From assembly GCA_020073445.1 (NCBI GenBank), contig JAIQFE010000001.1, positions 248,001-312,000 on the forward strand: a stretch of 64,000 nt of DNA, given 5' to 3'. Position numbers and translations under genes: made by a program. This document shows, in pieces, positions 1-64,000 of this stretch. Source of the stretch: Terriglobia bacterium (lineage in GTDB: Bacteria > Acidobacteriota > Terriglobia > Bryobacterales > Bryobacteraceae). Position 1 is the stretch's first letter. Every line of letters starts with the position of its first letter. Under the pieces are notes generated by a model. It saw only the letters and a program-made list of their open reading frames with translations. It did not search any database and was not told where the DNA came from.

Positions 1-1322
1 GCCAGCAGAGCCGCTAAGTGCGCTCCGGCAGAGTGTCCACTGAGATAAATGCGCGACGGATCGCCGCCATGCTGAGCGATATTCTGGACCACCCAGGCGA
101 ACGCGGCAGCGGTGTCGTGGATCTGCGCCGGATGCGGGTTCTGCGGCATCAGCCGGTAGCTGGGAATCGCGACGCCGATGCCGGCCCGCGCCAGCCGGTC
201 CCCCAGAGCCCTGTACACTGAGCGATCGCCCGAGCGCCAGGATCCGCCGTGCAGGAACATCAGCACCGGAAAGTTCTTCTTATCGCGGGGAAGGTACAGG
301 TCGAGCTTGTGCTTATCGGCATCATCGGGCGCTCCATTCGTATACGAGATGCCAGCCACCATCTCCACGCTCGGCGAAATCTGCCCGGAAGGCAGCGTCA
401 CATTCGTTGGTGGACCAACCGTGATTGGATTGGTGAAGATCCAGGGGCGTTCCTCGCCATCGATGGAGAGCGACGCTTCCACGCGGTAAGCTCCCGTATC
501 CCGCACGATGTAGTCGAGCCTCCAATCGTGAGCCTCGGCGACGACCATGTTGTCGCGCAACAAACGGATGTTGGCCGGGACGGGAAAGCGCGCGCTGATG
601 GTCACGGCGCCCGTCAAGGGATTGTGAACCACCGTGTCGCCTATTTCGAACACGCCGAAATAACTCTGCGCGATAAAAGCCGTGCCCGTGGGATCGCACA
701 GCCAGTCGTGAGCCGCGTATGCATGTCCGGCGGCCAACGAAGCTTGGATCGCTGCGGGAGTCAGCTCGGTCGCCAGAATGTGGGTGGTCGCGTGGCGGAA
801 GGCGGCGGTATAGGCGTCGGTCAGATCTTTCGTAACCTTCGTGGGCGGCAAATGGGTTCGCGCGAACAGCACGGAACTCGTAGGTACGGGCTCCTCAGGT
901 GTGTGCACGTCGGTGCCGAAAGCTTCATCGGGACGCTGCTTGAATTTCGAGGGCAAACGCTGCGCGTCCTCTTCCCGAGGCATGCCGAAGATGTCCGTCC
1001 CCTTGAAATCGGCGGCGGGCGCATGCAGGAACAGAACTCCGTCGTGCATCCCCATGGTGGCAGCGCCGAAGACGACACGGACACCGGCATTGTGCGCGGG
1101 CTCCACAAGTATTTGCCGGGCGGCGGGCTCGGGAAGAAAGACGGCGCGGTAGTCCTGATAGACTCCCTCAGCGGGGAAACTCGCGCGAGTCTTTTTCCAT
1201 TCGACAATCTGGGAGTGGACGGCTTCCAGGCGGTCATCCTTCAGGCGCTCGGTGGGCGTGCGGGCCGAGGCCACACAGCAGAACCCGAAACTGCAAAACG
1301 CGGCGAGGGCAGCCGTTCGCAC
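1..1322 (-). CDS. Secreted PHP-like / alpha-beta hydrolase fusion (3' end outside window)
   Basis: Reading the minus strand from a GTG at 1322 gives an open frame that runs off the left edge, about 440 residues visible. The N-terminus (RTAALAAFCSFGFCCVASA) is a probable signal peptide. Residues about 25-290 resemble the CehA/PHP-type phosphoesterase fold (QDYRAVFL start, later THILATELT and AYAAHDWLCDPTGTAF), but the usual HxH metal motif is not visible. The C-terminal part is an alpha/beta hydrolase of the esterase/lipase type, with oxyanion-hole motif HGGSW and nucleophile elbow GHSAGAHLAALL just before the edge. It lies 36 bases downstream of the SDR gene on the same strand, so the two may be co-transcribed. 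The start is chosen because it gives a signal peptide. Substrate unknown. Confidence 0.8.
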   Translation of the reverse strand, partial: MRTAALAAFCSFGFCCVASARTPTERLKDDRLEAVHSQIVEWKKTRASFPAEGVYQDYRAVFLPEPAARQILVEPAHNAGVRVVFGAATMGMHDGVLFLHAPAADFKGTDIFGMPREEDAQRLPSKFKQRPDEAFGTDVHTPEEPVPTSSVLFARTHLPPTKVTKDLTDAYTAAFRHATTHILATELTPAAIQASLAAGHAYAAHDWLCDPTGTAFIAQSYFGVFEIGDTVVHNPLTGAVTISARFPVPANIRLLRDNMVVAEAHDWRLDYIVRDTGAYRVEASLSIDGEERPWIFTNPITVGPPTNVTLPSGQISPSVEMVAGISYTNGAPDDADKHKLDLYLPRDKKNFPVLMFLHGGSWRSGDRSVYRALGDRLARAGIGVAIPSYRLMPQNPHPAQIHDTAAAFAWVVQNIAQHGGDPSRIYLSGHSAGAHLAALL

Positions 1323-1337
1323 GACTCCATTTTAAGC

Positions 1338-1358
1338 GCACAGGCCAAATGCCTGTGC
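1338..1358 (-). terminator. Hairpin between SDR and hydrolase genes
   Basis: Perfect 8-bp inverted repeat GCACAGGC / GCCTGTGC (1338-1345 and 1351-1358) with a 5-base loop, placed directly after the SDR stop codon on the minus strand. Only a very short T run follows, so it may be a weak terminator or an mRNA 3'-end stabiliser rather than a full stop to transcription. Confidence 0.45.
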
Positions 1359-2147
1359 TTATATGCCGTGGAGGAGTCCGCCATCGACCTGGAGGCTGGC
1401 TCCGGTGATGTAGCTGGCGGCGTCGGACAGCAGAAACACGGCGGCTGCCGCGAACTCATCGGGATCGCCGTAGCGGCCCATGGGAATCGTCGCGAAAATG
1501 CGCTTTTGCTGCTCGGGGATGGTGATGCCGGCGCGCTTGGCGTTATCTTCGTCGATCTCCTTCACGCGGTCGGTGGAGATGCGCCCGGGGATGAGCTGAT
1601 TCACCCGGATCTTGTTCGGCACAAGTTCGTTGGCGAGGATTTTCGAAAGCGCCGACACCGACGTCCGCATCACCGTGGAAAGCGCGAGATTGCCGATCGG
1701 CTCTCTTACGGCCGAGGAAGTCGGCAGCAAAATCGCCCCGCCGCCGCGGGCCGTCATCGATGGAACGGCCAAGCGGATCATGCGCACGGCGCTCAGCAGC
1801 AGCAGTTCGAATGCGCCTTGCCAGGCAGCATCGTCGAACTTGAGCACGGGACCCGGCGGCGGACCGCCTGAATTGGTGTAGAGCAGATCGACGCCGCCGA
1901 AACGATCGACGGTCTCGTGGTGCCAATTCGCAAGCGCATCCGCCGAACGCACGTCGGCGGGTACGGCCAGAACATCTGCACCCGTTTCCGCACTAATTCT
2001 GTATCCGGCGTCGGACGCAGCCTCGGGACTGCGAGAAGACAAAGACACTTTTGCGCCTTCGCGAGCCAGAGCGCGGGCCACGGCGAATCCGAGTCCGCGG
2101 CTGGCGCCGGCGACCATGGCAACTTTGTTGGTGAGACCGAGGTTCAT
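1359..2147 (-). CDS. SDR family oxidoreductase, atypical active site
   Basis: 262 residues with a Rossmann fold: nucleotide-binding GASRGLG near residue 13, an acidic/polar second strand (SLSSRS), and the typical C-terminal end ASYITGASLQVDGG. It is probably an NAD(P)-dependent reductase of the FabG-like short-chain dehydrogenase superfamily; the substrate cannot be told. The normal Tyr-x-x-x-Lys pair is not seen: the aligned stretch reads NLALSTVMRTSV, so Tyr and Lys appear replaced. This is known in a subgroup of SDRs annotated as oxidoreductases. The start at 2147 is taken just before the first beta strand (MNLGLTNKVAMVAG); a longer upstream frame would overlap the divergent transporter region. 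Downstream is the hydrolase fusion. Confidence 0.85.
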   Translation of the reverse strand: MNLGLTNKVAMVAGASRGLGFAVARALAREGAKVSLSSRSPEAASDAGYRISAETGADVLAVPADVRSADALANWHHETVDRFGGVDLLYTNSGGPPPGPVLKFDDAAWQGAFELLLLSAVRMIRLAVPSMTARGGGAILLPTSSAVREPIGNLALSTVMRTSVSALSKILANELVPNKIRVNQLIPGRISTDRVKEIDEDNAKRAGITIPEQQKRIFATIPMGRYGDPDEFAAAAVFLLSDAASYITGASLQVDGGLLHGI

Positions 2148-2178
2148 AGCAAACTTCGATTGTACGAGAATTAGAGGT

Positions 2179-2757
2179 TTGAACCCGCAAAGTTCCCCGT
2201 CCGTCAAAAAGCTCACGGAAATCTTCTTCCGCGTCGGCAACACGACCTTCGGCGGCGGCTACGTGACCATCGGCATGCTGGGACGGGAACTGGTGGACAC
2301 GCGCCGGTGGATCAGTTCGGAGAAATTCGATCTGGCCTTTGCGCTCGCGCGCGTGACGCCGGGAACCAACCTGATCGCGTTCTGCGCGGCGATCGGCGCG
2401 CTGATTTGCGGTGTGGCGGGAGCGATCGGCGCAGTGCTCGCTCTCACGGCTCCCTCGTCCGCGCTGGCCGTGCTGATCGCGTACGGATTCGAGCGGTGGC
2501 AGGGGAACCGGGTCGCGATGGCCGCCATCGGTGGAACGGTCGCGGCCGTGGCCGGCATGATGTGGGCCACCATCTGGGTCATCCTGAAGCCGCACGTGGG
2601 CCGCATGACGATGCGGGGCATGACCCGGAACCTGCAAGTGGTGCTGATCACAGGCGGAGCGTTCGTGGCGTCGCGGATTTTCGAGTTCACTCCCCTGCCC
2701 ATCATCCTGGTGGGCACGCTGATCGGATTCTTGTGGAAGGACGCGAAAGACTCGTGA
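2179..2757 (+). CDS. chrA: Chromate transporter, first half subunit
   Basis: About 192 residues, hydrophobic, one CHR domain. The signature FGGGYVTIGMLGRELV near the N-terminus and the ARVTPGTNLIAFCAAIG segment match the short-chain CHR family that forms a two-subunit chromate/sulfate antiporter. About five membrane segments are visible. The next gene encodes the matching second half and overlaps by 4 bases (GTGA), which supports translational coupling. The start is uncertain: TTG at 2179 keeps the divergent SDR start clear, while an ATG at 2116 would overlap it. Substrate by family only: chromate or another oxyanion. Confidence 0.8.
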   Translation: MNPQSSPSVKKLTEIFFRVGNTTFGGGYVTIGMLGRELVDTRRWISSEKFDLAFALARVTPGTNLIAFCAAIGALICGVAGAIGAVLALTAPSSALAVLIAYGFERWQGNRVAMAAIGGTVAAVAGMMWATIWVILKPHVGRMTMRGMTRNLQVVLITGGAFVASRIFEFTPLPIILVGTLIGFLWKDAKDS

Positions 2758-3272
2758 ATCTGCTGGTTCTGTATCTGCTCCTGCTGAAGGCCAGCGTGAC
2801 GTCATTCAGCGGCCTGGGATCGCTGCCGATGGTGCGGAACGATTTCGTGGTGGAGCGCCACCTCCTCACGGATCACCAGTTGAATATGGCCGTGGTTGCG
2901 GGGCGCACCGGGCCGGGGCCGTTCGGCCTGTACCTGGTCTGCGTGGCCTATGCGGTCGGTGGCATCCCTGGAGCGTTCATGGGCTTCCTGGCGCTGATCA
3001 CGCCGGCGTTCCTGGTGATCCCCCTGATGCGCTGGATAGGAGCGCGGGCCGACATTCCACGTGTCCGGAGCGCGATTCGCGGGCTGCTGCTGGCCAGCGC
3101 CGGCCTCTTGGTTTCTTCTTCCGTGCCCCTAACGATGGACGCGTTCACCGGGCTGTTTTCCGCGATCCTGATGGCAGCGAGCTTCGGCGTTCTCACATTC
3201 ACGCGAATCGATTCGGCGTGGCTGATGCTGGGGGCGGCCGGCGCAGGGCTTGCCGCCAGCTTATTTCGCTAG
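2754..3272 (+). CDS. chrA: Chromate transporter, second half subunit
   Basis: 172 residues, starting with GTG at 2754 inside the stop region of the preceding gene (GTGA overlap). The N-terminus LLVLYLLLLKASVTSFSGLGSL and the motif RTGPGPFGLYLVCVAYA are the second-half equivalents of the CHR domain. Around five membrane segments follow. Split CHR proteins need both halves with opposite membrane topology, which fits the coupled pair seen here. No regulator of the ChrB type is adjacent. Confidence 0.82.
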   Translation: MNLLVLYLLLLKASVTSFSGLGSLPMVRNDFVVERHLLTDHQLNMAVVAGRTGPGPFGLYLVCVAYAVGGIPGAFMGFLALITPAFLVIPLMRWIGARADIPRVRSAIRGLLLASAGLLVSSSVPLTMDAFTGLFSAILMAASFGVLTFTRIDSAWLMLGAAGAGLAASLFR

Positions 3273-3310
3273 GCGCGGCCACCCAGAACACCTGAGCGCT
3301 ATCGCGCAGC

Positions 3311-3574
3311 TTAATAATTGCGGATAGCGGCCTGATAGAGATACAACGCCGCCAAAGCCAGGCCGAGAATCACGGTCACGATCGTCATGGTGATTCCCCA
3401 CTTGTCGATGGCGCCGATCTTCTTAAACGTCGCTACTTGTTGAGGAATCAGGCGTTCCTCGCCTGCGGAGAGGTGGACATAGTCATCCTCCCGCATGGAA
3501 ACGAACTTCCGGTAAAGAGCCAATGCCAGGGTTGCAACTCCCAGAATCGCCCAAAAAATCACGAATGCAGTCAT
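3311..3574 (-). CDS. Small two-helix membrane protein
   Basis: 87 residues with two clear membrane segments: residues 3-21 (AFVIFWAILGVATLALALY) and about 61-82 (ITMTIVTVILGLALAALYLY). Between them is a charged loop with REDD and EERLIPQQ. A good ribosome-binding site (GGAGG, about 10 bases upstream) supports the start at 3574. It does not match a family I recognise. It sits convergent to the chromate transporter genes and upstream in the same direction lies empty sequence to about 3708. Confidence 0.7.
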   Translation of the reverse strand: MTAFVIFWAILGVATLALALYRKFVSMREDDYVHLSAGEERLIPQQVATFKKIGAIDKWGITMTIVTVILGLALAALYLYQAAIRNY

Positions 3575-3707
3575 GGTCGTATTGCCTCCAGGCCATTACA
3601 TTCGCAATCGGATTACCAGGCGCTTTGCGGGCTAGAAAAACGAAACCGCGGCGAGCGTCCTTCGAGCAGGCAGCTCACCGCGGTCGGTTCCGAAACGGAA
3701 AAAAACC

Positions 3708-3920
3708 TTACTTCGTGTCTGCGTCCTTACCCTTTTTGCCTTTGCCCTTCTTGCCGGTGTCCTTGCCATCCTTCGCGTCACCGGTCTTGGCCTCGCCCTT
3801 TTTCTTGCCGCCCTTCTTCTTCTTGGTTTCTTCCTTCTTCGTCGTGTCCTGGGCCAGGGTGACGGTGGCAACGCCGGCGGTCAGGGCTACGGCCAACATG
3901 ATGTTGATGAACTTCTTCAT
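3708..3920 (-). CDS. Secreted lysine-rich low-complexity peptide
   Basis: 70 residues. Residues 1-22 (MKKFINIMLAVALTAGVATV) form a classical signal peptide ending near TLAQ. The mature part of about 47 residues is nearly all Lys, Gly, Asp, Glu, Thr and Ala, with runs such as KKEETKKKKGGKKKGE and GKKGKGKKGKDADTK, so it should be disordered and strongly basic. The start at 3920 is chosen because it begins the signal peptide and has AAGGAG upstream. A stable hairpin lies in its 5' leader (3958-3976). No known function; similar small Lys-rich secreted proteins are common in acidobacteria. Confidence 0.72.
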   Translation of the reverse strand: MKKFINIMLAVALTAGVATVTLAQDTTKKEETKKKKGGKKKGEAKTGDAKDGKDTGKKGKGKKGKDADTK

Positions 3921-3957
3921 TTGGGTGAAATCTCCTTGAGTGTCTTGGCCGAACGGC

Positions 3958-3976
3958 GAATGCCATACCGGCATTC
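3958..3976 (-). promoter_or_regulatory. Hairpin in leader of lysine-rich peptide gene
   Basis: Perfect 7-bp inverted repeat GAATGCC / GGCATTC with a 5-base loop (ATACC), about 40 bases upstream of the start codon at 3920. It could be an mRNA leader hairpin or a dyad operator. No protein or ligand can be assigned. Confidence 0.4.
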
Positions 3977-4109
3977 CTATGGTTGCAACTCCACATGAAC
4001 AGGCCCTTAAGCACCCATTAAAATCGTTTCATTCTATAGGGTTAACACCTCCAAACCTTCAAATAACCCTTGTTCGCCCGTGAGTTGCCGAAACGTCCGG
4101 CTTGGCCGG

Positions 4110-4122
4110 CCCCGATCCGGGG
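4110..4122 (+). promoter_or_regulatory. Short GC hairpin before HU-like gene
   Basis: Inverted repeat CCCCG / CGGGG with loop ATC, 13 bases upstream of the ATG at 4136 and directly before the GAGGGG ribosome-binding site. It may control translation of the HU-like/TIR pair, but a stem this short can also occur by chance in GC-rich DNA. Confidence 0.3.
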
Positions 4123-4135
4123 TAGTCTGAGGGGC

Positions 4136-4318
4136 ATGAAACAGGCTGAACTGGCCCGGGAACTGGCCCGGGAAGCCCGGCTGCCGGCGGCGGCAGCCCA
4201 GGACCGGATCGATGAACTGGTGCACCGGATCATCAAGAATCTGCGCCGGGGGCGGCCTGTAGAACTGCCGGGCCTGGGAAAACTGGTAGCCCGCACGGGA
4301 GCCGGGAAAAAGCCGTGA
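4136..4318 (+). CDS. Short HU/IHF-like protein lacking the DNA-binding arm
   Basis: 60 residues. Residues 1-38 give the two-helix N-terminal part of the HU/IHF fold (KQAELARELAREARLP, then RIDELVHRIIKNL), followed by the beta turn GRPVELPGLGKLVA that matches the GxxVxIxGFGxF signature of HU proteins. The protein then ends (GAGKKP), so the beta-arm with the Arg/Pro tip and the last helix found in 90-residue HU proteins are missing. Start supported by GAGGGG just upstream. The stop overlaps the GTG start of the TIR gene by 4 bases (GTGA), so the two are translationally coupled. Likely role: dimer partner or nucleic-acid or protein-binding module for the TIR protein (inference). Confidence 0.75.
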   Translation: MKQAELARELAREARLPAAAAQDRIDELVHRIIKNLRRGRPVELPGLGKLVARTGAGKKP

Positions 4319-4914
4319 AGAATTCCGATCGGATCCTCACGACGATCCGGCGCGCCCTGGACTGTGGCAAGACCGTGGAGATCGACGGCCTGGGGAGGTT
4401 CCGGCCGGGCGCTGACGGCGCCTACGAGTTCGTGGCCCAGACCAAGCCTCAGGTATTCATCGCGTACGTGGAGGAAGATCTCGCGCTCGCGCGGCGCCTG
4501 CGGGACAGGATTGCGGCGGCCGGGTGTTCGCCCTGGATGGACAAGGACAAGCTGGTTCCAGGGCAGGATTGGCCGCGGGCGATCCGCCGGGCCATTGAGA
4601 TTTCCGACACGTTCGTCGCGTGCTTTTCGGCGCGATCGAGCTCCAAACGGGGACCGTTTCAGAGCGAGCTGCGGTGGGCACTGGAGTGCGCGCAGCGAAT
4701 GCCGCTGGAAGAAACCTTCGTGGTCCCCGTCCGGTTCGAGGCGTGCGCCGTGCCCAGGCAGATCCAGGAGCGGGTGCAGTACGTGGACCTGTTTCCTGAC
4801 TGGGAGGCCGGGATCAAGCGGGTGGTCCGAGCCGTGAAAAGGGCGGGGAGAGCCGGGCGGAAGCTCCGCTTCGGACAAGCCGGCTGCAGGCTCGAAAGCC
4901 TGACCCCACTTTAA
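4315..4914 (+). CDS. TIR-domain protein with partial HU-like N-terminus
   Basis: 199 residues. Residues 1-33 resemble the second helix and beta turn of HU (ILTTIRRALDCGKTVEIDGLGRF), echoing the motif in the gene before it. Residues about 46-175 form a TIR domain: start VFIAYVEEDLALARRLRDR, then WMDKDKLVPGQDWPRAI, SDTFVACFSARS, and FQSELRWALECA, which carries the glutamate expected for NAD-hydrolysing TIR domains, and the end VPRQIQERVQYVDLF. Bacterial TIR proteins often act as NADases or signal producers in immunity; no effector partner is adjacent besides the HU-like gene. GTG start overlaps the previous stop. Convergent with the spermidine-synthase-like gene, 14 bases away. Confidence 0.85.
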   Translation: MKNSDRILTTIRRALDCGKTVEIDGLGRFRPGADGAYEFVAQTKPQVFIAYVEEDLALARRLRDRIAAAGCSPWMDKDKLVPGQDWPRAIRRAIEISDTFVACFSARSSSKRGPFQSELRWALECAQRMPLEETFVVPVRFEACAVPRQIQERVQYVDLFPDWEAGIKRVVRAVKRAGRAGRKLRFGQAGCRLESLTPL

Positions 4915-4928
4915 AAGTTCAAGCCGTC

Positions 4929-7001
4929 TTAATTCAAACTTAGGATCGGAAGGATGCTGCTGTAGTCGTCGGTCCAGCCGCGGAACGTGGCCGCAGCAGA
5001 GGCCGGATACATGTTCGCACCCTCGAAGCTCGGGTTCTGGAACACATTGTTGTCCGGAGCCGTGATAAGAACCCATGTGGTGGAGTTGGCGAAGGTGTTG
5101 TCCGAGGCGTCGTCGGCTACGACAGTGGCTTTCTTGCCGACAAACTCCGCGCCCCGCTCGCACACCGGCGCAAGGTCCAGATAGCGATTGGAGATGTGCA
5201 CGGCCAAAACGCCATCGGGCTTCAGCAACTTGAAGTACAGCTGCATGACTTCCTTGGTGAGAAGGTGCACGGGAATGGCATCGCTCGAAAACGCGTCGAT
5301 CACGAGCACGTCGTAATTCGGCGGCTCCTGTTTCTCCATAGTGAGACGCGCGTCGCCCATGAGCACTTCCTTGTCTCCGGCGCAGTGCCCGAAGAAGGTG
5401 AACTCGCCGCGATCGGACAGTGACTTCACCAGCGGGTTGATTTCGTAAACCCGAACGTAGTCTCCAGCGCGGCAGTATCCGGTCATCACACCGGCACCCA
5501 TGCCGACGACTCCATAGCGCACGGGACCAAGCCCCTGCTTGGCCTGCATGGTCCGGCCGATGCCGGAGCTAGGCGCGTAGTAGGAATTCACCTCATAGCG
5601 ATGTTCCGGGTTAAGCCGCTGCGATCCATGGTTGATGGTCCCATGCAGCAAGTTGCGAAGGGCGAATTCCTGGCCGACATCGTCGTCCCGAATGCGCAAC
5701 TCGCCATAGAAATTCCGCGCGAATAGATGATAGCCCTTACGATCTTCGAGTTCCTTGCGTACCAGATATCCCGCCAGGAGGCCGACGCCGACAGCCAGGG
5801 CGAAACGCACCGGCCAGGGTCCCAACTTCGGGATTTCCAGGTTAAAGAGAACGATCGTTGCCAGGACGCCGCAGGCGACCAAACCGATGGGAAGCTCCAG
5901 GTAGGAGTTGAACACGCGCGGCGCGATGATGGCGACGAAGATGCCACCGACGGCGCCGCCCACCGACACCATCAAGTAAAAGAGCGTCAGGTACTGCGGG
6001 GCAGGCTTGCGCAGCGCTAATTCGCCGTGGCACAGCATGCAGCAGATGAACAGACCGGCACAAAAGATCGGGATCGAAAACTTGATGTGGAAATTTCCCT
6101 CGCCGGCATAGAGTGCGTACGCCATCCAGCCCAACGCGGGGGCGACCCAGGGCAGAAAGATCCAGCGCTGGTAAATCTTGTCGCTTTCAAAGGCAAGGAT
6201 GAAGGTCAGCAGATAGATCGCCAGCGGTACCACCCAGAGCAGCGGAATGGGCGCCACGTTCTGGCTCATGTGGTTGGTGATGGAGACCAGGAGCGTTGAA
6301 GCGCAAGCCGCCAGGCTCACCCAGAGCAGTAGTTGCAAGGCGCTGGGCCGCTCGCCGGATTTTTCTGCTGACTTCTCTTGGATCGCAGGAGATGCCGGAA
6401 CAGGCACGGACTCACCGGAAGCCGCCTCGCGGCTGACCCAAGCCGTGATCAAACAGAGCGCGGCGAACACTACAAACCCAGCGCTCCAGAAGTAAGCCTG
6501 CTGGCGCGATGCGAGATTCGGCTCCACGACAAAAGGAAAACTCAGCAGGGCCAAAAATGATCCGAAGTTCGATAGCGAGAAAAGCCGGTACGGGACGCTG
6601 CTACCGGTGCGGCGCACATACCAGGCTTGCAGCAACGGGCTGGTGGAAGAAAGCAGGAAATAGGGCAGCCCGATGGTAGCGGCCAGCAGCTCCAGAATGC
6701 GCAGCGTGGGATCGCCAATGGCCGTGGGTTTCCAGGACACGCTGGGCATGATGGGCAGAAGCGCACAACTCACAACCAGCAAGGTTCCGTGGACCAGAAG
6801 CTGCGTTCGGGCCTTGGCCAATTTAATAAGAGCGTGCGCGTACGCGTATCCGGCCAGCAGCGACAACTGAAAAAACAACAGCGCGGCGGCCCAAACGGCA
6901 GCCGAACCGCCGAACCAGGGAAGAATGATCTTGGCGATCAGCGGCTGCACCTGGAACAACAGGAATGCGCTCAGGAAGATGGTAACGGCGTAGAGGATCA
7001 T
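4929..7001 (-). CDS. Membrane-anchored spermidine-synthase-like protein (copy 2)
   Basis: 690 residues. The N-terminal ~430 residues are polytopic membrane segments (start ILYAVTIFLSAFLLFQVQPL), the kind of transporter-like domain often fused to PAPT enzymes. The C-terminal ~250 residues have the SpeE-like Rossmann fold: YGVVGMGAGVMTGYCRAG, VRVYEINPLV, VLMGDARLTM and DVLVIDAFSSDAIPVHLLT. The canonical GGGDG loop of spermidine synthase reads GMGAG, so true aminopropyltransferase activity is doubtful. The gene is 30 bases downstream of a paralogue on the same strand, so the pair is a tandem duplication and probably one operon. Location: inner membrane with a cytosolic or periplasmic synthase-like domain. 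Confidence 0.85.
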   Translation of the reverse strand: MILYAVTIFLSAFLLFQVQPLIAKIILPWFGGSAAVWAAALLFFQLSLLAGYAYAHALIKLAKARTQLLVHGTLLVVSCALLPIMPSVSWKPTAIGDPTLRILELLAATIGLPYFLLSSTSPLLQAWYVRRTGSSVPYRLFSLSNFGSFLALLSFPFVVEPNLASRQQAYFWSAGFVVFAALCLITAWVSREAASGESVPVPASPAIQEKSAEKSGERPSALQLLLWVSLAACASTLLVSITNHMSQNVAPIPLLWVVPLAIYLLTFILAFESDKIYQRWIFLPWVAPALGWMAYALYAGEGNFHIKFSIPIFCAGLFICCMLCHGELALRKPAPQYLTLFYLMVSVGGAVGGIFVAIIAPRVFNSYLELPIGLVACGVLATIVLFNLEIPKLGPWPVRFALAVGVGLLAGYLVRKELEDRKGYHLFARNFYGELRIRDDDVGQEFALRNLLHGTINHGSQRLNPEHRYEVNSYYAPSSGIGRTMQAKQGLGPVRYGVVGMGAGVMTGYCRAGDYVRVYEINPLVKSLSDRGEFTFFGHCAGDKEVLMGDARLTMEKQEPPNYDVLVIDAFSSDAIPVHLLTKEVMQLYFKLLKPDGVLAVHISNRYLDLAPVCERGAEFVGKKATVVADDASDNTFANSTTWVLITAPDNNVFQNPSFEGANMYPASAAATFRGWTDDYSSILPILSLN

Positions 7002-7031
7002 GAGAATTTGGCGTTTTTCACTGTAAGTCTG

Positions 7032-9068
7032 TCAGCGCAGTATCTGGATGATGTTGCTGTAGTCGTCCGTCCACGTCCGGAACCCTTTGCGCGGCTGCAG
7101 CGCGGAAGTGCTGCCGTCCTGAAAATTGGGGTGGGCGAAAACCGCGGGCGACTTCGACAACAGAACCCAAGTATTCGAAACGTAGTAGGCTTCCGAATTA
7201 CCTTCATCGTACACCACGACTCCGGTCCAGCCCATTTCTTGGGCGGCTTGAGCCATGATCGGTTCGAGATCCAGATAACGGTTGGAGATGTTGACGGCCA
7301 GAATACCATCCGGTTTCAGGTGGCGCCCATAGGTAGCGTAGGCTTCCCGCGTGAGCAAGTGCATAGGCACAGCGTCGCTGGTGAAGGCGTCCATGGCGAG
7401 AAAATCCAGGTTCTCGCTCTCTTTCTTGTTCTCTAGTGTTAGACGGCCGTCGCCGAATTCTAGTTGCTTGTCGGCGGGACAGTCCTTCCAGAAATCGAAT
7501 TTCTCTTGCGCGATCTTGAAAACCAGCGGATTGATTTCGTAATAGTGCAGCGTATCGCCGGCGCGGGCGAGCGTGGCGGTCACACCGGCGCCCAGGCCCA
7601 ATATGCCGATTCGAATCGGGCCCCGTTCACCCTTGCTGCGGATCGCGCGCGAGATCCCGGAGGTTTCTCCGAAATACGACGTCGGGATGCGCCCGCCGCC
7701 AGGGCCGAGGAGCTGCGTGCCGTGATTGATGGTCCCGTGGATCAGGACGCGGACGCCGTCCACACCGCCGTCGGGCGGATCGTCGCGAACACGCAACACG
7801 CCATAGAAATTGCGGGCGGCCAGGATGTATTCCTGGTTGGCGCGGCGTTCCAAGCGGGCCAGATACACGCCGAAGGAAAGCGCCACGATCAGCAGCGACG
7901 CGCGCACAGCCAGCGGCCGGGCGGCGCCATCATCGTCATAGGAAAGCACGATGGCGATCAGGACACCCAATGAGGCGATCGCAATCGGCATTTCCCAGTA
8001 GTTGGGGAAAATCCGGGGAGCTATCAAAGCGACGAATAGTCCGCCGATCGCGCCCCCCAGGGAGACCATCAGGAAAAATAGCGTAAGGTAGCGCGGATGC
8101 GGCTTGCGTTGGGCGAGCTCGCCATGACAGACCATGCAGGCGATGAACAGGGCTCCGCACAACATGGGAATCAGGCGCTTGATGACGTCGGTGTTGTTTT
8201 CGTACTCGCTCATGCCGTAGGTGAATGTGCCCAGGGCGACCAGGCCGAGCGGAAGAAACAACCAGCGCTGGTAGATCTTGTCGCTTTCAAACGAGAGGAT
8301 GAAGGTCAGCAGATAGATGCTCAGCGGCGCGATCCACAGCAGTGGAATCGGCGCCACGTTCTGCGTCAAGTGACTGGTGGTGGCAAGCAACAGCGTAGAA
8401 GCGCAGGCCGCCAGCGAAACCCACATAATAATCGTGGAGAAGCGCGGGGCCGGGGCATCCTCTTGGGCGGCCGCCTGCAACGCGTCGGTCCCGCTGCGGC
8501 TTTTCCAGGCCGCTAATCCGCAGGCGACCGCAAACGCGGCAAATCCAACGGACCAAAAGCGGGCCTGCAGGCGCAGGGCGATGTTGGGCTCGACCAAGAA
8601 GGGGTAGCTTAGCAGCGCCAGCATCGATCCGAAATTCGAAAGCGCGAACAGACGGTAGGGAATGACGTCGGCCTTGGTTCGCAGATACCAGGCCTGGAGC
8701 AGAGGACTGGTCGCGGAAAGCAGCGTGTAGGGCAGCCCTACAGTCGCTCCCAGCAGCAGCAAGATGCCCACTAGCGGATCGGCTCCGCCGACCGGCTTCC
8801 AGTAATCTTTCGGAATGATCGGCAACGTGACCAGGCTGATCAGGAGCAAGGTGCAATGGACAATGATCTGCTGCTTGGGTTTAAGGTACCGGATCAGGCA
8901 GTGCGCGTACAGGTAGCCGGCGAGCAGCAAAAGCTGGAAAAAGAGAAGAGATGCGCTCCACACCGCGGCCGATCCCCCGAACCACGGGAGGACAAATTTC
9001 GCGATCATCGGCTGGACCTGGAACAGGAGGAAAGCGCTCAGGAAGATGGTAGCCGCGTAAACAAACAT
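7032..9068 (-). CDS. Membrane-anchored spermidine-synthase-like protein (copy 1)
   Basis: 678 residues, paralogous over its whole length to the next gene (shared FLSAFLLFQVQPMIAKF, PWFGGSAAVW, SFESDKIYQRW, LLHG/LIHGTINHG, DAFTSDAVPMHLLT, WTDDYSNI). N-terminal polytopic membrane domain, C-terminal SpeE-like domain with GILGLGAGVTATLARAG replacing the canonical glycine loop. It is the first gene of the two-gene unit; start ATG at 9068. The 98-base gap to the divergent MarR gene contains the palindromic operator at 9139-9162, about 70 bases upstream, so MarR could also control this pair (inference). Enzyme activity not established. Confidence 0.85.
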   Translation of the reverse strand: MFVYAATIFLSAFLLFQVQPMIAKFVLPWFGGSAAVWSASLLFFQLLLLAGYLYAHCLIRYLKPKQQIIVHCTLLLISLVTLPIIPKDYWKPVGGADPLVGILLLLGATVGLPYTLLSATSPLLQAWYLRTKADVIPYRLFALSNFGSMLALLSYPFLVEPNIALRLQARFWSVGFAAFAVACGLAAWKSRSGTDALQAAAQEDAPAPRFSTIIMWVSLAACASTLLLATTSHLTQNVAPIPLLWIAPLSIYLLTFILSFESDKIYQRWLFLPLGLVALGTFTYGMSEYENNTDVIKRLIPMLCGALFIACMVCHGELAQRKPHPRYLTLFFLMVSLGGAIGGLFVALIAPRIFPNYWEMPIAIASLGVLIAIVLSYDDDGAARPLAVRASLLIVALSFGVYLARLERRANQEYILAARNFYGVLRVRDDPPDGGVDGVRVLIHGTINHGTQLLGPGGGRIPTSYFGETSGISRAIRSKGERGPIRIGILGLGAGVTATLARAGDTLHYYEINPLVFKIAQEKFDFWKDCPADKQLEFGDGRLTLENKKESENLDFLAMDAFTSDAVPMHLLTREAYATYGRHLKPDGILAVNISNRYLDLEPIMAQAAQEMGWTGVVVYDEGNSEAYYVSNTWVLLSKSPAVFAHPNFQDGSTSALQPRKGFRTWTDDYSNIIQILR

Positions 9069-9138
9069 GGACCGTCTAGCATACCGTAAATCGGGTCGGC
9101 CGCGAGTGAAGGGGCGTTAAGAAAGTTTTCTGAACCGA

Positions 9139-9162
9139 CGATAGATGCATATGCATCTATCG
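9139..9162. promoter_or_regulatory. Perfect 24-bp palindrome, likely MarR operator
   Basis: The half-site CGATAGATGCAT is followed directly by its exact reverse complement, giving a 24-bp perfect palindrome with no spacer. It ends 4 bases before the GTG start of the MarR gene. MarR dimers bind such dyads over their own promoters, so autorepression is the simplest reading. The tight spacing means that bound repressor would cover the start region itself. Confidence 0.75.
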
Positions 9163-9166
9163 GGAT

Positions 9167-9607
9167 GTGAATGAATCTCCAGTAAGGCTTCCCAACCTGC
9201 CTTGCATGTGCGCGAGTATTCGCCGGGCATCGCGAACGCTCACCCAGATCTATGACCAGGCGCTTCGTCCGCTGGGCCTGCGGGCGACTCAGTTCACCGT
9301 CCTGCAGGCGCTATCGATTGCCGGCGAAGTACTTCAGGGCGACCTGGGTCAAATGCTTGCGATGGATAGCACTACGCTCACCCGAACGCTTGAGATCCTA
9401 AGCCGTCATGGCTGGATCGACAAGCGGACGGGAGAGGATCTTCGCGAGCGGCGGATCCGGCTAAGCAAAGCGGGACAGCTTCAATTCGAGAAAGCCGTTC
9501 CGCTCTGGGAAAAAGCTCAGGCGAGCTTAAGGCGCAAGCTGGGCGAAGGCCAGTGGAATGCCCTTCTGAAGTTCACGAACGAAATCACCAATCTGATTAA
9601 GGAGTAA
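9167..9607 (+). CDS. MarR family transcriptional regulator
   Basis: 146 residues. The winged-helix core is clear: LRATQFTVLQALS, LGQMLAMDSTTLTRTLEILSRHGWI (recognition helix), then the wing with RTGEDLRERRIRLSKAG. N-terminal helix carries CMCASIRRASRTLTQIYD, with two cysteines (CMC) that could respond to thiol oxidation. GTG at 9167 gives the usual family length; an internal ATG at 9206 would trim 13 residues. It lies 12 bases upstream of a membrane-protein gene with an AAGGAG site, so the two form an operon, probably repressed through the 24-bp palindrome. Confidence 0.9.
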   Translation: MNESPVRLPNLPCMCASIRRASRTLTQIYDQALRPLGLRATQFTVLQALSIAGEVLQGDLGQMLAMDSTTLTRTLEILSRHGWIDKRTGEDLRERRIRLSKAGQLQFEKAVPLWEKAQASLRRKLGEGQWNALLKFTNEITNLIKE

Positions 9608-9619
9608 GGAGAACTTGTT

Positions 9620-10249
9620 ATGAAGTATCGAAATGTCATCGCAGCACTGGTCGGTGTCTGGTTCACATTCGCTGTTGCGGCAGGGGCGCTGGGCGTGTTC
9701 AAGAACGTTACCGATAGCTTGGCGCTACCGGTTGCCGTAGCGGCGCTGGCACCGATCGCGGTTTTCTTGTTCTGGTTTACGGCGTCAGGCGGATTCCGGC
9801 AGTACCTGCATAGTTTGAATCCGCGCACGCTGACTCTGGCGCACGCCTGGAGGGTGAACGGGGTGGTGTTCCTGATTCTTAGCGCCTATGGTCTTCTGCC
9901 CCTTCCTTTCGCGCTACCTGCCGGCCTGGGTGACATGGCGATCGGCGCGACGGCATCGTGGATCGCAAGCAGGTTCGCCAATCCCGATCACAAGAGTGCC
10001 TTTGTTCTCTGGCAGATCCTCGGGATCGCGGATCTGGTGATCGCGGTGACGATCGGCACAACCGTAAGGTTGTTTGACCCGAGCGGCCCTGCGATGGGCC
10101 CGATGGCGGTATTACCGTTGAGCCTGGTCCCGACGTTCTTCGTGCCCTTGTTCCTCATATTTCATATTGTTTCGATTGCTCAGGCGCGGAGATGGCAGGG
10201 CCGCAGCTACTCGCACTTAGGGGAGCAAGCACCTTCCGCAGCGCGGTAA
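9620..10249 (+). CDS. Six-helix membrane protein, MarR operon
   Basis: 209 residues with about six membrane segments: residues 5-27, 37-53, 78-100, 105-120, 132-150 and 160-190. The start has AAGGAG 9 bases upstream. There is no recognised motif; a DoxX-like or uncharacterised integral membrane family is possible. Position directly behind the MarR gene suggests it is the main target of that regulator, perhaps in response to an organic or oxidative signal. The tail RRWQGRSYSHLGEQ is cytosolic-looking. Confidence 0.75.
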   Translation: MKYRNVIAALVGVWFTFAVAAGALGVFKNVTDSLALPVAVAALAPIAVFLFWFTASGGFRQYLHSLNPRTLTLAHAWRVNGVVFLILSAYGLLPLPFALPAGLGDMAIGATASWIASRFANPDHKSAFVLWQILGIADLVIAVTIGTTVRLFDPSGPAMGPMAVLPLSLVPTFFVPLFLIFHIVSIAQARRWQGRSYSHLGEQAPSAAR

Positions 10250-10271
10250 TGCGGAATGGGGAATGAGCAGG

Positions 10272-11339
10272 TCAGCGTTTGCGCACGGCGGTTAGCACTT
10301 CCTCGGCGGAGTGCACCAGCATGTGCGTGACGACGCCCTGCTCATTCCTGACGAACTGATACGTCCCCAGCAGCCGGGGCGAGAACATCGTTTCCGAAAG
10401 CGGGATCATGGGCACTTTTCCTTTGCCCTGCAAGTCGATCAGAAGCTCGCCATCGACCAGCGTGATGGTGAAAACGTTCCGCGCAGCGCGAGTGTCGAAG
10501 GCGTTGGCCGAGCCGACCTCATATACGCCAACATACTGCGCGAGAATTTCCGGGGAAACGGTGACCTTCTTTTCCTCGGATGTCCGCCCGATCAGGTGTT
10601 GGCGATCCTTCTCGTTTTCCAGGCAAACGTATTCGAGCAGCTCGGTGTCGGCGGCCAGCGCGCCGCCCGCGGAAACGGTCCAGGGCTTGGCATAGGCCTT
10701 GGGATCGTCGAGCGTCACCTGTAAATCCAGGTGTCCGAAGTCGCGGCGGCGGTAGCGCTCGGTCATGCGCAGAGCTTCGGTGTGGCCGTGACCCGCGAAA
10801 TCGAGCCAGGTACGGTCGTTGAAGCCGGCGGTTTCCACCACCAGCGTGTCGCCTTCCCAATGGCCGACCGAATATCCCATCCAGCTAGGATTGGGATCCT
10901 GCGGAAGCTGACGTCCATCCAGGAAGATCTGGCGATAAGCGAGGTCTTCATACAGCATCGCCATGAGTCCCTGAGTCTGGATGATTTTCGTCAAGCCAGC
11001 GCGGGTGATGTGGCGCGGTCCGCCGGGCATGCAGCCGGTAATCTCGGGGTCATCTTTCCCGAAATCCTCCAGGCGACGGCGGGAGAGTGCGGCCACCCAG
11101 GGTTGGATGTCGGCCGGAGCCAGATCGGCGGTGATGTTCGCGCCGATGCCGATCTCCACCCCCAGGCGCCACAGGCCGGAAAGGTCGGGCTTGCCGTCAG
11201 GCGCCTTGGGGGCAGGCGCGGCGAGGTTCGGTTTGCCGTCGGCGGTTCGCGGGATTCCCTGGGTCGGCTGATCGAGCCACTGCGCCGAAAGCGGTATCGT
11301 GGCAAGGCAAACTAAAAGGGTGCGCGCTGAAGTCGGCAT
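10272..11339 (-). CDS. Secreted acidobacterial protein, GHWEGDTLVV family
   Basis: 355 residues with a signal peptide (SARTLLVCLATIPLSAQ). Mature part begins with GIPRTADGKPNL and DGKPDLSGLW repeats, and has the hallmark VGHWEGDTLVVETAGFNDRTWLD followed by LRMTERYRRRDFGHLDLQVTLDD. This family is widely multiplied in Acidobacteria and has no established function; a beta-rich fold in the periplasm or outside is likely. A paralogue lies at 52356-53393. Convergent with the MarR operon. Confidence 0.8.
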   Translation of the reverse strand: MPTSARTLLVCLATIPLSAQWLDQPTQGIPRTADGKPNLAAPAPKAPDGKPDLSGLWRLGVEIGIGANITADLAPADIQPWVAALSRRRLEDFGKDDPEITGCMPGGPRHITRAGLTKIIQTQGLMAMLYEDLAYRQIFLDGRQLPQDPNPSWMGYSVGHWEGDTLVVETAGFNDRTWLDFAGHGHTEALRMTERYRRRDFGHLDLQVTLDDPKAYAKPWTVSAGGALAADTELLEYVCLENEKDRQHLIGRTSEEKKVTVSPEILAQYVGVYEVGSANAFDTRAARNVFTITLVDGELLIDLQGKGKVPMIPLSETMFSPRLLGTYQFVRNEQGVVTHMLVHSAEEVLTAVRKR

Positions 11340-11447
11340 CGAAGCAATAATGCCATTAAATCTCGTGACTTGGAAGTGCTATGTCGATTTCCGAAACGAC
11401 TACCACGGCGGTAACATCAAAGGCAGAAGAAGGGCTAAAAGGGCGAC

Positions 11448-12386
11448 ATGAACAGATCACGGATGCTTTTGTTTACAAGTTTGGTTCTGGCGGTGGGGAT
11501 TCTGAGCGCGCAGACCACGATGACGAATTCGGACCTGGTGAAACTCAGCAAGTCCGGGCTCAGCGAGGACTTCATCACGAACCTGATCGACCAACAGGGC
11601 TCGCGGCTGGCCAGCGACACCTCAGCGCTTATCGACTTGAAGAAGGAAGGCGTCAACGAGAGGATCATTTCCGCCGTGGTGAGGAAGGCGCCCTCGCGCG
11701 AGCCGCTGAATTCGGACTCCGTGCTGCGGCTGGTCCAGGCTGGATTCAGCGACGGATTCGTCATCAACCTGCTGAACGCGCAGCCTTCGAAATTTACAGT
11801 GGACGCGGCGCGGATCGTGGATCTGAAGCAGGCGGGCGTCAGCGAGCGGATTTTGGCGCTGATGGTCCAGCAGGGCAGCACGCGGGAACTGCCCAGCGGA
11901 ACCGAAATCAGCGTGCGGCTGATCGACTCCGTGGACTCGGAGCGAAATAGAGAAGGCGACGAGTTCCGCGCGAGTCTCGAAGATCCCATCACGCTGGGCA
12001 ACGACGTGGTGGTTCCGAAGGGCGCCGACGCTAGAGTGAAGCTGGTGAACGAACAGGAATCGGGCAAGCTATCGGGCAAGGCGGGGCTGACCGTGCAACT
12101 GGTTTCGATCAGCGTCAACGGCAAGCCGGTTCGAGTCGACTCTTCCGATGTTTCCGAATACAGCGGATCGCGCGGCGCCCGTACTGCGAAATCGGCGGCG
12201 GCCGTGGGCGCGGTTGGAGCGATTATCGGAGCGATCGCGGGCGGCGGTAAGGGCGCGGCCATCGGTGCGGGCGCGGGAGCCGCAGCAGGCGCCGGAGCAC
12301 AGACCGTGATGAAGGGGCAGCAAGTGCGGATTCCATCGGAGACGGTGCTGACATTCACCACGCAGAAGAGTGTGCAACTGCCGTAA
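11448..12386 (+). CDS. Secreted protein with short helical repeats and glycine zipper
   Basis: 312 residues. Signal peptide 1-21 (LLFTSLVLAVGILSAQ). Residues about 25-75 and 88-140 hold two related helical units: TNSDLVKLSKSGLSEDFITNLI with LIDLKKEGVNERIISAVV, then DSVLRLVQAGFSDGFVINLL with IVDLKQAGVSERILALMV. A beta-rich region follows (GTEISVRLIDSVDSERN, DEFRASLEDPI), then a Gly/Ala zipper (IIGAIAGGGKGAAIGAGAGA) typical of outer-membrane-associated proteins. The kinase gene next door, convergent and 11 bases away, carries the same helical unit and a related beta domain in its extracellular part, suggesting shared ligand or interaction. Confidence 0.75.
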   Translation: MNRSRMLLFTSLVLAVGILSAQTTMTNSDLVKLSKSGLSEDFITNLIDQQGSRLASDTSALIDLKKEGVNERIISAVVRKAPSREPLNSDSVLRLVQAGFSDGFVINLLNAQPSKFTVDAARIVDLKQAGVSERILALMVQQGSTRELPSGTEISVRLIDSVDSERNREGDEFRASLEDPITLGNDVVVPKGADARVKLVNEQESGKLSGKAGLTVQLVSISVNGKPVRVDSSDVSEYSGSRGARTAKSAAAVGAVGAIIGAIAGGGKGAAIGAGAGAAAGAGAQTVMKGQQVRIPSETVLTFTTQKSVQLP

Positions 12387-12397
12387 GGAAGAAAGTC

Positions 12398-14269
12398 TTA
12401 CTTCTTTACGCTGACGGTTACATCGCCGTCGACATAGGCGATGTATTCGGTTCCCGCGGCTGCCACTAATTCCTTATTCTTGGGCTTCACGTTGGTTTCC
12501 ACCGGACGCTCATTCTTGCCGTCGGAACTACGAGCCGACTGCGCACGCACGCGGACCTTACGGCCGTCGATCGCGTCGGCCATCTGGAGGCGCATGGTCA
12601 TTTTGCCTCCGCCGATCCCGAACGCTCCTTTTCGCGCGGCCTGACCGATTACACCCGTGACAGCGGCGCCTTTGGCGATCACCACCAGGTCGCCGACGCG
12701 CACGTCCCTGGCTACGGTGAAATGCACCTGGGTGCCTTCCTCCGAATTCTGCGGAATATCTTCGGCCAAGGTGATGGAAAAGGGCATTCCGTCTGTCAAG
12801 GTTACCGCGACGATGGAGCTGGAAGCGGCAGAAGAAGCTGGAGCTGGTGCCGGCACGGACGCCGGGGTTGCGGACGCCGTCGTTGTCGAAGCCGGGGTGG
12901 TCGCGGCAGGGGCTGAGGATGCAACCGGGGCGGCGGGCCTGGAAGGCGCAGCTTTGGGGTTGCGCATCGCCTCGATCACGGTTTCTGGCACGCTGGCCTT
13001 GGTAAGCCGGATCACTTCGGGCGCCGACAGGCTGAATGCGGTTTTCGAATTGCGGATCTGGCTGAGAATGACCGCGGGCGCGACTTTCGCTTCCACCATC
13101 TGGATGATGTTGTCGTTGGTGAGGGCCTGATCCGCGGGCGCGGCCGGGGCGACGGGAGCAGCCACGGGAGTAACGACGGGGGACGGCTGCACGGCTGCGG
13201 CCGGCGGGGCTGCAACGGGGGTTTGCACCACGGCCTCGGGATTCGCACGGTGCGTCCACCACCACCGGGCGCCGCCTCCCCCGATTGCCACCACTGCGGC
13301 AGCCACGCTGGCGGCGATGATCAGCGGCATACGGGACCCTTTGGGTATGGGCCCGGCGTCGATTCCCACCCGCGTCCGGTACAGCATGCCGGAATCGGAT
13401 TCATGTTTCAGCGCGCCCAGCGCGATCTGCACTTCTTTCATCGTCTGGAAGCGCTGATCGGGATTCTTGCGAAGACAGCGGTGGATCACCTGATCCAGTT
13501 GCGGCGGGGTATCGGGCGCGATCTCCGGAATCGGCCGGACTTCGTCGCGCAAGATCGCCGAGAGCGTGGAGAGAGCGGAATCGCCCGCGAACGCTCGCGA
13601 TCCGGTGACCATTTCGTACAGCACCACGGCGAAGGAGAAGATATCCGACCGCGAGTCGACTTTCTTGCCCTGGGCCTGCTCCGGCGACATGTAACTGACG
13701 GTGCCGATAATCGAACCCTCCACCGTGAGCGGCGCGTGGTTGATGGTTTGCGTGGCATCGGTCTGGGCCGAAGCGCCGGTCTGGCTCAGGGGACTGTTGT
13801 CCGTGAGCTTGGCCAAGCCGAAATCCAGAACCTTCACCAACCCGCTTTCCGTCACCATCACGTTGCCCGGTTTCAGATCGCGGTGAATGATGCCGGCGGC
13901 GTGGGCGACTTGCAGAGCGTCGGTCATCTGGACTGCATACTTCAGCACCTGCGGCACGCGCAGTCCGCCCTTGGGGATTAGATCAATGAGCGTTTTGCCC
14001 TGGACGTACTCCATCACCATGTACTCGGCGTTGCCTTCTGAAATGATGTCGTGGATGGTGATGATGTTGGGGTGGTTTAGCGCGGAAGCGGCCTGCGCTT
14101 CCTGAATGAAGCGGCGGCGGCGCTCGGGATCGCCGGCGCTGGCTTCGGTGAGAATCTTGACGGCGACAATCCGGTTGAGGCGGGTGTCTTGGGCCTTCCA
14201 GATTTCGCCCATGCCTCCGGCTCCGAGCTTCTCTAGGAACTGATAATGGTGGACAGTTTTCCCGACCAT
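12398..14269 (-). CDS. Transmembrane Ser/Thr protein kinase with sensor-like C-terminus
   Basis: 623 residues from the ATG at 14269 (GGAG 8 bases upstream); a longer start at 14302 exists. Kinase domain residues about 8-275 with glycine loop GAGGMGEIW, lysine VAVKIL, catalytic HRDLKPGNVMV, DFGLAKL and SPEQAQG, so all catalytic motifs of PknB-type kinases are present. One membrane helix (LIIAASVAAAVVAIGGGG) follows near residue 320. Outside are a Pro/Ala linker, a helical unit (TNDNIIQMVEAKVAPAVILSQI, LTKASVPETVIEAM) and a beta domain (GMPFSITLAEDIPQNSEEGTQ) that match the convergent neighbour. Likely a receptor kinase for cell-envelope signals. Confidence 0.9.
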   Translation of the reverse strand: MVGKTVHHYQFLEKLGAGGMGEIWKAQDTRLNRIVAVKILTEASAGDPERRRRFIQEAQAASALNHPNIITIHDIISEGNAEYMVMEYVQGKTLIDLIPKGGLRVPQVLKYAVQMTDALQVAHAAGIIHRDLKPGNVMVTESGLVKVLDFGLAKLTDNSPLSQTGASAQTDATQTINHAPLTVEGSIIGTVSYMSPEQAQGKKVDSRSDIFSFAVVLYEMVTGSRAFAGDSALSTLSAILRDEVRPIPEIAPDTPPQLDQVIHRCLRKNPDQRFQTMKEVQIALGALKHESDSGMLYRTRVGIDAGPIPKGSRMPLIIAASVAAAVVAIGGGGARWWWTHRANPEAVVQTPVAAPPAAAVQPSPVVTPVAAPVAPAAPADQALTNDNIIQMVEAKVAPAVILSQIRNSKTAFSLSAPEVIRLTKASVPETVIEAMRNPKAAPSRPAAPVASSAPAATTPASTTTASATPASVPAPAPASSAASSSIVAVTLTDGMPFSITLAEDIPQNSEEGTQVHFTVARDVRVGDLVVIAKGAAVTGVIGQAARKGAFGIGGGKMTMRLQMADAIDGRKVRVRAQSARSSDGKNERPVETNVKPKNKELVAAAGTEYIAYVDGDVTVSVKK

Positions 14270-14303
14270 GGGCCCACTCCGGGAAACTTTAGTTTGCCAC
14301 ACT

Positions 14304-14354
14304 TGCGGCGGGAAGAGTAGTCGCCGCAGTGATGCTGCGCGCTTTGACGCAGCA
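14304..14354. promoter_or_regulatory. Two hairpins in divergent promoter region
   Basis: The 177-base gap between the kinase start (14269) and the universal stress protein start (14447) holds two inverted repeats: GCGGCG / CGCCGC with an 11-base loop near 14304-14326, and TGCTGCG / CGCAGCA (14333-14339 and 14348-14354) with an 8-base loop. They could be operators for either gene or leader structures; GC-rich stems of this size are only weak evidence. Confidence 0.3.
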
Positions 14355-14446
14355 GGTGGCTCAGGCAGGCTTCGGTAACTGCCCCGTTTTCAGTCGGGTG
14401 CCGAGTGGCGCGCCGATTGCATCACGCCCTAGTGAAAAGAGGGCGT

Positions 14447-15316
14447 ATGTTAGCGATCAAGAACATCCTGTTCCCCATAGATTTCTCAGAGCGATGTTGC
14501 GGCGCCGCTCCCTTTGTACACGCGATGGCGCAACGTTTCGGCGCGCGGGTCACACTGATGAGTGCTCTTTCGCCATTCTGGCAATCCGCCTCCTCCGGCG
14601 ACCTTTCGGGCTCCTTGGTTGTGGACATGGACGAGCTCAAACGCGACTTGGAAATGCGGCTGGACAGCGCATTCACGCGCGAGTTCGCGGATCTGAAGGT
14701 GAACCGGGTGGCGGAGATCGGCGACCCGGCTGAGGTGATCACGCGTTACGCGCACAGCGAAGGCGTGGATCTGATCATGATGCCGACCCATGGCTATGGA
14801 CCGTTCCGCAGCCTCCTGCTGGGTTCGGTAACCGCCAAAGTCTTGCATGACGCCCAGTGTCCGGTTTGGACGGCGACCCACGTGGAGGACAAGCCGGCGC
14901 TCAACCACGTGGCTGGCCGCAATATCCTCTGCGCGGTGGACGCCACGCCGAAGAGTTCTCCCCTGATGGAGTGGGCCGCTGAATACGCCAAGTTTACCGG
15001 CGCGACGCTGCGGCTGATGCACGTCGTCTCGGGCGTTCAGGGATGGCCGGAACGGCAGCTGGATCGGGAATTCGAGGAAACGCTGCGAGCTCAGGCGCGG
15101 GAGACGATCGAAAAGCTCCAAAAAGCAGTGGGACTGAAGGCGCCTCTATGCGTGGCGGTGGGAGAAGTCGCTGGCGCCGTACGCGAAGAAGCGGAACGGC
15201 ACAATTCGGACTTGATCATCGTCGGGCGAGGGCTGTTGGATGAGACCATGGGGCGGCTACGGACCCACGTGTACGGGATTATCCGGCATGCGCCGTGTCC
15301 GGTGTTGAGCGTGTAG
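14447..15316 (+). CDS. Tandem universal stress protein
   Basis: 289 residues with two UspA units. Unit 1 starts IKNILFPIDFSERC and has MMPTHGYGPFRSLLLGSVTAKVL, the G-2x-G-9x-G(S/T)-type ATP-binding motif with HAQCPVW-like end (DAQCPVWT). Unit 2 starts NILCAVDATPKSSPLM and ends VGRGLLDETMGRLRTHVYGIIRHAPCPVLSV. The start at 14447 is set at the first beta strand; a GTG at 14405 would add 14 residues with no family support. Cytosolic ATP-binding stress protein; no direct operon partner. Convergent with the phosphorelay operon. Confidence 0.9.
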   Translation: MLAIKNILFPIDFSERCCGAAPFVHAMAQRFGARVTLMSALSPFWQSASSGDLSGSLVVDMDELKRDLEMRLDSAFTREFADLKVNRVAEIGDPAEVITRYAHSEGVDLIMMPTHGYGPFRSLLLGSVTAKVLHDAQCPVWTATHVEDKPALNHVAGRNILCAVDATPKSSPLMEWAAEYAKFTGATLRLMHVVSGVQGWPERQLDREFEETLRAQARETIEKLQKAVGLKAPLCVAVGEVAGAVREEAERHNSDLIIVGRGLLDETMGRLRTHVYGIIRHAPCPVLSV

Positions 15317-15379
15317 TCTGTGCGGTAAGGGGGAAAGACCCTCCGGGAAACTCGTGACCCTATCCGCCAGCGTGGGAGT

Positions 15380-15397
15380 GGACAGAGCGGTCTGTCC
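15380..15397. terminator. Hairpin between convergent genes
   Basis: Inverted repeat GGACAGA / TCTGTCC (15380-15386, 15391-15397), loop GCGG, centred in the 97-base gap between the ends of the stress protein gene (15316, plus) and the NtrC-type gene (15414, minus). No T tract follows on either strand, so a bidirectional mRNA-end structure rather than a strong intrinsic terminator. Confidence 0.45.
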
Positions 15398-15413
15398 CCT
15401 GTCCAGCTCATCA

Positions 15414-16796
15414 CTACAGATTGTGCTTCTTGAGTTTGTAGCGGAGCGCGTCGCGCCCGATCCGTAGGATTCGGGCCGCCTGAGACTGGTTTCCTCCGGC
15501 CGACTGCATGGCTCGCATGATGAGCTGCCGTTCCTGCTCCTCAAGAGTGCCCATTCCGGCCTCAGTTTCGCCAGCCACGAGGGGTTCGTGTGCCGCACCC
15601 TGAACGGCTTCCCCGGTTTGAAGATACGGCGGCAGATCCTGAACGTCGATGGTATCGCCCAGTGTCATCATGCAGGCGTGGCCGATGACGTTTTCGAGTT
15701 CGCGGACATTGCCCGGCCAGGAATGCATCGCGAGGCGCATCTGGGCGCGGCGCGTCAGGCCGCTGATCTCCTTGCCGTACTGGCTGGCGAACTTAGTAAT
15801 AAAATGGCGCTCCAGCAAGGGCAGGTCTTCCTTGCGATCCTCCAGCGCGGGCACGTGAATCTCGACCATGGAAAGCCGGTAGTAGAGATCCTCGCGGAAG
15901 CGTTTTTCAGCGATCTCCGTTCGCAGGTCGCGATTGGTGGCGGCGACCACCCGCACATCCACTTTGCGGGGCGTCAGCGATCCCACCCGCAGCACCTCCT
16001 GGTTTTGCAAAACGCGCAAAAGCTTGGCTTGGGTAGCCAGAGGCATATCGCCGATTTCGTCCAGGAACAGTGTTCCGCCATGGGCATGCTCGAACAGGCC
16101 GGCTTTGTCGTGCGTCGCGCCGGTGAAGGATCCGCGCACATGCCCGAACAGCTCGCTCTCGAATAGCGTTTCGACCACGGCCGAACAGTTCAGCACCACA
16201 TAGCGGCCTTGCGAGGCGGGACTCAGGCTGTGAAGTGTTTGCGCCACCAGGTCCTTGCCGGTGCCGGTTTCGCCGGTGACCAGCACTGCGCGATAGTGGG
16301 GCGCCACGCGCCGGATGCGCGAAAACATATCCCACATGCTGGGGCTGTTGCCGATTATGCCTTCGAACTCGGCGCTCGCCAGCAGCTCATCCTCAAGCTG
16401 GCTGGCTCTTTGGCGCTTGCGGGCGATTTCCAACAGCGCGCCGATTTTTTCCCGCAGCGCAGCAATCGAGACCGGCTTGTTCAGATAATCCGAGGCGCCC
16501 TTTTTGATTGCCTCCACGGCGGATTCGGTGGAGTAGTGCGCCGTCATGAGAATCACTTCCGTGGCCGGATCAAATGCCATCACCCGATCTAGCACTTCCA
16601 TCCCGGTCATTCCGGGCATGATCAGGTCCGTGAGCACGATCTGAGGATGGCGGGTGTGAACCAGATCCACGCCCTCTTCTGGATCCGAGGCAGTGAGGAT
16701 TTCAAGATCGGGCTGTGCCAGAGCGCTGGACAGCATCTCCAGGCTGCCTGGATTGTCGTCGATGATCAGCAGGGATAGCGCGGGCCGGGAAGGCAT
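15414..16796 (-). CDS. NtrC-type sigma-54 response regulator
   Basis: 460 residues. Receiver domain 1-125 with LLIIDDN and phospho-acceptor Asp57 in [10 protein letters not shown], Thr85 in MTAHYS and Lys107 in NKPVS. AAA+ domain has Walker A GETGTGKD (175-182), loop GSFTGA (222-227), Walker B LFLDEIGD and the WPGNVREL motif. C-terminal Fis-like helix-turn-helix: [24 protein letters not shown]. It should activate sigma-54 promoters after phosphorylation. It starts 6 bases after the single-domain receiver and shares an operon with the PAS histidine kinase. The usual GAFTGA loop has Ser at position 2. Confidence 0.93.
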
Positions 16797-16802
16797 CGTT
16801 GT

Positions 16803-17165
16803 TTATGCTAACAAACGCTCGACTTCGGCTCGCAGCGCATCCAGGCGGATGGGCTTGGTGATGTAGCCGGTGAAACCTGCAGCCATGGCGCGCTCGCGAT
16901 CTCCCATCATGGCGCTGGCTGTCAGAGCGATGATCGGCGTGTGAAGAAACGCTGCCTCGCGCCGGAGCTTTTCGATAACCCCAAATCCGTCCAGACCGGG
17001 CATGTGGATGTCGAGGATGATCAGATCAGGTTGAATACGGAGCGCTTCCACAACGGCTGCTTCGCCATCGCTGGCCTCGAAGACCTCGTGACCGGCTTTC
17101 TCCAGAACCGTGCGAACCAGTTCCCTCCCGGTGTCTTTGTCGTCCGCCACCAGCACTTTTTTCAT
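16803..17165 (-). CDS. Single-domain response regulator
   Basis: 120 residues, a lone receiver: KVLVADDKDTGRELV, phospho-acceptor in LIILDIHMPGLDGF, Thr/Ser in IIALTASAMMGDRERA and Lys in YITKPIRLD. DivK/CheY-like. The ATG at 17165 overlaps the stop of the histidine kinase gene (ATGA), so the pair is translationally coupled. It ends 6 bases before the NtrC-type gene. In this arrangement it probably competes for, or relays, phosphate from the kinase. There is no output domain. Confidence 0.92.
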   Translation of the reverse strand: MKKVLVADDKDTGRELVRTVLEKAGHEVFEASDGEAAVVEALRIQPDLIILDIHMPGLDGFGVIEKLRREAAFLHTPIIALTASAMMGDRERAMAAGFTGYITKPIRLDALRAEVERLLA

Positions 17166-18340
17166 GCGCCCTGATTCTTTCGTTCGGCTGACTCCAGGGG
17201 AAGCGTAAAAAGAAACGTGCTCCCTTGTTGGGGCTTGCTCTGGACCCAAATCCTTCCGCCATGCTGTTCCACCAAACGTTTTGTGATCGCCAAACCTAGT
17301 CCCGTGCCTTCCCGAACGCCCTTGGTTGTCGCACCCACCTGGTGAAACTTCTCAAATATAGACTCGTGTTCTTCCGCGGGAATGCCGATTCCCGTGTCGC
17401 TTACAGAAACCACGACAAAAGAGTCTTGCACGCGAGCCTCCAGACCGATGCGCCCCCCCTCCGGCGTGAACTTGATGGCGTTGCTAAGCAGATTCACGAG
17501 GATTTGCTTGACGCGCAGCCGGTCGGCTTCGATGGCCGTGGGAACGTTGGAAGTCGTTTCGAGAATATGCGATTTGGCGTCCGCCAGGCTTCGAACTGAG
17601 GCCAGAGACTCGGCGATGAGAGCCGTGAAGTCGAATGCCTCCGGACGCAGTTCCAGGCGGTCCGCTTCAATCTTGCTGATGTCCAGGACGTCGTTGATCA
17701 GTTCCAGCAGATGCAGCGCATCTTTGTGGATGTGCTGAACGAACCTCATCTGCTTCTCATTCAGCGGACCTTCCAACTTCTCGGCCAGCAGTTCGGAGAA
17801 GCCGATGATGGTGTGGAGTGGGGTCCGCAGCTCATGGCTCATGCTGGCCAGAAATTCGCTTTTGAGACGATTGGCCCGTTCGAGCTCGCGGTTGGTCATC
17901 TCCAACTCCGCATTGGCTTCGGCGAGACGTTGCGTATAGTCTTCCTGCACCTTTCGCAGGCGTTCCTCGGCCGTTCGGCGCTCGGTGGTGTCGCGAATGA
18001 TCGCGGTTACGCGGAAGCCTTCGGCAGACTCCGATGGACTCAGGCTGATTTCGACTGGAAAGCGGGATCCATCCTTGCGAATCGCTTCGAGAGCGAGGCC
18101 GCTTCCCATGGTTCGAGTCATGGGCTGCTGCCGGTAATGCGCGCGATGCTCGACGTGCCGGGCGTGAAGCTCTTGCGGGATCAAAGCCTCCACCGGCCGG
18201 CCCATAAGCTCATCGCGGCTGTACCCGAACATGTCCTCGGCGACCCGGTTCAAGAGAATGATCCGGCCTTCGGCGTCCACCTGCATGATGGCGTCCGGCG
18301 CAGCGTCCAGTAATTCGCGAAATCGTTTTTCGAGGAGCAC
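17162..18340 (-). CDS. PAS-domain histidine kinase, soluble
   Basis: 392 residues, no membrane segment. PAS domain about residues 5-120 (FRELLDAAPDAIMQVDAEGR, GYSRDELMGRPVEALIP) with a PAC tail (AIIRDTTERR), then a coiled linker, HisKA with FLASMSHELRTPLHTIIGFSE (phospho-His), and HATPase with N box LLSNAIKFTPEGG, DTGIGIP and GTGLGLAI. GTG start at 18340 with AAGGAG upstream. First gene of a three-gene operon with a receiver and an NtrC-type activator. The PAS ligand is unknown; cytosolic redox or small-molecule sensing fits the neighbouring hemerythrin-like and stress genes (inference). Confidence 0.93.
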   Translation of the reverse strand: MLLEKRFRELLDAAPDAIMQVDAEGRIILLNRVAEDMFGYSRDELMGRPVEALIPQELHARHVEHRAHYRQQPMTRTMGSGLALEAIRKDGSRFPVEISLSPSESAEGFRVTAIIRDTTERRTAEERLRKVQEDYTQRLAEANAELEMTNRELERANRLKSEFLASMSHELRTPLHTIIGFSELLAEKLEGPLNEKQMRFVQHIHKDALHLLELINDVLDISKIEADRLELRPEAFDFTALIAESLASVRSLADAKSHILETTSNVPTAIEADRLRVKQILVNLLSNAIKFTPEGGRIGLEARVQDSFVVVSVSDTGIGIPAEEHESIFEKFHQVGATTKGVREGTGLGLAITKRLVEQHGGRIWVQSKPQQGSTFLFTLPLESAERKNQGA

Positions 18341-18461
18341 CCAGGGACTCCTTTCACCAGGGACCTCCCTAGTATTAACACAGTCCCCACTATGGCAATC
18401 GGAATGCGAGTGTATGCAGTTAAGAAGGCGTATCCATTAGAGAAGAATGGTTCGCCGCGGC

Positions 18462-18520
18462 CAGCCTGGGTGATTTCGCCCGCGGGAGCTGCGTGTAGTC
18501 ACCCAGGCAGCCTGGGTTTT
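18462..18520 (+). promoter_or_regulatory. Attenuator-like leader of hemerythrin gene
   Basis: The segment ACCCAGG at 18501-18507 can pair with CCTGGGT on either side. Upstream pairing: CCTGGGTGA (18465-18473) with TCACCCAGG (18499-18507), 9 bp. Downstream pairing: ACCCAGG with CCTGGGT (18511-18517), 7 bp, loop CAG, followed by TTT, so terminator-like. The two stems exclude each other. The repeat CAGCCTGGGT occurs at both flanks. The second stem ends just before the AGAGGA ribosome-binding site of the gene at 18533, so it could also control translation. Confidence 0.5.
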
Positions 18521-18532
18521 AGAGGATTTGAT

Positions 18533-19072
18533 ATGACGACCGGGGAAGATCAGACAGCGCCAGCCGAAAGCATTATCCAGCGTTTAGTGCGCGAGCACCG
18601 GCGCTGGCGGAGCAAGGATTTTCCGCTGATCGCCCACCTGTTCGACGAGGCTCAGTCGGCCGAAGGGCAGCCTCCGTGTCTGGCGCCGTTGCGGACCGCC
18701 TTTTCCCGGCTCTGCGCGGAGATGGAAGGTCACATGTCCCGCGAGGAACATGTCCTGTTTCCGGCAATTCTAGAGGCGGAAACCGAGCCCCAGGCGCCCG
18801 AGAAGGGCTTCGGCTCCATCCGGAACCCCATCGGCATGATCGAGCAGGAGCACGATTGGGAAGCCGAGCGCTTAGAGAAAATGCGGCAGATCGCCCGGGA
18901 TTACAAGCTTCCCGAAAAGGCCGATCAGAAGCTGGTTTTGCTGTTCCGGGAACTGGAAGCGTTGGAGGCGGCGATGCATGCCCACTCGCGGCTGGAAAGT
19001 AGCATACTCTTTGCGCGTGCGCTCGCTGCGGAAAAACGCGCGCCTACGCAGGCCCTGAACCCGACTATTTGA
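18533..19072 (+). CDS. Hemerythrin-like di-iron protein (ScdA/YtfE type)
   Basis: 179 residues, four-helix hemerythrin fold with metal-binding positions: LVREHRRWRSKDFPLIAHL, EMEGHMSREEHVLFPAIL, MIEQEHDWEAERL and AMHAHSRLESSILFARAL. The N-terminal ScdA_N domain of full RIC proteins (about 220 residues) is absent. RIC-type proteins repair nitrosative or oxidative damage to iron-sulfur clusters. Start at 18533 has AGAGGA 7 bases upstream and follows an attenuator-like leader; an upstream in-frame start at 18392 would read through that structure and is less likely. Ends overlap the convergent NIPSNAP gene by 8 bases. Divergent from the PAS kinase operon. Confidence 0.85.
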   Translation: MTTGEDQTAPAESIIQRLVREHRRWRSKDFPLIAHLFDEAQSAEGQPPCLAPLRTAFSRLCAEMEGHMSREEHVLFPAILEAETEPQAPEKGFGSIRNPIGMIEQEHDWEAERLEKMRQIARDYKLPEKADQKLVLLFRELEALEAAMHAHSRLESSILFARALAAEKRAPTQALNPTI

Positions 19073-19463
19073 GCGCCGAGAATTCCGTCGGATCGAGCCA
19101 GACTCGATCCACTTTCAGCACCAGTTTCCCGTTGGCTTCCGATTCGGCGGATACTTTCTTCCATTCCGGATCGTTCTGGAAATCGGTCCAGTGCTTTTCG
19201 GCTTCCTCGCGGCTGGGGTGCTTCAGAATGTAGATGAGCGTATTCTTGGACAATGCCGGGTCTTCCGGAACCCAATAGCCGACACTCTCCATCCCGTGCT
19301 TCTTGAAGATGCGGATGGTGTCGTTCTTGAAGCGGGCCTTCAGGGCATCGAGCTTGCCATCGGCCGCGGTGTAGGTTCGCAGTTCGTAGACGGGACCCTT
19401 GGCGAACGCCATCGTCGCCATGACGGCGGTTAGAAACGTCAGCAGCAGAGTTCTTTTCACCAT
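19065..19463 (-). CDS. Secreted NIPSNAP family protein
   Basis: 132 residues: signal peptide 1-21 (LLLTFLTAVMATMAFA), then a single NIPSNAP domain (VYELRTYTAADGKLDALKAR, VGYWVPEDPALSKNTLIYIL, EEAEKHWTDFQNDPEWKKV). This ferredoxin-like fold has no well-defined reaction; it is often multiplied in acidobacteria and planctomycetes. Gene ends overlap with the convergent hemerythrin gene by 8 bases. A second NIPSNAP-like protein lies at 22021-22434. Confidence 0.88.
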   Translation of the reverse strand: MVKRTLLLTFLTAVMATMAFAKGPVYELRTYTAADGKLDALKARFKNDTIRIFKKHGMESVGYWVPEDPALSKNTLIYILKHPSREEAEKHWTDFQNDPEWKKVSAESEANGKLVLKVDRVWLDPTEFSALK

Positions 19464-19496
19464 GACTGTCTAGTTTACACGGCGTTTAGTTGCTTG

Positions 19497-19617
19497 TGGG
19501 GCAGGTTTTCAAAACCTGCGCGCCGATTTCTAATCGGCACTGCGCACGGCGCTCATCGGCACAGTACACGGGTTACAAACCGTCAGAAACCCGCGCACAG
19601 GATGCAATCCTGCCCCA
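19497..19617. repeat. Composite multi-hairpin intergenic element
   Basis: A 121-base element bounded by the 9-bp inverted repeat TGGGGCAGG (19497-19505) / CCTGCCCCA (19609-19617). Inside are a series of perfect stems: GCAGGTTTT/AAAACCTGC (19501-19519, 1-base centre), GCCGATT/AATCGGC (19522-19538), CGGGTT/AACCCG (19569-19593) and CAGGAT/ATCCTG (19598-19612). It fills the gap between the NIPSNAP start and the end of the lactate permease gene, so it cannot be coding. It resembles REP/BIME-type interspersed elements; only one copy is in this window. Confidence 0.65.
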
Positions 19618-19621
19618 TCAT

Positions 19622-21250
19622 TTACGGCGCGAGCTGCGGAGCGACGTAGGCGTAGAAGATCACGATGAAGCCGATCACCGTCGCCAGCGTGACGCTGTGG
19701 CGGATCGTGAACCGGAACAGCCGGGCTTCGTCCGCGCGCTTCATTCCGGTAGCCGCCGAAGCGACCGCGACGCTGGTGAGGCTGATCATCTTACCCATCA
19801 CGCCACCCGCGGAGTTCGACGACGCCATCAGTACGGAATTCATGTTGAGCTGGTTGGCGGTGACTACCTGAAGGTTGCCGAACAGAGCATTCGCTGACGT
19901 ATCGCTGCCGGTGAGAAAAACTCCCAGCCATCCCAGCCAGGCGCTGAAGAAGGGGAATAGCACGCCTGTAGCGGCGAATCCCAGTCCCAGGGTTCCCGTC
20001 GCGCCGGAATAATTCATGAGGTACGCGAGGCCCATGACACACGCGATCGTCAGCTCCGCCAGGGCCAGCTGGCGCACGGTGCGGAAGAAGACGCTTACCA
20101 GCTTACCGGGGCTCATGCCCAGCAGGAACGCCGAGACAACCGACACGATCAGGCACGCGGTGCCGGAAGCCGAGAGCCAGTCAAACCGATAGGGAGCCGC
20201 GTAGGGGCCTGGAATTTTCGAGACCGGCGGAACGATTTGAACTGCGTTGTGCAGGCCGGGCCAGTTGAACACCTTGCTGACGCCTCTCAAAAACGTCTGG
20301 TTGTAGCCCCACACCAGGACGATGATCACTAAAAGAATGTAAGGCAGCCAAGCCATGAAGATTTCGCCCGCGGGATGGCGCACAGGAGCTACACTCTGTT
20401 CGGCGAGGCTCTTTCCCTCCGACATGGCGAACTGGTCTTTCGGCTTCCACACTTTGAACAGCAGCGCGAGGCAGGCCATGGCGGTCAGCGACGCGAGAAT
20501 GTCGGTCAACTGCACGCCTACGTAATTCGAAACCACAAACTGTACTCCGGCGAAGCTGATACCGCAAATGACACACGCCAGCAATACGCCCTTGAGCGCC
20601 TTCATCCCGCCCATCACCGCGATCAAGTACGAGGGCACGAACAGCGAGAGCGGAGCGCAAATCCGTCCGACGCCAGCGCTGAGACGCATCTCCGGCAGCC
20701 CGGTCACCTGAGCGAGTGTCGTAATCGGGATTCCGATCGATCCAAACGCGACTGGGCATGTGTTCGCGAGCAGACAGATCGCCGCCGCGTAAAAGGGCGA
20801 GAATCCCAGACCGGTGAGCATAGCGGCAGCGACCGCGATCGGCGTTCCAAAACCCGACGCGCCTTCGATGAACGCGCCGAACGCAAACGCGATCAGCAGG
20901 GCCTGCAGCCGGGGATCGGAGGACAGCGATCCGATGGAGTCCTTGATGATCTCGAATTTTCCAGTTTCCTGCGTGATGCGATAGAGCAGCACCGCGGTGA
21001 ACACCACCCATCCGATGGGGAATAAGCCTTGCGCGGCGCCGTACGTCACCGCTGCAAACACGATCGGCGCGGGCATGCCGTACAATCCCATCGCCATGAG
21101 CACCGCGGCGCCCAGCCCGCACAGCGCCGCCAACCACGCTGGCTTGCGCAGAATGCCTAGCAGTACCACCAGAGTAAAGATGGGAACTGCGGCAACCAAG
21201 GCGGAGAGTCCGAGGCTTCCGGAGAGGGGTGTATAGTTATGCGTCCACAT
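19622..21250 (-). CDS. lctP: L-lactate permease family transporter
   Basis: 542 residues, about 13 membrane segments. Family signatures: GAFIEGASGFGTPIAVAAAM, GSIGIPITTLAQVTG, LGWLGVFLTGSDTSANALFG and ANQLNMNSVLMASSNSAGG, as in LctP/GlcA permeases for lactate and glycolate coupled to protons. The start at 21250 (MWTHNYTPLSGSLGLSA) matches the family N-terminus WTQNYTPLGGSL; the longer frame to 21688 has no family support. No lactate dehydrogenase or regulator is adjacent. Inner membrane. Confidence 0.93.
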   Translation of the reverse strand: MWTHNYTPLSGSLGLSALVAAVPIFTLVVLLGILRKPAWLAALCGLGAAVLMAMGLYGMPAPIVFAAVTYGAAQGLFPIGWVVFTAVLLYRITQETGKFEIIKDSIGSLSSDPRLQALLIAFAFGAFIEGASGFGTPIAVAAAMLTGLGFSPFYAAAICLLANTCPVAFGSIGIPITTLAQVTGLPEMRLSAGVGRICAPLSLFVPSYLIAVMGGMKALKGVLLACVICGISFAGVQFVVSNYVGVQLTDILASLTAMACLALLFKVWKPKDQFAMSEGKSLAEQSVAPVRHPAGEIFMAWLPYILLVIIVLVWGYNQTFLRGVSKVFNWPGLHNAVQIVPPVSKIPGPYAAPYRFDWLSASGTACLIVSVVSAFLLGMSPGKLVSVFFRTVRQLALAELTIACVMGLAYLMNYSGATGTLGLGFAATGVLFPFFSAWLGWLGVFLTGSDTSANALFGNLQVVTANQLNMNSVLMASSNSAGGVMGKMISLTSVAVASAATGMKRADEARLFRFTIRHSVTLATVIGFIVIFYAYVAPQLAP

Positions 21251-21349
21251 AGCGCGAAGGAGTACTAATCTTACTTCACTCTTGCCGAACGGCGCTTGCC
21301 TGGGGGCCTGTAATCGTTGTGTAATCAACATTGCCGTGCGCGATCGCCA

Positions 21350-22048
21350 GTGACTACCGCTTCTAAGGCTTCTTTCATCTCGTTCCGGGAGAATCGCCTC
21401 CTGCACCTGCTGTGCGTGGCGCTGGCGGCGGTCATCCTCGTCACCGGATACCGGCCCGAGAAAGTTTTCGACTGGTGGCTGGAAAACGCGGCTGCCCTGT
21501 CGTTCGTGGCCGTGCTGGGAATCAGCTACCGGCGATTGCCGCTGTCGGATCTGTCGTACCTGCTGATTTTTGTTTACCTGAGCCTGCACGAATGGGGCGC
21601 GGAGTACAAATACTCCGACGTGCCACTGGGCGAATGGATGAAGCCCTGGTTGCACACCACCCGCAATCATTACGACCGCGTCATGCATTTCAGCTACGGA
21701 CTACTTCTGGCCTATCCGATGCAGGAGTGGTTCATGCGGGTAGTAGGGGTCACCAGCCGCTGGCGTTACCTGCTGCCGGTGGAGATGACGCTGTCGTTCA
21801 GCGCCTGCTACGAAATGCTGGAGGCCTTGGCGGCTTCCGTCCTCACACCCGAACGTGGTGAAGAGTTCGTCGGCATGCAGGGCGACATTTGGGATTCCCA
21901 GAAAGACATGTTGATGGCGGGGCTGGGCGCCGTCGCGGCGATGCTCGTGATCGCGACCGTTCGGACCGTGCAAGGCCGTCGCCGGAAAGAAATTGTCGTG
22001 GCAGCCGTGGTGGGCGCAGGCTATGCGGACCGATACAGGCCGAAATGA
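21350..22048 (+). CDS. DUF2238 (YjdF-like) membrane protein
   Basis: About 232 residues with five or six membrane segments (LLCVALAAVILVTG, AAALSFVAVLGISY, LSYLLIFVYLSLHEWGAEYKYSDVP). The conserved core YSDVPLGEWM, RNHYDRVMHFSYGLLLAYPMQE and EMLEALAA is characteristic of DUF2238, where acidic and His residues (HEWGAEYKYSD, YDRVMHFSYG) line the membrane face. GTG at 21350 is chosen; a TTG at 21317 would add 11 residues. No clear ribosome-binding site for either. The 3' end overlaps the convergent NIPSNAP-like gene by 28 bases. Confidence 0.82.
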   Translation: MTTASKASFISFRENRLLHLLCVALAAVILVTGYRPEKVFDWWLENAAALSFVAVLGISYRRLPLSDLSYLLIFVYLSLHEWGAEYKYSDVPLGEWMKPWLHTTRNHYDRVMHFSYGLLLAYPMQEWFMRVVGVTSRWRYLLPVEMTLSFSACYEMLEALAASVLTPERGEEFVGMQGDIWDSQKDMLMAGLGAVAAMLVIATVRTVQGRRRKEIVVAAVVGAGYADRYRPK

Positions 22049-22434
22049 TACGACTGGAAGCGACCGCGAGCACGCATCCACTCAGGGTCGGCATTGACCG
22101 TGGTCCAGGCGCGATCGCGGGCTGCGAGATTTTCGAACGGGATGAGATAGGTAAGATTCTCGCCGTTAGTCTCGCTTAGGAGCGGACGAATCCCCGCGCC
22201 TCGGAAAACAGTGGCGACCTGCGTCGCGAGCGCGGGTGCCGCGCCTCGATAGGTGCGCAGTTCCCACAAACCTTGCCGCAGTTTTTCGGGGAAACTGGTG
22301 GTGATCGCGAGCGTCTCCGGAAGCCGTGCGCCGGCGATCGCTCTGAGGACGACTACAGCCGATGGGTCGGCTGATCCAAAACCAGGGAAGGCGACGAAAC
22401 CCGCAAGAAGCCCAGAGAAGTTCCGGCGGGTCAT
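22021..22434 (-). CDS. Tat-exported NIPSNAP-like protein
   Basis: 137 residues. The N-terminus MTRRNFSGLLAGFVAF carries a twin-arginine-type motif (TRRNF) and hydrophobic stretch. The mature part fits a NIPSNAP/Dabb-like domain: LWELRTYRGAAPALATQVA, GIRPLLSETNGENLTYLIPFE, RDRAWTTVNADPEWMRAR. Start at 22434 begins the signal sequence. Overlaps convergently with the DUF2238 gene. Function not known beyond the fold; export through Tat suggests a folded or cofactor-bound protein. Confidence 0.78.
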   Translation of the reverse strand: MTRRNFSGLLAGFVAFPGFGSADPSAVVVLRAIAGARLPETLAITTSFPEKLRQGLWELRTYRGAAPALATQVATVFRGAGIRPLLSETNGENLTYLIPFENLAARDRAWTTVNADPEWMRARGRFQSYHFGLYRSA

Positions 22435-22447
22435 AGCTCGGCCAAAA

Positions 22448-22708
22448 TCAGGAAGCCTGTTTCTTCCGAATCGCGGCCCAGCGCTTGCGTTGCGCTGCCG
22501 CCATCTTCTTGCGCGTCTCCGCGCTGAACGGCCGTCGTTTGCGAGCCGGACTGGCATCGCCTGCCTGGCTCAGCGCCTTACTCAAAAAGAGCGGAGGCCG
22601 GCCACGGCGTTTGCCCTGGCTTCGAGCAAGCCGTTCGAGCATGATCATAGTTTGTTCGAGAGCCTGCTTCTGCTCTTTTAACTCCGCGATCATCTTGGTG
22701 AGGTTCAT
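22448..22708 (-). CDS. Small coiled-coil, AT-hook-like basic protein
   Basis: 86 residues. Residues 1-32 form a coiled coil (NLTKMIAELKEQKQALEQTM), followed by KRRGRPPLF, which has the GRP core of AT-hooks, and FSAETRKKMAAAQRKRWAAI, a motif seen in nuclease-associated modular DNA-binding (NUMOD3-like) segments. It may bind DNA or organise nucleoid. It lies just upstream of the Tat-exported NIPSNAP gene on the same strand (13 bases), and divergent to the glutathione peroxidase gene with a 21-base gap. Confidence 0.7.
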   Translation of the reverse strand: MNLTKMIAELKEQKQALEQTMIMLERLARSQGKRRGRPPLFLSKALSQAGDASPARKRRPFSAETRKKMAAAQRKRWAAIRKKQAS

Positions 22709-22729
22709 GGGTTAGTACAATTGTAGATT

Positions 22730-23281
22730 ATGAAAACACTGGTCGCGGAGCTATGTGTTGCGCTGTGCTTTACGGCGGGGATGGCGCTGGGCGCTTCCTC
22801 GGTGCACGAATTCACGATGAAATCGCTGGATGGCAAGCTGGTACCGCTGGCGAACTTCAAGGGTAAAGTGATGCTGGTAGTGAACGTCGCCAGCCAGTGC
22901 GGCTACACGTATCAGTACGAGGGTCTGCAAGCCTTGTACGTCAAGTACAGGGACCGCGGCCTGGTTCTGACCGGTTTCCCGGCCAACAATTTCGGCGGGC
23001 AGGAGCCGGGAAGCGATGCGGAAATAGGGGCATTCTGCAAATCGAAATTCGGCGTGACTTTCCCCATGTTTTCGAAAATCTCGGTCAAGGGCTCGGACAA
23101 AGCGCCTCTGTACCAGTTTCTGACCGACCCGAAGTCGAATCCCAAGACCGGCGGCGAGATCCAGTGGAACTTCACCAAGTTCCTTGTGGACCGCAACGGC
23201 AAGGTCATCCAGCGCTTCGAGCCGGCCGTGGAGCCGGATTCCAAGGAAATCGAAGCCGCCGTGGAAGCCGCCCTTAAGTAG
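22730..23281 (+). CDS. Exported glutathione peroxidase family protein
   Basis: 183 residues. Signal peptide 1-21 (LCVALCFTAGMALGA). The catalytic tetrad is complete: Cys57 (VASQCGYT), Gln91 (NNFGGQEPG), Trp146 and Asn147 (EIQWNFTKFLVD). A resolving Cys is present at position 103 (AFCKSK), as in thioredoxin-dependent bacterial GPx. It should reduce peroxides in the periplasm. Single gene; the start ATG lies right after a TAGATT-like stretch shared with the divergent small gene, so promoter space is very short. Confidence 0.92.
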   Translation: MKTLVAELCVALCFTAGMALGASSVHEFTMKSLDGKLVPLANFKGKVMLVVNVASQCGYTYQYEGLQALYVKYRDRGLVLTGFPANNFGGQEPGSDAEIGAFCKSKFGVTFPMFSKISVKGSDKAPLYQFLTDPKSNPKTGGEIQWNFTKFLVDRNGKVIQRFEPAVEPDSKEIEAAVEAALK

Positions 23282-23348
23282 ATCCTGCACGCGGCAGGCC
23301 TTCGCAGCGTCAATCTCTCAGGGGCTGATTTAGTAGCCCGGAGTGTGC

Positions 23349-24557
23349 ATGGCTGAATGGTCGCTTAAATACGCGGACGCGCGGGGGGAAATCCACCAGC
23401 AGGTGGCCGAGGCCGAATCCGAACGCGAACTGCGTGACCGCTTCACCGAACAGGGCTACCTGATCTATTCCATCCGGCCCCGCAGCGAGGGGGTCGCGCA
23501 GAGCCTGCGTCCCCGCGGCAAGAAGCTCAACGTCGAAAAGTTCCTGATTTTCAACCAGCAGTTTGTCACTCTCATTCGCGCCGGGCTGCCGATCCTGAAG
23601 GGCCTGGAACTGCTGGCCGACCGTCTGACCGACCCGAAATTGTCGCGCTACATTCAGGGCGTCCGCCAAGAAGTGAAGAACGGCGCGCTACTGTCCGATG
23701 CGTTTGCGCGTCAGGGCGTATTTCCGCCGATTTACGTCACCACCGTGCTGGCCGGCGAGCGCAGCGGATCGCTGGCGGACGTGCTCGACCGCTTCATTAC
23801 GTATCAGAAACTATCGCTGTCGGTCCGGCGGAAGTTGATGACTTCGCTGCTTTATCCGGCCGTTCTCGTGGTCCTGGCGGCGTGCCTGATCGTGTTCCTG
23901 GTCACCTACGTAGTCCCGAACTTCGCCACACTGTATCGGGACATGCAGGCGACATTGCCCGCGCCAACCCAGATCCTGATCGCCTTGGGCACCACGGCTC
24001 GAAACTACGTACTGGCGGGGTTCGGCGCATTCATTGTGGGAATCCTGGCGTTCCGGGTTTGGTCTCGGACGGCGAGCGGAGGGGAGAGCGTGGACCGCTT
24101 CCTGATGCGCGTGCCGATGGTCGGCGAAGTGTGGCTTAAGTACCAGGTGGCGCAGTTTTCGCGCGTGCTCGGAACGCTGCTCGTGGGCGGCATTCCGCTC
24201 TTGCAGGCGCTCGAAACGGCAGCCGACTCGCTCGGCACCCAGGTGCTTAAGAAAGTGCTCGAGAAGGCCGTGAAAACGGTACGGGAAGGGCAGTCTCTTT
24301 CGCAATCGCTGCGGGCGGCCAAGGTTTTCCCTTCGCTCGCTATCGACATGATCGAGGTCGGCGAAGCCACCGGCGCGCTGCCGGCGATGTTATCGAGCGT
24401 CGCGGAGTTCTACGAAGACGATGTGTCCACGCGCGTGACCGCCATGCTCAGCCTGGTCGAGCCCGGCATTATGATCGTCATGGGGATTTTCGTGGCCTTT
24501 GTGCTGGTTTCCCTGTATCTGCCGATCTTCTCCCTGGCGGATTCCTTCCACGGATAG
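23349..24557 (+). CDS. pilC: Type IV pilus / type II secretion inner-membrane protein PilC
   Basis: 402 residues with two GspF domains, about residues 65-188 and 270-390. Markers: FNQQFVTLIRAGLPILKGLELLADR, QGVFPPIYVTTVLAGERSGSL, then FSRVLGTLLVGGIPLLQALETAAD and AIDMIEVGEATGALPAML. Three membrane helices, the last one (IMIVMGIFVAFVLVSLYLPIF) at the C-terminus. Start at 23349 is supported by CGGAG 6 bases upstream. First gene in the pilus-like cluster running to 30545. Unlike most pil clusters, PilC comes before PilB. Confidence 0.92.
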   Translation: MAEWSLKYADARGEIHQQVAEAESERELRDRFTEQGYLIYSIRPRSEGVAQSLRPRGKKLNVEKFLIFNQQFVTLIRAGLPILKGLELLADRLTDPKLSRYIQGVRQEVKNGALLSDAFARQGVFPPIYVTTVLAGERSGSLADVLDRFITYQKLSLSVRRKLMTSLLYPAVLVVLAACLIVFLVTYVVPNFATLYRDMQATLPAPTQILIALGTTARNYVLAGFGAFIVGILAFRVWSRTASGGESVDRFLMRVPMVGEVWLKYQVAQFSRVLGTLLVGGIPLLQALETAADSLGTQVLKKVLEKAVKTVREGQSLSQSLRAAKVFPSLAIDMIEVGEATGALPAMLSSVAEFYEDDVSTRVTAMLSLVEPGIMIVMGIFVAFVLVSLYLPIFSLADSFHG

Positions 24558-24585
24558 TTGATGTTCCCCCATACCTTTCGTCCAG

Positions 24586-24679
24586 CCCCGCCTGTGAGGG
24601 CGGGGGATAATTGCTTCCACGCCGGAAGCCCAGAGCGCGTCATAGCTTAGTAGTAGGACTGGCTTAGGACAAGTGTCCT
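24586..24679. promoter_or_regulatory. Hairpins between pilC and pilB
   Basis: In the 144-base gap there is a GC-rich hairpin CCCCGCC / GGCGGGG (24586-24605, loop TGTGAG) and a dyad AGGACA-AG-TGTCCT (24666-24679) about 23 bases before the pilB ATG. The first could attenuate read-through from pilC; the second looks like an operator or leader dyad. The latter half of the spacer also repeats AGGAC three times. Confidence 0.4.
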
Positions 24680-24701
24680 TGGTCTAACTGATTGATTATA
24701 A

Positions 24702-26327
24702 ATGGCTAGCAGCGACCGCATGACGCCCGTCGATCCCCTCCAGGAAGCTGCGCGCGCACGCGCCGTGGCCGAACGGTATTACCACGAGTTCGTGGATCTG
24801 CGGGAAGTGCGCATCGACCACGACCTGTTCACCTCCATCCCGGTGGACCTGATGTTCCGCTACAACTTCGTGCCCATCGAGGGGCACAACGGGACGCTCG
24901 ATATCGCCCTGGCCGACCCCCGCAACCTGAGCCTGATCGACGAGCTGGCCGTGCTGCTGGGCAAGAAACTGCGGGTCAAAGTCGCGACGCTATCGCAAAT
25001 TTCCGACCTGCTGAAGAAGACCGAGCAATCGCAGCGCGTGCTCGACGAGGTCACCGAGGGCTTTACGCTCGACGTGGTCGGCGACGAAGAGAATCCCGAC
25101 GAGACGTTGTCCATCGACCGGCTGGCCGCCGGCGATTCGGATATCGCGCCGGTGATCAAGCTGGTGGACACCACCATCTTCAATGCACTCGAACGGCGCG
25201 CCAGCGATATTCACATCGAGACTCGCGATCAGGAAGTGGCCATCAAGTACCGGATCGACGGCGTTCTGCACTACGCCATGCCGCCCATCGCCAAGGACTG
25301 GCACTCGACGATTATTTCGCGCATCAAGGTCATGTCGGAGCTGGATATCGCCGAGCGCCGCATTCCGCAGGACGGCCGTTTTCGCGTGCGTTACAAGACC
25401 CGGCTGATCGACTTCCGCGTCTCCATCATGCCGACGATCTATGGCGAGGACGCTGTACTCCGCGTGCTCGACAAAGAATCGATGAGCGAGAAGTTCTCGA
25501 ATCTTTCGCTGGACGTGGTCGGATTCTCGGCGTCGGAGCTGGCAAAGTTCCGGCGCTATATCAAAGAACCCTACGGCATGGTGCTGGTCACCGGACCCAC
25601 CGGCTCGGGCAAGACCACGACGCTATACGCGGCGCTGAGCGAGATCAAGAACGACGAAGATAAGATCATCACCATCGAAGATCCGGTGGAATACCAGATT
25701 CGCGGCATCACTCAGATCCCGGTGAACGAGAAGAAGGGTCTGACCTTCGCGCGCGGCCTGCGTTCCATTCTCCGCCACGATCCGGACAAGATTCTGGTCG
25801 GCGAAATCCGCGATAACGAGACCGCGCAGATCGCCATCAATGCCGCGCTCACCGGACACCTGGTGTTCACCACGGTGCACGCCAACAACGTCCTGGACGT
25901 GCTGGGCCGATTCCTCAATATGGGCGTGGAGCTCTACAATTTCGTCTCCGCGCTGAACTGCATCCTGGCGCAGCGGCTGGTGCGCATGATCTGCCCGCAC
26001 TGCAAGAAGCAGGTCACGTATCCGGATTCGTACTTGGTCGAGAGCGGCCTCGATCCCGCCCAGTGGCGCGATGCGCCATTCTACGAAGGCGCGGGATGTT
26101 TCGAGTGCGGTGGAACGGGATTCCGCGGGCGCAGCGCGATTTCCGAGCTGCTCGATCTGAGCGACAACATCCGCGACCTGATCCTCAACCGGCGGCCCAG
26201 CACGGAAATCCGCCGCAAGGCGCGCGAAGAAGGGATGACCTTCCTGCGCGACTCGGCTGTCGAGAAGGCGCGCGACGGAATCACTACGCTCAAGGAAATT
26301 AACAAGGTCACGTTCATCGAAAGCTAG
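24702..26327 (+). CDS. pilB: Pilus assembly/secretion ATPase PilB/GspE
   Basis: 541 residues. N-terminal MshEN-like domain (residues about 25-120), then the T2SSE ATPase: Walker A GPTGSGKTTT near 300, Asp box IITIEDPVEY, Walker B LVGEIRDNETAQIA, His box ALTGHLVFTTVHANN, and the C-terminal zinc motif CPHC with CFEC. All catalytic elements of the PilB/GspE extension ATPase are present. Start ATG at 24702. It is followed after 6 bases by the PilM-like gene. Confidence 0.94.
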   Translation: MASSDRMTPVDPLQEAARARAVAERYYHEFVDLREVRIDHDLFTSIPVDLMFRYNFVPIEGHNGTLDIALADPRNLSLIDELAVLLGKKLRVKVATLSQISDLLKKTEQSQRVLDEVTEGFTLDVVGDEENPDETLSIDRLAAGDSDIAPVIKLVDTTIFNALERRASDIHIETRDQEVAIKYRIDGVLHYAMPPIAKDWHSTIISRIKVMSELDIAERRIPQDGRFRVRYKTRLIDFRVSIMPTIYGEDAVLRVLDKESMSEKFSNLSLDVVGFSASELAKFRRYIKEPYGMVLVTGPTGSGKTTTLYAALSEIKNDEDKIITIEDPVEYQIRGITQIPVNEKKGLTFARGLRSILRHDPDKILVGEIRDNETAQIAINAALTGHLVFTTVHANNVLDVLGRFLNMGVELYNFVSALNCILAQRLVRMICPHCKKQVTYPDSYLVESGLDPAQWRDAPFYEGAGCFECGGTGFRGRSAISELLDLSDNIRDLILNRRPSTEIRRKAREEGMTFLRDSAVEKARDGITTLKEINKVTFIES

Positions 26328-26333
26328 ATCCCC

Positions 26334-27209
26334 ATGGCCTTGTGGAAACAAATTGCGCGTCTGGTGAAGGATCCTCCGCCGGATCACATCTTCGAACTGT
26401 CGGAAGCGGGCATCGCCTACGCGCGGAACGGTGAAACCGGTTTCCAGACGTTTGAGCCCGGAGTGCTCGCAGTCTCGCCGGTGTCCGACAATCTCCTGCG
26501 GCCGGACGCGGTAGCGTCGGTGCTGGCGCGCATTGCCCCGCCTAATGGAAACAAGCGTCGCCCCACCGCCGTGATTCTGCCGGATTACGCCGCGCGCGTC
26601 AGCTTAATCGATTTCGATTCTTTCCCTTCCTCACCCGAGGAGCAGCTGCCGCTGGTGCGGTTCCGTGTGAAGAAGACGATTCCGTTCGATATCGATTCGG
26701 CCGCTGTCAGCTATTGGGCGCAGCCGGCTTCGACCAAAGCCGGCGTGAAGAAAGTCGAGGTGGTCGCGGTCACCGTGGCCATGGAGATTCTAGCCCGCTA
26801 TGAAGCCGTATTCCGGAACACCAACTTGTATCCCGGCGAGGTGACCACATCCGGGCTGGCCGCGCTGAATCTGTACAATGCAGGCGGCGTGGCGGTGATC
26901 GCCAAATTAACCGGCAATGTCCTCACCGTGATGGCCGTCGACGACGGGCGTTTGAAACTGTTTCGCTGCCTGACGATTGAAGGCGGAAGCAACGAGCAAG
27001 GCAATAATGACGAAATTCTGGCCGTGCTCAATCCGACCTTTGCGTATATTGAAGACGAACTGGGTCGTAAACCAGAAAAGCTGTTGTTGTGCGGATTCCC
27101 CAAGCCGATTGAGGGTCTGCACATGGAAATGGAGCCGTTGAGGAGCCGCTTGGGTACGCCCAATGCCTATAATGCGGGGCTGCTCGGGTATCTGGAGGCG
27201 GCCGGCTGA
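26334..27209 (+). CDS. pilM: PilM-like assembly protein
   Basis: 291 residues with an actin-like fold typical of PilM: IFELSEAGIAYARNGETGF, AVILPDYAARVSLIDFDSFP, RFRVKKTIPFDIDSAAVSY, and later GGVAVIAKLTGNVLTVMAVDDGRLKLFR. Shorter than E. coli-type PilM and divergent in sequence, but the position between pilB and the pilN-like gene makes the call firm. Cytosolic, expected to bind the N-terminus of PilN. Start ATG 26334, 6 bases after pilB; ends 2 bases before pilN. Confidence 0.82.
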   Translation: MALWKQIARLVKDPPPDHIFELSEAGIAYARNGETGFQTFEPGVLAVSPVSDNLLRPDAVASVLARIAPPNGNKRRPTAVILPDYAARVSLIDFDSFPSSPEEQLPLVRFRVKKTIPFDIDSAAVSYWAQPASTKAGVKKVEVVAVTVAMEILARYEAVFRNTNLYPGEVTTSGLAALNLYNAGGVAVIAKLTGNVLTVMAVDDGRLKLFRCLTIEGGSNEQGNNDEILAVLNPTFAYIEDELGRKPEKLLLCGFPKPIEGLHMEMEPLRSRLGTPNAYNAGLLGYLEAAG

Positions 27210-27211
27210 GT

Positions 27212-27781
27212 ATGCGCATCCAGATCAACCTCGCCAGCGAACCCTTTCGCCGCGACCGGCCCATGCTGGTGGCATCCACTGCCTGTGGCGTAGTATTGCT
27301 GGCGCTGCTGGGCGTGCTGGTGTTCCTGATCGTGAGCGAGCGCGGCCGGCAAACCGAGACCCGCGCGGCCGTGGCGAAGCTCAATTCCGAACTGCGCACG
27401 ATCTCCGCGGAGCAGGCCAAGCTCGACGGCACGCTGCACCAGCCCATGAATGCCGAGGTGCTGGAGCGCAGCCTGTTGCTCAACTCGCTGATCCAGCGCA
27501 AATCGATCAGCTGGACCAAGCTGTACGCCGATATCGAAGGCGTGAAGCCGGATAACGTGCGGCTGATTCAAGTGCGTCTTCCGCAGGTCAACTCCCGCAA
27601 TGAGGTGACGCTCGATATGGAAGTCGGCGCGAAAGATCAAGGGCCGGTGATCGAGTTTCTAAAGCGCCTGCAGGATTCTCCTCTGTTCGGGCCGACGAAT
27701 CTTTCGCGTCAATCGCCGCCGACGCAAAACGAGCCCTTGTGGCGTTTTCGGGTGATGGTGAGTTATGCCCAGAAACTCTAG
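27212..27781 (+). CDS. pilN: PilN-like assembly protein
   Basis: 189 residues. The N-terminus IQINLASEPFRRDRP is the PilM-binding motif of PilN proteins (I-N-L-L/A). One membrane helix (residues about 20-43, LVASTACGVVLLALLGVLVFLIV) and a periplasmic coiled-coil plus ferredoxin-like domain (SWTKLYADIEGVKPDNVRLI). Ends overlap the next gene by 17 bases. The family is GspL-C/PilN. Confidence 0.85.
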   Translation: MRIQINLASEPFRRDRPMLVASTACGVVLLALLGVLVFLIVSERGRQTETRAAVAKLNSELRTISAEQAKLDGTLHQPMNAEVLERSLLLNSLIQRKSISWTKLYADIEGVKPDNVRLIQVRLPQVNSRNEVTLDMEVGAKDQGPVIEFLKRLQDSPLFGPTNLSRQSPPTQNEPLWRFRVMVSYAQKL

Positions 27782-28421
27782 TCGCCAGGGGCCGGGGGCC
27801 AGGGGCCAGGCTCACAACCTGAAGCGCGATCTAACGCGCAGGATTCGGATTATCTTGGGTGCGCTGCTGGCGCTCAACCTGATCGCGGTGGGTCTGGTGC
27901 TCTATCCGCCAGGAGGCTCCGCGGACGATCTGGAGCATGAACTCGCTGCCCTGCAATCGCAAATCATGCAGAAGCGCGCGCTCCTGGATCGCACCCGTCT
28001 CAACGTCGCGGCTATCGAAAAGGCGCGCGGGGAAGGCGACCATTTTCTCGACAATTACTTCCTCAGCCGCCGGACCGCCGACTCCGCTTTGCTTTCCGAG
28101 CTGACCGCTGCCGCCAGCAAAGCTCAGATCAAGGAGCGCGATCGCGCCCAGACCACCGAGTACATCGAGGGTTCGGATTCGCTCAGCATGATGACCATCT
28201 CGGCCAACTACGAAGGAACCTACAAGAATCTCCTGAGCTTCATCAACGAGCTGGACCACTCCGATCAGTTGCTCATCATCGAATCGATGAGCGCCGCCCC
28301 GCAGCAGGGCTCGAATATCCTGACCGTAAGCATGAAAATCGATGCTTTCATCCGGGATGATTCGGCGGCTCCGGCTGTGGAAACCGCTCAGACCGCAGTG
28401 CGGGGAGAAGGTGGACGATGA
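27765..28421 (+). CDS. pilO: PilO-like assembly protein
   Basis: 218 residues. One membrane helix about residues 27-49 (IILGALLALNLIAVGLVLY), then a coiled coil (DDLEHELAALQSQIMQKRALLD) and a ferredoxin-like domain (LSMMTISANYEGTYKNLLSFINELDHSDQLLII), as in PilO/GspM. The first 20 residues lie in a Gly/Gln/Arg-rich stretch coded by a GGGGCC-type repeat. The start at 27765 overlaps pilN by 17 bases; a later start is possible. Stop overlaps the PilP-like gene by 4 bases. Confidence 0.8.
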   Translation: MPRNSSRQGPGARGQAHNLKRDLTRRIRIILGALLALNLIAVGLVLYPPGGSADDLEHELAALQSQIMQKRALLDRTRLNVAAIEKARGEGDHFLDNYFLSRRTADSALLSELTAAASKAQIKERDRAQTTEYIEGSDSLSMMTISANYEGTYKNLLSFINELDHSDQLLIIESMSAAPQQGSNILTVSMKIDAFIRDDSAAPAVETAQTAVRGEGGR

Positions 28422-29164
28422 GCCTGGCTCCCAAAGGCGTGGGCGCGGAGCCCAAGAAGCTCGCCATCCTGGTTGTACTGTTGGTGGCAGCAGCCGGGAC
28501 TTACTACTGGATGAGCCGGCCCGACACTCCTGCTGGGGCGAACTCGGCTCCCGCTTCCGCAACTTCCACCGTGAGTACGCCAGTTGCGCCCGCACCCTCG
28601 ACATCCTCGAGCGCGCCTCGCCCCACGACGTCTTCTTATGGTCCGAGAACCGCCACGCGCGGTGGCCGCACTTCCTCATCCGGGGACGATTTCCGCCCCA
28701 CGCTGAAACTGCCCGATGGCATGGACGTGAGCCGCATCGATCCCACTCTGAAGCTGGATCTGATGGCGAAAGTGCGAGCCGTATCCGTCGAAGGCGGGTC
28801 GCGCAGCTTGTTCGAGTTTTACACTCCGCCTCCGCCCCCGCCGCCACCGGTTCCCAAACCCCAGCCCATCGTGCCAAAGCCTCTGACAGCCGCTGAGCAA
28901 AGGGCGGCCGAACTGGCGAAGGGACCACCTCCGCCTCCTCCACCGCCGCCGATTCCGCTCAAGTTCTACGGATATTCCGGAGCCTTGCGCTCCAACGTGC
29001 GGCGAGCCTTCTTCCTGAGCGGCGAGGACATCGTACAGGCCGGCGAGAACGAGACGCTCCTGAACCGCTATAAGATCATCCGGATCGGTGTAAACTCGGC
29101 GGTAGTAGAGGACACCGTCGCCAAGAATCAACAGACGTTGCCGCTGGCCGACGAAGCCCAATGA
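28418..29164 (+). CDS. pilP: PilP-like lipid-independent pilus protein with polyproline runs
   Basis: 248 residues. A membrane helix at about 14-31 (LAILVVLLVAAAGTYYWM), a long Ser/Thr/Pro/Ala linker, and two runs of 8 and 9 prolines. The C-terminal domain (LKFYGYSGALRSNVRRAFFLSGEDIVQAGENETLLNRYKI) has the beta-sandwich pattern of PilP/GspC proteins. It has no lipobox, unlike E. coli PilP. Translation of these proline runs would need EF-P. Start ATG 28418 overlaps pilO by 4 bases. It leads into the pseudopilin-like gene. Confidence 0.78.
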   Translation: MSLAPKGVGAEPKKLAILVVLLVAAAGTYYWMSRPDTPAGANSAPASATSTVSTPVAPAPSTSSSAPRPTTSSYGPRTATRGGRTSSSGDDFRPTLKLPDGMDVSRIDPTLKLDLMAKVRAVSVEGGSRSLFEFYTPPPPPPPPVPKPQPIVPKPLTAAEQRAAELAKGPPPPPPPPPIPLKFYGYSGALRSNVRRAFFLSGEDIVQAGENETLLNRYKIIRIGVNSAVVEDTVAKNQQTLPLADEAQ

Positions 29165-29177
29165 AGTGTGTCAGAAG

Positions 29178-30545
29178 ATGAAGAGCGTCACTAGAAGACG
29201 GCGCGAATCGCAGCAAGGCTATGCCCTGCTGATGATCTTCCTCATGGCCGCCATCATTGCGCTGATGCTCTACCAGCAATTGCCGCGCGTGGCCTTCGAA
29301 AGCGAGCGGGAAAAAGAACAGCTCCTGATCGATCGCGGCGAGCAGTACACACGCGCCATTCAGCTTTACTATCTCGCCAATAACCGGCAATACCCCACCA
29401 GCCTCGACGATCTGGAAAAGCGAGAGAAGCGCTTTCTGCGCCGGCGCTTTGTGGATCCCTTTACCGGCAAAGCCGAGTGGCGGATCGTTCACACTAACGG
29501 CGGATTCCTGACCGATTCCCTGGTGCAAAAACCGCCGACGGACACTCAGGGACAATCGGCCGGCAACTCGACGAATAGCAGCACCAGCACCGCTAGCAAT
29601 TCGAACAACACGAACAACCCGAACGGCACCAACGAACCGCCGCAGGTGAACGCCGCTGTGCTGCAGCGCCCCAGCGATCGCCCGGTCACGCCACCTGGAT
29701 TTGGGCAGACCGTAGGTATCCAAGACCCCTCGGGACAGGTAAACTCGCCGCTTCCTCCCATCACGCTCCAGCAGCAAGCGGGGCAAGGCGCCCTTCCGCC
29801 GATCACCTTGCAACCCGGGGCCGTGAATCAGCCTGGAGGACTTCCGCCCATCACGCTCGCACCTATCGGCGCAGCGGGCGGTCAGCAGAATCCGGGGCAG
29901 ATCCCGGGACAGATTCCTGGGCAGGCACCGGGCCAACTCCGGACGCAACAGGGCGCGGTTGGACCAATCCCTGGTCAGCCCGTCGCCGGAGGATTGCCTG
30001 GTTCGATTCCGGGAATTCCGCCCGGATTTCAGATCGATCCCAGCGGACAATTGGTGCCGACCGCTCCAGGACAGGGCATCCCAGGACAACCGCAGGGCTT
30101 CCCCGGTCAGCCGGGTATTCCTGGACAGCCGTTTACGCCGCAGCCTCCAACCGCGCAGGGTCCCGTACAGGGATCGCCCAGCGCCGCGCTGAATGCGATT
30201 AACCAGCTTCTGACTACTCCGCGTCAGACAACCACAGCAACCTCGGCGCCGACGAGCAGCAATCAGGTCGGTGCAATTGCCGGCATCGCCAGCACGCACA
30301 AGGGTCCCAGCATCAAGATTTACAAAGACCAACAGAAGTATGAGCTGTGGGAGTTTGTGTTCAGCCCCACGGCAAGCACCGGACCCGGCGGCGGGGCTCC
30401 GGCGACCGGCATCCCTCAAAACGGGCCAGGCCAGGGCGGAATTGGCCAACCTGGAGGAGGCCCTCCCTCCACCTTTGCTCCCAGCGGAACGTTTGGTCCG
30501 AGCGGCGGGCAGCAGCCGGCATTCGGAGCTGGTCCCAGCCGCTAG
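29178..30545 (+). CDS. Pseudopilin-like protein with long Pro/Gly/Gln-rich tail
   Basis: 455 residues. N-terminus has a basic leader and a Gly followed by hydrophobic helix (QQGYALLMIFLMAAIIALMLY), like a prepilin, but position 5 after the Gly is Met, not Glu. Residues about 45-110 match a GspG/pilin-like globular part (QLYYLANNRQYPTSLDDL, RRRFVDPFTGKAEWRI). Residues 120-330 and 385-455 are low complexity: PGQ, GQIPGQ and LPPITL repeats. A short structured island at about 355-385 holds GPSIKIYKDQQKYELWEFVF. Seems the last gene of the pilus cluster. Could be an exported structural or adhesive subunit. Confidence 0.75.
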   Translation: MKSVTRRRRESQQGYALLMIFLMAAIIALMLYQQLPRVAFESEREKEQLLIDRGEQYTRAIQLYYLANNRQYPTSLDDLEKREKRFLRRRFVDPFTGKAEWRIVHTNGGFLTDSLVQKPPTDTQGQSAGNSTNSSTSTASNSNNTNNPNGTNEPPQVNAAVLQRPSDRPVTPPGFGQTVGIQDPSGQVNSPLPPITLQQQAGQGALPPITLQPGAVNQPGGLPPITLAPIGAAGGQQNPGQIPGQIPGQAPGQLRTQQGAVGPIPGQPVAGGLPGSIPGIPPGFQIDPSGQLVPTAPGQGIPGQPQGFPGQPGIPGQPFTPQPPTAQGPVQGSPSAALNAINQLLTTPRQTTTATSAPTSSNQVGAIAGIASTHKGPSIKIYKDQQKYELWEFVFSPTASTGPGGGAPATGIPQNGPGQGGIGQPGGGPPSTFAPSGTFGPSGGQQPAFGAGPSR

Positions 30546-30680
30546 TTCCGCGCAGAGAATCCCAAATCCGGACAGTTTCCTAAATTTAATCAATCCTATT
30601 TTCATGAAGATACGATAGGTCCCTGAATTGCCATAGTCTCAGCTTCGGTAGAATCAGGTTTTACAACCAATCGAGGATAT

Positions 30681-32039
30681 TTGGCAAACGACGGACGGAT
30701 TCTCATCGCCGATGATCAGGCGGACGTACTGGAAGCCCTGCGGCTGCTGCTCAAAGGAGAGGGGTTCGGAATCGAATCCGCCAACTCGCCCGCCGGGATC
30801 ATGGCCGCGCTCGAGACCAGCGATTTCGACGTGGTCCTGATGGACCTCAACTACACGCGCGACACAACCAGCGGACAGGAGGGGCTAGATCTCCTTTCGC
30901 GTATTCACTCTAACGATCCCTCCACGACGGTTGTAGTAATGACGGCATGGGGCAGCGTGGATCTCGCGGTGGAGGCCATGCGCCGCGGCGCACGCGATTT
31001 CGTGCAGAAGCCCTGGGACAACGCCCGGCTGCTGGCCATCCTGCGCACGCAGGTGGAACTCAGCAACGCGCTCAAGCGCGGGCAGCGGCTGGAAGCCGAA
31101 AACCGGCTGCTGCGAACGGACGGTGGGCCGACGCTGATCGCGGAATCGCCTGCCATGCAGCCAGTGATGCAACTGATCTCTCGCGTAGGGCCCTCCGACG
31201 CCAACGTGCTGATCACGGGAGAAGCCGGCACCGGCAAGGAAGTGGTCGCGCGCACGCTGCACGCGGTGTCCTTGCGGGCTTCGCGCCCCATGGTGACCGT
31301 CAACGCCGGGGGTCTCGCCGAGGGAATATTCGAAAGCGAACTCTTCGGCCACGTGCGCGGCGCCTTCACCGACGCAAAGATGGATCGCGTGGGCCGTTTC
31401 GAGCTGGCCGATACTGGCACGCTATTTCTGGATGAGATCGCGAACGTTCCGCTGAACCTGCAGGCCAAGCTGCTGCGGGCGCTCGAAATCGGCGAGATCG
31501 AGCGCGTGGGATCGTCGAAAACCAAGCGCGTGGATGTGCGCGTGATCTCGGCGACCAACGCCCGGCTCCCGGAAGAAGTCGGCGCGGGACGGTTTCGCGA
31601 GGATCTGCTGTTCCGGCTGAACACCGTCGAAATCCACCTGCCTGCGTTGCGCGAGCGGCGCGAGGATATTTCCGCACTGGCATCGCATTTCCTGGGCGTG
31701 CACGCCCGCCGGTATCGCAAGGACCTGCGGGGGTTCGATCAGACCGCCATGCAGGCTCTGCTCGACAATCCCTGGCAGGGCAATGTCCGCGAGCTGAACC
31801 ACGTCATCGAGCGCGCCGTCCTGCTGGCGCAGGACACGGTGATTCGGAGCAGCGATCTCGCCCTGCGCTCCGGACCTCAAGGGTCGCCCAAACTGGATGA
31901 CATGAGCCTGGAAGAAGTGGAAGCATTCCTCATCAAGAAAGCGCTGGCCAGGTACAACGGAAACGTGAGCCACGCAGCGAACGGTCTGGGATTGAGCCGT
32001 AGCGCGCTCTACCGGCGCCTGCAGCGCTACGGACTGTGA
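30681..32039 (+). CDS. NtrC-type response regulator with GAFTDA loop
   Basis: 452 residues. Receiver 1-125 with phospho-acceptor Asp55 (VVLMDLNYTRDTTSGQEG); the inserted NYTRDTTSG segment marks a known subfamily. AAA+ domain: Walker A GEAGTGKE (180-187), loop GAFTDA (227-232), Walker B LFLDEIAN and WQGNVREL. C-terminal Fis-type HTH (GNVSHAANGLGLSRSALYRRL). The sigma-54-contacting loop is usually GAFTGA, so the Gly to Asp change is notable. TTG start at 30681 with GAGG upstream. It is followed by a matching NtrY-like kinase 13 bases later. Confidence 0.9.
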   Translation: MANDGRILIADDQADVLEALRLLLKGEGFGIESANSPAGIMAALETSDFDVVLMDLNYTRDTTSGQEGLDLLSRIHSNDPSTTVVVMTAWGSVDLAVEAMRRGARDFVQKPWDNARLLAILRTQVELSNALKRGQRLEAENRLLRTDGGPTLIAESPAMQPVMQLISRVGPSDANVLITGEAGTGKEVVARTLHAVSLRASRPMVTVNAGGLAEGIFESELFGHVRGAFTDAKMDRVGRFELADTGTLFLDEIANVPLNLQAKLLRALEIGEIERVGSSKTKRVDVRVISATNARLPEEVGAGRFREDLLFRLNTVEIHLPALRERREDISALASHFLGVHARRYRKDLRGFDQTAMQALLDNPWQGNVRELNHVIERAVLLAQDTVIRSSDLALRSGPQGSPKLDDMSLEEVEAFLIKKALARYNGNVSHAANGLGLSRSALYRRLQRYGL

Positions 32040-32052
32040 CACGCTACAGTTT

Positions 32053-33390
32053 GTGAAACTCGCCGACCAGCTTAAGCCCGTGCACGAACAACGCATGCGG
32101 CTGCTGGCGTTAGGCGCTGGACTTCCCGCGGTTATCGCAGCGCTGGTGCTTCTGTGGATCGCGGACTATACGCCCAAAGTCCAGTGGACGGTAACCGTCC
32201 TGATCCTGGGGATCTGGTGGGCCTGCGCTTCGGCCATCCGGGAGCGTGTGGCGTCGCCACTGCGCACGCTGGCGAACCTGCTCGAAGCCATGCGCGAAGG
32301 CGATTACTCGATTCGCGGACGCGGCACGGGCGAGCACGAGGCGGAAGACGCGCTGGCCGACGTCATGCACCAGGTCAACGCCATGAGCGCGACGTTGCGT
32401 GCGCAGCGCCTGGGCGCGCTCGAGGCCACGACGCTCTTGCGCAAAGTGATGGAGGAAATCGACGTGGCGGTGTTCGCGTTCGACGGCGAGCACAGGCTGC
32501 GCCTGGTGAATCGCGCGGGCGAGCGGCTTTTGAAGCAGCCCGCCGAACGCATCCTCACATCCAGCGCGGAAAACCTGGGATTGGCCGAGTTCCTGGAAGG
32601 CGAACCTGCGCGAACCGTCCAGCGGGCTTTTCCGACCGGCGCCGGCCGCTGGGCCATGACGCGCTCGATGTTCCGCGAAGGCGGCCTTCCGCACCAGCTA
32701 TTGGTGGTCAGCGATCTGACGCGTGCGCTGCGCGAAGAGGAGCTGAAAGCCTGGCAGAGACTCGTTCGTGTGCTCGGTCACGAGCTCAATAATTCTCTGG
32801 CGCCGATCAAATCCATTGCCGGGAGTTTGGAGTCGCTGATCGCGCGCGAGCCCCTGCCCGACGATTGGCGCGACGACGCGCGCCGTGGTCTTTCGATCAT
32901 CGCCACGCGCAGCGAAGGGCTGAGCCGATTTCTGGGAGCCTATGCGCTGTTGGCCAAATTACCGCCTCCTCGGCCCGCTCCAGTGGAAGTGGGGACGTGG
33001 ATCCGTCAGTCGGCTACGCTCGAGCAGCGCCTGACAGCCCATGTGCGGCCGGGACCGGAGATGACCATCCAAGGCGATCGCGATCAGCTCGAACAGGTGA
33101 TGATTAACCTGCTGCGGAACGCCGTGGACGCATCGCTTGAAACCGGTGGCGGGGTGGCCGTTTCCTGGAAGCGGCACGGAGCGCAGCTGGAAATTTCCGT
33201 GGAGGATGAAGGTCCGGGCCTCGCCAACACCGCCAATCTTTTCGTTCCGTTTTTCACCACCAAGCCGGGTGGCTCGGGAATCGGCTTGGTGCTCAGCCGT
33301 CAGATCGCGGAGGCGCACGGCGGATCGCTCGATTTGCGTAACCGCGAAGACGGCCGCGGGTGCGAGGCTCGGCTCGTGCTCCCCGCTTAG
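32053..33390 (+). CDS. NtrY-like sensor histidine kinase
   Basis: 445 residues. Two membrane helices near residues 22-39 and 45-60, HAMP-like segment (SPLRTLANLLEAMREGDYS), a PAS-like region (VMEEIDVAVFAFDGEHRL), HisKA with RLVRVLGHELNNSLAPIKSIAGS carrying the phospho-His, and HATPase with MINLLRNAVDAS, DEGPGLAN and GSGIGLVLSRQI. The HELNNSLAPIKS box is typical of NtrY-type kinases that pair with sigma-54 activators, fitting the gene just before it. GTG start at 32053. Sensed signal not evident. Confidence 0.91.
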   Translation: MKLADQLKPVHEQRMRLLALGAGLPAVIAALVLLWIADYTPKVQWTVTVLILGIWWACASAIRERVASPLRTLANLLEAMREGDYSIRGRGTGEHEAEDALADVMHQVNAMSATLRAQRLGALEATTLLRKVMEEIDVAVFAFDGEHRLRLVNRAGERLLKQPAERILTSSAENLGLAEFLEGEPARTVQRAFPTGAGRWAMTRSMFREGGLPHQLLVVSDLTRALREEELKAWQRLVRVLGHELNNSLAPIKSIAGSLESLIAREPLPDDWRDDARRGLSIIATRSEGLSRFLGAYALLAKLPPPRPAPVEVGTWIRQSATLEQRLTAHVRPGPEMTIQGDRDQLEQVMINLLRNAVDASLETGGGVAVSWKRHGAQLEISVEDEGPGLANTANLFVPFFTTKPGGSGIGLVLSRQIAEAHGGSLDLRNREDGRGCEARLVLPA

Positions 33391-33424
33391 TACTGTTCTT
33401 GGAATCCTCAGCCGGATTTTACAA

Positions 33425-33436
33425 GTTGTTTACAAC
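33425..33436. promoter_or_regulatory. Dyad upstream of ECF sigma gene
   Basis: Inverted repeat GTTGT-TT-ACAAC in the 90-base gap before the sigma factor start (33481), next to a TTTACAA repeat. It may be a regulator site or part of the promoter. Sequence is short and the call is weak. Confidence 0.3.
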
Positions 33437-33480
33437 CTGTACACGACTTCCCTCGGGCCTGCTTCGTAGGATGGGCCTGT

Positions 33481-34158
33481 ATGAGCACCCAAGCTGTCAC
33501 CCTTGCAGACTTTTCTAATCTCCCTCTGTCCGATCCGCTACCGGAGCCGGGCGAGTGGAAAAACCTTTCGGACGAAGAACTTGTCAGCCTCTATCGAGAG
33601 AACCGGGGGAACACTTGGGAAAACCGGACGCGGGAAGACGCGGCGGCGGAACTATTCCTCCGGCATCAACCGCGGATTACTCGCTGGTGCTACCGCTTCA
33701 CCCGCGACCGCGAATCCGCCTGTGACCTGGCCCAGGAAATCCTTTTGCGCGCGTTCCGGAATCTGGACAGCTATCGCGGGGAATGCCGCTTCTCCACCTG
33801 GCTCTACGTGATCGCCCGAAATCTGTGCATGAGCGCCATCCAAAAGCGATCGAACGAGCCGGTGTGGGTCGCCAAGACCAGCCCGGTGGATTTCCCCGAT
33901 ACCGCTTCGGTCGACGTGCACACCGCGGTCGAGACCGAACAAAGCCGTCGCCGGAGCTGGCGATTTATCCTGGAGACGCTGGATAAAACCGAGGCTCGCG
34001 TGATGATGCTGCACTACGGCCAGGAGGTGCCGCTCAACACGGTCAGCCGCATGCTGGGCCTGACCAACAAGAGCGGCGCCAAGGCGTACATCGTGAGCGC
34101 GCGGCGCAAACTGACCGCGGCGATGTCGACCACTGCGACAAGAAAATCGGTGGCTTAG
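33481..34158 (+). CDS. ECF-type RNA polymerase sigma factor
   Basis: 225 residues. Sigma region 2 at about 55-125 (LFLRHQPRITRWCYRFT, ESACDLAQEILLRAFRNLDSYRG, FSTWLYVIARNLCMSAI) and region 4 at about 155-215 (ILETLDKTEARVMMLHYGQEVPLNTVSRMLGLTNKSGAKAY). The N-terminal 50 residues are extra. No anti-sigma gene is adjacent, so activity may be controlled by expression or by a two-component system: it is convergent with a Cache kinase gene, 5 bases away. Start ATG at 33481. Confidence 0.92.
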   Translation: MSTQAVTLADFSNLPLSDPLPEPGEWKNLSDEELVSLYRENRGNTWENRTREDAAAELFLRHQPRITRWCYRFTRDRESACDLAQEILLRAFRNLDSYRGECRFSTWLYVIARNLCMSAIQKRSNEPVWVAKTSPVDFPDTASVDVHTAVETEQSRRRSWRFILETLDKTEARVMMLHYGQEVPLNTVSRMLGLTNKSGAKAYIVSARRKLTAAMSTTATRKSVA

Positions 34159-34163
34159 CGATT

Positions 34164-35897
34164 CTAAACCGGCAGCCTCAACATGAACCGGGCGCCGTCT
34201 TCCTTGCTGTCCGACCACAGATCGCCGCCGTGCGAGACCACCGTTTCGCGGGAAAGCGCCAGTCCCAGGCCCACTCCGTTCTTCTTGCCTGCCGTGACGA
34301 AAGGCTCGAAAAGCTGGGCGGCGATGGAAGCCGGGATTCCGGGACCATTGTCCTCGACACTGACCACGATTTCGCTGTCGCGCCGGTTTGCGCGCACGTT
34401 GACGGATCCGCCGTTCGGCATGGCTTCGATGGCGTTGCTGAGCAAGTTTTGGAACACGCGTTCCATCGGTGAGCGGTCCAGCGGCAACTCCACGTCTTCT
34501 TCCAAGTCGATCTGAACTGCGACTCCGCGAGACTCGGCCATAGCGGCCAGAGGCTCGTACGCCGCCGTGACCACTTCGCGTAACCGGCAAACTTCGCGCG
34601 CGTGGCCGCGGCCCTGGGTGACATCCGCCAGCTCTTGCAGCAGGCTCTGCACCTGGCGCGACGCCTTGTAGATGTTCGCAGCCAAGCGCTCCACCTGCGC
34701 TCCGGAGAGCTTGGTATCCACCAGCATTTCCGCGCCGCCGTAAATCGCCGCCAGCGGATTGCGCAGATCGTGGATGATGGAAGTCGACAACCGACCAATG
34801 GTGGCGATCCGCTCTTGCCGTATGAGATCCTCGCGAGCTTTGCGGATCGAAGCGCACATGCTGTTGAAGGTTTCCGCCAGCCGGCCGATTTCGCCGCCTC
34901 CGTGCACCGGTACGCGCACATCGTAATTTCCAGTCGCGATTTCCGCCGCCGCGCGGTCCAGCTCATCTACCGGCCTCAAAAGCCGTCGGGCCAACAGATA
35001 GGTCAATCCGATCCCCGCCAGCACGGCGCCCAGCCACAGCACGGCCAAGTTCGATCGCACCGCGGTGATCTGATCCAGGGCCCCTTTAAACGAGCGCAGG
35101 ATCCGCAGCTCGCCCACGGCATTTCCATCGATATCGGTCAACGGAAACGCAACCTGCAGATACTCCGAGCCGAGAAGCGCGACTTGGCGCTGGGCAGAGG
35201 ATGTGGGGGCCAGAGCACGCTCCGCCGCGGGTTCGAGCGACGAAGCCACGACAGATCCGTGAGCCAGGAAAACGAAGTCGCTTCCGCCTGTGGCGTTTTT
35301 GAGTTCGCGGACCAGATCCGCGTCTACGGCGATTCCCGCCACCAGAACATTCAGCAGGGCCGAATCCTGCGTGGTTGCGACATAAACCGGTGTGATCACA
35401 ATCTGATAGAGACGGCCACCCAACGTGACGAATCCGCGAGCCTGCTTGGGAAACCCCCGGGCAGCCGAGCGAACTACGGCGATCTGCGACATTTGCTCCG
35501 CGGATTTGTCTTTGCCCTCAAGGCCGGCCACGGAGGCGATCACCGCGCCTTTGGGATCGCACACCAGGAACAGAGTTTCCGGGCGCGAAAGCTGATCCCA
35601 GACCTCGCTGGCCGAATCGCGGATGGTGGCACCGTCCCCTGTGCCGAAAGCCGAACGAACGCTCGGCAGGCGGCTGAGGATCAGACTGATGCTGGCCAGC
35701 TGGTCGCCACGGGCTTTCCACAGGGATTCGTAAGCTCGAAAGCTCGCACGCGCCTCGTCTCCCAATGTGGCGGACGCAATCCGCACGAACTGGTCCTGCA
35801 ACAGCCATCCCATGGCGGCGAACAACACCGTAATCGCGATGGATGTGGAGAAGAGGATTCGCCACAACAGAGAAACGGAATGTAGCTTGAACTTCAT
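34164..35897 (-). CDS. Cache-HAMP sensor histidine kinase
   Basis: 577 residues. Membrane helix at 11-32, periplasmic double-Cache-like sensor about residues 35-275 (FLVCDPKGAVIASVAGLEGK, GFVTLGGRLYQIVITPVY), second helix about 282-302, HAMP (LLRPVDELDRAAAEIATGNYDVRVP), HisKA with IGRLSTSIIHDLRNPLAAIYGGAEM and HATPase with NLLSNAIEAMPNGG, DNGPGIPA, GVGLGLALSRE. It is the last gene of a minus-strand cluster with a cupredoxin, an outer-membrane barrel and receiver genes, separated from the cupredoxin gene by only 15 bases. Confidence 0.92.
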   Translation of the reverse strand: MKFKLHSVSLLWRILFSTSIAITVLFAAMGWLLQDQFVRIASATLGDEARASFRAYESLWKARGDQLASISLILSRLPSVRSAFGTGDGATIRDSASEVWDQLSRPETLFLVCDPKGAVIASVAGLEGKDKSAEQMSQIAVVRSAARGFPKQARGFVTLGGRLYQIVITPVYVATTQDSALLNVLVAGIAVDADLVRELKNATGGSDFVFLAHGSVVASSLEPAAERALAPTSSAQRQVALLGSEYLQVAFPLTDIDGNAVGELRILRSFKGALDQITAVRSNLAVLWLGAVLAGIGLTYLLARRLLRPVDELDRAAAEIATGNYDVRVPVHGGGEIGRLAETFNSMCASIRKAREDLIRQERIATIGRLSTSIIHDLRNPLAAIYGGAEMLVDTKLSGAQVERLAANIYKASRQVQSLLQELADVTQGRGHAREVCRLREVVTAAYEPLAAMAESRGVAVQIDLEEDVELPLDRSPMERVFQNLLSNAIEAMPNGGSVNVRANRRDSEIVVSVEDNGPGIPASIAAQLFEPFVTAGKKNGVGLGLALSRETVVSHGGDLWSDSKEDGARFMLRLPV

Positions 35898-35912
35898 TTC
35901 ATTTGCGGGCCA

Positions 35913-36641
35913 TCATTTACGGACGGCCGGGTAGATTCCACCGTCGTCGGGCGGATCGGTATAGTCGTGGCCGTATTTATTATGATGCGGAATTACGATG
36001 TATCCGCTTTCTGAGATCCCGATCGCCGGCAGTGTGATGCTTCCATCTCCGATGGTGATGCGACGCGCGAGGGAGTCGAGCGTCGTTTGAGTAGCGCGCT
36101 CGTGGAAAAACCGCAGAGTGTATTCGCCGGGAGGAATATCGTTGAACTGAAATTTGCCGTTCTTCTGGGTGGCTTCAAAGTACGGTGTGTTGAGCACTAC
36201 GATCACGGCGCTCATGTTCGCATGGATGTTACAGAAAACCCGCACCACGCCGGGCCGGGCGAAACGCACACGCCGCGAGGTTCCGGGCGGATACAACCCC
36301 ACATCGAACAGTTGGCCGTTGTAGTTCGAAAACGCGTTGTGAAAGATGGGGTCGAAGTTGGGGAAGTCGACGCTGGTGCCCACCCGGATCGGCAATACAT
36401 GCGGCGTGAAGGTCTTATCCTTCTGGATCATCTTCGCGATCGTGCCGGCGGGCGCCGGATCCGGCGATCCCGCAACCGGTTCGAGCCACGCCACCACGCC
36501 CGAAAAATCCATGTGCTTGCGCACGGCCGCATCCTGCGAATCCCGCAGCTCCACGCGGCCCGACACCGACCCGGCAACTAGAGTCGTCGCCGCCGCGAGA
36601 GCCACAAGCGAACTAAAAAAGGTACGCAAAGGCCAAGTCAT
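35913..36641 (-). CDS. Secreted cupredoxin-like protein with carboxypeptidase-regulatory-like domain
   Basis: 242 residues; signal peptide 1-24. Cupredoxin part about 30-155: VGTSVDFPNFDPIFHNAFS gives the first His ligand and RVFCNIHANMSAVIVV gives the Cys-x2-His-x2-Met set, so a complete type-1 copper site is visible. Residues about 160-205 form a small Ig-like regulatory domain (FQFNDIPPGEYTLRFFHE). A tail with several His (IPHHNKYGHDY) follows. Similar to proteins annotated as methylamine-utilisation or plastocyanin-like. It overlaps the barrel gene by 29 bases and precedes the kinase gene, so it may pass electrons or sense copper/redox for it. Confidence 0.85.
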   Translation of the reverse strand: MTWPLRTFFSSLVALAAATTLVAGSVSGRVELRDSQDAAVRKHMDFSGVVAWLEPVAGSPDPAPAGTIAKMIQKDKTFTPHVLPIRVGTSVDFPNFDPIFHNAFSNYNGQLFDVGLYPPGTSRRVRFARPGVVRVFCNIHANMSAVIVVLNTPYFEATQKNGKFQFNDIPPGEYTLRFFHERATQTTLDSLARRITIGDGSITLPAIGISESGYIVIPHHNKYGHDYTDPPDDGGIYPAVRK

Positions 36642-37977
36642 AGTGCGGATTGATTACGGTACGCGATCCCAAGTACGTCGTGCGCATCTGTGAAGTTTCA
36701 AAACTTGTCAGGATGTTCGAACCTAGGCGATAAATGATGTTGGCACCATAGCCCTGGTTCTTGCCGATCCCACCGAGGCTCAAATCCCGGTTGCGGTCGT
36801 CTTCCTGCCCGCCGTAAACATTGAACGACGCTCGCCGTGTCGCACGGAAGGTAAACTGTCCCCATCCTCCCGTGGCGCCAACGGCATGGGCTTGGCCGTT
36901 AATGACGTTCACGCCTTGCCGCAGACCGCCAATCACGCCGGTGTTTTCTCCATGGAAGAACGTGCCGGTGAAATCGATGCGCGCCGCCGGACGGATCAGC
37001 CAGTCGATGGAAAAAATCCGGGACGGGACCGATTGTCCAAGCACGCGCGTCGAGCTGACATGGAACCCCGGTGCGATTTCGATGCGTCGGCTGCCGGATT
37101 TCGCCCAGAACTCGAAGCGCCCCTGGTAACCCGGGCGGGCTCTCGCCAAATCGGGATATTCTCCCGATAATCCCGTGCCGCTTTCCGAAGTTTGATAGAC
37201 GCCGAACTGCGCGCGCAAACCGGCCTGCTCCGACAGCGAGATCCGCTGTTCCACGCGTACTTGCGGTTGCCATAGCCACAGATTCCCCGCCGCAGTGAGC
37301 GGCGAAAAGCCCACCTGGGCCAGCGAATCCGGCTCACGGGGCGCGATGATCGGTTTGTCGAAGGCCAGCCCCAGCGTGGTGTTCTTCCACGTTGCATCCA
37401 GCGTGGCGACACGCAGGCGAACGGTCTGGTTGAGTCCGGTGCCTCCGCCGAAGAAATCCATGTAGGCGGCGCCGGTCAGCTTGCCGCCGCCAATCAGGCC
37501 GGGTCCGTCGACTTTCAGACCGATCACGCTCTGGCGGAAGGTCGCGCCGCCGGAAGCTTGCCCGCCGTTAGGGGGCAACACGGTCGGGTTATCCGCTCCG
37601 CCGGAGCCCTTGCCGTTCAGAAAAGTGTTGAACAGCAGCATTCCGGTCAGTGTCACCGGCAAGCGATGATCGCTGGAGATCTTGGATTGGTCCAGGTCGG
37701 CGATGCGGCGCTCGGTAACGTCCACGCGTTCCGCCAGAGGTTGCGGCGGCGCTTCGGCCTCCGCAGTCTGGGGAGCAGATGGAAACGCGGGCTGGCTTGC
37801 CGCGAGTTCCAGCCTCAATGCCTTGATTTCCGCCATCAGGTCGCGATTCTGGGCTTCCAAGCGATCCAGCCGGGTCATTACTTCCTGCAAACCGACAGCT
37901 TTCGAATCGGGCGTTTGCTGCGCACTCAGAGATCCCGTGGCACAGGCCGCCAATAGCAAGCAAGAGAGCTTACGCAT
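36613..37977 (-). CDS. Outer-membrane beta-barrel protein with coiled-coil N-terminus
   Basis: 454 residues. Signal peptide (RKLSCLLLAACATGSLSAQ), coiled coil about 35-65 (LQEVMTRLDRLEAQNRDLMAEI), then a barrel of alternating strands (SVIGLKVDGPGLIGGGKLTG, RFEFWAKSGSRRIEIAPGF) ending with an aromatic C-terminal Phe (YDLAFAYLF), as needed for Bam recognition. Porin-like; substrate unknown. Start at 37977 overlaps the CheY-like gene by 8 bases, and its end overlaps the cupredoxin gene by 29 bases, so the cluster is translationally coupled. Confidence 0.85.
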   Translation of the reverse strand: MRKLSCLLLAACATGSLSAQQTPDSKAVGLQEVMTRLDRLEAQNRDLMAEIKALRLELAASQPAFPSAPQTAEAEAPPQPLAERVDVTERRIADLDQSKISSDHRLPVTLTGMLLFNTFLNGKGSGGADNPTVLPPNGGQASGGATFRQSVIGLKVDGPGLIGGGKLTGAAYMDFFGGGTGLNQTVRLRVATLDATWKNTTLGLAFDKPIIAPREPDSLAQVGFSPLTAAGNLWLWQPQVRVEQRISLSEQAGLRAQFGVYQTSESGTGLSGEYPDLARARPGYQGRFEFWAKSGSRRIEIAPGFHVSSTRVLGQSVPSRIFSIDWLIRPAARIDFTGTFFHGENTGVIGGLRQGVNVINGQAHAVGATGGWGQFTFRATRRASFNVYGGQEDDRNRDLSLGGIGKNQGYGANIIYRLGSNILTSFETSQMRTTYLGSRTVINPHYDLAFAYLF

Positions 37978-38335
37978 GTATGAGCTCCTCAAGTTTCTTG
38001 CGTATCGCGCTCGGCGAAAAGGGCTTGGCGAAATACGCGTTGGCCCCCAACCCTAGCGCACGGCCAGGCGTCGAAGGATCGGCATCGGCGCTCACCACGA
38101 GAATCGGCAGCGAGCGAAAACGAGGGTTCTGGCGGATCCGCGTCACCAGCTCCAGCCCAGTCATTTCGGGAAGATGAACATCGGTAATCACAGCCGAGAC
38201 TGTATCACTCTCCAGCGTCACCAGCGCGGCTTCCGCCGAAAGAGACGGCCGAATTACGACTCCCGGGAGTGTTTGCAGCGCCAGATCCAACGTAGCGATG
38301 CAGTCTTCAGAATCGTCTACCAGCAGGATCGTCAT
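37970..38335 (-). CDS. CheY-like single-domain response regulator
   Basis: 121 residues: TILLVDDSEDC, phospho-acceptor in SAVITDVHLPEMTG, PILVVSADADPSTPG and AYFAKPFSPSAI. It has no output domain. The ATG at 38335 is preceded by two tiny overlapping reading frames (see minigene feature), each ending in TGA that overlaps the next ATG. Stop overlaps the start of the barrel gene. Partner is likely the Cache kinase at the end of the same cluster. Confidence 0.92.
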   Translation of the reverse strand: MTILLVDDSEDCIATLDLALQTLPGVVIRPSLSAEAALVTLESDTVSAVITDVHLPEMTGLELVTRIRQNPRFRSLPILVVSADADPSTPGRALGLGANAYFAKPFSPSAIRKKLEELIHA

Positions 38336-38363
38336 AAAGAGCCTGTCATAAAGAGCCGGTCAT
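38332..38363 (-). other. Two tandem minigenes (MTGSL) leading into receiver gene
   Basis: On the minus strand, ATG ACC GGC TCT TTA TGA (from 38363) and ATG ACA GGC TCT TTA TGA (from 38349) both encode Met-Thr-Gly-Ser-Leu. Each TGA overlaps the next ATG as ATGA, and the second runs into the real start ATG ACG ATC (38335). The unit is a 14-base tandem repeat, so the three starts lie in different frames. It may be a translation-coupling device or only a start-region duplication. No strong ribosome-binding site precedes them. Confidence 0.5.
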
Positions 38364-38376
38364 CGCCAAAAGCCGG

Positions 38377-39051
38377 TCAGGGCAGGAACCGGTAGCCGAC
38401 GCCGTGCATGGTCAGGAAATGGCGCGGGATCTCGGGATTCGGCTCGAGTTTCTGCCGCAGCCGGACCACGTGGGCGTCCACTGTTCGCGTGTTGGGAAAC
38501 GACTCGTAGCCCCAGACTGAGTTGAGAATCACGTCGCGCGATAGCGCTCGTCCCGGATTCTGCAGGAAGAACGCGAGCAAGTTGAATTCGGCCCGCGTCA
38601 TGCGAGTTTCCGCACCGCCGCGCTTTACCATGCGCTGGTCCAGGTCGACTTCGACGTCGGAAAAGGAGAGGACTAGGTCGGAGCCTTGGGTCGTGCGCCG
38701 CAGAAGTGCCCGGATGCGAGCCAGCAATTCGCGCGTTCCGAAGGGCTTCACGACGTAGTCGTCCGCGCCGATTTCGAGCAGCAGGACCTTGTCGATTTCG
38801 TCGCCCATGGCGCTGAGCACGATCACGGGGGTCTTCATGCCGGCCGCGCGGAGGCGCTTGCAGACCTCGACCCCGCTGAGCCCGGGCATGCGGAGGTCCA
38901 CCAGAATGAGGTTGGGCCGAAGTGCGAAGGCTTGTTCCAGGCCGGTGCTCCCATCGGCCACCAATACCGGCTTAAATCCTTCATTTTCAACCATTAACCC
39001 TATGGTGTCGCGAAGGCTGTCGTCGTCGTCGATGACTAAAATCGTCTGCAT
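38377..39051 (-). CDS. OmpR/PhoB-type response regulator
   Basis: 224 residues from ATG at 39051 (an earlier ATG at 39093 would add 14). Receiver 1-120: ILVIDDDDSLRD, phospho-acceptor in LILVDLRMPGLSG, VIVLSAMGDE and YVVKPFGTREL. DNA-binding winged helix about 130-224: LTRAEFNLLAFFLQNPGRALSRDVIL-type segment (here MTRAEFNLLAFFLQNPG), VWGYESFPNTRTVDAHVVRLRQKLE, GVGYRFLP. First gene of the minus-strand cluster with CheY-like receiver, barrel, cupredoxin and kinase. Its kinase is probably the Cache protein. Confidence 0.93.
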   Translation of the reverse strand: MQTILVIDDDDSLRDTIGLMVENEGFKPVLVADGSTGLEQAFALRPNLILVDLRMPGLSGVEVCKRLRAAGMKTPVIVLSAMGDEIDKVLLLEIGADDYVVKPFGTRELLARIRALLRRTTQGSDLVLSFSDVEVDLDQRMVKRGGAETRMTRAEFNLLAFFLQNPGRALSRDVILNSVWGYESFPNTRTVDAHVVRLRQKLEPNPEIPRHFLTMHGVGYRFLP

Positions 39052-39146
39052 GCTGGAGGGCTTCTCTATTGTAGACAGTAAGGCGCCGGGCACCGGAACG
39101 GAGAAAAAAGGATCACCACCCCAACTGCTACTGTATGCACCCTGTT

Positions 39147-40118
39147 ATGACCCGCTTCCACCCGACCGCCCTGGTCGAGTCCGGCCACGTTGGCGAAGGA
39201 ACGCTGGTATGGGCCTATGCGCACATTCTGCCCGGAGCCCGCATCGGCCGGGATTGCAATATCTGCGATCACACGTTCATCGAAAATGACGTGATCGTCG
39301 GCGACCGGGTCACCATCAAGTGCGGGGTCCAGTTGTGGGACGGCCTGCGGGTGGAAGACGACGTGTTCATCGGGCCGAACGCGACGTTCACCAACGATCG
39401 TTTCCCGCGCAGCAAACAGCACCTTGCCGAGTATCCGCCGACGATCATCAAGCGCGGCGCTTCGATCGGCGCGAACGCTACGCTCGCTCCTGGAATCGTC
39501 ATTGGCGAAATGGCGATGGTGGGTGCGGGCGCCGTGGTGACGCACAACGCTCCGCCGCATTCGAAACTGGCAGGAAATCCGGCGCGCATTATCGGGTACG
39601 TGGATGCCACTCCGGAGGAGGTTTGTGGAAATGCCGCGCCCGCGGCGAAGCTGGTCGAAGAAGTTCACGATGCGACACCTCTGGGCGAGGCCACAGTATA
39701 TCGTCTCCCACGGGCTAAGGATCTGCGCGGCAGCCTCAGTTTTGGCGAGATCGATCGTCAGGTGCCGTTCGAAGTGAAGCGCTATTTCCTGGTCTTCGAC
39801 GTCGCCAGCGAGCATATTCGCGGGGAACACGCCCATCGCACCTTACAGCAGTTCCTGGTGTGCGTTGCCGGGCGATGCAACGTGGTCACCGACGACGGTG
39901 CCAGCCGGCACGAAGTCGTGCTCGATTCACCCGCCAAGGGGGTCTACATCCCGCCGATGGTGTGGGCCACGCAGTACAAGTTCACGCGCGACGCGGTCCT
40001 GCTGGTTCTGGCGTCGGAATATTACGATGCCTCAGAATACATCCGCGACTATGGCGATTTCCTGGCGCTGCGCCGAACGGCAAGTCCAACCAGCATTGAC
40101 AACCTCGCGGCACGTTGA
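39147..40118 (+). CDS. Fused hexapeptide acyltransferase and FdtA-like sugar isomerase
   Basis: About 323 residues (ATG at 39147; 39135 also possible). Residues 1-165 form a left-handed beta-helix acyltransferase (ARIGRDCNICDHTFIENDVIVG, GANATLAPGIVIGEMAMVGAGAVV, AGNPARIIG). Residues about 190-320 form a cupin of the FdtA/QdtA type: VKRYFLVFDVASEHIRGEHAH, LQQFLVCVAGRCNVVTDDG, KGVYIPPMVWATQYKFTRDAV, YDASEYIRDYGDFL. FdtA-type enzymes convert dTDP-4-keto sugars and FdtC-type enzymes acylate the aminated product, so the fusion likely serves synthesis of a dTDP-3-amino sugar for surface glycans. No glycan cluster is adjacent besides the GT2 gene at 42.7 kb. Confidence 0.88.
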   Translation: MTRFHPTALVESGHVGEGTLVWAYAHILPGARIGRDCNICDHTFIENDVIVGDRVTIKCGVQLWDGLRVEDDVFIGPNATFTNDRFPRSKQHLAEYPPTIIKRGASIGANATLAPGIVIGEMAMVGAGAVVTHNAPPHSKLAGNPARIIGYVDATPEEVCGNAAPAAKLVEEVHDATPLGEATVYRLPRAKDLRGSLSFGEIDRQVPFEVKRYFLVFDVASEHIRGEHAHRTLQQFLVCVAGRCNVVTDDGASRHEVVLDSPAKGVYIPPMVWATQYKFTRDAVLLVLASEYYDASEYIRDYGDFLALRRTASPTSIDNLAAR

Positions 40119-40145
40119 CATACTCACCCGAAGGGGCATCCTGGT

Positions 40146-41744
40146 ATGAAACCTGTTCACGCTAATAGAGTTCTCTATATCCTGTCATTTGCAGTTATTT
40201 CGACCTGCACTATTTCGGCTGCTATTCCCGATCCTGTCCGTCTCGACAGTGGGTCCGTTTCCGGAAATCCGGCGGACGACGCTGGTGTCCGGGCTTTTAA
40301 GGGAATCCCCTTTGCCGCACCTCCGGTCGGCGACCTACGCTGGCGCGCTCCCCAAGCCGCGGCGCATTGGGACGGCGTTCGGAAGGCCGAACAGTTCAGT
40401 CCGAACTGCACAACGGGCGGCGGCGGCGGACGGGGCGGCGCGGGCAAGGGCAAGGGTCCCGGCGGTGGTGATAAAGGTCCCGCACCGGCGAAGGCAGCGG
40501 CTCCCGCGGGCCCAGCACCCAGTGAAGATTGCCTCTACGTGAATGTCTGGACTCCGGCGAAAGCCGCGGGCGACCGGCTGCCTGTCATGGTCTGGACCTA
40601 CGGCGGAGGGTTCACGGGCGGTTCAGGCGCGGAGGGGCGATACGACGGCGAGGCGATGGCCAAAAAGGGCGTCGTCGTAGTTACATACAACTACCGGCTG
40701 GGTGTCTTCGGCTTCCTGGCGCATCCCGAGCTGACCAAGGAATCCGGCCACAACGCGTCCGGCAACTACGGCATGATGGACATGGCGACCGTATTGCGAT
40801 GGGTGCAGAAGAACATCGCGGCGTTCGGCGGCGATCCCCGCAAGGTGACCATCGCCGGCGAATCGGCGGGAGCAATCATGGTGTCGGCCATGGTCGGCTC
40901 GCCCGAAGGCAAGGGTCTTTTCCAGCGCGCGATCGCGCAGAGTGGCGCGTGGATGGGTCTGAGCATCGGCAAGATGCGGACGCTCGAACAAGCGGAAGAA
41001 GCCGGCAAGCGGGCATTAGGCACGCATACCATCGCCGAGCTGCGCGCGATGTCGACACAGGAAGTCGCTCAGAATGCACCGGGTGTGCAGGCGGGCATTA
41101 TCGTCGACGGCTGGCTGGTTCCCGAGGATCAGTCGCTCACTTTCCTCAAGGGGAAGCAGAACGATGTCGATCTCCTGGTCGGCTCGAACCAGGATGAGGG
41201 GACATTCTTCGGCGGTCCGCCAGCGACGGCAGAAGCATCCAAGACTCGCGCTAAGCAGACCTATGGCGACCTTTCGGATGATTTTCTTAAGCTGTATCCG
41301 GCCAATTCGGACGCCGAAGCCGTCGCCTCAGGATTGATGCGCAGCCGCGATGAAACCGGCTGGCACCAGCGGGAGTGGGCGCAGCTGACGGTAAAACGCG
41401 GCAAGAAGGCGTACCTCTATTACTTCACGCACGTGCCTCCCGGAGCCGGGGCGCGCGGCGCCTCCCACACGGCCGAGCTGCCGTATATGTTCAACAATCC
41501 TCCCGCGAACGATTCGTGGCAGGTCGGCGACCACAAGCTGGCGGACATGATGTCGTCCTACTGGGTGAACTTCATCGCCACCGGCGATCCGAATGGCAAG
41601 GGTCTCCCTCCGTGGCAAGCCTACAGCGCCAAGAACGATGGCCAGGCCATGGTGTTCGGCGACACGGTCCAGTTCGGACCGCAGATCGATGCGCCGCGGC
41701 TGGCGTTCTTCGACAAATATTACGCGGTGGTGATGAAGAAATAA
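40146..41744 (+). CDS. Secreted type-B carboxylesterase
   Basis: 532 residues with a signal peptide (LYILSFAVISTCTISAA). Alpha/beta hydrolase of the COesterase family: EDCLYVNVWTPA, oxyanion YGGGFTGG, nucleophile GESAGAIMVSAM (Ser near residue 240), acid in SNQDEGTFF and His in GASHTAELPYMF. A Gly/Lys-rich insertion (GGGGGRGGAGKGKGPGGGDK) of about 35 residues sits between strands before the SEDCLYVNVW motif. Likely hydrolyses esters outside the cell or in the periplasm. It sits alone between the sugar enzyme and a convergent Kir channel gene. Confidence 0.92.
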   Translation: MKPVHANRVLYILSFAVISTCTISAAIPDPVRLDSGSVSGNPADDAGVRAFKGIPFAAPPVGDLRWRAPQAAAHWDGVRKAEQFSPNCTTGGGGGRGGAGKGKGPGGGDKGPAPAKAAAPAGPAPSEDCLYVNVWTPAKAAGDRLPVMVWTYGGGFTGGSGAEGRYDGEAMAKKGVVVVTYNYRLGVFGFLAHPELTKESGHNASGNYGMMDMATVLRWVQKNIAAFGGDPRKVTIAGESAGAIMVSAMVGSPEGKGLFQRAIAQSGAWMGLSIGKMRTLEQAEEAGKRALGTHTIAELRAMSTQEVAQNAPGVQAGIIVDGWLVPEDQSLTFLKGKQNDVDLLVGSNQDEGTFFGGPPATAEASKTRAKQTYGDLSDDFLKLYPANSDAEAVASGLMRSRDETGWHQREWAQLTVKRGKKAYLYYFTHVPPGAGARGASHTAELPYMFNNPPANDSWQVGDHKLADMMSSYWVNFIATGDPNGKGLPPWQAYSAKNDGQAMVFGDTVQFGPQIDAPRLAFFDKYYAVVMKK

Positions 41745-41769
41745 TGGATCGGGCGAGGCGTGCCCGGCC

Positions 41770-42705
41770 CTAGGCGTTCGTAATAGGGGACGTCGCGCTG
41801 ATCCGATCCAGATCGAGCACCAGATGTCCGGCGGGCGATACGTCGAACGCGGGCGCGAATCGCGCCGACCACTCGACCTCTTCCCAGCGATACGAATACC
41901 GTGTATTCACCACCTGGGTGAACGAGTCGTCGTATCCGCGGATCAGGATCAGCACTTCCGCCTGCAGTCGCTCGAGATCCGCTGCCTTCATTCCCTTCAA
42001 GGGGCTGGATTCGTCGATGGGGTGAACCACGGTCCAGGTGAGCGCCAAAAAGAAAATCTTCCTCCGTTCCAGCTTCAGCTCCACGAAATTCCTGCGAAGC
42101 TGCCCTTCCGCATCCTGCTCCACGGTCATCAGCATCATGTCGACCAGGACGTCAGTGAGGACGTTGTTGCGGCGGTTCGCCATGCGGAATTGCAGGCTGT
42201 GGCCGTCGCGGTAGGGCGCGACCACCATTCGATGGCTGAATACTAACTGCGCGTTGGGACGCGAGAATCGGGCGAATAGCAGGCCGGTGGCCAGGGCGAA
42301 ACCCATCAGGCCCAGCGCGGCCTCGGCCGAGGCCACCACGTTCGCGGCTAAGCCCAGCGGATAGATATCGCCATAGCCCACTGTGGTGAGCGTGTGGACG
42401 CTGAAGAAAAATGCTTTCCCGAAAAAGCCCAACCCAATATCGTCTTCGGCGGCACGCAACGACTCGGATCCAAGCACGGTATAGATCATGGCGAAAACGA
42501 TGTTCGCCGTCAGGAACGCCAGCGCCACCAGGCCCCAGAAACGGGGCCAGGACAGATTGACCAGGTGCATATAGACACTGCCGGCCAAGCCGTGCAATCC
42601 GCGCCGGCGAACGTTGAACGAGCCGTCCTTGTTGATGGCGCGCAGCAGCGGTCCGGTGTACTGCTGCGTCAATCCAGGATCGAAAGAGGGGGTTGCGGGA
42701 GGCAT
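41770..42705 (-). CDS. Inward-rectifier (Kir-type) potassium channel
   Basis: 311 residues from ATG at 42705. N-terminal slide helix region, TM1 about 56-76 (FWGLVALAFLTANIVFAMIY), pore helix and filter TTVGYGDIYPLG about 107-118, TM2 about 120-142, then the beta-rich cytoplasmic domain (FSRPNAQLVFSHRMVVAPY, SLQFRMANRRNNVLTDVLV, LTWTVVHPIDESSPL). All features of the KirBac family are present. It should conduct K+ inward, gated by lipids or ligands. Start uncertain; an upstream frame to 42801 exists. Divergent from the glycosyltransferase gene. Confidence 0.92.
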   Translation of the reverse strand: MPPATPSFDPGLTQQYTGPLLRAINKDGSFNVRRRGLHGLAGSVYMHLVNLSWPRFWGLVALAFLTANIVFAMIYTVLGSESLRAAEDDIGLGFFGKAFFFSVHTLTTVGYGDIYPLGLAANVVASAEAALGLMGFALATGLLFARFSRPNAQLVFSHRMVVAPYRDGHSLQFRMANRRNNVLTDVLVDMMLMTVEQDAEGQLRRNFVELKLERRKIFFLALTWTVVHPIDESSPLKGMKAADLERLQAEVLILIRGYDDSFTQVVNTRYSYRWEEVEWSARFAPAFDVSPAGHLVLDLDRISATSPITNA

Positions 42706-42715
42706 CTCTTGCACT

Positions 42716-43810
42716 ATGCCATGTTGTACGACCCCCGGTGAATCCGATGATTCGCGTACACGAACGGGTCTTATTCTGGACACGAACGTTTTGAAACCCA
42801 CGAGTCATCTGCTCTGCCCTCGGGCTCGACCCGCCCGTCTGTCGCTGGTGATCCCGATGTACAACGAGGAAGTGGTCGTCACCCTGCTCCGGGACGCCGT
42901 CGACAGCTTCGCGCGTACTCTCTGGTGCGATATAGAGCTGGTTCTGGTAAACGATGGCAGCTCGGATCGAACGCTCGAGCGGCTGGCGGAATGGGCTGCG
43001 GCCGACGATCGCGTCCGTGTTCTGCACCTCTCGCGGAATTTCGGGCACCAGATCGCGGCCACCGCAGGTCTGGATCACGCGACCGGCGATGCCGTCGTGC
43101 TGCTGGATGCCGATCTGCAAGATCCGTTGCCCGTGATCCACCGGATGATCGATCGCTATTGCGATGGGTACGACGTGGTGTATGGACAACGAGAGTCGCG
43201 CGCCGGTGAATCCGCCTGGAAGCGCTTCACCGCTTGGGCGTTCTATCGGATCATGCGTGCCTTGGTGTACCGGCAGTTGCCGCCGGACGCGGGTGATTTC
43301 CGGCTGATCTCCCGCCCATGCCTGGATGCCGTGAGCCGGATGCGGGAGACCCACCGGTTTTTGCGCGGCATGGTGGCATGGGTCGGGTTTCCGCAGGCGG
43401 CTGTCCGCTACCGGCGGGAGCGGCGCGTTGCTGGAGTTACGAAGTATCCGCTGCGAAAGATGCTGGCATTTTGCTGGGCGGCCGCTACGTCGTTCTCGAC
43501 TTTGCCGCTGCGGCTCAGCATGATCTTCGGAGCGATGGTGGGAGTGCTTGGGATCGAGGAGGGAATTCGGGCGGCACTGGCTCACTTTCTAGGCTGGTAC
43601 ACCATTCCCGGATGGACGTCGTTGACCGTGTTGGTGGCGCTGATCGGAAGCGCGCTGCTGATCAGTATCGGAATTCTTGGGGAGTACGTGGCGAAACTCT
43701 ACGAACAGTCTAAGGACCGGCCGTTGTACATCGTGGCGCGCACGTTCGGAGGCCATGCCCCAATTTCCAATAAGACTCGGGAATGGGATGCGGCCGTTCA
43801 CACCGAATGA
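42716..43810 (+). CDS. Family 2 glycosyltransferase, DPM1/GtrB-like
   Basis: About 364 residues. Catalytic GT-A domain: LSLVIPMYNEEVVVTLL, VLVNDGSSDRTLERL, HLSRNFGHQIAATAGLDHA and DAVVLLDADLQDPLPVI (DXD-like). Two membrane segments follow near residues 260-325 (LRLSMIFGAMVGVLGI, LTVLVALIGSALLISIGILGEY) and the tail AKLYEQSKDRPLYIV. This is the polyprenyl-phosphate sugar transferase type (Dpm1/ArnC/GtrB). Start is uncertain: ATG at 42716 or TTG at 42791. Overlaps the next methyltransferase gene by 4 bases. Confidence 0.88.
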   Translation: MPCCTTPGESDDSRTRTGLILDTNVLKPTSHLLCPRARPARLSLVIPMYNEEVVVTLLRDAVDSFARTLWCDIELVLVNDGSSDRTLERLAEWAAADDRVRVLHLSRNFGHQIAATAGLDHATGDAVVLLDADLQDPLPVIHRMIDRYCDGYDVVYGQRESRAGESAWKRFTAWAFYRIMRALVYRQLPPDAGDFRLISRPCLDAVSRMRETHRFLRGMVAWVGFPQAAVRYRRERRVAGVTKYPLRKMLAFCWAAATSFSTLPLRLSMIFGAMVGVLGIEEGIRAALAHFLGWYTIPGWTSLTVLVALIGSALLISIGILGEYVAKLYEQSKDRPLYIVARTFGGHAPISNKTREWDAAVHTE

Positions 43811-44496
43811 CGCCCTTCGACCGGCTGTCGCCGTCTTATGATGAGCTACTACGCGACCCGATTCGAGAACGATTCACGGGGCACGAATCGGCGTTTTTCC
43901 ATCGCCGCAAAGCTGACTTAATCCGGCGATTTTTCCGGCGCCAGAGACAGGCCTCCTCCAGTCTTCGTTATCTGGACGTGGGTTGCGGAAAGGGCGAGCT
44001 ACTCCAACTGCTTCAATCGGATTTCAAAGAAACAGCGGGGTGCGACGTTTCCTCGGGGATGATGAAGGAGATCTCCGGAATCGAAACCCGAGTTCAAGAA
44101 GACCGTCTACAAATACCTTTTGGCGACGCTGAGTTCGATCTGGTGACAGCTGTTTGCGTCTATCACCACGTTCCTCCACCTCGCCGGGCGGCACTGACCA
44201 GGGAGGTCACCCGTGTAGTGCGGCCGGGCGGAATCTTCTGCATGATCGAGCACAACCCCTTCAACCCCGTGACGCGGCTGATCGTGAGCCGGACTCCTGT
44301 GGATGCCGATGCGATCCTTCTTCCGGCGGCGGAAGCCCGGCAATTGACGGCCTACGCAGGACTAGCTTCACTCGAACAAGATTACTTCTTGTATTTCCCT
44401 CAAACGATCTACCGCTACCTGGGTCCAATGGAAGCACTGCTCAGCAAGGTTCCGCTGGGTGGCCAGTACGCCTTGTTCAGCGGAAAGCACCGCTAG
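43807..44496 (+). CDS. SAM-dependent methyltransferase (class I)
   Basis: 229 residues. Rossmann motif I LRYLDVGCGKGELLQLL, then CDVSSGMMKEIS, FDLVTAVCVYHHVPPPRRAAL and VVRPGGIFCMIEHNPFNP. A Methyltransf_11-type enzyme; substrate unknown, possibly a lipid-linked sugar or other small molecule given the GT2 gene directly upstream. ATG at 43807 overlaps the GT2 stop (ATGA), so translation is coupled. Ends overlap the convergent NHL gene by 4 bases. Confidence 0.88.
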   Translation: MTPFDRLSPSYDELLRDPIRERFTGHESAFFHRRKADLIRRFFRRQRQASSSLRYLDVGCGKGELLQLLQSDFKETAGCDVSSGMMKEISGIETRVQEDRLQIPFGDAEFDLVTAVCVYHHVPPPRRAALTREVTRVVRPGGIFCMIEHNPFNPVTRLIVSRTPVDADAILLPAAEARQLTAYAGLASLEQDYFLYFPQTIYRYLGPMEALLSKVPLGGQYALFSGKHR

Positions 44497-45590
44497 CGCA
44501 GAATCCGGATACGGTTGGCTTCGCTGTCCCCCACATACAGGACGCCATTGGCGAACAGAACCGAGTGCGGACGATTCAACTTGCACTTCAGCGGATCGGG
44601 CTCCGGCCCGTCGCCGATCTGGCCCGTACCGAGCACCGTGGAGATAATCCCGGTCTTAAGATCGATCTTGCGGATCGCGTGGCTCTCCGTATCCGCAACA
44701 TACAAACTGTCATCCTGCCCCAGTGCGAGCCCCTTGGGACCCGCGAGCCTCGCCGCACCGCCTGTCGCGGAGCCGCCGAATTTGGCTTGAAGAGCGAGTC
44801 CACCATCGCCGGTGAAACCCAGTTCTCCCGTACCAGCGAGGCGATGATACGTCTGGGTCCGCGCGTCGATCCGGTAGATGGCATTGCCCTCGCGCAGCGC
44901 CAGGTACAAGTCGCCATTGGCCGCCCGCACGATGGTGCGCGGCCCGGTCACAGGTGTTCCCTTCACCGGAGAACCCTCTGGAGTATCTTTGGTCTCGCCC
45001 GTGCCGGCATAGGTCTCGATAATTCCCGTGTCCAGATGCAATCGGCGAATCCGATGATTCCCGATGTCACAGATCAGGATGGAACCGTCGCGATCGAGGA
45101 CGATACTGTGCGGCTGGTTGAGCTGCGCCTTGACGCCCGGCCCTCCATCGCCCGCAAATCCGCGCATCCCGGTGCCGGCCGCGGTCGAAATAATACCGGT
45201 CTTCATGTCGACCTTCCGGATGACGTGGTTATCGCGCTCCGCGATGTACAGGTCGCCCTTGGCATCGAACAGCAACTCATGGGGCATGTTGAGTGAAGCC
45301 TCGACGGCGGGGCCGCCATCGCCCTTGTAGGCTTTCTGACCGTTCCCGGCGATGGTGGTCACGCGCTTAGTGGCAAGGTCCATCCGCCGGATGCGGGAAT
45401 TCTCCAGGTCACAGAAATACAGCGCGCCGTCCGGTCCGATGGCGAGGCCATAAGGATTATTGACCTCGGTATCCGAAAATCCGGCCTTACCGGTGCCGAT
45501 GAGAGTGGTCACCGTGGCGGCGAACGAATCGGTTCCGGCGACGGACATCAGGGCGCACATGAGGACAGGGCCGCACAGCAGGATCTTCAT
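44493..45590 (-). CDS. Secreted NHL-repeat protein
   Basis: 365 residues; signal peptide 1-25. About six NHL blades, each with a variation of GLAIGPDGALYFCDLENSRI: examples GDLYIAERDNHVIRKVD, GSILICDIGNHRIRRL, DSLYVADTESHAIRKID. Recurring linker AGTGMRGFAGDGGP and AGNGQKAYKGDGGP. A six-bladed propeller for protein or glycan contact outside the cell. No catalytic motif. Start ATG at 45590 sits beside the dyad CAGTA-A-TACTG (45591-45601). It is convergent to the methyltransferase gene. Confidence 0.88.
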   Translation of the reverse strand: MKILLCGPVLMCALMSVAGTDSFAATVTTLIGTGKAGFSDTEVNNPYGLAIGPDGALYFCDLENSRIRRMDLATKRVTTIAGNGQKAYKGDGGPAVEASLNMPHELLFDAKGDLYIAERDNHVIRKVDMKTGIISTAAGTGMRGFAGDGGPGVKAQLNQPHSIVLDRDGSILICDIGNHRIRRLHLDTGIIETYAGTGETKDTPEGSPVKGTPVTGPRTIVRAANGDLYLALREGNAIYRIDARTQTYHRLAGTGELGFTGDGGLALQAKFGGSATGGAARLAGPKGLALGQDDSLYVADTESHAIRKIDLKTGIISTVLGTGQIGDGPEPDPLKCKLNRPHSVLFANGVLYVGDSEANRIRILR

Positions 45591-45601
45591 CAGTAATACT
45601 G

Positions 45602-45740
45602 TAACGCCGCGAAAGATGAGGTTGTGGCTGGCTGGAGGGGGCTGTGACCGGAAGGAAGTTGTGAGATGATGAGGGCGGGAAGTCACCGGGCGGCTCGGGC
45701 GTCCATACCGGGCCTGTGGGTGGCGACGTTCTCGCCCTCA
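45602..45740. other. Intergenic stretch, no gene found
   Basis: The first part of the 371-base gap between the NHL gene (minus) and the metalloprotease gene (plus). G-rich, with GGAGGGGGCTG and several GAT/GTGAG runs. No convincing open frame or promoter is visible here. The rest of the gap is taken up by the structured leader entered separately. Confidence 0.6.
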
Positions 45741-45752
45741 AGTTGTAATCAT

Positions 45753-45900
45753 CGGCAAAAACCGCCGGAACCCCTATAGGAGATTGGTACGGATCGTACT
45801 AGAGCGGGATAGGACCAATACTAGTCCTTTCCCTACGCCTGGCTAGGACGCTAGCCCCTAGCAATGTTTCAAAGAAGCCCTACGCTTCTGCTGCTTTGAA
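45753..45900 (+). ncRNA. Candidate structured leader upstream of metalloprotease gene
   Basis: A chain of stems in 150 bases: CGGC/GCCG (45753-45767), ATTGGT/ACCAAT (45783-45788, 45814-45819) enclosing GTACG/CGTAC (45787-45799), AGGAC/GTCCT (45811-45828), GGCTAG-GACG-CTAGCC (45841-45856), and TTCAAAG...CTTTGAA (45868-45900) with an inner AGAAGC/GCTTCT stem. Several stems share bases, so more than one fold is possible. It ends about 60 bases before the ribosome-binding site. It matches no riboswitch class I can name. Confidence 0.4.
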
Positions 45901-45961
45901 GCCTCTATTCCGAAGGCTATGGTGCGCGTAAGCGTTCTTAAATCCCGATTGCCCGGAGGAA

Positions 45962-47290
45962 ATGATGGTTTTCAAGCCCATCGTATTGGTCGCTGGCTTG
46001 GCGTTCGCGACAGCCGTATCCGCACAGTTTGACCCGCAAGGGTCGCAGGTAACCTCCTATTTCCCGCAAGTGGCGGATGGCGGATCGGCAAGTCAGCATT
46101 GGATCACAAGCCTCACGTTCGTTAATCCGAACGCAACACTTTCCGTGACTGGAACCGTGAACTTCTATGCGAACAACGGCAGCGCACTGGCGCTCGATTT
46201 TGGCGCGGGGCCGGTGACCAGTTTCCCCATTGCGATCCCACCACAGGGCACGGTGGTTTTCACGACCATAGGAGCGCCGGAAAGCGTCGCCATCGGTTGG
46301 GCGGTCGCCACATCCAATTTGCCGGTGCAAGGGGTCGTACAGTATCGATACTCCGTCAATGGCGTTCCCCAGCAAGGCGTGTCCGCCCTCGCCACGGAGG
46401 CCTCCGCGCTCTTCCGATCGCCGGCATCCTCGACGACGGGTGTGGCGATCGCCAATCCTTCCCTCAGCGCCCTAGGAGTGAAAATTGCGGCGTTGGACCC
46501 GAGTGGCGTTACCGTTACCAGTAACACGGTGACTCTTGGACCGCTGGGTCATGGGTCGTTTACTCTCAGCCAGGTATTGACTGGCCTTCCGGCCAACTTT
46601 CGCGGAACCGTGATCGTTTCCACCACGGCTCCGAATACCTACGCGGTTGCATGGACGTTGAGTACCGATCTTGGCGTTCTCGCCAGTTACCCGCCATCGG
46701 CACTGAACTGGCCGATCTCGCAATACGAACGGATCTCGAAGGTCTGGCAGAAGGTTCTTGGCGTCGCTGCCGCGAACTATCCGCTAGGCACAGCCCCGCG
46801 GCTGGTGATCGATCCTTCCGTGGGGCAAATTAATTCTTTCGCGAGTACCAGCCTGAATGAAGTTCACATCTTTATGAACATGGCAGAGTTGATCAGTGAC
46901 TCCGAAAGTGAATTGGCATTTGTTCTCGGCCACGAACTCGGGCATATCATCCAAACGGCCAGCGGAGGCCTGCAATTCTCCTCGAATACGGAAAGAGACG
47001 CCGACGGCTATGGTTTGCAGCTCGCTCTCGGCGCGGGGTACGACCCGTATGGCGGAGGAGGTGCGCTGGCAAAACTTGCGATGGCTTCCAGCACGCCAAC
47101 TCTGATTAATCCCGGCTTCGACAACATTCAAGCGAATCTCGGCACGGATCCTCACAGCTCATTCTTGGACCGCCTCGGGGTGATCTTTCAGAGCCTGCAA
47201 TCGGTCTGCCTCCTGCCACAGAACCAAGCCCTGTGCGGTATGTATAAGGCTACGGTTCACTCGCACTTCCCCTTGAACGCGCCGCTCTGA
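45962..47290 (+). CDS. Secreted metalloprotease, M48-like
   Basis: 442 residues; signal peptide 1-21. Residues about 25-250 are beta-rich with no clear match (QVTSYFPQVADGGSASQHWITSLTFVNPN is a repeat type seen in secreted acidobacterial proteins). The C-terminal part has the zinc motif HELGHI (AFVLGHELGHIIQTA) and a second Glu in NTERDADGYGLQLA, typical of M48/gluzincin peptidases. Start with GGAGGA directly upstream at 45962. Follows the structured leader. It may act in the periplasm or outside, with the N-terminal domain for substrate binding. Confidence 0.85.
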   Translation: MMVFKPIVLVAGLAFATAVSAQFDPQGSQVTSYFPQVADGGSASQHWITSLTFVNPNATLSVTGTVNFYANNGSALALDFGAGPVTSFPIAIPPQGTVVFTTIGAPESVAIGWAVATSNLPVQGVVQYRYSVNGVPQQGVSALATEASALFRSPASSTTGVAIANPSLSALGVKIAALDPSGVTVTSNTVTLGPLGHGSFTLSQVLTGLPANFRGTVIVSTTAPNTYAVAWTLSTDLGVLASYPPSALNWPISQYERISKVWQKVLGVAAANYPLGTAPRLVIDPSVGQINSFASTSLNEVHIFMNMAELISDSESELAFVLGHELGHIIQTASGGLQFSSNTERDADGYGLQLALGAGYDPYGGGGALAKLAMASSTPTLINPGFDNIQANLGTDPHSSFLDRLGVIFQSLQSVCLLPQNQALCGMYKATVHSHFPLNAPL

Positions 47291-47423
47291 GAACTCGGCG
47301 GCCGAAATAGCGGCTGATCAGCCATTACGTACAGTACTTTTCGAACCACTCGTGTCTTAGATTCTGCTTGTCCCGAGTGTCAAAACTCTTGATCGCGAAA
47401 GGGACCGCGGTGACAATCGAACA

Positions 47424-50400
47424 GTGCGTCCTGCCGTTATTCTTCTCGCGGCCACCACATGCCTGTGCTTCGGGCAGGTATCTGTCCCGATGGCGCAGTA
47501 TAATTTCGATCGCACGGGCGCCAACTTAGGCGAGCTCATCCTCAACACCAACAATGTAAATCCGGCCCAATTCGGAAAGCTCTTTTCGCGGGCCGTAGAC
47601 GACAGCGTGTACGGGCTGCCGCTGATCATCCCTAACCTGACAATTGCCGGCGGCGTGCGCGACGTGCTGTTCGTCGCCACCATGAACAATTCGATCTATG
47701 CGTTCGATGCGACCGATGCGTCGCGCACGCTGCCCTATTGGTCAGTGAATCTCGGTACGCCAGGCTTGGGCGACTCGTGGATCGGCCCGGTCCACTTTGG
47801 AATTCTCAGCACCCCGTTCATCGATGTTGCCACCAGCACGATATACGTGGTCGCTGAGATTCAGAATGGCCCGGATGTGGGCCTGTACGTCCATGCTCTC
47901 GACATAACAACGGGGCAACAGAAATACGGCTCTCCGCGGCGGATGTCATTCTCGTTTCCTACTGAGGGAGTCACGCTGACCAACGTGGCTGGAGGCATTC
48001 AACGCGCCGGCCTGCTGGTGTCCAATGGCGTCTTGTATATCGCGCTTGCGAACATCCGCTCCGGCGATTACGATTCGCAGGAAGGATTTGTGCAGTCCTT
48101 CGACGCGCATGATCTAACGCACCAGCTCGGAAATTTCCAGGCAACGCCCGGCGCCCCCGAAGGCAAGGGCGGCATCTGGGAAGCCGGACGGGGTTTGCCA
48201 GCCGATGCATCCGGAGTATATTTCTCGGTTGCCGGCGGCGCCTACAGTTCCACAGGAACGCCGCGGGACTTCGGCAGCAGCATTGTGAAGGTGGCTCCCG
48301 GAACCTTGAGCGTCCAGGACTGGTTCACTCCCCAGAACTGGCAGTACCTCTTCGATAACAATCTCGATCCGGCTGCCGCGGGCGTAACGCTGATACCCGG
48401 AACGCAACTCCTGTTCGCTGGCGGCAAAGAAGGCGTCATCTACCTTCTGAATCGAAACAACATGGGGCATCTCGAGGGTACCGATGGACAGGCCATCCAG
48501 CGGTTCCAGGCCGGTTTCGGATGCGCTCAGAATACTGCCGCCCCGGATTGCGCCCAATCCTTGGGGACCGCGTATTGGGATCGCGGCGGCGATGGCATGT
48601 TGTACGTTTGGGATAAAACCGGCGTCCTGCGGGCGTTCCACTTTAACGGGCAGATCTTCGATACTGCGACGCCGCAGGTGGGCACGCTGGACGTCGGCAT
48701 GACAGGTGGTCCTTCTGTATCCGCCAACGCCGGCGACCCGTCCAGCTCCATCGTGTGGGCGGTGACGACGTCCAACGTCGACAGCGCCACGCCAGGTCCG
48801 GGCACCCTGCGCGCTTTCCGCGCTGATGACATTACCCATGAGCTCTACAACTCGGATATCAACCAGGCGGCAGACAGCCTGGGAACGATGACCAAGTTTG
48901 CGCCACCGGTGGTCGCGAACGGGAAAGTCTACGTAGCGACGCAATCGAACTCCGTTCAAGTATACGGTTTGCTCCCTGCGGGCGGCGACACGACCATCGC
49001 CAGCTCGCCCGCGGGTTTATCAGTAACTGTCGATAACGTAGCTTGCATCACTCCCTGTGTATTTCGTTGGTCTTCGGGATCGAACCACACCATTGCGGCG
49101 TCCACTCAGGCGGGGCCTCCCGGTACTCGTTATGTGTTTAATGCTTGGTCGGATGGCGGCGCCGCATCGCATGTCATCACCGCCCCGTCCGCAGCCACCA
49201 CCTACACCGCGAACTTCACCACGCAGTATCCGCTAGACACAAGCTTCGTGACCGGCGTCGCATTGAACTCGCCACCACTGCGCAATGACTTCAGCGGCTG
49301 GATCGGAATGAAGCTGACCGTCGGGGCGTCGCCGCTGACGGTGACTGCGTTGGGCCGCATCTTTCTTGCCGGTAATAGCGGGATCCATATAGTCAAGTTA
49401 GTGCGAGCCGGCGATGGATTGGACGTTCCAGGGGCATCGGTTTCGGTAGCAATGTCTGGCGTTACGGCAGGCCAGTTCCAATACGTGTCCCTGCCTGGCT
49501 CTGTGACCTTGGCGGCCAACACGGCTTACTACCTTGTGAGCCAGGAAGCCTTGGGTGGAGACAAGTGGTATGAACATGGCGCACTGTCTTCGACCAGCGT
49601 CGCCACAGTCAACAGCTCGGTGTATTTCTACAACGGTTCGTGGTTCTCGGTGGACGCGTCCAACACTTCCTATGGACCGCCCAACCTCCTGTACTCGCAG
49701 GACGCGGCACCGCCACCGCCGCCGGATCCAGGTCCACAGTTTGTGACCAGCTACAACCTGAACAACAAGCCACTCAGGAACGACTTCTCCGGCTGGGTCG
49801 GCATGAAACTCACGGTGGGAGCGAGCGCATTGACGGTCAACTCCCTCGGCCGCATCTTTGTGTCCGGTAACACCGGTACGCATGTTGTGAAGTTGGTGCG
49901 CGCTTCGGACGGGACAGACGTGCCGGGCGGATCGGCGTCGGTAAGCATGGTAGGCGGCGCGGCAGGCCAGTTCCGATACGTGTCCCTGGCTAGCCCGGTC
50001 ACCCTGCCAGCCAACACCACCTACTATCTGGTCAGCGAAGAAGCAGTTGGGGGAGATCCATGGTATGACCATGGCGCGCTCTCGTCATCTAGCGTGGCCG
50101 CGGTGAACAGCTCCGTCTATTTCTATAACGGCTCCTGGATTCCCCTGGATGGACCCAACACTTCCTATGGGCCGCCTAGTTTCCTGTACGGGCCGGCGGC
50201 CGGAACAATTCCAGTGACCGTCCAGACGAATCCACCGGGACTTTCGTTCAGCGCGGACGGGACAGCCTACACCAGCACGCAAGTCTTGAATTGGATACCG
50301 GGGTCGACGCACACGATCGCAACCACTGCACAGAGTGGAGGCAGCGGGACACAGTATATATGGAACACCTGGAGCGACGGCGGCGCACTTTCTCATACCG

Positions 50401-51626
50401 TAGCACCCTCTAGCGCGACCACTCTTACGGCGAACTTCACTACGCAGTACCTGTTAACTACCGGCGTAACTGGGAGTGGCGGCATTACGGCCAATCCCGT
50501 CTCAGCCAGCGGGTATTACGACAGTGGAACCTCGGTTCAGCTGACGGCGGCTGCCGGCGGCGACAACGCGTTCGCAACCTGGAGCGGCGATCTGAGTGGC
50601 AGCGCGAATCCGCAGAGTATCGTGATGTCGGCGCCGCGAACCGTGACGGCAAACTTCCAGCCTCCAGCGGGATCCTCCACAAGCTTCCTGACTGGCGTTG
50701 CGTTGAACTCGCCCCCGCTGCGAAACGACTTTGGTGGCTGGATCGGCATGAAGCTGACGGTGGGAAATGCGCCGCTGACAGTGACGTCACTGGGCCGCAT
50801 CTTCCTATCGGGCAATACCGGAAGTCACACCGTCAAACTGGTGCGAGCCAGCGACGGCGGGGATGTGCCGGGCGGATCCGCATCGGTGCCAATGGCGGGC
50901 GGCACGGCTGGCCAGTTCCAATATGTGTCCCTGGCCAGTCCGATCACTCTGCCGGCCAACACGGCTTACTATCTGGTCAGCCAGGAAGTTGTGGGCGGCG
51001 ACAAGTGGTACGAACATGGCTCGGTGTCTTCGACCGGCGTCGCCGCGGTCAACAGCTCGGTGTACTTCTACAACGGATCCTGGATCTCCGTGGATGGGCC
51101 CAACACTTCTTATGGACCGCCCAACTTCCTGTACTCGGCGATTTCACAGCCGCCACCGGATCCGAATCCCCGGTTCGTGACGGGCTACAACCTGAACAAT
51201 AAGCCGCTCAGGAACGATTTTTCCGGTTGGGTCGGCATGAAGCTCACCGTGGGAGCCAGTGATCTGACGGTCAAAGCGCTCGGCCGTATCGTTGTGTCCG
51301 GTAACGCTGCTACTCATTTGGTCAAATTGGTGCGCGCTTCCGACGGGACGGATGTGCCGGGCGGATCGGTATCCATAGCGACGGCGGGCGGAACTTCAGG
51401 CCAGTTCCAATACGTGTCGCTGCCGAGTCCCGTCACCTTGACGGCCAACACTGCGTACTACTTGGTCAGCGCCGAAGTGAATGGAGGCGACACCTGGTAT
51501 GACCATGGCACAATATCGTCGGCCAGCGTGGCCGCTGTGAATAACTCCGTCTACTTCTACAACGGCGCCTGGATCTCCGTGGATGCACCCAGCACGTCCT
51601 ATGGTCCTGTCAGTTTCCTGTATTGA
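47424..51626 (+). CDS. Giant secreted beta-propeller and repeat-module protein
   Basis: 1400 residues, GTG start at 47424, signal peptide 1-17. Residues about 20-540 form a PQQ-like beta propeller (DVLFVATMNNSIYAFDA, GVIYLLNRNNMGHL, DGMLYVWDKTGVLRAF). Next come modules in the order X-A1-B1-X'-A2-B2: A modules start at residues 607 and 1087 (SFVTGVALNSPPLRNDF), B modules at 772 and 1250 (FVTSYNLNNKPLRNDF), each about 150 residues, beta-rich, ending FLY or LLY. X units read HTIA...WSDGGA and ANFTTQY. The A/B copies are spaced by 1434-1440 bases, so the unit X-A-B was duplicated. Likely a secreted or surface adhesin or scaffold. Confidence 0.82.
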   Translation: MRPAVILLAATTCLCFGQVSVPMAQYNFDRTGANLGELILNTNNVNPAQFGKLFSRAVDDSVYGLPLIIPNLTIAGGVRDVLFVATMNNSIYAFDATDASRTLPYWSVNLGTPGLGDSWIGPVHFGILSTPFIDVATSTIYVVAEIQNGPDVGLYVHALDITTGQQKYGSPRRMSFSFPTEGVTLTNVAGGIQRAGLLVSNGVLYIALANIRSGDYDSQEGFVQSFDAHDLTHQLGNFQATPGAPEGKGGIWEAGRGLPADASGVYFSVAGGAYSSTGTPRDFGSSIVKVAPGTLSVQDWFTPQNWQYLFDNNLDPAAAGVTLIPGTQLLFAGGKEGVIYLLNRNNMGHLEGTDGQAIQRFQAGFGCAQNTAAPDCAQSLGTAYWDRGGDGMLYVWDKTGVLRAFHFNGQIFDTATPQVGTLDVGMTGGPSVSANAGDPSSSIVWAVTTSNVDSATPGPGTLRAFRADDITHELYNSDINQAADSLGTMTKFAPPVVANGKVYVATQSNSVQVYGLLPAGGDTTIASSPAGLSVTVDNVACITPCVFRWSSGSNHTIAASTQAGPPGTRYVFNAWSDGGAASHVITAPSAATTYTANFTTQYPLDTSFVTGVALNSPPLRNDFSGWIGMKLTVGASPLTVTALGRIFLAGNSGIHIVKLVRAGDGLDVPGASVSVAMSGVTAGQFQYVSLPGSVTLAANTAYYLVSQEALGGDKWYEHGALSSTSVATVNSSVYFYNGSWFSVDASNTSYGPPNLLYSQDAAPPPPPDPGPQFVTSYNLNNKPLRNDFSGWVGMKLTVGASALTVNSLGRIFVSGNTGTHVVKLVRASDGTDVPGGSASVSMVGGAAGQFRYVSLASPVTLPANTTYYLVSEEAVGGDPWYDHGALSSSSVAAVNSSVYFYNGSWIPLDGPNTSYGPPSFLYGPAAGTIPVTVQTNPPGLSFSADGTAYTSTQVLNWIPGSTHTIATTAQSGGSGTQYIWNTWSDGGALSHTVAPSSATTLTANFTTQYLLTTGVTGSGGITANPVSASGYYDSGTSVQLTAAAGGDNAFATWSGDLSGSANPQSIVMSAPRTVTANFQPPAGSSTSFLTGVALNSPPLRNDFGGWIGMKLTVGNAPLTVTSLGRIFLSGNTGSHTVKLVRASDGGDVPGGSASVPMAGGTAGQFQYVSLASPITLPANTAYYLVSQEVVGGDKWYEHGSVSSTGVAAVNSSVYFYNGSWISVDGPNTSYGPPNFLYSAISQPPPDPNPRFVTGYNLNNKPLRNDFSGWVGMKLTVGASDLTVKALGRIVVSGNAATHLVKLVRASDGTDVPGGSVSIATAGGTSGQFQYVSLPSPVTLTANTAYYLVSAEVNGGDTWYDHGTISSASVAAVNNSVYFYNGAWISVDAPSTSYGPVSFLY

Positions 51627-51807
51627 GACGCGCTCAATTCCTGACGCGCCAAATCGAGATTTGCGTACGGACGGAGAGGACGCATAGACTACTGAAGTAA
51701 CGGTTTCGTCATCGCCACGCCGCGTATTACACCCCGTCGTTGTACAGGTCCCGCCACCTCGTGAGGGGCGCTCTTAGCCCGACTGGGTTGTGCCACGCCT
51801 TGCCAAC

Positions 51808-52269
51808 TCACCCTTTGGGCGGCCGTCTCATGTCGCCGCGGCAGGCGCTCGCGCCACAGTGGCACTCTTGCGGATCTTGATTGGTATCAAAAGAGTAGTC
51901 GACTGTTAGTTCCTCACCGGCTCGGATTGCACGCAGTGAGACGTAATAGATCCGCCGACTGGCGACGATGTGAGCTTCCAGATTCGGTTCGCATGAATGA
52001 TTAATGATCTCCGCCCCTGATCCGTTGACCGCCCCGTCGATCCCCCAGTAAGAATCCAGCATGAAGATATAGGTGAACTCCCCCTCCAGGCGACGACTGA
52101 TGAGGCGCCGGCTGATCCGCTCTCCGGTATACTCGATGACCCTTTTGCGCTTGGGGATATCTTCCATCGCAAAGACGCCAAAACGATGGATTCGCGATGG
52201 TCTGAGCCGGAGAGCAAATTTGGAAGCCTTCGGATCGAGCTTCGGTTTGTGGATCAGCTCATCAGCCAA
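51808..52269 (-). CDS. SET-domain protein methyltransferase
   Basis: 153 residues. A compact SET domain with all hallmarks: RIHRFGVFAMEDIPKRKRVIEYTGE, FMLDSYWGIDGAVNG, the NHSCEPNLEAH catalytic motif, VSLRAIRAGEELTVDYSF, and a post-SET zinc cluster CHCGASACRG. SET enzymes methylate lysine. Eukaryote-like SET proteins are rare but known in bacteria; a horizontal origin is possible. Neighbours do not point to a substrate. Start ATG at 52269; the gene is alone on the minus strand, 86 bases after a GHWEG-type gene. Confidence 0.9.
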   Translation of the reverse strand: MADELIHKPKLDPKASKFALRLRPSRIHRFGVFAMEDIPKRKRVIEYTGERISRRLISRRLEGEFTYIFMLDSYWGIDGAVNGSGAEIINHSCEPNLEAHIVASRRIYYVSLRAIRAGEELTVDYSFDTNQDPQECHCGASACRGDMRRPPKG

Positions 52270-52355
52270 CGACCAAACTCCTGACGGAATACGAGACTGC
52301 TCTGTGAGCGGTTGCTGCGGCAGGGATCATGGCTTGTCGGTAACTATCCTCTAGG

Positions 52356-53393
52356 CTATCTCGGCTGTTTTTTTTCGTCGGCGCGGGCGCCCCCGAGAAT
52401 TCCCGCAAGACCGTAGTTGCCCTCATGGCAGGCGTGTTCGAATAATGGTCCGTCACTCGCGATCATGGGGATTTCCCCTTTCCAGGGCTTGATGAACGCG
52501 GTCGAATCCTCCACGGTGAACTCGTATAAGAGGAGATCCGGGGCGGTTCTGGTGAAGCGCTCGATCAGATGCAGATTCTCGTCGGCGCCTCGGAACCGGG
52601 TCTTATCCGTGAAATTAGTAGAGTCAACCACCAGAGTATTGCCTTCCCAGTGCCCGCGCGCATCGCCCTTCCATTGACGGACCGTCGGCGGCAGATGAGG
52701 ACTGCCGTCCAGGGGAATGATGCGCATCTCATGCATGACTTCCATCAGCAGCGCCACATATCCGGGCGCCTGCACGATCTGATAATTCGTCGTGAGCGGA
52801 CCGTACTGATGGTTGTCGTAAAAACTAGGAAGCATCGGTGGTCCAGTCATCGGGAACACAATGCATCGCTCATACAATGGGCGGTCTTCGGGACCATCGG
52901 CCGGATGTTCCCTGGCATAGGCCCGGTCTGCCTCGACTCTCTGTTGTGCTTGCGGAGTGAGTGCGGGAACTTTCCCATCTTCTGGAACCACGATGATGGA
53001 CGTGCGCAGATTTGGTGCGCGTTTCGAGTCTGCGTCCCACCAGAAGTCGTTGTAAGTGCCAACCTGCCCAGCAGACAGCGGCTTTTCGCGGGACGAGCGA
53101 TTGAAAACTTTCGCTTCGTAGGCGTCCATTTCCTCCGAAGTGAGAAACTGCTTCCCCTCAAGTTCCTTAGGTCGCTCCAATGGGATGATCGAGGCGTTGC
53201 TCCAGATTCCCTGGAGGTCCGGTTGGCCATCCACCGTTCGTGGGGGAGTCCAGGGCCTCTTCGCTGATTCTGGCTTTTTCGGCGGTGAGCCTCTCTGAGC
53301 CAAGGCCGAGACAGCCAGAGGTAACATCGCCACCACCGCTAGCACCAGATTCCCGGTCGCCCGCTTCTTTTGCCGGTAGAGCCGTGTCGGCAT
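52356..53393 (-). CDS. Secreted acidobacterial protein, GHWEGNTLVV family
   Basis: 345 residues; signal-like N-terminus (RATGNLVLAVVAMLPLAVSALA). Begins PWTPPRTVDGQPDLQGIWSN, which parallels the DGKPDLSGLW start of the paralogue at 10272-11339, and has ARGHWEGNTLVVDSTNFTDKT with LHLIERFTRTAPDLLLYEFTVED. Same family, no established function. It is divergent from the FGE-like gene with a 142-base gap, suggesting shared control. A longer in-frame start at 53441 has no support. Confidence 0.82.
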   Translation of the reverse strand: MPTRLYRQKKRATGNLVLAVVAMLPLAVSALAQRGSPPKKPESAKRPWTPPRTVDGQPDLQGIWSNASIIPLERPKELEGKQFLTSEEMDAYEAKVFNRSSREKPLSAGQVGTYNDFWWDADSKRAPNLRTSIIVVPEDGKVPALTPQAQQRVEADRAYAREHPADGPEDRPLYERCIVFPMTGPPMLPSFYDNHQYGPLTTNYQIVQAPGYVALLMEVMHEMRIIPLDGSPHLPPTVRQWKGDARGHWEGNTLVVDSTNFTDKTRFRGADENLHLIERFTRTAPDLLLYEFTVEDSTAFIKPWKGEIPMIASDGPLFEHACHEGNYGLAGILGGARADEKKQPR

Positions 53394-53535
53394 GAAATCG
53401 TCCTTTAACTGCGTTCCGTAGAATACAAACAAATTGATCACGGCGCAAACGATCTGGGCGGTCCTTGTCGGACGGGAGGTCCTGGCGAGCCGGCTCGCTG
53501 TCAGACTATACTCGACCAGTGTCCTGGAAACCCAT

Positions 53536-54411
53536 ATGATCTCGATCCGCGTCGGATTCCTGGTCGCGCTGACCGCGCTTGCTCAGAGCCAAAGTGCCCT
53601 AAGCCCGAATGCGTCTAAATCCGCGCCCGGTGGGACGAAGAACCCTACTCAAATCGAATTCGTGAAGATTGCTCCCGGCGAATTCACGATGGGCTGCGTG
53701 CCGGGCGACACGGATTGCATAGAAGATGAAGTGCCTCGCCACAAAGTGCAGCTGACGAAGGGCTTCGAAATGGGCAAATACGAAGTCACCCAGGCCCAGT
53801 GGGAAGCCGTCATGGGGTCGAACCCCAGCGACAATAAAGGTGCGCGGAATCCCGTGGATAACGTGAGCAAAGACGAGATTCATGCATTCCTGGACAAGCT
53901 CAACGCGCACAACGACGGCTATAAATACCGGTTGCCTACCGAAGCGGAGTGGGAATACGCCGCCCGCGCAGGCGCGCCCGATCCTCCGAAGTCGTCCCTC
54001 GGCGATTATGCCTGGTTCGCCGATAACTCGAACGACGAGTCGCATCCGGTGGGTTTGAAGAAGCCCAACGGCTGGGGCCTCTACGACATGCTCGGCAATA
54101 TGCGGGAATGCGTCGAAGATCGGGCGGCCTATTACGACTACGCCCCGTTGGCCGAAGTCAGCGTAGATCCCAAAGGGCCTCAAGGCGGCCGCAGTGGGGG
54201 TGGCGGCGGCCGTGGACCTGGCGGTGCGGGCCGGCGAGGTTACGATGACAAGGGCAGGCTCGTGATCAACGGCGCGGCGATGCCGATTTTCCGCGGCGGC
54301 GGATGGGATAATTTCGCTCCCTACGTGCGGAACTCCGCGCGTTACTACTATTACGATACGAGTTTTAAGGCCAACGACATCGGCTTCCGAGTGGTGCGGG
54401 AAGCGCAATAG
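53536..54411 (+). CDS. FGE-sulfatase (SUMF1-like) domain protein, non-catalytic type
   Basis: 291 residues; signal peptide 1-20 (ISIRVGFLVALTALAQ). The domain reads IEFVKIAPGEFTMGCVPGD, GFEMGKYEVTQAQWEAVMGSNPS, YRLPTEAEWEYAARAGAP, WGLYDMLGNMRECVEDR and FRGGGWDNFAPYVRNSARYYYYD...GFRVVRE. The two Cys residues that act in formylglycine generation are not in the C-terminal region, so it is likely a binding or other FGE-like role. A Gly-rich insert (GGRSGGGGGRGPGGAGRRG) sits before the last domain part. Start 53536; the DUF6152 gene follows after 17 bases. Confidence 0.86.
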   Translation: MISIRVGFLVALTALAQSQSALSPNASKSAPGGTKNPTQIEFVKIAPGEFTMGCVPGDTDCIEDEVPRHKVQLTKGFEMGKYEVTQAQWEAVMGSNPSDNKGARNPVDNVSKDEIHAFLDKLNAHNDGYKYRLPTEAEWEYAARAGAPDPPKSSLGDYAWFADNSNDESHPVGLKKPNGWGLYDMLGNMRECVEDRAAYYDYAPLAEVSVDPKGPQGGRSGGGGGRGPGGAGRRGYDDKGRLVINGAAMPIFRGGGWDNFAPYVRNSARYYYYDTSFKANDIGFRVVREAQ

Positions 54412-54428
54412 AATTTCCGGAGGATCTG

Positions 54429-54878
54429 ATGAAGAAACCAGCGTGGCTGTTCTCGCTCGGTGCCTGCTTGTTGTGCTCTTGGATTCCGATGTTCGCGCAT
54501 CACTCCTTCCAGGCCGAGTATGACGATGGGAAGCCGGTCACTTTGACCGGCAAGGTGACGAAGGTTTCGCCGGACAACCCGCACGGGTGGATCTATATGG
54601 ATGTGAATAACGACAACGGCAAGACAATCCACTGGGCGGTCGAACTGCCTCCGCCGAACGTTCTCCAAAAGAACGGCTTCGGCACCTCCGTCTACAGAGC
54701 CATGGAGGAGGCCCATGAGGAGGTCACGGTGCAGGCGTTCCTTTCCAAGGATGGCTCGAAGCACGCCTGGGCCGCCGGCCTTACGCGTGGCGACGGCAAA
54801 ACAGTCATTACATTGGGAGGCCTTCCCGCGCAGCCCTTCAACGTCAAGCCTACCGGCGACCGCAAGGTGAAGCAGTAA
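54429..54878 (+). CDS. DUF6152 family secreted protein
   Basis: 149 residues. Signal peptide 1-23 (WLFSLGACLLCSWIPMFAHHS). Mature start AHHSFQAEYDDGKPVTLTG, then DNPHGWIYMDVN and HWAVELPPPNVL, the pattern of DUF6152, a small beta-barrel-like protein found beside GHWEG-family genes in acidobacteria. AGGATC-type ribosome-binding site upstream. Directly follows the FGE-like gene, so both may be one operon. Function unknown; His residues near the N-terminus (AHHS) could bind a metal. Confidence 0.87.
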   Translation: MKKPAWLFSLGACLLCSWIPMFAHHSFQAEYDDGKPVTLTGKVTKVSPDNPHGWIYMDVNNDNGKTIHWAVELPPPNVLQKNGFGTSVYRAMEEAHEEVTVQAFLSKDGSKHAWAAGLTRGDGKTVITLGGLPAQPFNVKPTGDRKVKQ

Positions 54879-54887
54879 CCAATTGAG

Positions 54888-55406
54888 TTATTCCTTGTCC
54901 TTCGGCTGCGTGTCGCGGACCTTGATCAACCACTTGCCATTGACGCGCACCAGTTCGTTGCGTTCCCAGCCTACAGCCGCGATGCGGGCCGGAGCGTTGG
55001 GTGCGTCACCAGCGAAGATGGTGGTCCAGTAAGCGCGCAAGATCGCGTGATCCTTATCGATGAACTCCAGATACGGGTTCATGCTCGTGTGATACATCGC
55101 GGGACGCTTTTGCCCGGTCTTCGATTCGGTCTCCACGTTGCGCTGACGCAGGTCGGCAATCATCTTGTGCAGTGCATCATGGCCTTTCGTCGCATTTGCT
55201 CCGCTGCCGAATTGGCCATCCGGCGTGAACGTCGCGATATACGCATCCGCGTTCTCCGTGTCCAGAGCACGCGCATACTGCCACATCAACTTCTCGATTT
55301 CGGCGCGATCTTTTGCCTCGCGCTCGAAAGCGCTCTGCGCGAAGGCCGGCAGCGCGGACAACGACAATCCCAAAGCCACGGTCATTGCCAAATGTTTCTT
55401 AGTCAT
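54888..55406 (-). CDS. Secreted SnoaL-like (NTF2 fold) protein
   Basis: 172 residues; signal peptide 1-23 (LAMTVALGLSLSALPAFA). The mature part is a SnoaL/NTF2-like cone fold: EIEKLMWQYARALDTENADAYIATFTPDGQF, HKMIADLRQRNVETESKTG, YHTSMNPYLEFIDKDHAILRAYWTTI, VGWERNELVRVNGKWLIKVR. Such domains can be enzymes or binding proteins; the active residues cannot be assigned. Convergent with the DUF6152 gene, 9 bases between ends. Confidence 0.87.
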   Translation of the reverse strand: MTKKHLAMTVALGLSLSALPAFAQSAFEREAKDRAEIEKLMWQYARALDTENADAYIATFTPDGQFGSGANATKGHDALHKMIADLRQRNVETESKTGQKRPAMYHTSMNPYLEFIDKDHAILRAYWTTIFAGDAPNAPARIAAVGWERNELVRVNGKWLIKVRDTQPKDKE

Positions 55407-55482
55407 CCTCCACTCCTTTCAAACAAGCATAGCTGTCCTTAATATGGGCAGGTGGTTAAGTGTCTAAAGGGTTGGGAGTTGC

Positions 55483-55559
55483 TGGTGCGCCCGGAGGGAC
55501 TCGAACCCCCGGCCTACTGGTTCGAAGCCAGTCGCTCTATCCAGCTGAGCTACGGGCGC
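55483..55559 (-). tRNA. tRNA-Arg (TCG)
   Basis: On the minus strand the acceptor stem GCGCCCG pairs with CGGGCGC, followed by discriminator A and an encoded CCA (55483-55485). T8 A9, the D stem GCTC...GAGC, anticodon arm GACTGG-CTTCGAA-CCAGT and T arm with GGTTCGAGTCC are all present. Anticodon TCG reads CGN arginine codons. 77 bases, single gene, between the SnoaL-like and CYTH genes. Confidence 0.95.
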
Positions 55560-55597
55560 ATCGCCTCATCGTATCATCCTATGAGTAGAGATTCATT

Positions 55598-56161
55598 ATG
55601 GCGGTGGAAACCGAAGTAAAGCTGCGTCTGCCCGGAGGCGCCGGACACGCGAGGGCCCTGCTTGAACGGCACGGCTTACAAGCGACCGGCCCCCGCCAGC
55701 TCGAGACCGACCAGACCTTCGATCTGCCCACCGGCGAGTTAAGGCAGAGTAGCCGTCTGCTGCGGCTGCGCTCGGCGGGCGACCGGTGGACCGTCACTTA
55801 TAAAGGTCCGCCCGCTGCCGGGGACCGGCACAAGAGCCGCGAAGAAATCGAGACTGAAGTGACTGATGGCCCGGCGTTCGTGCAGATCCTGGAAAGGCTC
55901 GGCTATCAGCCATCGTTCGCTTATGAGAAGTTCCGGACCACCTTTAAATCTCCCGGCGGCGATGGAATCGCAACGCTGGACGAAACCCCCATCGGCGATT
56001 TCATGGAACTAGAAGGCCCGGGGTACTGGATTGATCGAACCGCCCAACAGCTGGGGTTCGGGCCTGCCGATTACATCACATCATCCTATGCAACGCTTTA
56101 CGAGGAACATCGGCGATCCCATGCAACAGTACCTCGCGACATGAAGTTCCAGAGCCCTTAG
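55598..56161 (+). CDS. CYTH domain protein (class IV adenylate cyclase-like)
   Basis: 187 residues. The ExExK signature sits at residues 4-8 (VETEVKLRLP). Other conserved positions: ETDQTFDLPTGELRQSSRLLRLRS, RWTVTYKGP, HKSREEIETEV, and ATLDETPIGDFMELEG. CYTH enzymes act on triphosphates (thiamine triphosphatase, inorganic triphosphatase, or CyaB cyclase); the specific substrate cannot be called. Start ATG at 55598. The gene stands alone after the tRNA. Confidence 0.9.
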   Translation: MAVETEVKLRLPGGAGHARALLERHGLQATGPRQLETDQTFDLPTGELRQSSRLLRLRSAGDRWTVTYKGPPAAGDRHKSREEIETEVTDGPAFVQILERLGYQPSFAYEKFRTTFKSPGGDGIATLDETPIGDFMELEGPGYWIDRTAQQLGFGPADYITSSYATLYEEHRRSHATVPRDMKFQSP

Positions 56162-56284
56162 ACAAAACCACCCTAGTACCTCAGAAGGTATTGTTCATTT
56201 GGAAAGCGGATGGTATTCTTCCAATAGATTCGTGGCCAAGATTTTCACAATACGCGAGACCGGCATGACGGAGAGCAGATAACA

Positions 56285-56734
56285 ATGCTTGAACTCATCG
56301 TCACCCTGGTCATCACGGTAAGTTCGGTGCTCATGTTGGGCTACTGGTTCCGTTACAGTTGCCTGCTGATCCTGAGCGCGGAAACCACCCGTGATTATGC
56401 GGCCGACATCGCCACTGCGAATCAGTTGAGCTTCCTCCAGGTCCAAGCGGAACTGCGCGAGCAGCAACCGGCCGATCTGAACCGGCTGCAAGCTTCTCTC
56501 GACCGCGACCTAGCAGTTGTCACCTACCTGATCCAGAATGCCTCCGGGCAGGGCGAGTGGGGAATCGAAGCGCGGATGTTGAAACTGAACTATCGCCTGA
56601 TGAGCACCTGGTGCAGCGTCAGCCAACGCTTCTCGCCGGAAGCGGGACGCCGCGCGCTGGACGAGATGTCCATGATCGTGTCGCACTTCGCGAACTCGCT
56701 GGGCGAACAGGCTTCCGCCGGCGCGGCAGCTTAA
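56285..56734 (+). CDS. Conserved protein with one membrane helix
   Basis: 149 residues. One N-terminal membrane helix (residues 2-20, LELIVTLVITVSSVLMLGYW) with a short hydrophobic follow-on (CLLIL), then a helical domain of about 110 residues: RDYAADIATANQLSFLQVQAEL, RLQASLDRDLAVVTYLIQNAS, EARMLKLNYRLMSTWCSVSQ, ALDEMSMIVSHFANSLGEQ. No family recognised. Convergent to lptB, 31 bases away. Confidence 0.68.
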   Translation: MLELIVTLVITVSSVLMLGYWFRYSCLLILSAETTRDYAADIATANQLSFLQVQAELREQQPADLNRLQASLDRDLAVVTYLIQNASGQGEWGIEARMLKLNYRLMSTWCSVSQRFSPEAGRRALDEMSMIVSHFANSLGEQASAGAAA

Positions 56735-56765
56735 TCGCAAGCGCAGCTTAGTCAAGTCGGGCGGC

Positions 56766-57545
56766 TTAATCCTTAAGCGACGATCCTTCGGTTTCCGGCA
56801 CTTGCCAACGACCGCTCTGCCACTCCAGATTGAAATTCTCGCCCAGGTAAACACGGCGGACCTCGGGATCGTTCCCTAACTGGTCGGGTGTGCCCGAGCG
56901 GAAGATGCGTCCGTCGTTGATGATGTAGGCGCGGTCCGTCACCGCCAGCGTTTCACGAACGTTGTGGTCCGTCACCAGGATGCCGATGCCGGAGCGTTTG
57001 AGATCGAAGATGATCTTTTGCAGTTCTAGCACTTGAATGGGATCGATTCCGGAAAACGGCTCGTCGAGCAGCAGGTAGCTGGGTTCGATCACCAGGCTGC
57101 GGGCGATCTCCACGCGGCGGCGCTCGCCGCCCGAGAGCATATAGCCCTTGCTGTGACGGACGGTTTCCAATCCCAAGTCCCGAATCAGGCGATTGGCCCG
57201 GTCACGCCGGTCGTGCCGCGAAAGCCGCAGTGTCTCCAGGATCGCCATCAGGTTGTCTTCGACCGACAGCTTGCGAAACACCGACGCTTCCTGGGGCAGG
57301 TAGCTGATGCCCTTCCGGGCGCGCTGATACATCGGGGCGGACGTAATGTCCTCGTCGCCCAGCAGCACCTTGCCGGAATCCGGCGAAATCAGTCCGACGA
57401 TGCAGTAAAACGAGGTCGTCTTGCCGGCGCCGTTGGGACCGAGCAGGCCCACGACTTCGCCCTGCTGGACCTTAATCGAAACGTTATCGACGACCTTGCG
57501 ACCGCGGTATGCTTTGGTGATTTCCGCTGTATGAAGCGCTTTCAC
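56766..57545 (-). CDS. lptB: LPS export ABC transporter ATP-binding protein LptB
   Basis: 259 residues. Walker [11 protein letters not shown] near 35-44, Q loop LPQEASVF, signature [13 protein letters not shown], Walker [14 protein letters not shown], His switch LVTDHNVRE. The sequence matches the LptB subgroup ([35 protein letters not shown]). It powers LPS extraction with LptF/G, which are not in the window. Directly downstream of the LptC/LptA fusion gene (5 bases), so one operon on the minus strand. Confidence 0.95.
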
Positions 57546-57550
57546 ATGCT

Positions 57551-59848
57551 CTACTTTTTGCGGATAGTGCCTTGAGCGGGCTTGTTTGCCTCGCCTTCAA
57601 CCAGCAGCCTATCATTGTTAGCCCACCAGGTCAATTGCTGCCCGGTAGTGTTACCTCTCACGCTATCCACTAGCAGCGGCTCGCCCTTTTGAAGGATCAC
57701 CTTCTGCTCGTCGGCATAGTATTCGGCGTGCTCGGACGTGCCGGTGCGCGTGCGAGCGGGCTTGACGTTAGTGGCTATGCTCACGATTTTCACAGCGCCA
57801 TCGGCGAAGGCTTTATCGAGCGACGAATCGGAGTCGGCGGGCTTCAGGAAGGCTCTTAGCTCTTTCGAATTCACGGTAAGCGCCGGCCGCGTGAGAACCA
57901 CCCCACCTTGGTAGGCCGCGATGCGACTTTCTTCGGTGTATACCAGGTCGGTCGCGCGAACCACAGTGAAGACGGGCGCAGCGGGCGCTTTCGGCTTCGC
58001 ACTCTTCTCCTGGCCCTTGCCCTCATTCTTTTCTTGGGACTTGTCTTGTGATTTGTCGGCGAACTGGCTGACCACTTTGCCGTGGGCTTCCATGACACGC
58101 CGGTCGCGATCGATTTCGATCCGGTCTGCATCCACTCGGTTAGCCCCCTGCCAGGCCCGGGCGTTGCCTTCGTAGCGGATGTGCTTGTTCTCCCCGGTGG
58201 AGATCATCTTGTCCGCCACGGCCTGCAGCACTTCATCGTTCGAGAGCATGGCCGAGGATGCGCCCTTGCGGTCCGGCTGGCGCGTGGACGACACATGACC
58301 ATCGGCGGTGTAATCTCCCGACTTCTGATTCATCACGATGCGGTCGGCATTCACCGCGCCGGTGGGATCCAGAATCCGCGCCGAGCCGTCCAGCGTCATC
58401 AGATCTTTGGACTGCTCGAGCGTGGCTTTATCGCCGCGGGCGCGGCGGTCGCCCTCTTCGTATTGGAAGTTCGTGGTCTGCTCCAGGCGGACCAGTTCGC
58501 TGGTGTTCGGATCGAAGGTGGCTAGGATGTCCTTGCTCTGTGTGCGGGTCAGGGTCGGCATCGTTTTGGGAGCTTTCGGCGGACGCTCCGTCAGCGTCGA
58601 TGCGTTGACCGACCGCACGGACTGGATGCGATTTTCCTTGCCGTAAGCCATCCAGATGCGATCGCCCTGCATGGAGCGTTTCGGCTGATCGGGCTGGTTG
58701 GGTTGGAATTCAAGTTTGCCCGGGCCATCGGTTTCCACGCGATCGATCTCTTTGCCGCCGGGCTTCATGGCAAGTCGAACGACTTCGCTGCGGAGAACGC
58801 GAGTATCCCCCGGCAGGGTTCCGGGGCGTGGAATGGGGGTCGCCTGGACCACGCTTTTCCCAGTGGCGACAGCGGTCTTGAGCGTACTCTCTTTGTCAGT
58901 AGTCTCGAAGTCCATGTCAAGGCGGTCGGAATTCACGGTGGTTCGCGCAGTGTCGGACGTCGAAATCAATTGCGCGTGATCGTGACCATCGATGGTGCGA
59001 ATCACCATGCCGTCGTCGAAATTCAGGTTCAATTCGTCCGCGCCATATTCCACTTTGCGACCCGGATCGTCGTGGACGCCGCGGGCCATCTGCATTTTCG
59101 CGAACCGAATTGCGCCTTTATCGAGCTGAACATCGCTGCGGCCGCCTTCCATGCGCAGTGTGTCGCGAGTAAACTTCGAGACCGGGAACAGAACCACTTT
59201 CGAATCGCGCTCGGTGTAGATGGCCTGATCGGATTCGACGTGCATCGGCTTGGCTTCAGGAGTCTTGCCGGCCCAATCGAGGACCACTTTGCTGTGCAGC
59301 TGGAGCTCGCGACTACTAGGATCGTATTCGGCGCCAACGGCTGAACCATTGCCGCGGCCGAAGCTAAACGTAACCGCGCGGTCCGTGGTGGCTTTGCCCG
59401 TATCGCTCGCGAAATGCATTCCGGAGCCTTGGATGCGCAGCAGACGGCCGGTGGGCGGCTGGTCCGCCGGCACACCCATGACGATGTCGACTGCGCCGTC
59501 TGAGTACAGCGTCTTGGCCGCAGTATCGAACTCGGCCTTCTCCGAACGTATCAGGTCGGACTTTTCGCCGTTCTCGTGAAAGAGCTGTAATTCAACCCCA
59601 TCCAGTTCGATGAGGGAGGGCTCCTTAATCGAGCGAAAGTTGCGGGCACGAAGCGTGAAGTGCTTCTGGTCGCCCTTGAAGACGGTATACTGCCAGCCAT
59701 CGGCGCGGCCGTCGACCCCTTTTTCGAGCGGCTTCGGGTGCACCGCAGGCTCTTTGTCGAGAAGGTCCCTGCGTTTGACATAGGCGGCGCCGACGATGAA
59801 GACGATGGCGACGATGGCGGCGAGAAAAAGCCACCGGGTATGGCGCAT
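57551..59848 (-). CDS. lptC/lptA: Fused LptC-LptA (OstA-like) LPS transport protein
   Basis: 765 residues. Membrane anchor 5-23 ([19 protein letters not shown]) and an LptC-like domain up to about residue 200 ([37 protein letters not shown]). The rest is made of OstA/LptA-like beta-jelly-roll units: [24 protein letters not shown] stretches (here [20 protein letters not shown]), [20 protein letters not shown] and [20 protein letters not shown]. In most bacteria LptC and LptA are separate. The fusion would give a continuous periplasmic bridge. Start ATG at 59848; ends 5 bases before lptB. Confidence 0.88.
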
Positions 59849-59885
59849 ACAGGTATTTACATGGTAGCGCGCGTGAATATTGGGG

Positions 59886-61013
59886 CTATAGAGCAGCTAC
59901 GAGCTTCGCCAGCAGCGCCGTCCGGTCGGCGATGCGGTTGACCAAAATACTCTCATGAGGCGCGTGCGCGCCTTCGCCGATCGCGCCGAGGCCATCGAGT
60001 GTCGGAACGCCCAGGGCGGCGGTGAAATTGCCGTCCGATCCGCCGCCACTCGAAGATTCCTGGACCGTCACGCCAAGTTCCTCCCCCAGCATGCGGGCTG
60101 TCTGGAACAGGCGCCGGACTCCGGCCGAGCGCTCCAGTGGCGGCCGGTTCAAGCCGCCCGAAACCTCGACCGCGCAGCGTTTGTCGAACGGTTTTAACGA
60201 TGCAAACTGGCGTTCCAGGTATCGCTGAGCGGCTGCGCTGGGCGCGCGAACGTCGACCTCCACGTGACATTCGGCCGGCACGACGTTGCTTCGCGTGCCG
60301 CCCTGGATGACGCCCGGACTTACGGTAATTCCTTGCTTCAGGCGCGTGAACGCCGCGATGCGCTCGATTTGCCGGGCCATTTCGACCACCGCGTTCGCGC
60401 CCTTTTCGAAATCGAGACCCGCGTGCGCGGCGCGGCCGCGAACCGTGATCTGATAATCGCCGACGCCCTTGCGAGCGGTCTTGAGTTTTCCGTCCAGTCC
60501 CGTGCCGGGTTCAAGCACCAGTACGGCGGCGCTTTTTCTTGCTGCTTCCTCTGTAAGCAGCCGCGATGTTGGGCTACCCACCTCCTCGTCGGAATTCACT
60601 TGCAGAATTACTTTGCGCCGCACGGGCACCTCGAACTCCCGCAGAATGCGCATCGCGAACACGAAGAACACCAGCCCGGCTTTCATGTCCAGCACTCCGG
60701 GTCCCCACAAACGTCCGCGCGATAGCCGGAACGGCATGGGTTTGAGCGTGCCCAGCGGCCATACAGTGTCCGAGTGGCCCAGGGCGAGAATCTGGCCCTG
60801 CTGCCGCTTTCCCGGCAGTTGAAATTCGCACCGCATGTGCCTTCCCGGATACGTCCGGACCCGAGCAATATCGCTCACCATCCCGCTGAACAGCTTCACG
60901 AACTTGTCGATGCCAGCCGGGTCATCGCTGGGAGATTCACATTCCACCAGCCCTTGAATGCACGAAATCATGTCTTTTTGTTTTGCGCGAGCCAAGCGAA
61001 GGAACGGATCCAC
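59886..61013 (-). CDS. M20 family metallopeptidase (carboxypeptidase G2-like)
   Basis: About 375 residues from GTG at 61013; an ATG at 60971 is also possible. Zinc motifs of M20: ILALGHSDTVWPLG, PGVLDMKAGLVF, QVNSDEEVGSPTSR (catalytic Glu) and ESSSGGGSDGNFTAALGVPTLDGLG, ending GAHAPHESILV. Dimerisation domain: GRAAHAGLDFEKGANAVVEMARQI. Glutamate carboxypeptidase/CPG2 type. The long upstream extension to 61409 lies over the fabZ gene on the other strand and is rejected. Divergent from fabZ with about 25 bases between starts. Confidence 0.88.
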   Translation of the reverse strand: MDPFLRLARAKQKDMISCIQGLVECESPSDDPAGIDKFVKLFSGMVSDIARVRTYPGRHMRCEFQLPGKRQQGQILALGHSDTVWPLGTLKPMPFRLSRGRLWGPGVLDMKAGLVFFVFAMRILREFEVPVRRKVILQVNSDEEVGSPTSRLLTEEAARKSAAVLVLEPGTGLDGKLKTARKGVGDYQITVRGRAAHAGLDFEKGANAVVEMARQIERIAAFTRLKQGITVSPGVIQGGTRSNVVPAECHVEVDVRAPSAAAQRYLERQFASLKPFDKRCAVEVSGGLNRPPLERSAGVRRLFQTARMLGEELGVTVQESSSGGGSDGNFTAALGVPTLDGLGAIGEGAHAPHESILVNRIADRTALLAKLVAAL

Positions 61014-61019
61014 GCTTGC

Positions 61020-61025
61020 TATAAT
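61020..61025 (+). promoter_or_regulatory. Minus-10 box for the lipid A operon
   Basis: A perfect TATAAT is placed 13 bases before the fabZ ATG (61039), so the transcript would have a very short leader or almost none. No clear minus-35 box is seen at 17 bases. The same short space carries the start of the divergent M20 gene. Confidence 0.45.
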
Positions 61026-61038
61026 AGCGGGACCGCAC

Positions 61039-61476
61039 ATGCCCTCTCTGGACATCCAGGCCATCCGCGACATTCTTCCGCATCGTTTTCCGATGCTTCT
61101 GGTGGACCGCATCGAGGAATTGGAAGAGGACCGCGTGGTCGGCATCAAGAACGTCACCGCCAACGAGCCCTTTTTCGTGGGCCATTTTCCCGATTTTCCG
61201 GTGATGCCGGGTGTTCTGATCGTGGAAGCCATGGCGCAGGTGGCCGGCGTGCTGGTGCTGAGCAGCATTCCCGATCGCCATAAGAAACTGGTCCTGCTCG
61301 CGTCGGTGGAAAGCGCCAAGTTCCGCAAACCGGTGCGGCCAGGCGACCAGCTTCGTATCGAAATGAAAGTCGGCAAGCGCAAAGAGACCGTCGCCAAGAT
61401 GTTCGGCACGGCCAGCGTTAACGGCGTGGTGGTGGCCGAGGCCGAAATGCTGTGTAAGCTGGCCGATCGCCCCTAG
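61039..61476 (+). CDS. fabZ: 3-hydroxyacyl-ACP dehydratase FabZ
   Basis: 145 residues. The hot-dog fold motif HFPDFPVMPGVLIVEAMAQ contains the catalytic His and Glu; other FabZ markers are LPHRFPMLLVDRI and SAKFRKPVRPGDQLRIE. Start at 61039 matches the FabZ N-terminus (MPSLDIQAIRDILPHRF); an earlier frame to 60958 overlaps the M20 gene. Operon start; lpxA follows after 10 bases. Supplies beta-hydroxyacyl chains to fatty acids and lipid A. Confidence 0.94.
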   Translation: MPSLDIQAIRDILPHRFPMLLVDRIEELEEDRVVGIKNVTANEPFFVGHFPDFPVMPGVLIVEAMAQVAGVLVLSSIPDRHKKLVLLASVESAKFRKPVRPGDQLRIEMKVGKRKETVAKMFGTASVNGVVVAEAEMLCKLADRP

Positions 61477-61486
61477 GTGTAAGCGG

Positions 61487-62263
61487 GTGCCGATTCATCC
61501 GTCTGCAATCATCGATCCTGGAGCGCGCGTCGATTCATCTGCCGACATTGGTCCCTACTCGGTGATCGGCGCGGATGTCGCCATTGGCGCTCGCACGGTC
61601 CTCAAGGCTCACGTTTTCATGGAAGGTCCCGCCGAGATTGGCGAGGACAATCTCTTCTTTCCGTATTCGACCGTGGGCGTAGCGCCGCAGGACCTGAAAT
61701 ACAAGGGCGAGCGCTCATCCACGCGCATCGGAAGCAGAAACAAGATTCGCGAGTTTGTGACCATCCATCGAGGCACGGAAGGCGGCGGCATGCTGACCTC
61801 CGTCGGCGACGACAACCTGTTGATGGCGTACGTCCATGTCGCGCACGATGTGCACGTGGGCAGTCATTGCGTTTTGTCGAACGCGGCGACGCTGGGCGGC
61901 CACGTGAATGTCGGCGACTGGGCCTTTATCGGCGCTTCGAGCGGCGTGCATCAGTTCTGCCGCGTGGGAAGGCACGCGATCATCGGCGGCTATAGCGTGA
62001 TCACCCAGGACGTGCTGCCGTTCTCGAACACGGTGACCGAGCGCGAAGCGAAGGTGTTCGGGGCGAACAAGATCGGTCTGGAGCGCCGGGGGTTCACACC
62101 TGACGCCATCGACGCGCTGCACAAGGCATTCCGTTTGCTCACCCGCGCGGGACTCAACACCTCGCAGGCAGTAGAAAGCATTCGCGAGGAGATCACCGGT
62201 TCGCCTGAAGTGAACGAGCTGCTGGAATTCATTGCGGCGTCGCAGCGCGGGTTCATAAAGTAA
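61487..62263 (+). CDS. lpxA: UDP-N-acetylglucosamine acyltransferase LpxA
   Basis: 258 residues, left-handed beta-helix of hexapeptide repeats (IHPSAIIDPGARVDSSADIG, TRIGSRNKIREFVTIHRGTE). Catalytic His in the AYVHVAHDVHVG segment, and the conserved FIGASSGVHQFCRVGRHAIIGG. Helical C-terminal domain GFTPDAIDALHKAFRLLTRA. First committed step of lipid A synthesis. GTG start at 61487, 10 bases after fabZ; followed 4 bases later by lpxI. Confidence 0.95.
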   Translation: MPIHPSAIIDPGARVDSSADIGPYSVIGADVAIGARTVLKAHVFMEGPAEIGEDNLFFPYSTVGVAPQDLKYKGERSSTRIGSRNKIREFVTIHRGTEGGGMLTSVGDDNLLMAYVHVAHDVHVGSHCVLSNAATLGGHVNVGDWAFIGASSGVHQFCRVGRHAIIGGYSVITQDVLPFSNTVTEREAKVFGANKIGLERRGFTPDAIDALHKAFRLLTRAGLNTSQAVESIREEITGSPEVNELLEFIAASQRGFIK

Positions 62264-62267
62264 CTCC

Positions 62268-63095
62268 ATGCCTTTGGGCCCGCCATTAGGAATGATCGCC
62301 GGCAACGGACGCTTCCCCGTGCTCGCGCTGGAAGCGGCGCGCAAAGCGGGGATGGAAGTGGTCGCTATCGCGATCAAGGAAGAAGCGTCGCCCGAAATCG
62401 AAAAGTTGGCCGCGCGCTGCCACTGGATATCGTTGGGCGCCCTCAGCAAGCTGATCGACATCTGCAAGCAGGAAGGCATCCGCCAAGTGATGATGTGCGG
62501 GCAAGTGAAGCACGTCAAGATTTTCTCTTCCATCGTGCCGGACTGGCGTTTGGTGAAGCTTCTGGCATCGCTCGAAGCCAAGAATACCGAGGCGTTGATC
62601 GGCGGCGTGGCCAAGATCCTGGCGGACGAAGGCATCACGCTCACTGATTCGACGTTGCTGCTAAAAGAACTTCTCGCACCCGAAGGAGTGCTGACGCGCC
62701 GCAAGCCATCCTCCGATGAGGAGCGCGATATCGCCTACGGCCGCCGCATTGCCGGCGCGCTTTCCGAGCACGATGTCGGGCAAAGCGTCGCCATCGCCGA
62801 ACGGGCTTGCGTGGCCGTCGAAGCCATGGAGGGCACCGACGCAATGCTTCGCCGGGCGGCCTCACTGGTCGCTTCAGAAGAGATGGGCGGGAAACCTCTG
62901 CGGCTGGTCAAAGGATCGCGGCGGCGCCAGCACCTGCTGTTCGACGTCCCCGTGGTTGGGCCTCAAACTATCGACGTAATGCGCGAGACCGGGACCACGG
63001 CCCTGGCGATCGACGCGGGCCGCACGCTGCTGCTCGATCGCGACGAACTGCTCTCGCGCGCCAATGCGGCAGGTATCACCATCATCGCAGGGTAA
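62268..63095 (+). CDS. lpxI: UDP-2,3-diacylglucosamine pyrophosphatase LpxI
   Basis: 275 residues. Matches the LpxI family, DUF1009: GMIAGNGRFPVLALEAARKAG, GALSKLIDICKQEGIRQVMMCGQVKH, LAPEGVLTRRKPSSDEERDI, ACVAVEAMEGTDAML, LVKGSRRRQHLLFDVPVVG and GTTALAIDAGRTLLLDRD. LpxI replaces LpxH in some bacteria and makes lipid X from UDP-diacylglucosamine. Third gene of the fabZ-lpxA-lpxI operon. Start ATG at 62268. Confidence 0.94.
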   Translation: MPLGPPLGMIAGNGRFPVLALEAARKAGMEVVAIAIKEEASPEIEKLAARCHWISLGALSKLIDICKQEGIRQVMMCGQVKHVKIFSSIVPDWRLVKLLASLEAKNTEALIGGVAKILADEGITLTDSTLLLKELLAPEGVLTRRKPSSDEERDIAYGRRIAGALSEHDVGQSVAIAERACVAVEAMEGTDAMLRRAASLVASEEMGGKPLRLVKGSRRRQHLLFDVPVVGPQTIDVMRETGTTALAIDAGRTLLLDRDELLSRANAAGITIIAG

Positions 63096-63167
63096 TTGCG
63101 TAGGACTCTCTAAGTAGAAATCCCTAAGCCGCTCCTGCTTCTATTTTCGAGGGCCGATATATCGATC

Positions 63168-63995
63168 GTGGATACTTTCTCCCGGTCCTGGGACATGATT
63201 GGCGAGAGTTTCGCGGTCCTTCGCAAGGACAAGAAGCTGGTACTGTTTCCGATTTTGAGCGGCATGTCCACGCTGGCGATCGCGGCCATGTACTTTCTGC
63301 CGCTGTTCCACATGGGCGTTCTCGAGCAGTACAAGGCGTACCGCACGGTGGACCCCACAGTCTATGCGTGGCTGTTCCTGTGGTATTGCACCAACTATTT
63401 CGTGATCATTTTCTTCAACTGCGCTCTCGCGGCGTGCGCGCAAATTCGCTTTGGCGGCGGCGAACCGACGATCGGTGCGGGCATGGCCCAGGCCGGCTGG
63501 AAGATCCCCAGCATTCTGATGTGGGCCGTGGTGGCGAGCACGGTCGGCATCATCCTTCACGCGATTGAAGAACGCTCATCATGGTTAGGCAAGATCGTCA
63601 GCGCAACACTGGGCATCGCGTGGGCGATGGCGACGTACCTGATCGTACCGGTGCTGATTTTCGAGGACGACGGCGTGTTTGGTTCGATCCAGCGTTCCGG
63701 TGAACTACTGCGCCAGACGTGGGGAGAGCAGATCGTCAGCGGTTTCGGCTTCGGCCTGCCCTCGCTGTTGCTGGCGGTTCCCGGGATCCTTCTGGGAATG
63801 GTCGGCTTTAAGCTACATCCGCTCGGATTCCTGATCGCGGTGCCCTACTTCCTGTTGCTGAGCGCGGTGATGAGCGCCGTGCGCGGGATTTTTACGGTCG
63901 CTCTGTACCGCTACGCAACCGCGGGAGAAGCGCCCGCCGGATTCTCCTGCAGCAGTTTCAAGGAAGCGTTCGTCGACAAACCGAGCCGGTACTAG
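63168..63995 (+). CDS. DUF6159-like membrane protein
   Basis: 275 residues with about six membrane segments (ILSGMSTLAIAAMYFLPLF, YAWLFLWYCTNYFVIIFFNCALAA, ILMWAVVASTVGIIL, IVSATLGIAWAMATYLIVPVLIF, GLPSLLLAVPGILLGMVGF, FLIAVPYFLLLSAVMSAV). Start with DTFSRSWDMIGESFAVLRKDKKLVLFP is typical of DUF6159. The stretch YLIVPVLIFEDDGVFGSIQRS is a conserved helical/loop element. GTG start at 63168. It lies 73 bases after lpxI; function unknown. Confidence 0.82.
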   Translation: MDTFSRSWDMIGESFAVLRKDKKLVLFPILSGMSTLAIAAMYFLPLFHMGVLEQYKAYRTVDPTVYAWLFLWYCTNYFVIIFFNCALAACAQIRFGGGEPTIGAGMAQAGWKIPSILMWAVVASTVGIILHAIEERSSWLGKIVSATLGIAWAMATYLIVPVLIFEDDGVFGSIQRSGELLRQTWGEQIVSGFGFGLPSLLLAVPGILLGMVGFKLHPLGFLIAVPYFLLLSAVMSAVRGIFTVALYRYATAGEAPAGFSCSSFKEAFVDKPSRY

Positions 63996-64000
63996 GTTTT

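Follow-up and report, generated by a model that had tools for sequence, protein, structure and literature searches.

Our analysis of a 64,000-nucleotide stretch of genomic DNA from a Terriglobia bacterium (the window) centres on two overlapping genes, which encode an armless HU-type protein (HU1) and a protein that joins an HU-like half-domain to a TIR domain (HU2-TIR). The two genes are coupled and occur together, the folds and the glutamate of the TIR domain are conserved, and the pair descends along genus lines. We infer a physical heterodimer of the two proteins that responds to a signal and gates an enzyme activity. The explanation as a whole, in which a complex of HU1 and HU2-TIR would gate a TIR NAD enzyme and act as an inherited switch of the family, is in our judgement a little short of an even chance.

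Layout of the gene pair

HU1 runs from an ATG to a TGA and HU2-TIR from a GTG to a TAA codon (Table 1). The GTGA coupling named in the original prediction was found as described. A 4-base overlap is the commonest arrangement, occurring in 29 of the 60 loci that carry the two genes, namely the window and 59 relatives, when the codon nearest the HU1 stop is taken as the start of HU2-TIR. A long antisense ORF (4042-5163) was taken as mechanical because conservation sits in the forward frames.

Table 1. Positions of the HU1/HU2-TIR pair and its parts in the window
Feature	Position	Strand	Evidence
HU1, HU/IHF-type protein of 60 aa without the arm: helices 1 and 2, beta-hairpin, basic tail	4136..4318	+	PF00216 32.5 bits; Foldseek HU/IHF
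HU1/HU2-TIR stop/start overlap, GTGA	4315..4318	+	sequence
HU2-TIR, 199 aa, HU-like half-domain and TIR_2 domain	4315..4914	+	ORF, Pfam, AlphaFold2
HU2 half-domain, residues 1-41: one helix and three-strand hairpin, without helix 1 and arm	4315..4437	+	AlphaFold2 secondary structure, alignment A1, sub-threshold Pfam HU matches
TIR_2 domain with C-terminal helix, residues 46-188	4450..4878	+	PF13676 86.8 bits; Foldseek best match SPARTA TIR-APAZ
E118 codon, presumed catalytic glutamate	4666..4668	+	kept in 62/62 and 59/59 copies; aligned with SPARTA TIR E77

A natural fusion of the two genes was suspected in two loci (L020 and L037) and rejected, as tblastn had joined two frames there and the frames differ. 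A single open frame holding both HU1 and HU2-TIR was found in none of 67 stretches tested, three of which could show none (L177, with 100 bases; L173, cut upstream; L160, without HU1). Upstream of HU1, no regulatory motif stood out in 102 stretches: the top k-mers were barely above the best of 20 single-base shuffles (6-mers 18 versus 14, 7-mers 10 versus 11, 8-mers 7 versus 5), and a motif resembling a ribosome site was present within 20 bases in just 23 of the 102. Rfam gave no match at gathering score in positions 3500-5200. A small reverse-strand ORF upstream of the pair (3708-3974) has a signal-like start, a lysine-rich low-complexity tail and no Pfam match.

HU1 is an HU-type protein without the arm

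The first protein had been described as a 60-residue HU/IHF fold that ends after the turn and lacks the arm, and the Pfam comparison bears this out. HU1 exceeds the PF00216 cut-off of 22.4 bits and matches profile positions 1-58 of 90, where the match stops; the arm and the last helix are therefore missing. The profile is matched by 52 of 57 HU1 proteins at E≤0.01. The AlphaFold2 model (pLDDT 80.3, pTM 0.56) consists of two helices and a hairpin, and the 50 Foldseek matches listed were all HU, IHF or complexes containing them, with TM scores (query) of 0.68-0.81. Their E-values were weak (best 0.023, none at 0.001 among the 50 matches listed), yet the matches were consistent. HU1 thus shares helices 1 and 2 as well as the GLG turn with the HU/IHF nucleoid proteins of PF00216, and its structural matches include both HU and IHF chains; it differs in lacking the arm and the C-terminal helix and in its length of 60 residues. 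Three other PF00216 matches in the same genome cover 84-90 of the 90 profile positions.

The RNP motif, which we take to be that of the DNA-binding arm of HU and IHF, was present in none of 97 distinct HU1 proteins. The GLG-type turn was absent from eight of the 97 by a strict pattern (all eight by eye) and from four by a looser one, and the helix sequences of these proteins still align. Where a genus label was available, the turn-less proteins fell in genera g8, g42 and g50; one more, from genome G028, was recognized by eye. HU1 is basic, with a net charge of +7 in the window and a median of +6.5 over 60 proteins, so that contact with nucleic acid is still conceivable. Between the window and its three nearest relatives, dN/dS of HU1 was 0.13-0.41.

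HU2-TIR joins an HU-like piece to a conserved TIR domain

That the second protein consists of a helix and a turn followed by a full TIR domain with its glutamate, as the sequence had first suggested, agrees with the AlphaFold2 model, the TIR_2 score and the presence of E118 (Table 1). The TIR_2 match lies far above the cut-off of 28 bits and spans positions 1-121 of 122, and all 57 HU2-TIR members match the profile at E≤0.01. The N-terminal piece gave sub-threshold matches only, to HU-CCDC81_bac_2 (PF18175; 17.2 bits against a cut-off of 35). In the model (mean pLDDT 88.3, pTM 0.83), a helix at residues 3-16 is followed by strands at 21-23, 27-31 and 37-41 and then by the TIR fold. The best Foldseek match was the TIR of SPARTA (TIR-APAZ, E=6e-8), followed by SARM1; TIR domains of MyD88 filaments were also matched. 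SARM1 is an NADase, and some TIR domains, for example that of MyD88, serve as scaffolds.

Glutamate E118, which lies outside all patterns used to search for relatives, was kept in 62 of 62 copies and in 59 of 59 full-length copies from fetched genomes, so that the loss of the residue in relatives, which would have spoken against the original prediction, was never seen. By a hand count on the printed alignment, the SPARTA residue aligned with it is E77. E77A serves as catalytic mutant in a TIR-APAZ/Ago study, in which the numbering may be that of another homologue (PMC10474274). By this glutamate HU2-TIR is presumed to be an NADase-type TIR protein. The turn glycine G27 was kept in 61 of 62 and 59 of 59 copies, the exception being a copy that ends before it (L062), and W74, D76, G83 and W86, presumably residues of the TIR pocket or BB loop, were invariant in 57 aligned rows and in the 59 fetched copies. 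dN/dS of HU2-TIR between the window and its three nearest relatives was 0.16-0.19.

Gene neighbourhood

The DNA-repair gene uvrC (TIGR00194 above cut-off) lies close downstream of the pair in 22 of the 61 loci from the scan; among the 60 fetched stretches it does so in 24, which span seven genera. The gene between them encodes, on the opposite strand, a TPR protein with TPR_11 and YfiO above the Pfam cut-offs, which stays below the cut-off of NCBIfam BamD. Neither the window nor the eight fetched stretches of its genus showed a uvrC relative; three of these eight carry a fused MFS/spermidine-synthase-type gene as the window does. In the window, two similar large proteins are encoded in tandem on the reverse strand (4929-7001 and 7032-9068), both above the NCBIfam cut-off for the fused MFS/spermidine synthase and without a Pfam match at 0.001.

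In one alternative, close to the original prediction of a pair that senses DNA or a nucleoid change, binding of the HU1/HU2 dimer to DNA or the nucleoid would switch on the TIR domain when DNA is damaged, bent or foreign. The HU ancestry of HU1, its basic character and the proximity of uvrC would fit such a sensor. However, the arm motif is missing from all 97 HU1 proteins, some have lost the hairpin turn itself, the first 40 residues of HU2-TIR have a median charge of 0, the gene separating the pair from uvrC runs the opposite way, and the window has no detected uvrC relative at all. We therefore regard DNA gating as improbable and the idea that HU1 saddles DNA as doubtful. Because some HU1 proteins have no turn and keep both helices, while HU2 keeps its turn glycine, pairing between proteins is favoured over DNA saddling.

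A defence island around the pair was also sought and rejected. The nine neighbouring ORFs gave weak PADLOC matches only, in a MarR-type ORF and in one MFS/spermidine-synthase-type ORF, and no clear defence gene was found among them. The TIR part of HU2-TIR itself matches the PADLOC defence model Aga_TIR-PNTD at 57 bits, which counts against a reading outside defence. Elsewhere in the same genome, eight of its 17 TIR_2 matches lie within 22 kb (contig C64, 9973-31811), a cluster suggestive of a TIR-rich conflict island, whereas the TIR gene of the window stands alone.

HU1 and HU2-TIR occur together

A scan of genome contigs yielded 62 loci, of which one distant TIR protein (L070; 24% identity, Saprospiraceae) was dropped to leave 61 relatives. 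HU1 was found directly upstream of HU2-TIR in 59 of these by a profile built from the loci. In the other two, L030 and L062, a contig end lies 112 or 19 bases from the start of the match, and both were left out of the HU1 and gap counts for this reason. With the near copies L042, L045 and L065 set aside, 57 of the 60 pairs entered alignments A1 and A2.

We also fetched stretches from 60 genomes, chosen among the matches of the family, order and class draws described below and mainly from genera with several matches rather than at random. One of them (G064) carries the TIR part only, without HU1, and was dropped; HU1 lay just upstream and on the same strand in 59 of the 59 full-length copies that remained. 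As 21 of these repeat scan loci, the two sets come to about 97 distinct HU1 loci. Six further HU2-TIR stretches had HU1 in five cases, and the sixth is cut at a contig end. Because HU1 adjoins HU2-TIR in about 97 distinct loci, the pairing is beyond chance. Homologues in which the genes are not adjacent were looked for and none was found in the sets examined, where the two genes always stood together.

In the reverse direction, the HU1 profile gave matches of at least 53.9 bits in six of 21 chosen genomes, all beside a full HU2-TIR, and no other match above 33.7 bits. Some true HU1 proteins score just 36-43 bits, a range also reached elsewhere by HU proteins presumed to be ordinary, so that a degenerate orphan HU1 could be missed. 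Among 250 genomes of the class, 59 matched at E≤1e-8: 44 of the window's own family, G223 of family f8 and 14 in families f5, f9 and f11. The last 14, candidates for orphan HU1 genes, scored 37.9-42.5 bits in ORFs of 97-169 residues and were taken as ordinary HU proteins by score and length.

Distribution and descent

Of 150 genomes drawn from the window's family, 122 matched HU2-TIR at E≤1e-20; 116 matches include the HU2 part, with one copy each, and six are partial or TIR-only. As 28 family genomes gave no match at this threshold, some lineages, at least, can do without the pair. With the family genomes restricted to a completeness of 90% or more and a contamination of 5% or less, 91 of 109 matched. 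A draw of 150 genomes from the order gave 109 matches, all in the own family, and 299 genomes of the class gave 58 at 1e-35, namely 56 of the own family (G064 with the TIR part only), G223 and the TIR-only G418. Of 297 genomes of the phylum seven matched, and the HU2 part was included in just the three of the window's genus. These draws overlap, and because the first-pass search scored a limited number of candidates per genome, the absences are not proofs. The one HU2-bearing copy outside the family among the sampled genomes, that of G223 (locus L159), falls within the genus of the window on the tree; with the genome's contamination value of 4, this points to contamination or recent transfer. 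A record titled Bordetella parapertussis (L013, CALQCC020000017.1) carries the acidobacterial pair, and its title looks wrong.

A maximum-likelihood tree was built from 59 HU2-TIR proteins, of which 57 belong to 12 genera; on it the genus labels change 12 times, with a minimum of 11. Shuffled labels gave a mean of 43.0 changes, and none of 200 shuffles was as low as 12. Nine genera each form one side of a branch, and two changes are needed for each of g5, g47 and g12. When protein distances were compared between HU2-TIR and UvrC at 20 loci, the Mantel r was 0.50 (none of 2000 permutations as high) and the Spearman coefficient -0.06. This outcome is mixed and, though it weighs less than the tree test, it still stands. 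Neither the viral contigs nor the phages searched yielded a confirmed relative, and in the plasmid search seven records matched the TIR part only, with no copy that had the HU part. Since the pair is single-copy, present in 116 of 150 family genomes, placed along genus labels on the tree and set in a uvrC neighbourhood in seven genera, it looks vertically inherited and near-core and not obviously a mobile defence system. The label of an immunity pair in the original prediction is not supported, given this single-copy, family-wide descent along genus lines, an HU part that was not found in the phage, viral and plasmid collections, and the lack of a clear defence gene among the nine neighbouring ORFs of the window.

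The same observations bear on a toxin-antitoxin function, in which HU1 would be the antitoxin that keeps a toxic TIR NADase inactive until it is lost on stress or phage attack. A small upstream gene that overlaps the gene of a presumed enzyme and is never apart from it in the sets examined would suit such a system. Single-copy, family-wide inheritance along genus lines and searches of phages, viruses and plasmids that gave no HU-bearing copy argue against it, and we rank a toxin-antitoxin pair as more improbable still than DNA gating.

Proposed mechanism

HU2 is short by about one helix: the median number of residues before the turn glycine is 29 in HU2 and 47 in HU1 (57 rows each), a difference of about 18. 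HU1 and HU2 could therefore together form an HU-like dimer core, and the earlier view of the two proteins as complementary HU parts gains from HU2 being without helix 1. We hypothesize that HU1 and HU2-TIR are two subunits of one complex, in which HU1 would supply the helix pair missing from the HU2 half-domain to give a joint dimer core without DNA arms. This core would tether and order the TIR domains. At rest it may hold them apart, and on some signal it may let them stack; once stacked, the TIR domains would use E118 to cleave NAD+ or to produce a signal derived from NAD. On this view the pair would serve a Bryobacteraceae-type acidobacterial family as a regulatory or stress-response switch, present in one copy and passed down vertically, rather than as a mobile defence cassette.

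According to the TIR-APAZ/Ago study, SPARTA TIR domains act when assembled (PMC10474274), so a partner that sets the assembly would be the simplest form of control. Our best reading is that HU1 either assembles or restrains a TIR enzyme that processes NAD.

The MyD88 filament TIR domains among the Foldseek matches could instead point to a non-enzymatic TIR assembly domain and a pair that serves as structural adaptor; given E118 without exception and W74, D76, G83 and W86 invariant in the 57 rows and the 59 fetched copies, we give this little probability. Equally little goes to mere operon neighbours without physical contact, with HU1 acting alone and the pairing reflecting co-regulation, against which stand the absence of any exception across about 97 distinct loci, the related and complementary HU pieces and the start/stop overlap in many loci.

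Comparison with known systems

In bacteria, TIR proteins are best known as immune effectors. The TIR domain of SPARTA is the best structural match of HU2-TIR and has the same catalytic-type glutamate. In the TIR-APAZ/Ago study, too, the design comprises two genes and the TIR domain is under the control of its partner complex (PMC10474274), as we propose here for HU1 and HU2-TIR. In contrast to SPARTA, HU2-TIR has no APAZ match in Pfam, its partner is an armless HU protein and the pair is inherited along genus lines. No Argonaute match was found among the nine neighbouring ORFs either, and by these features the pair does not belong to SPARTA. The comparison with Thoeris was likewise negative, as HU2-TIR scored only 10.6 bits against ThsB and no ThsA match was found among the same nine ORFs.

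Both window proteins and many relatives gave sub-threshold matches to the HU-CCDC81 (PF18175) and HU-HIG (PF18291) families. The window proteins stay below the Pfam cut-offs, however, and the Pfam descriptions of both families name no TIR domain. Such HU clades were reportedly proposed by Burroughs et al. in 2017 to act in conflicts or as protein-interaction modules. The TIR part is close to other TIR_2 proteins of Acidobacteriota (E-values of 1.8e-37 to 3.6e-41 in four phylum members), but none of the five scanned has an HU part: two are FGE-sulfatase fusions, one carries CarboxypepD_reg and two have no other domain. The two FGE-sulfatase fusions, L083 and L084, are among the nearest HU-less TIR_2 relatives elsewhere in the phylum.

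The open-access literature that we searched yielded no paper describing a TIR protein with an HU-type partner or a gene pair of this sort, in keeping with the earlier view that the architecture is not standard. The domains are of kinds already known; what is new is the two-gene architecture together with its inheritance, which resembles that of a core gene. HU1 and HU2-TIR are small and directly testable in E. coli.

A family-wide, inherited housekeeping signalling switch, in which a split, armless HU dimer controls TIR assembly and so regulates NAD metabolism, is a tentative reading that we hold to be rather less likely than the general explanation given at the outset. If true, TIR assembly would be controlled in a way that is new, the HU fold would serve without its DNA-binding arms, and a nucleoid-protein fold would have come to regulate NAD metabolism. 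In the untruncated loci examined the HU-fold partner was never missing, and the TIR protein behaves much as a near-core gene would in this soil family; if confirmed, this would place a TIR domain in ordinary cell regulation.
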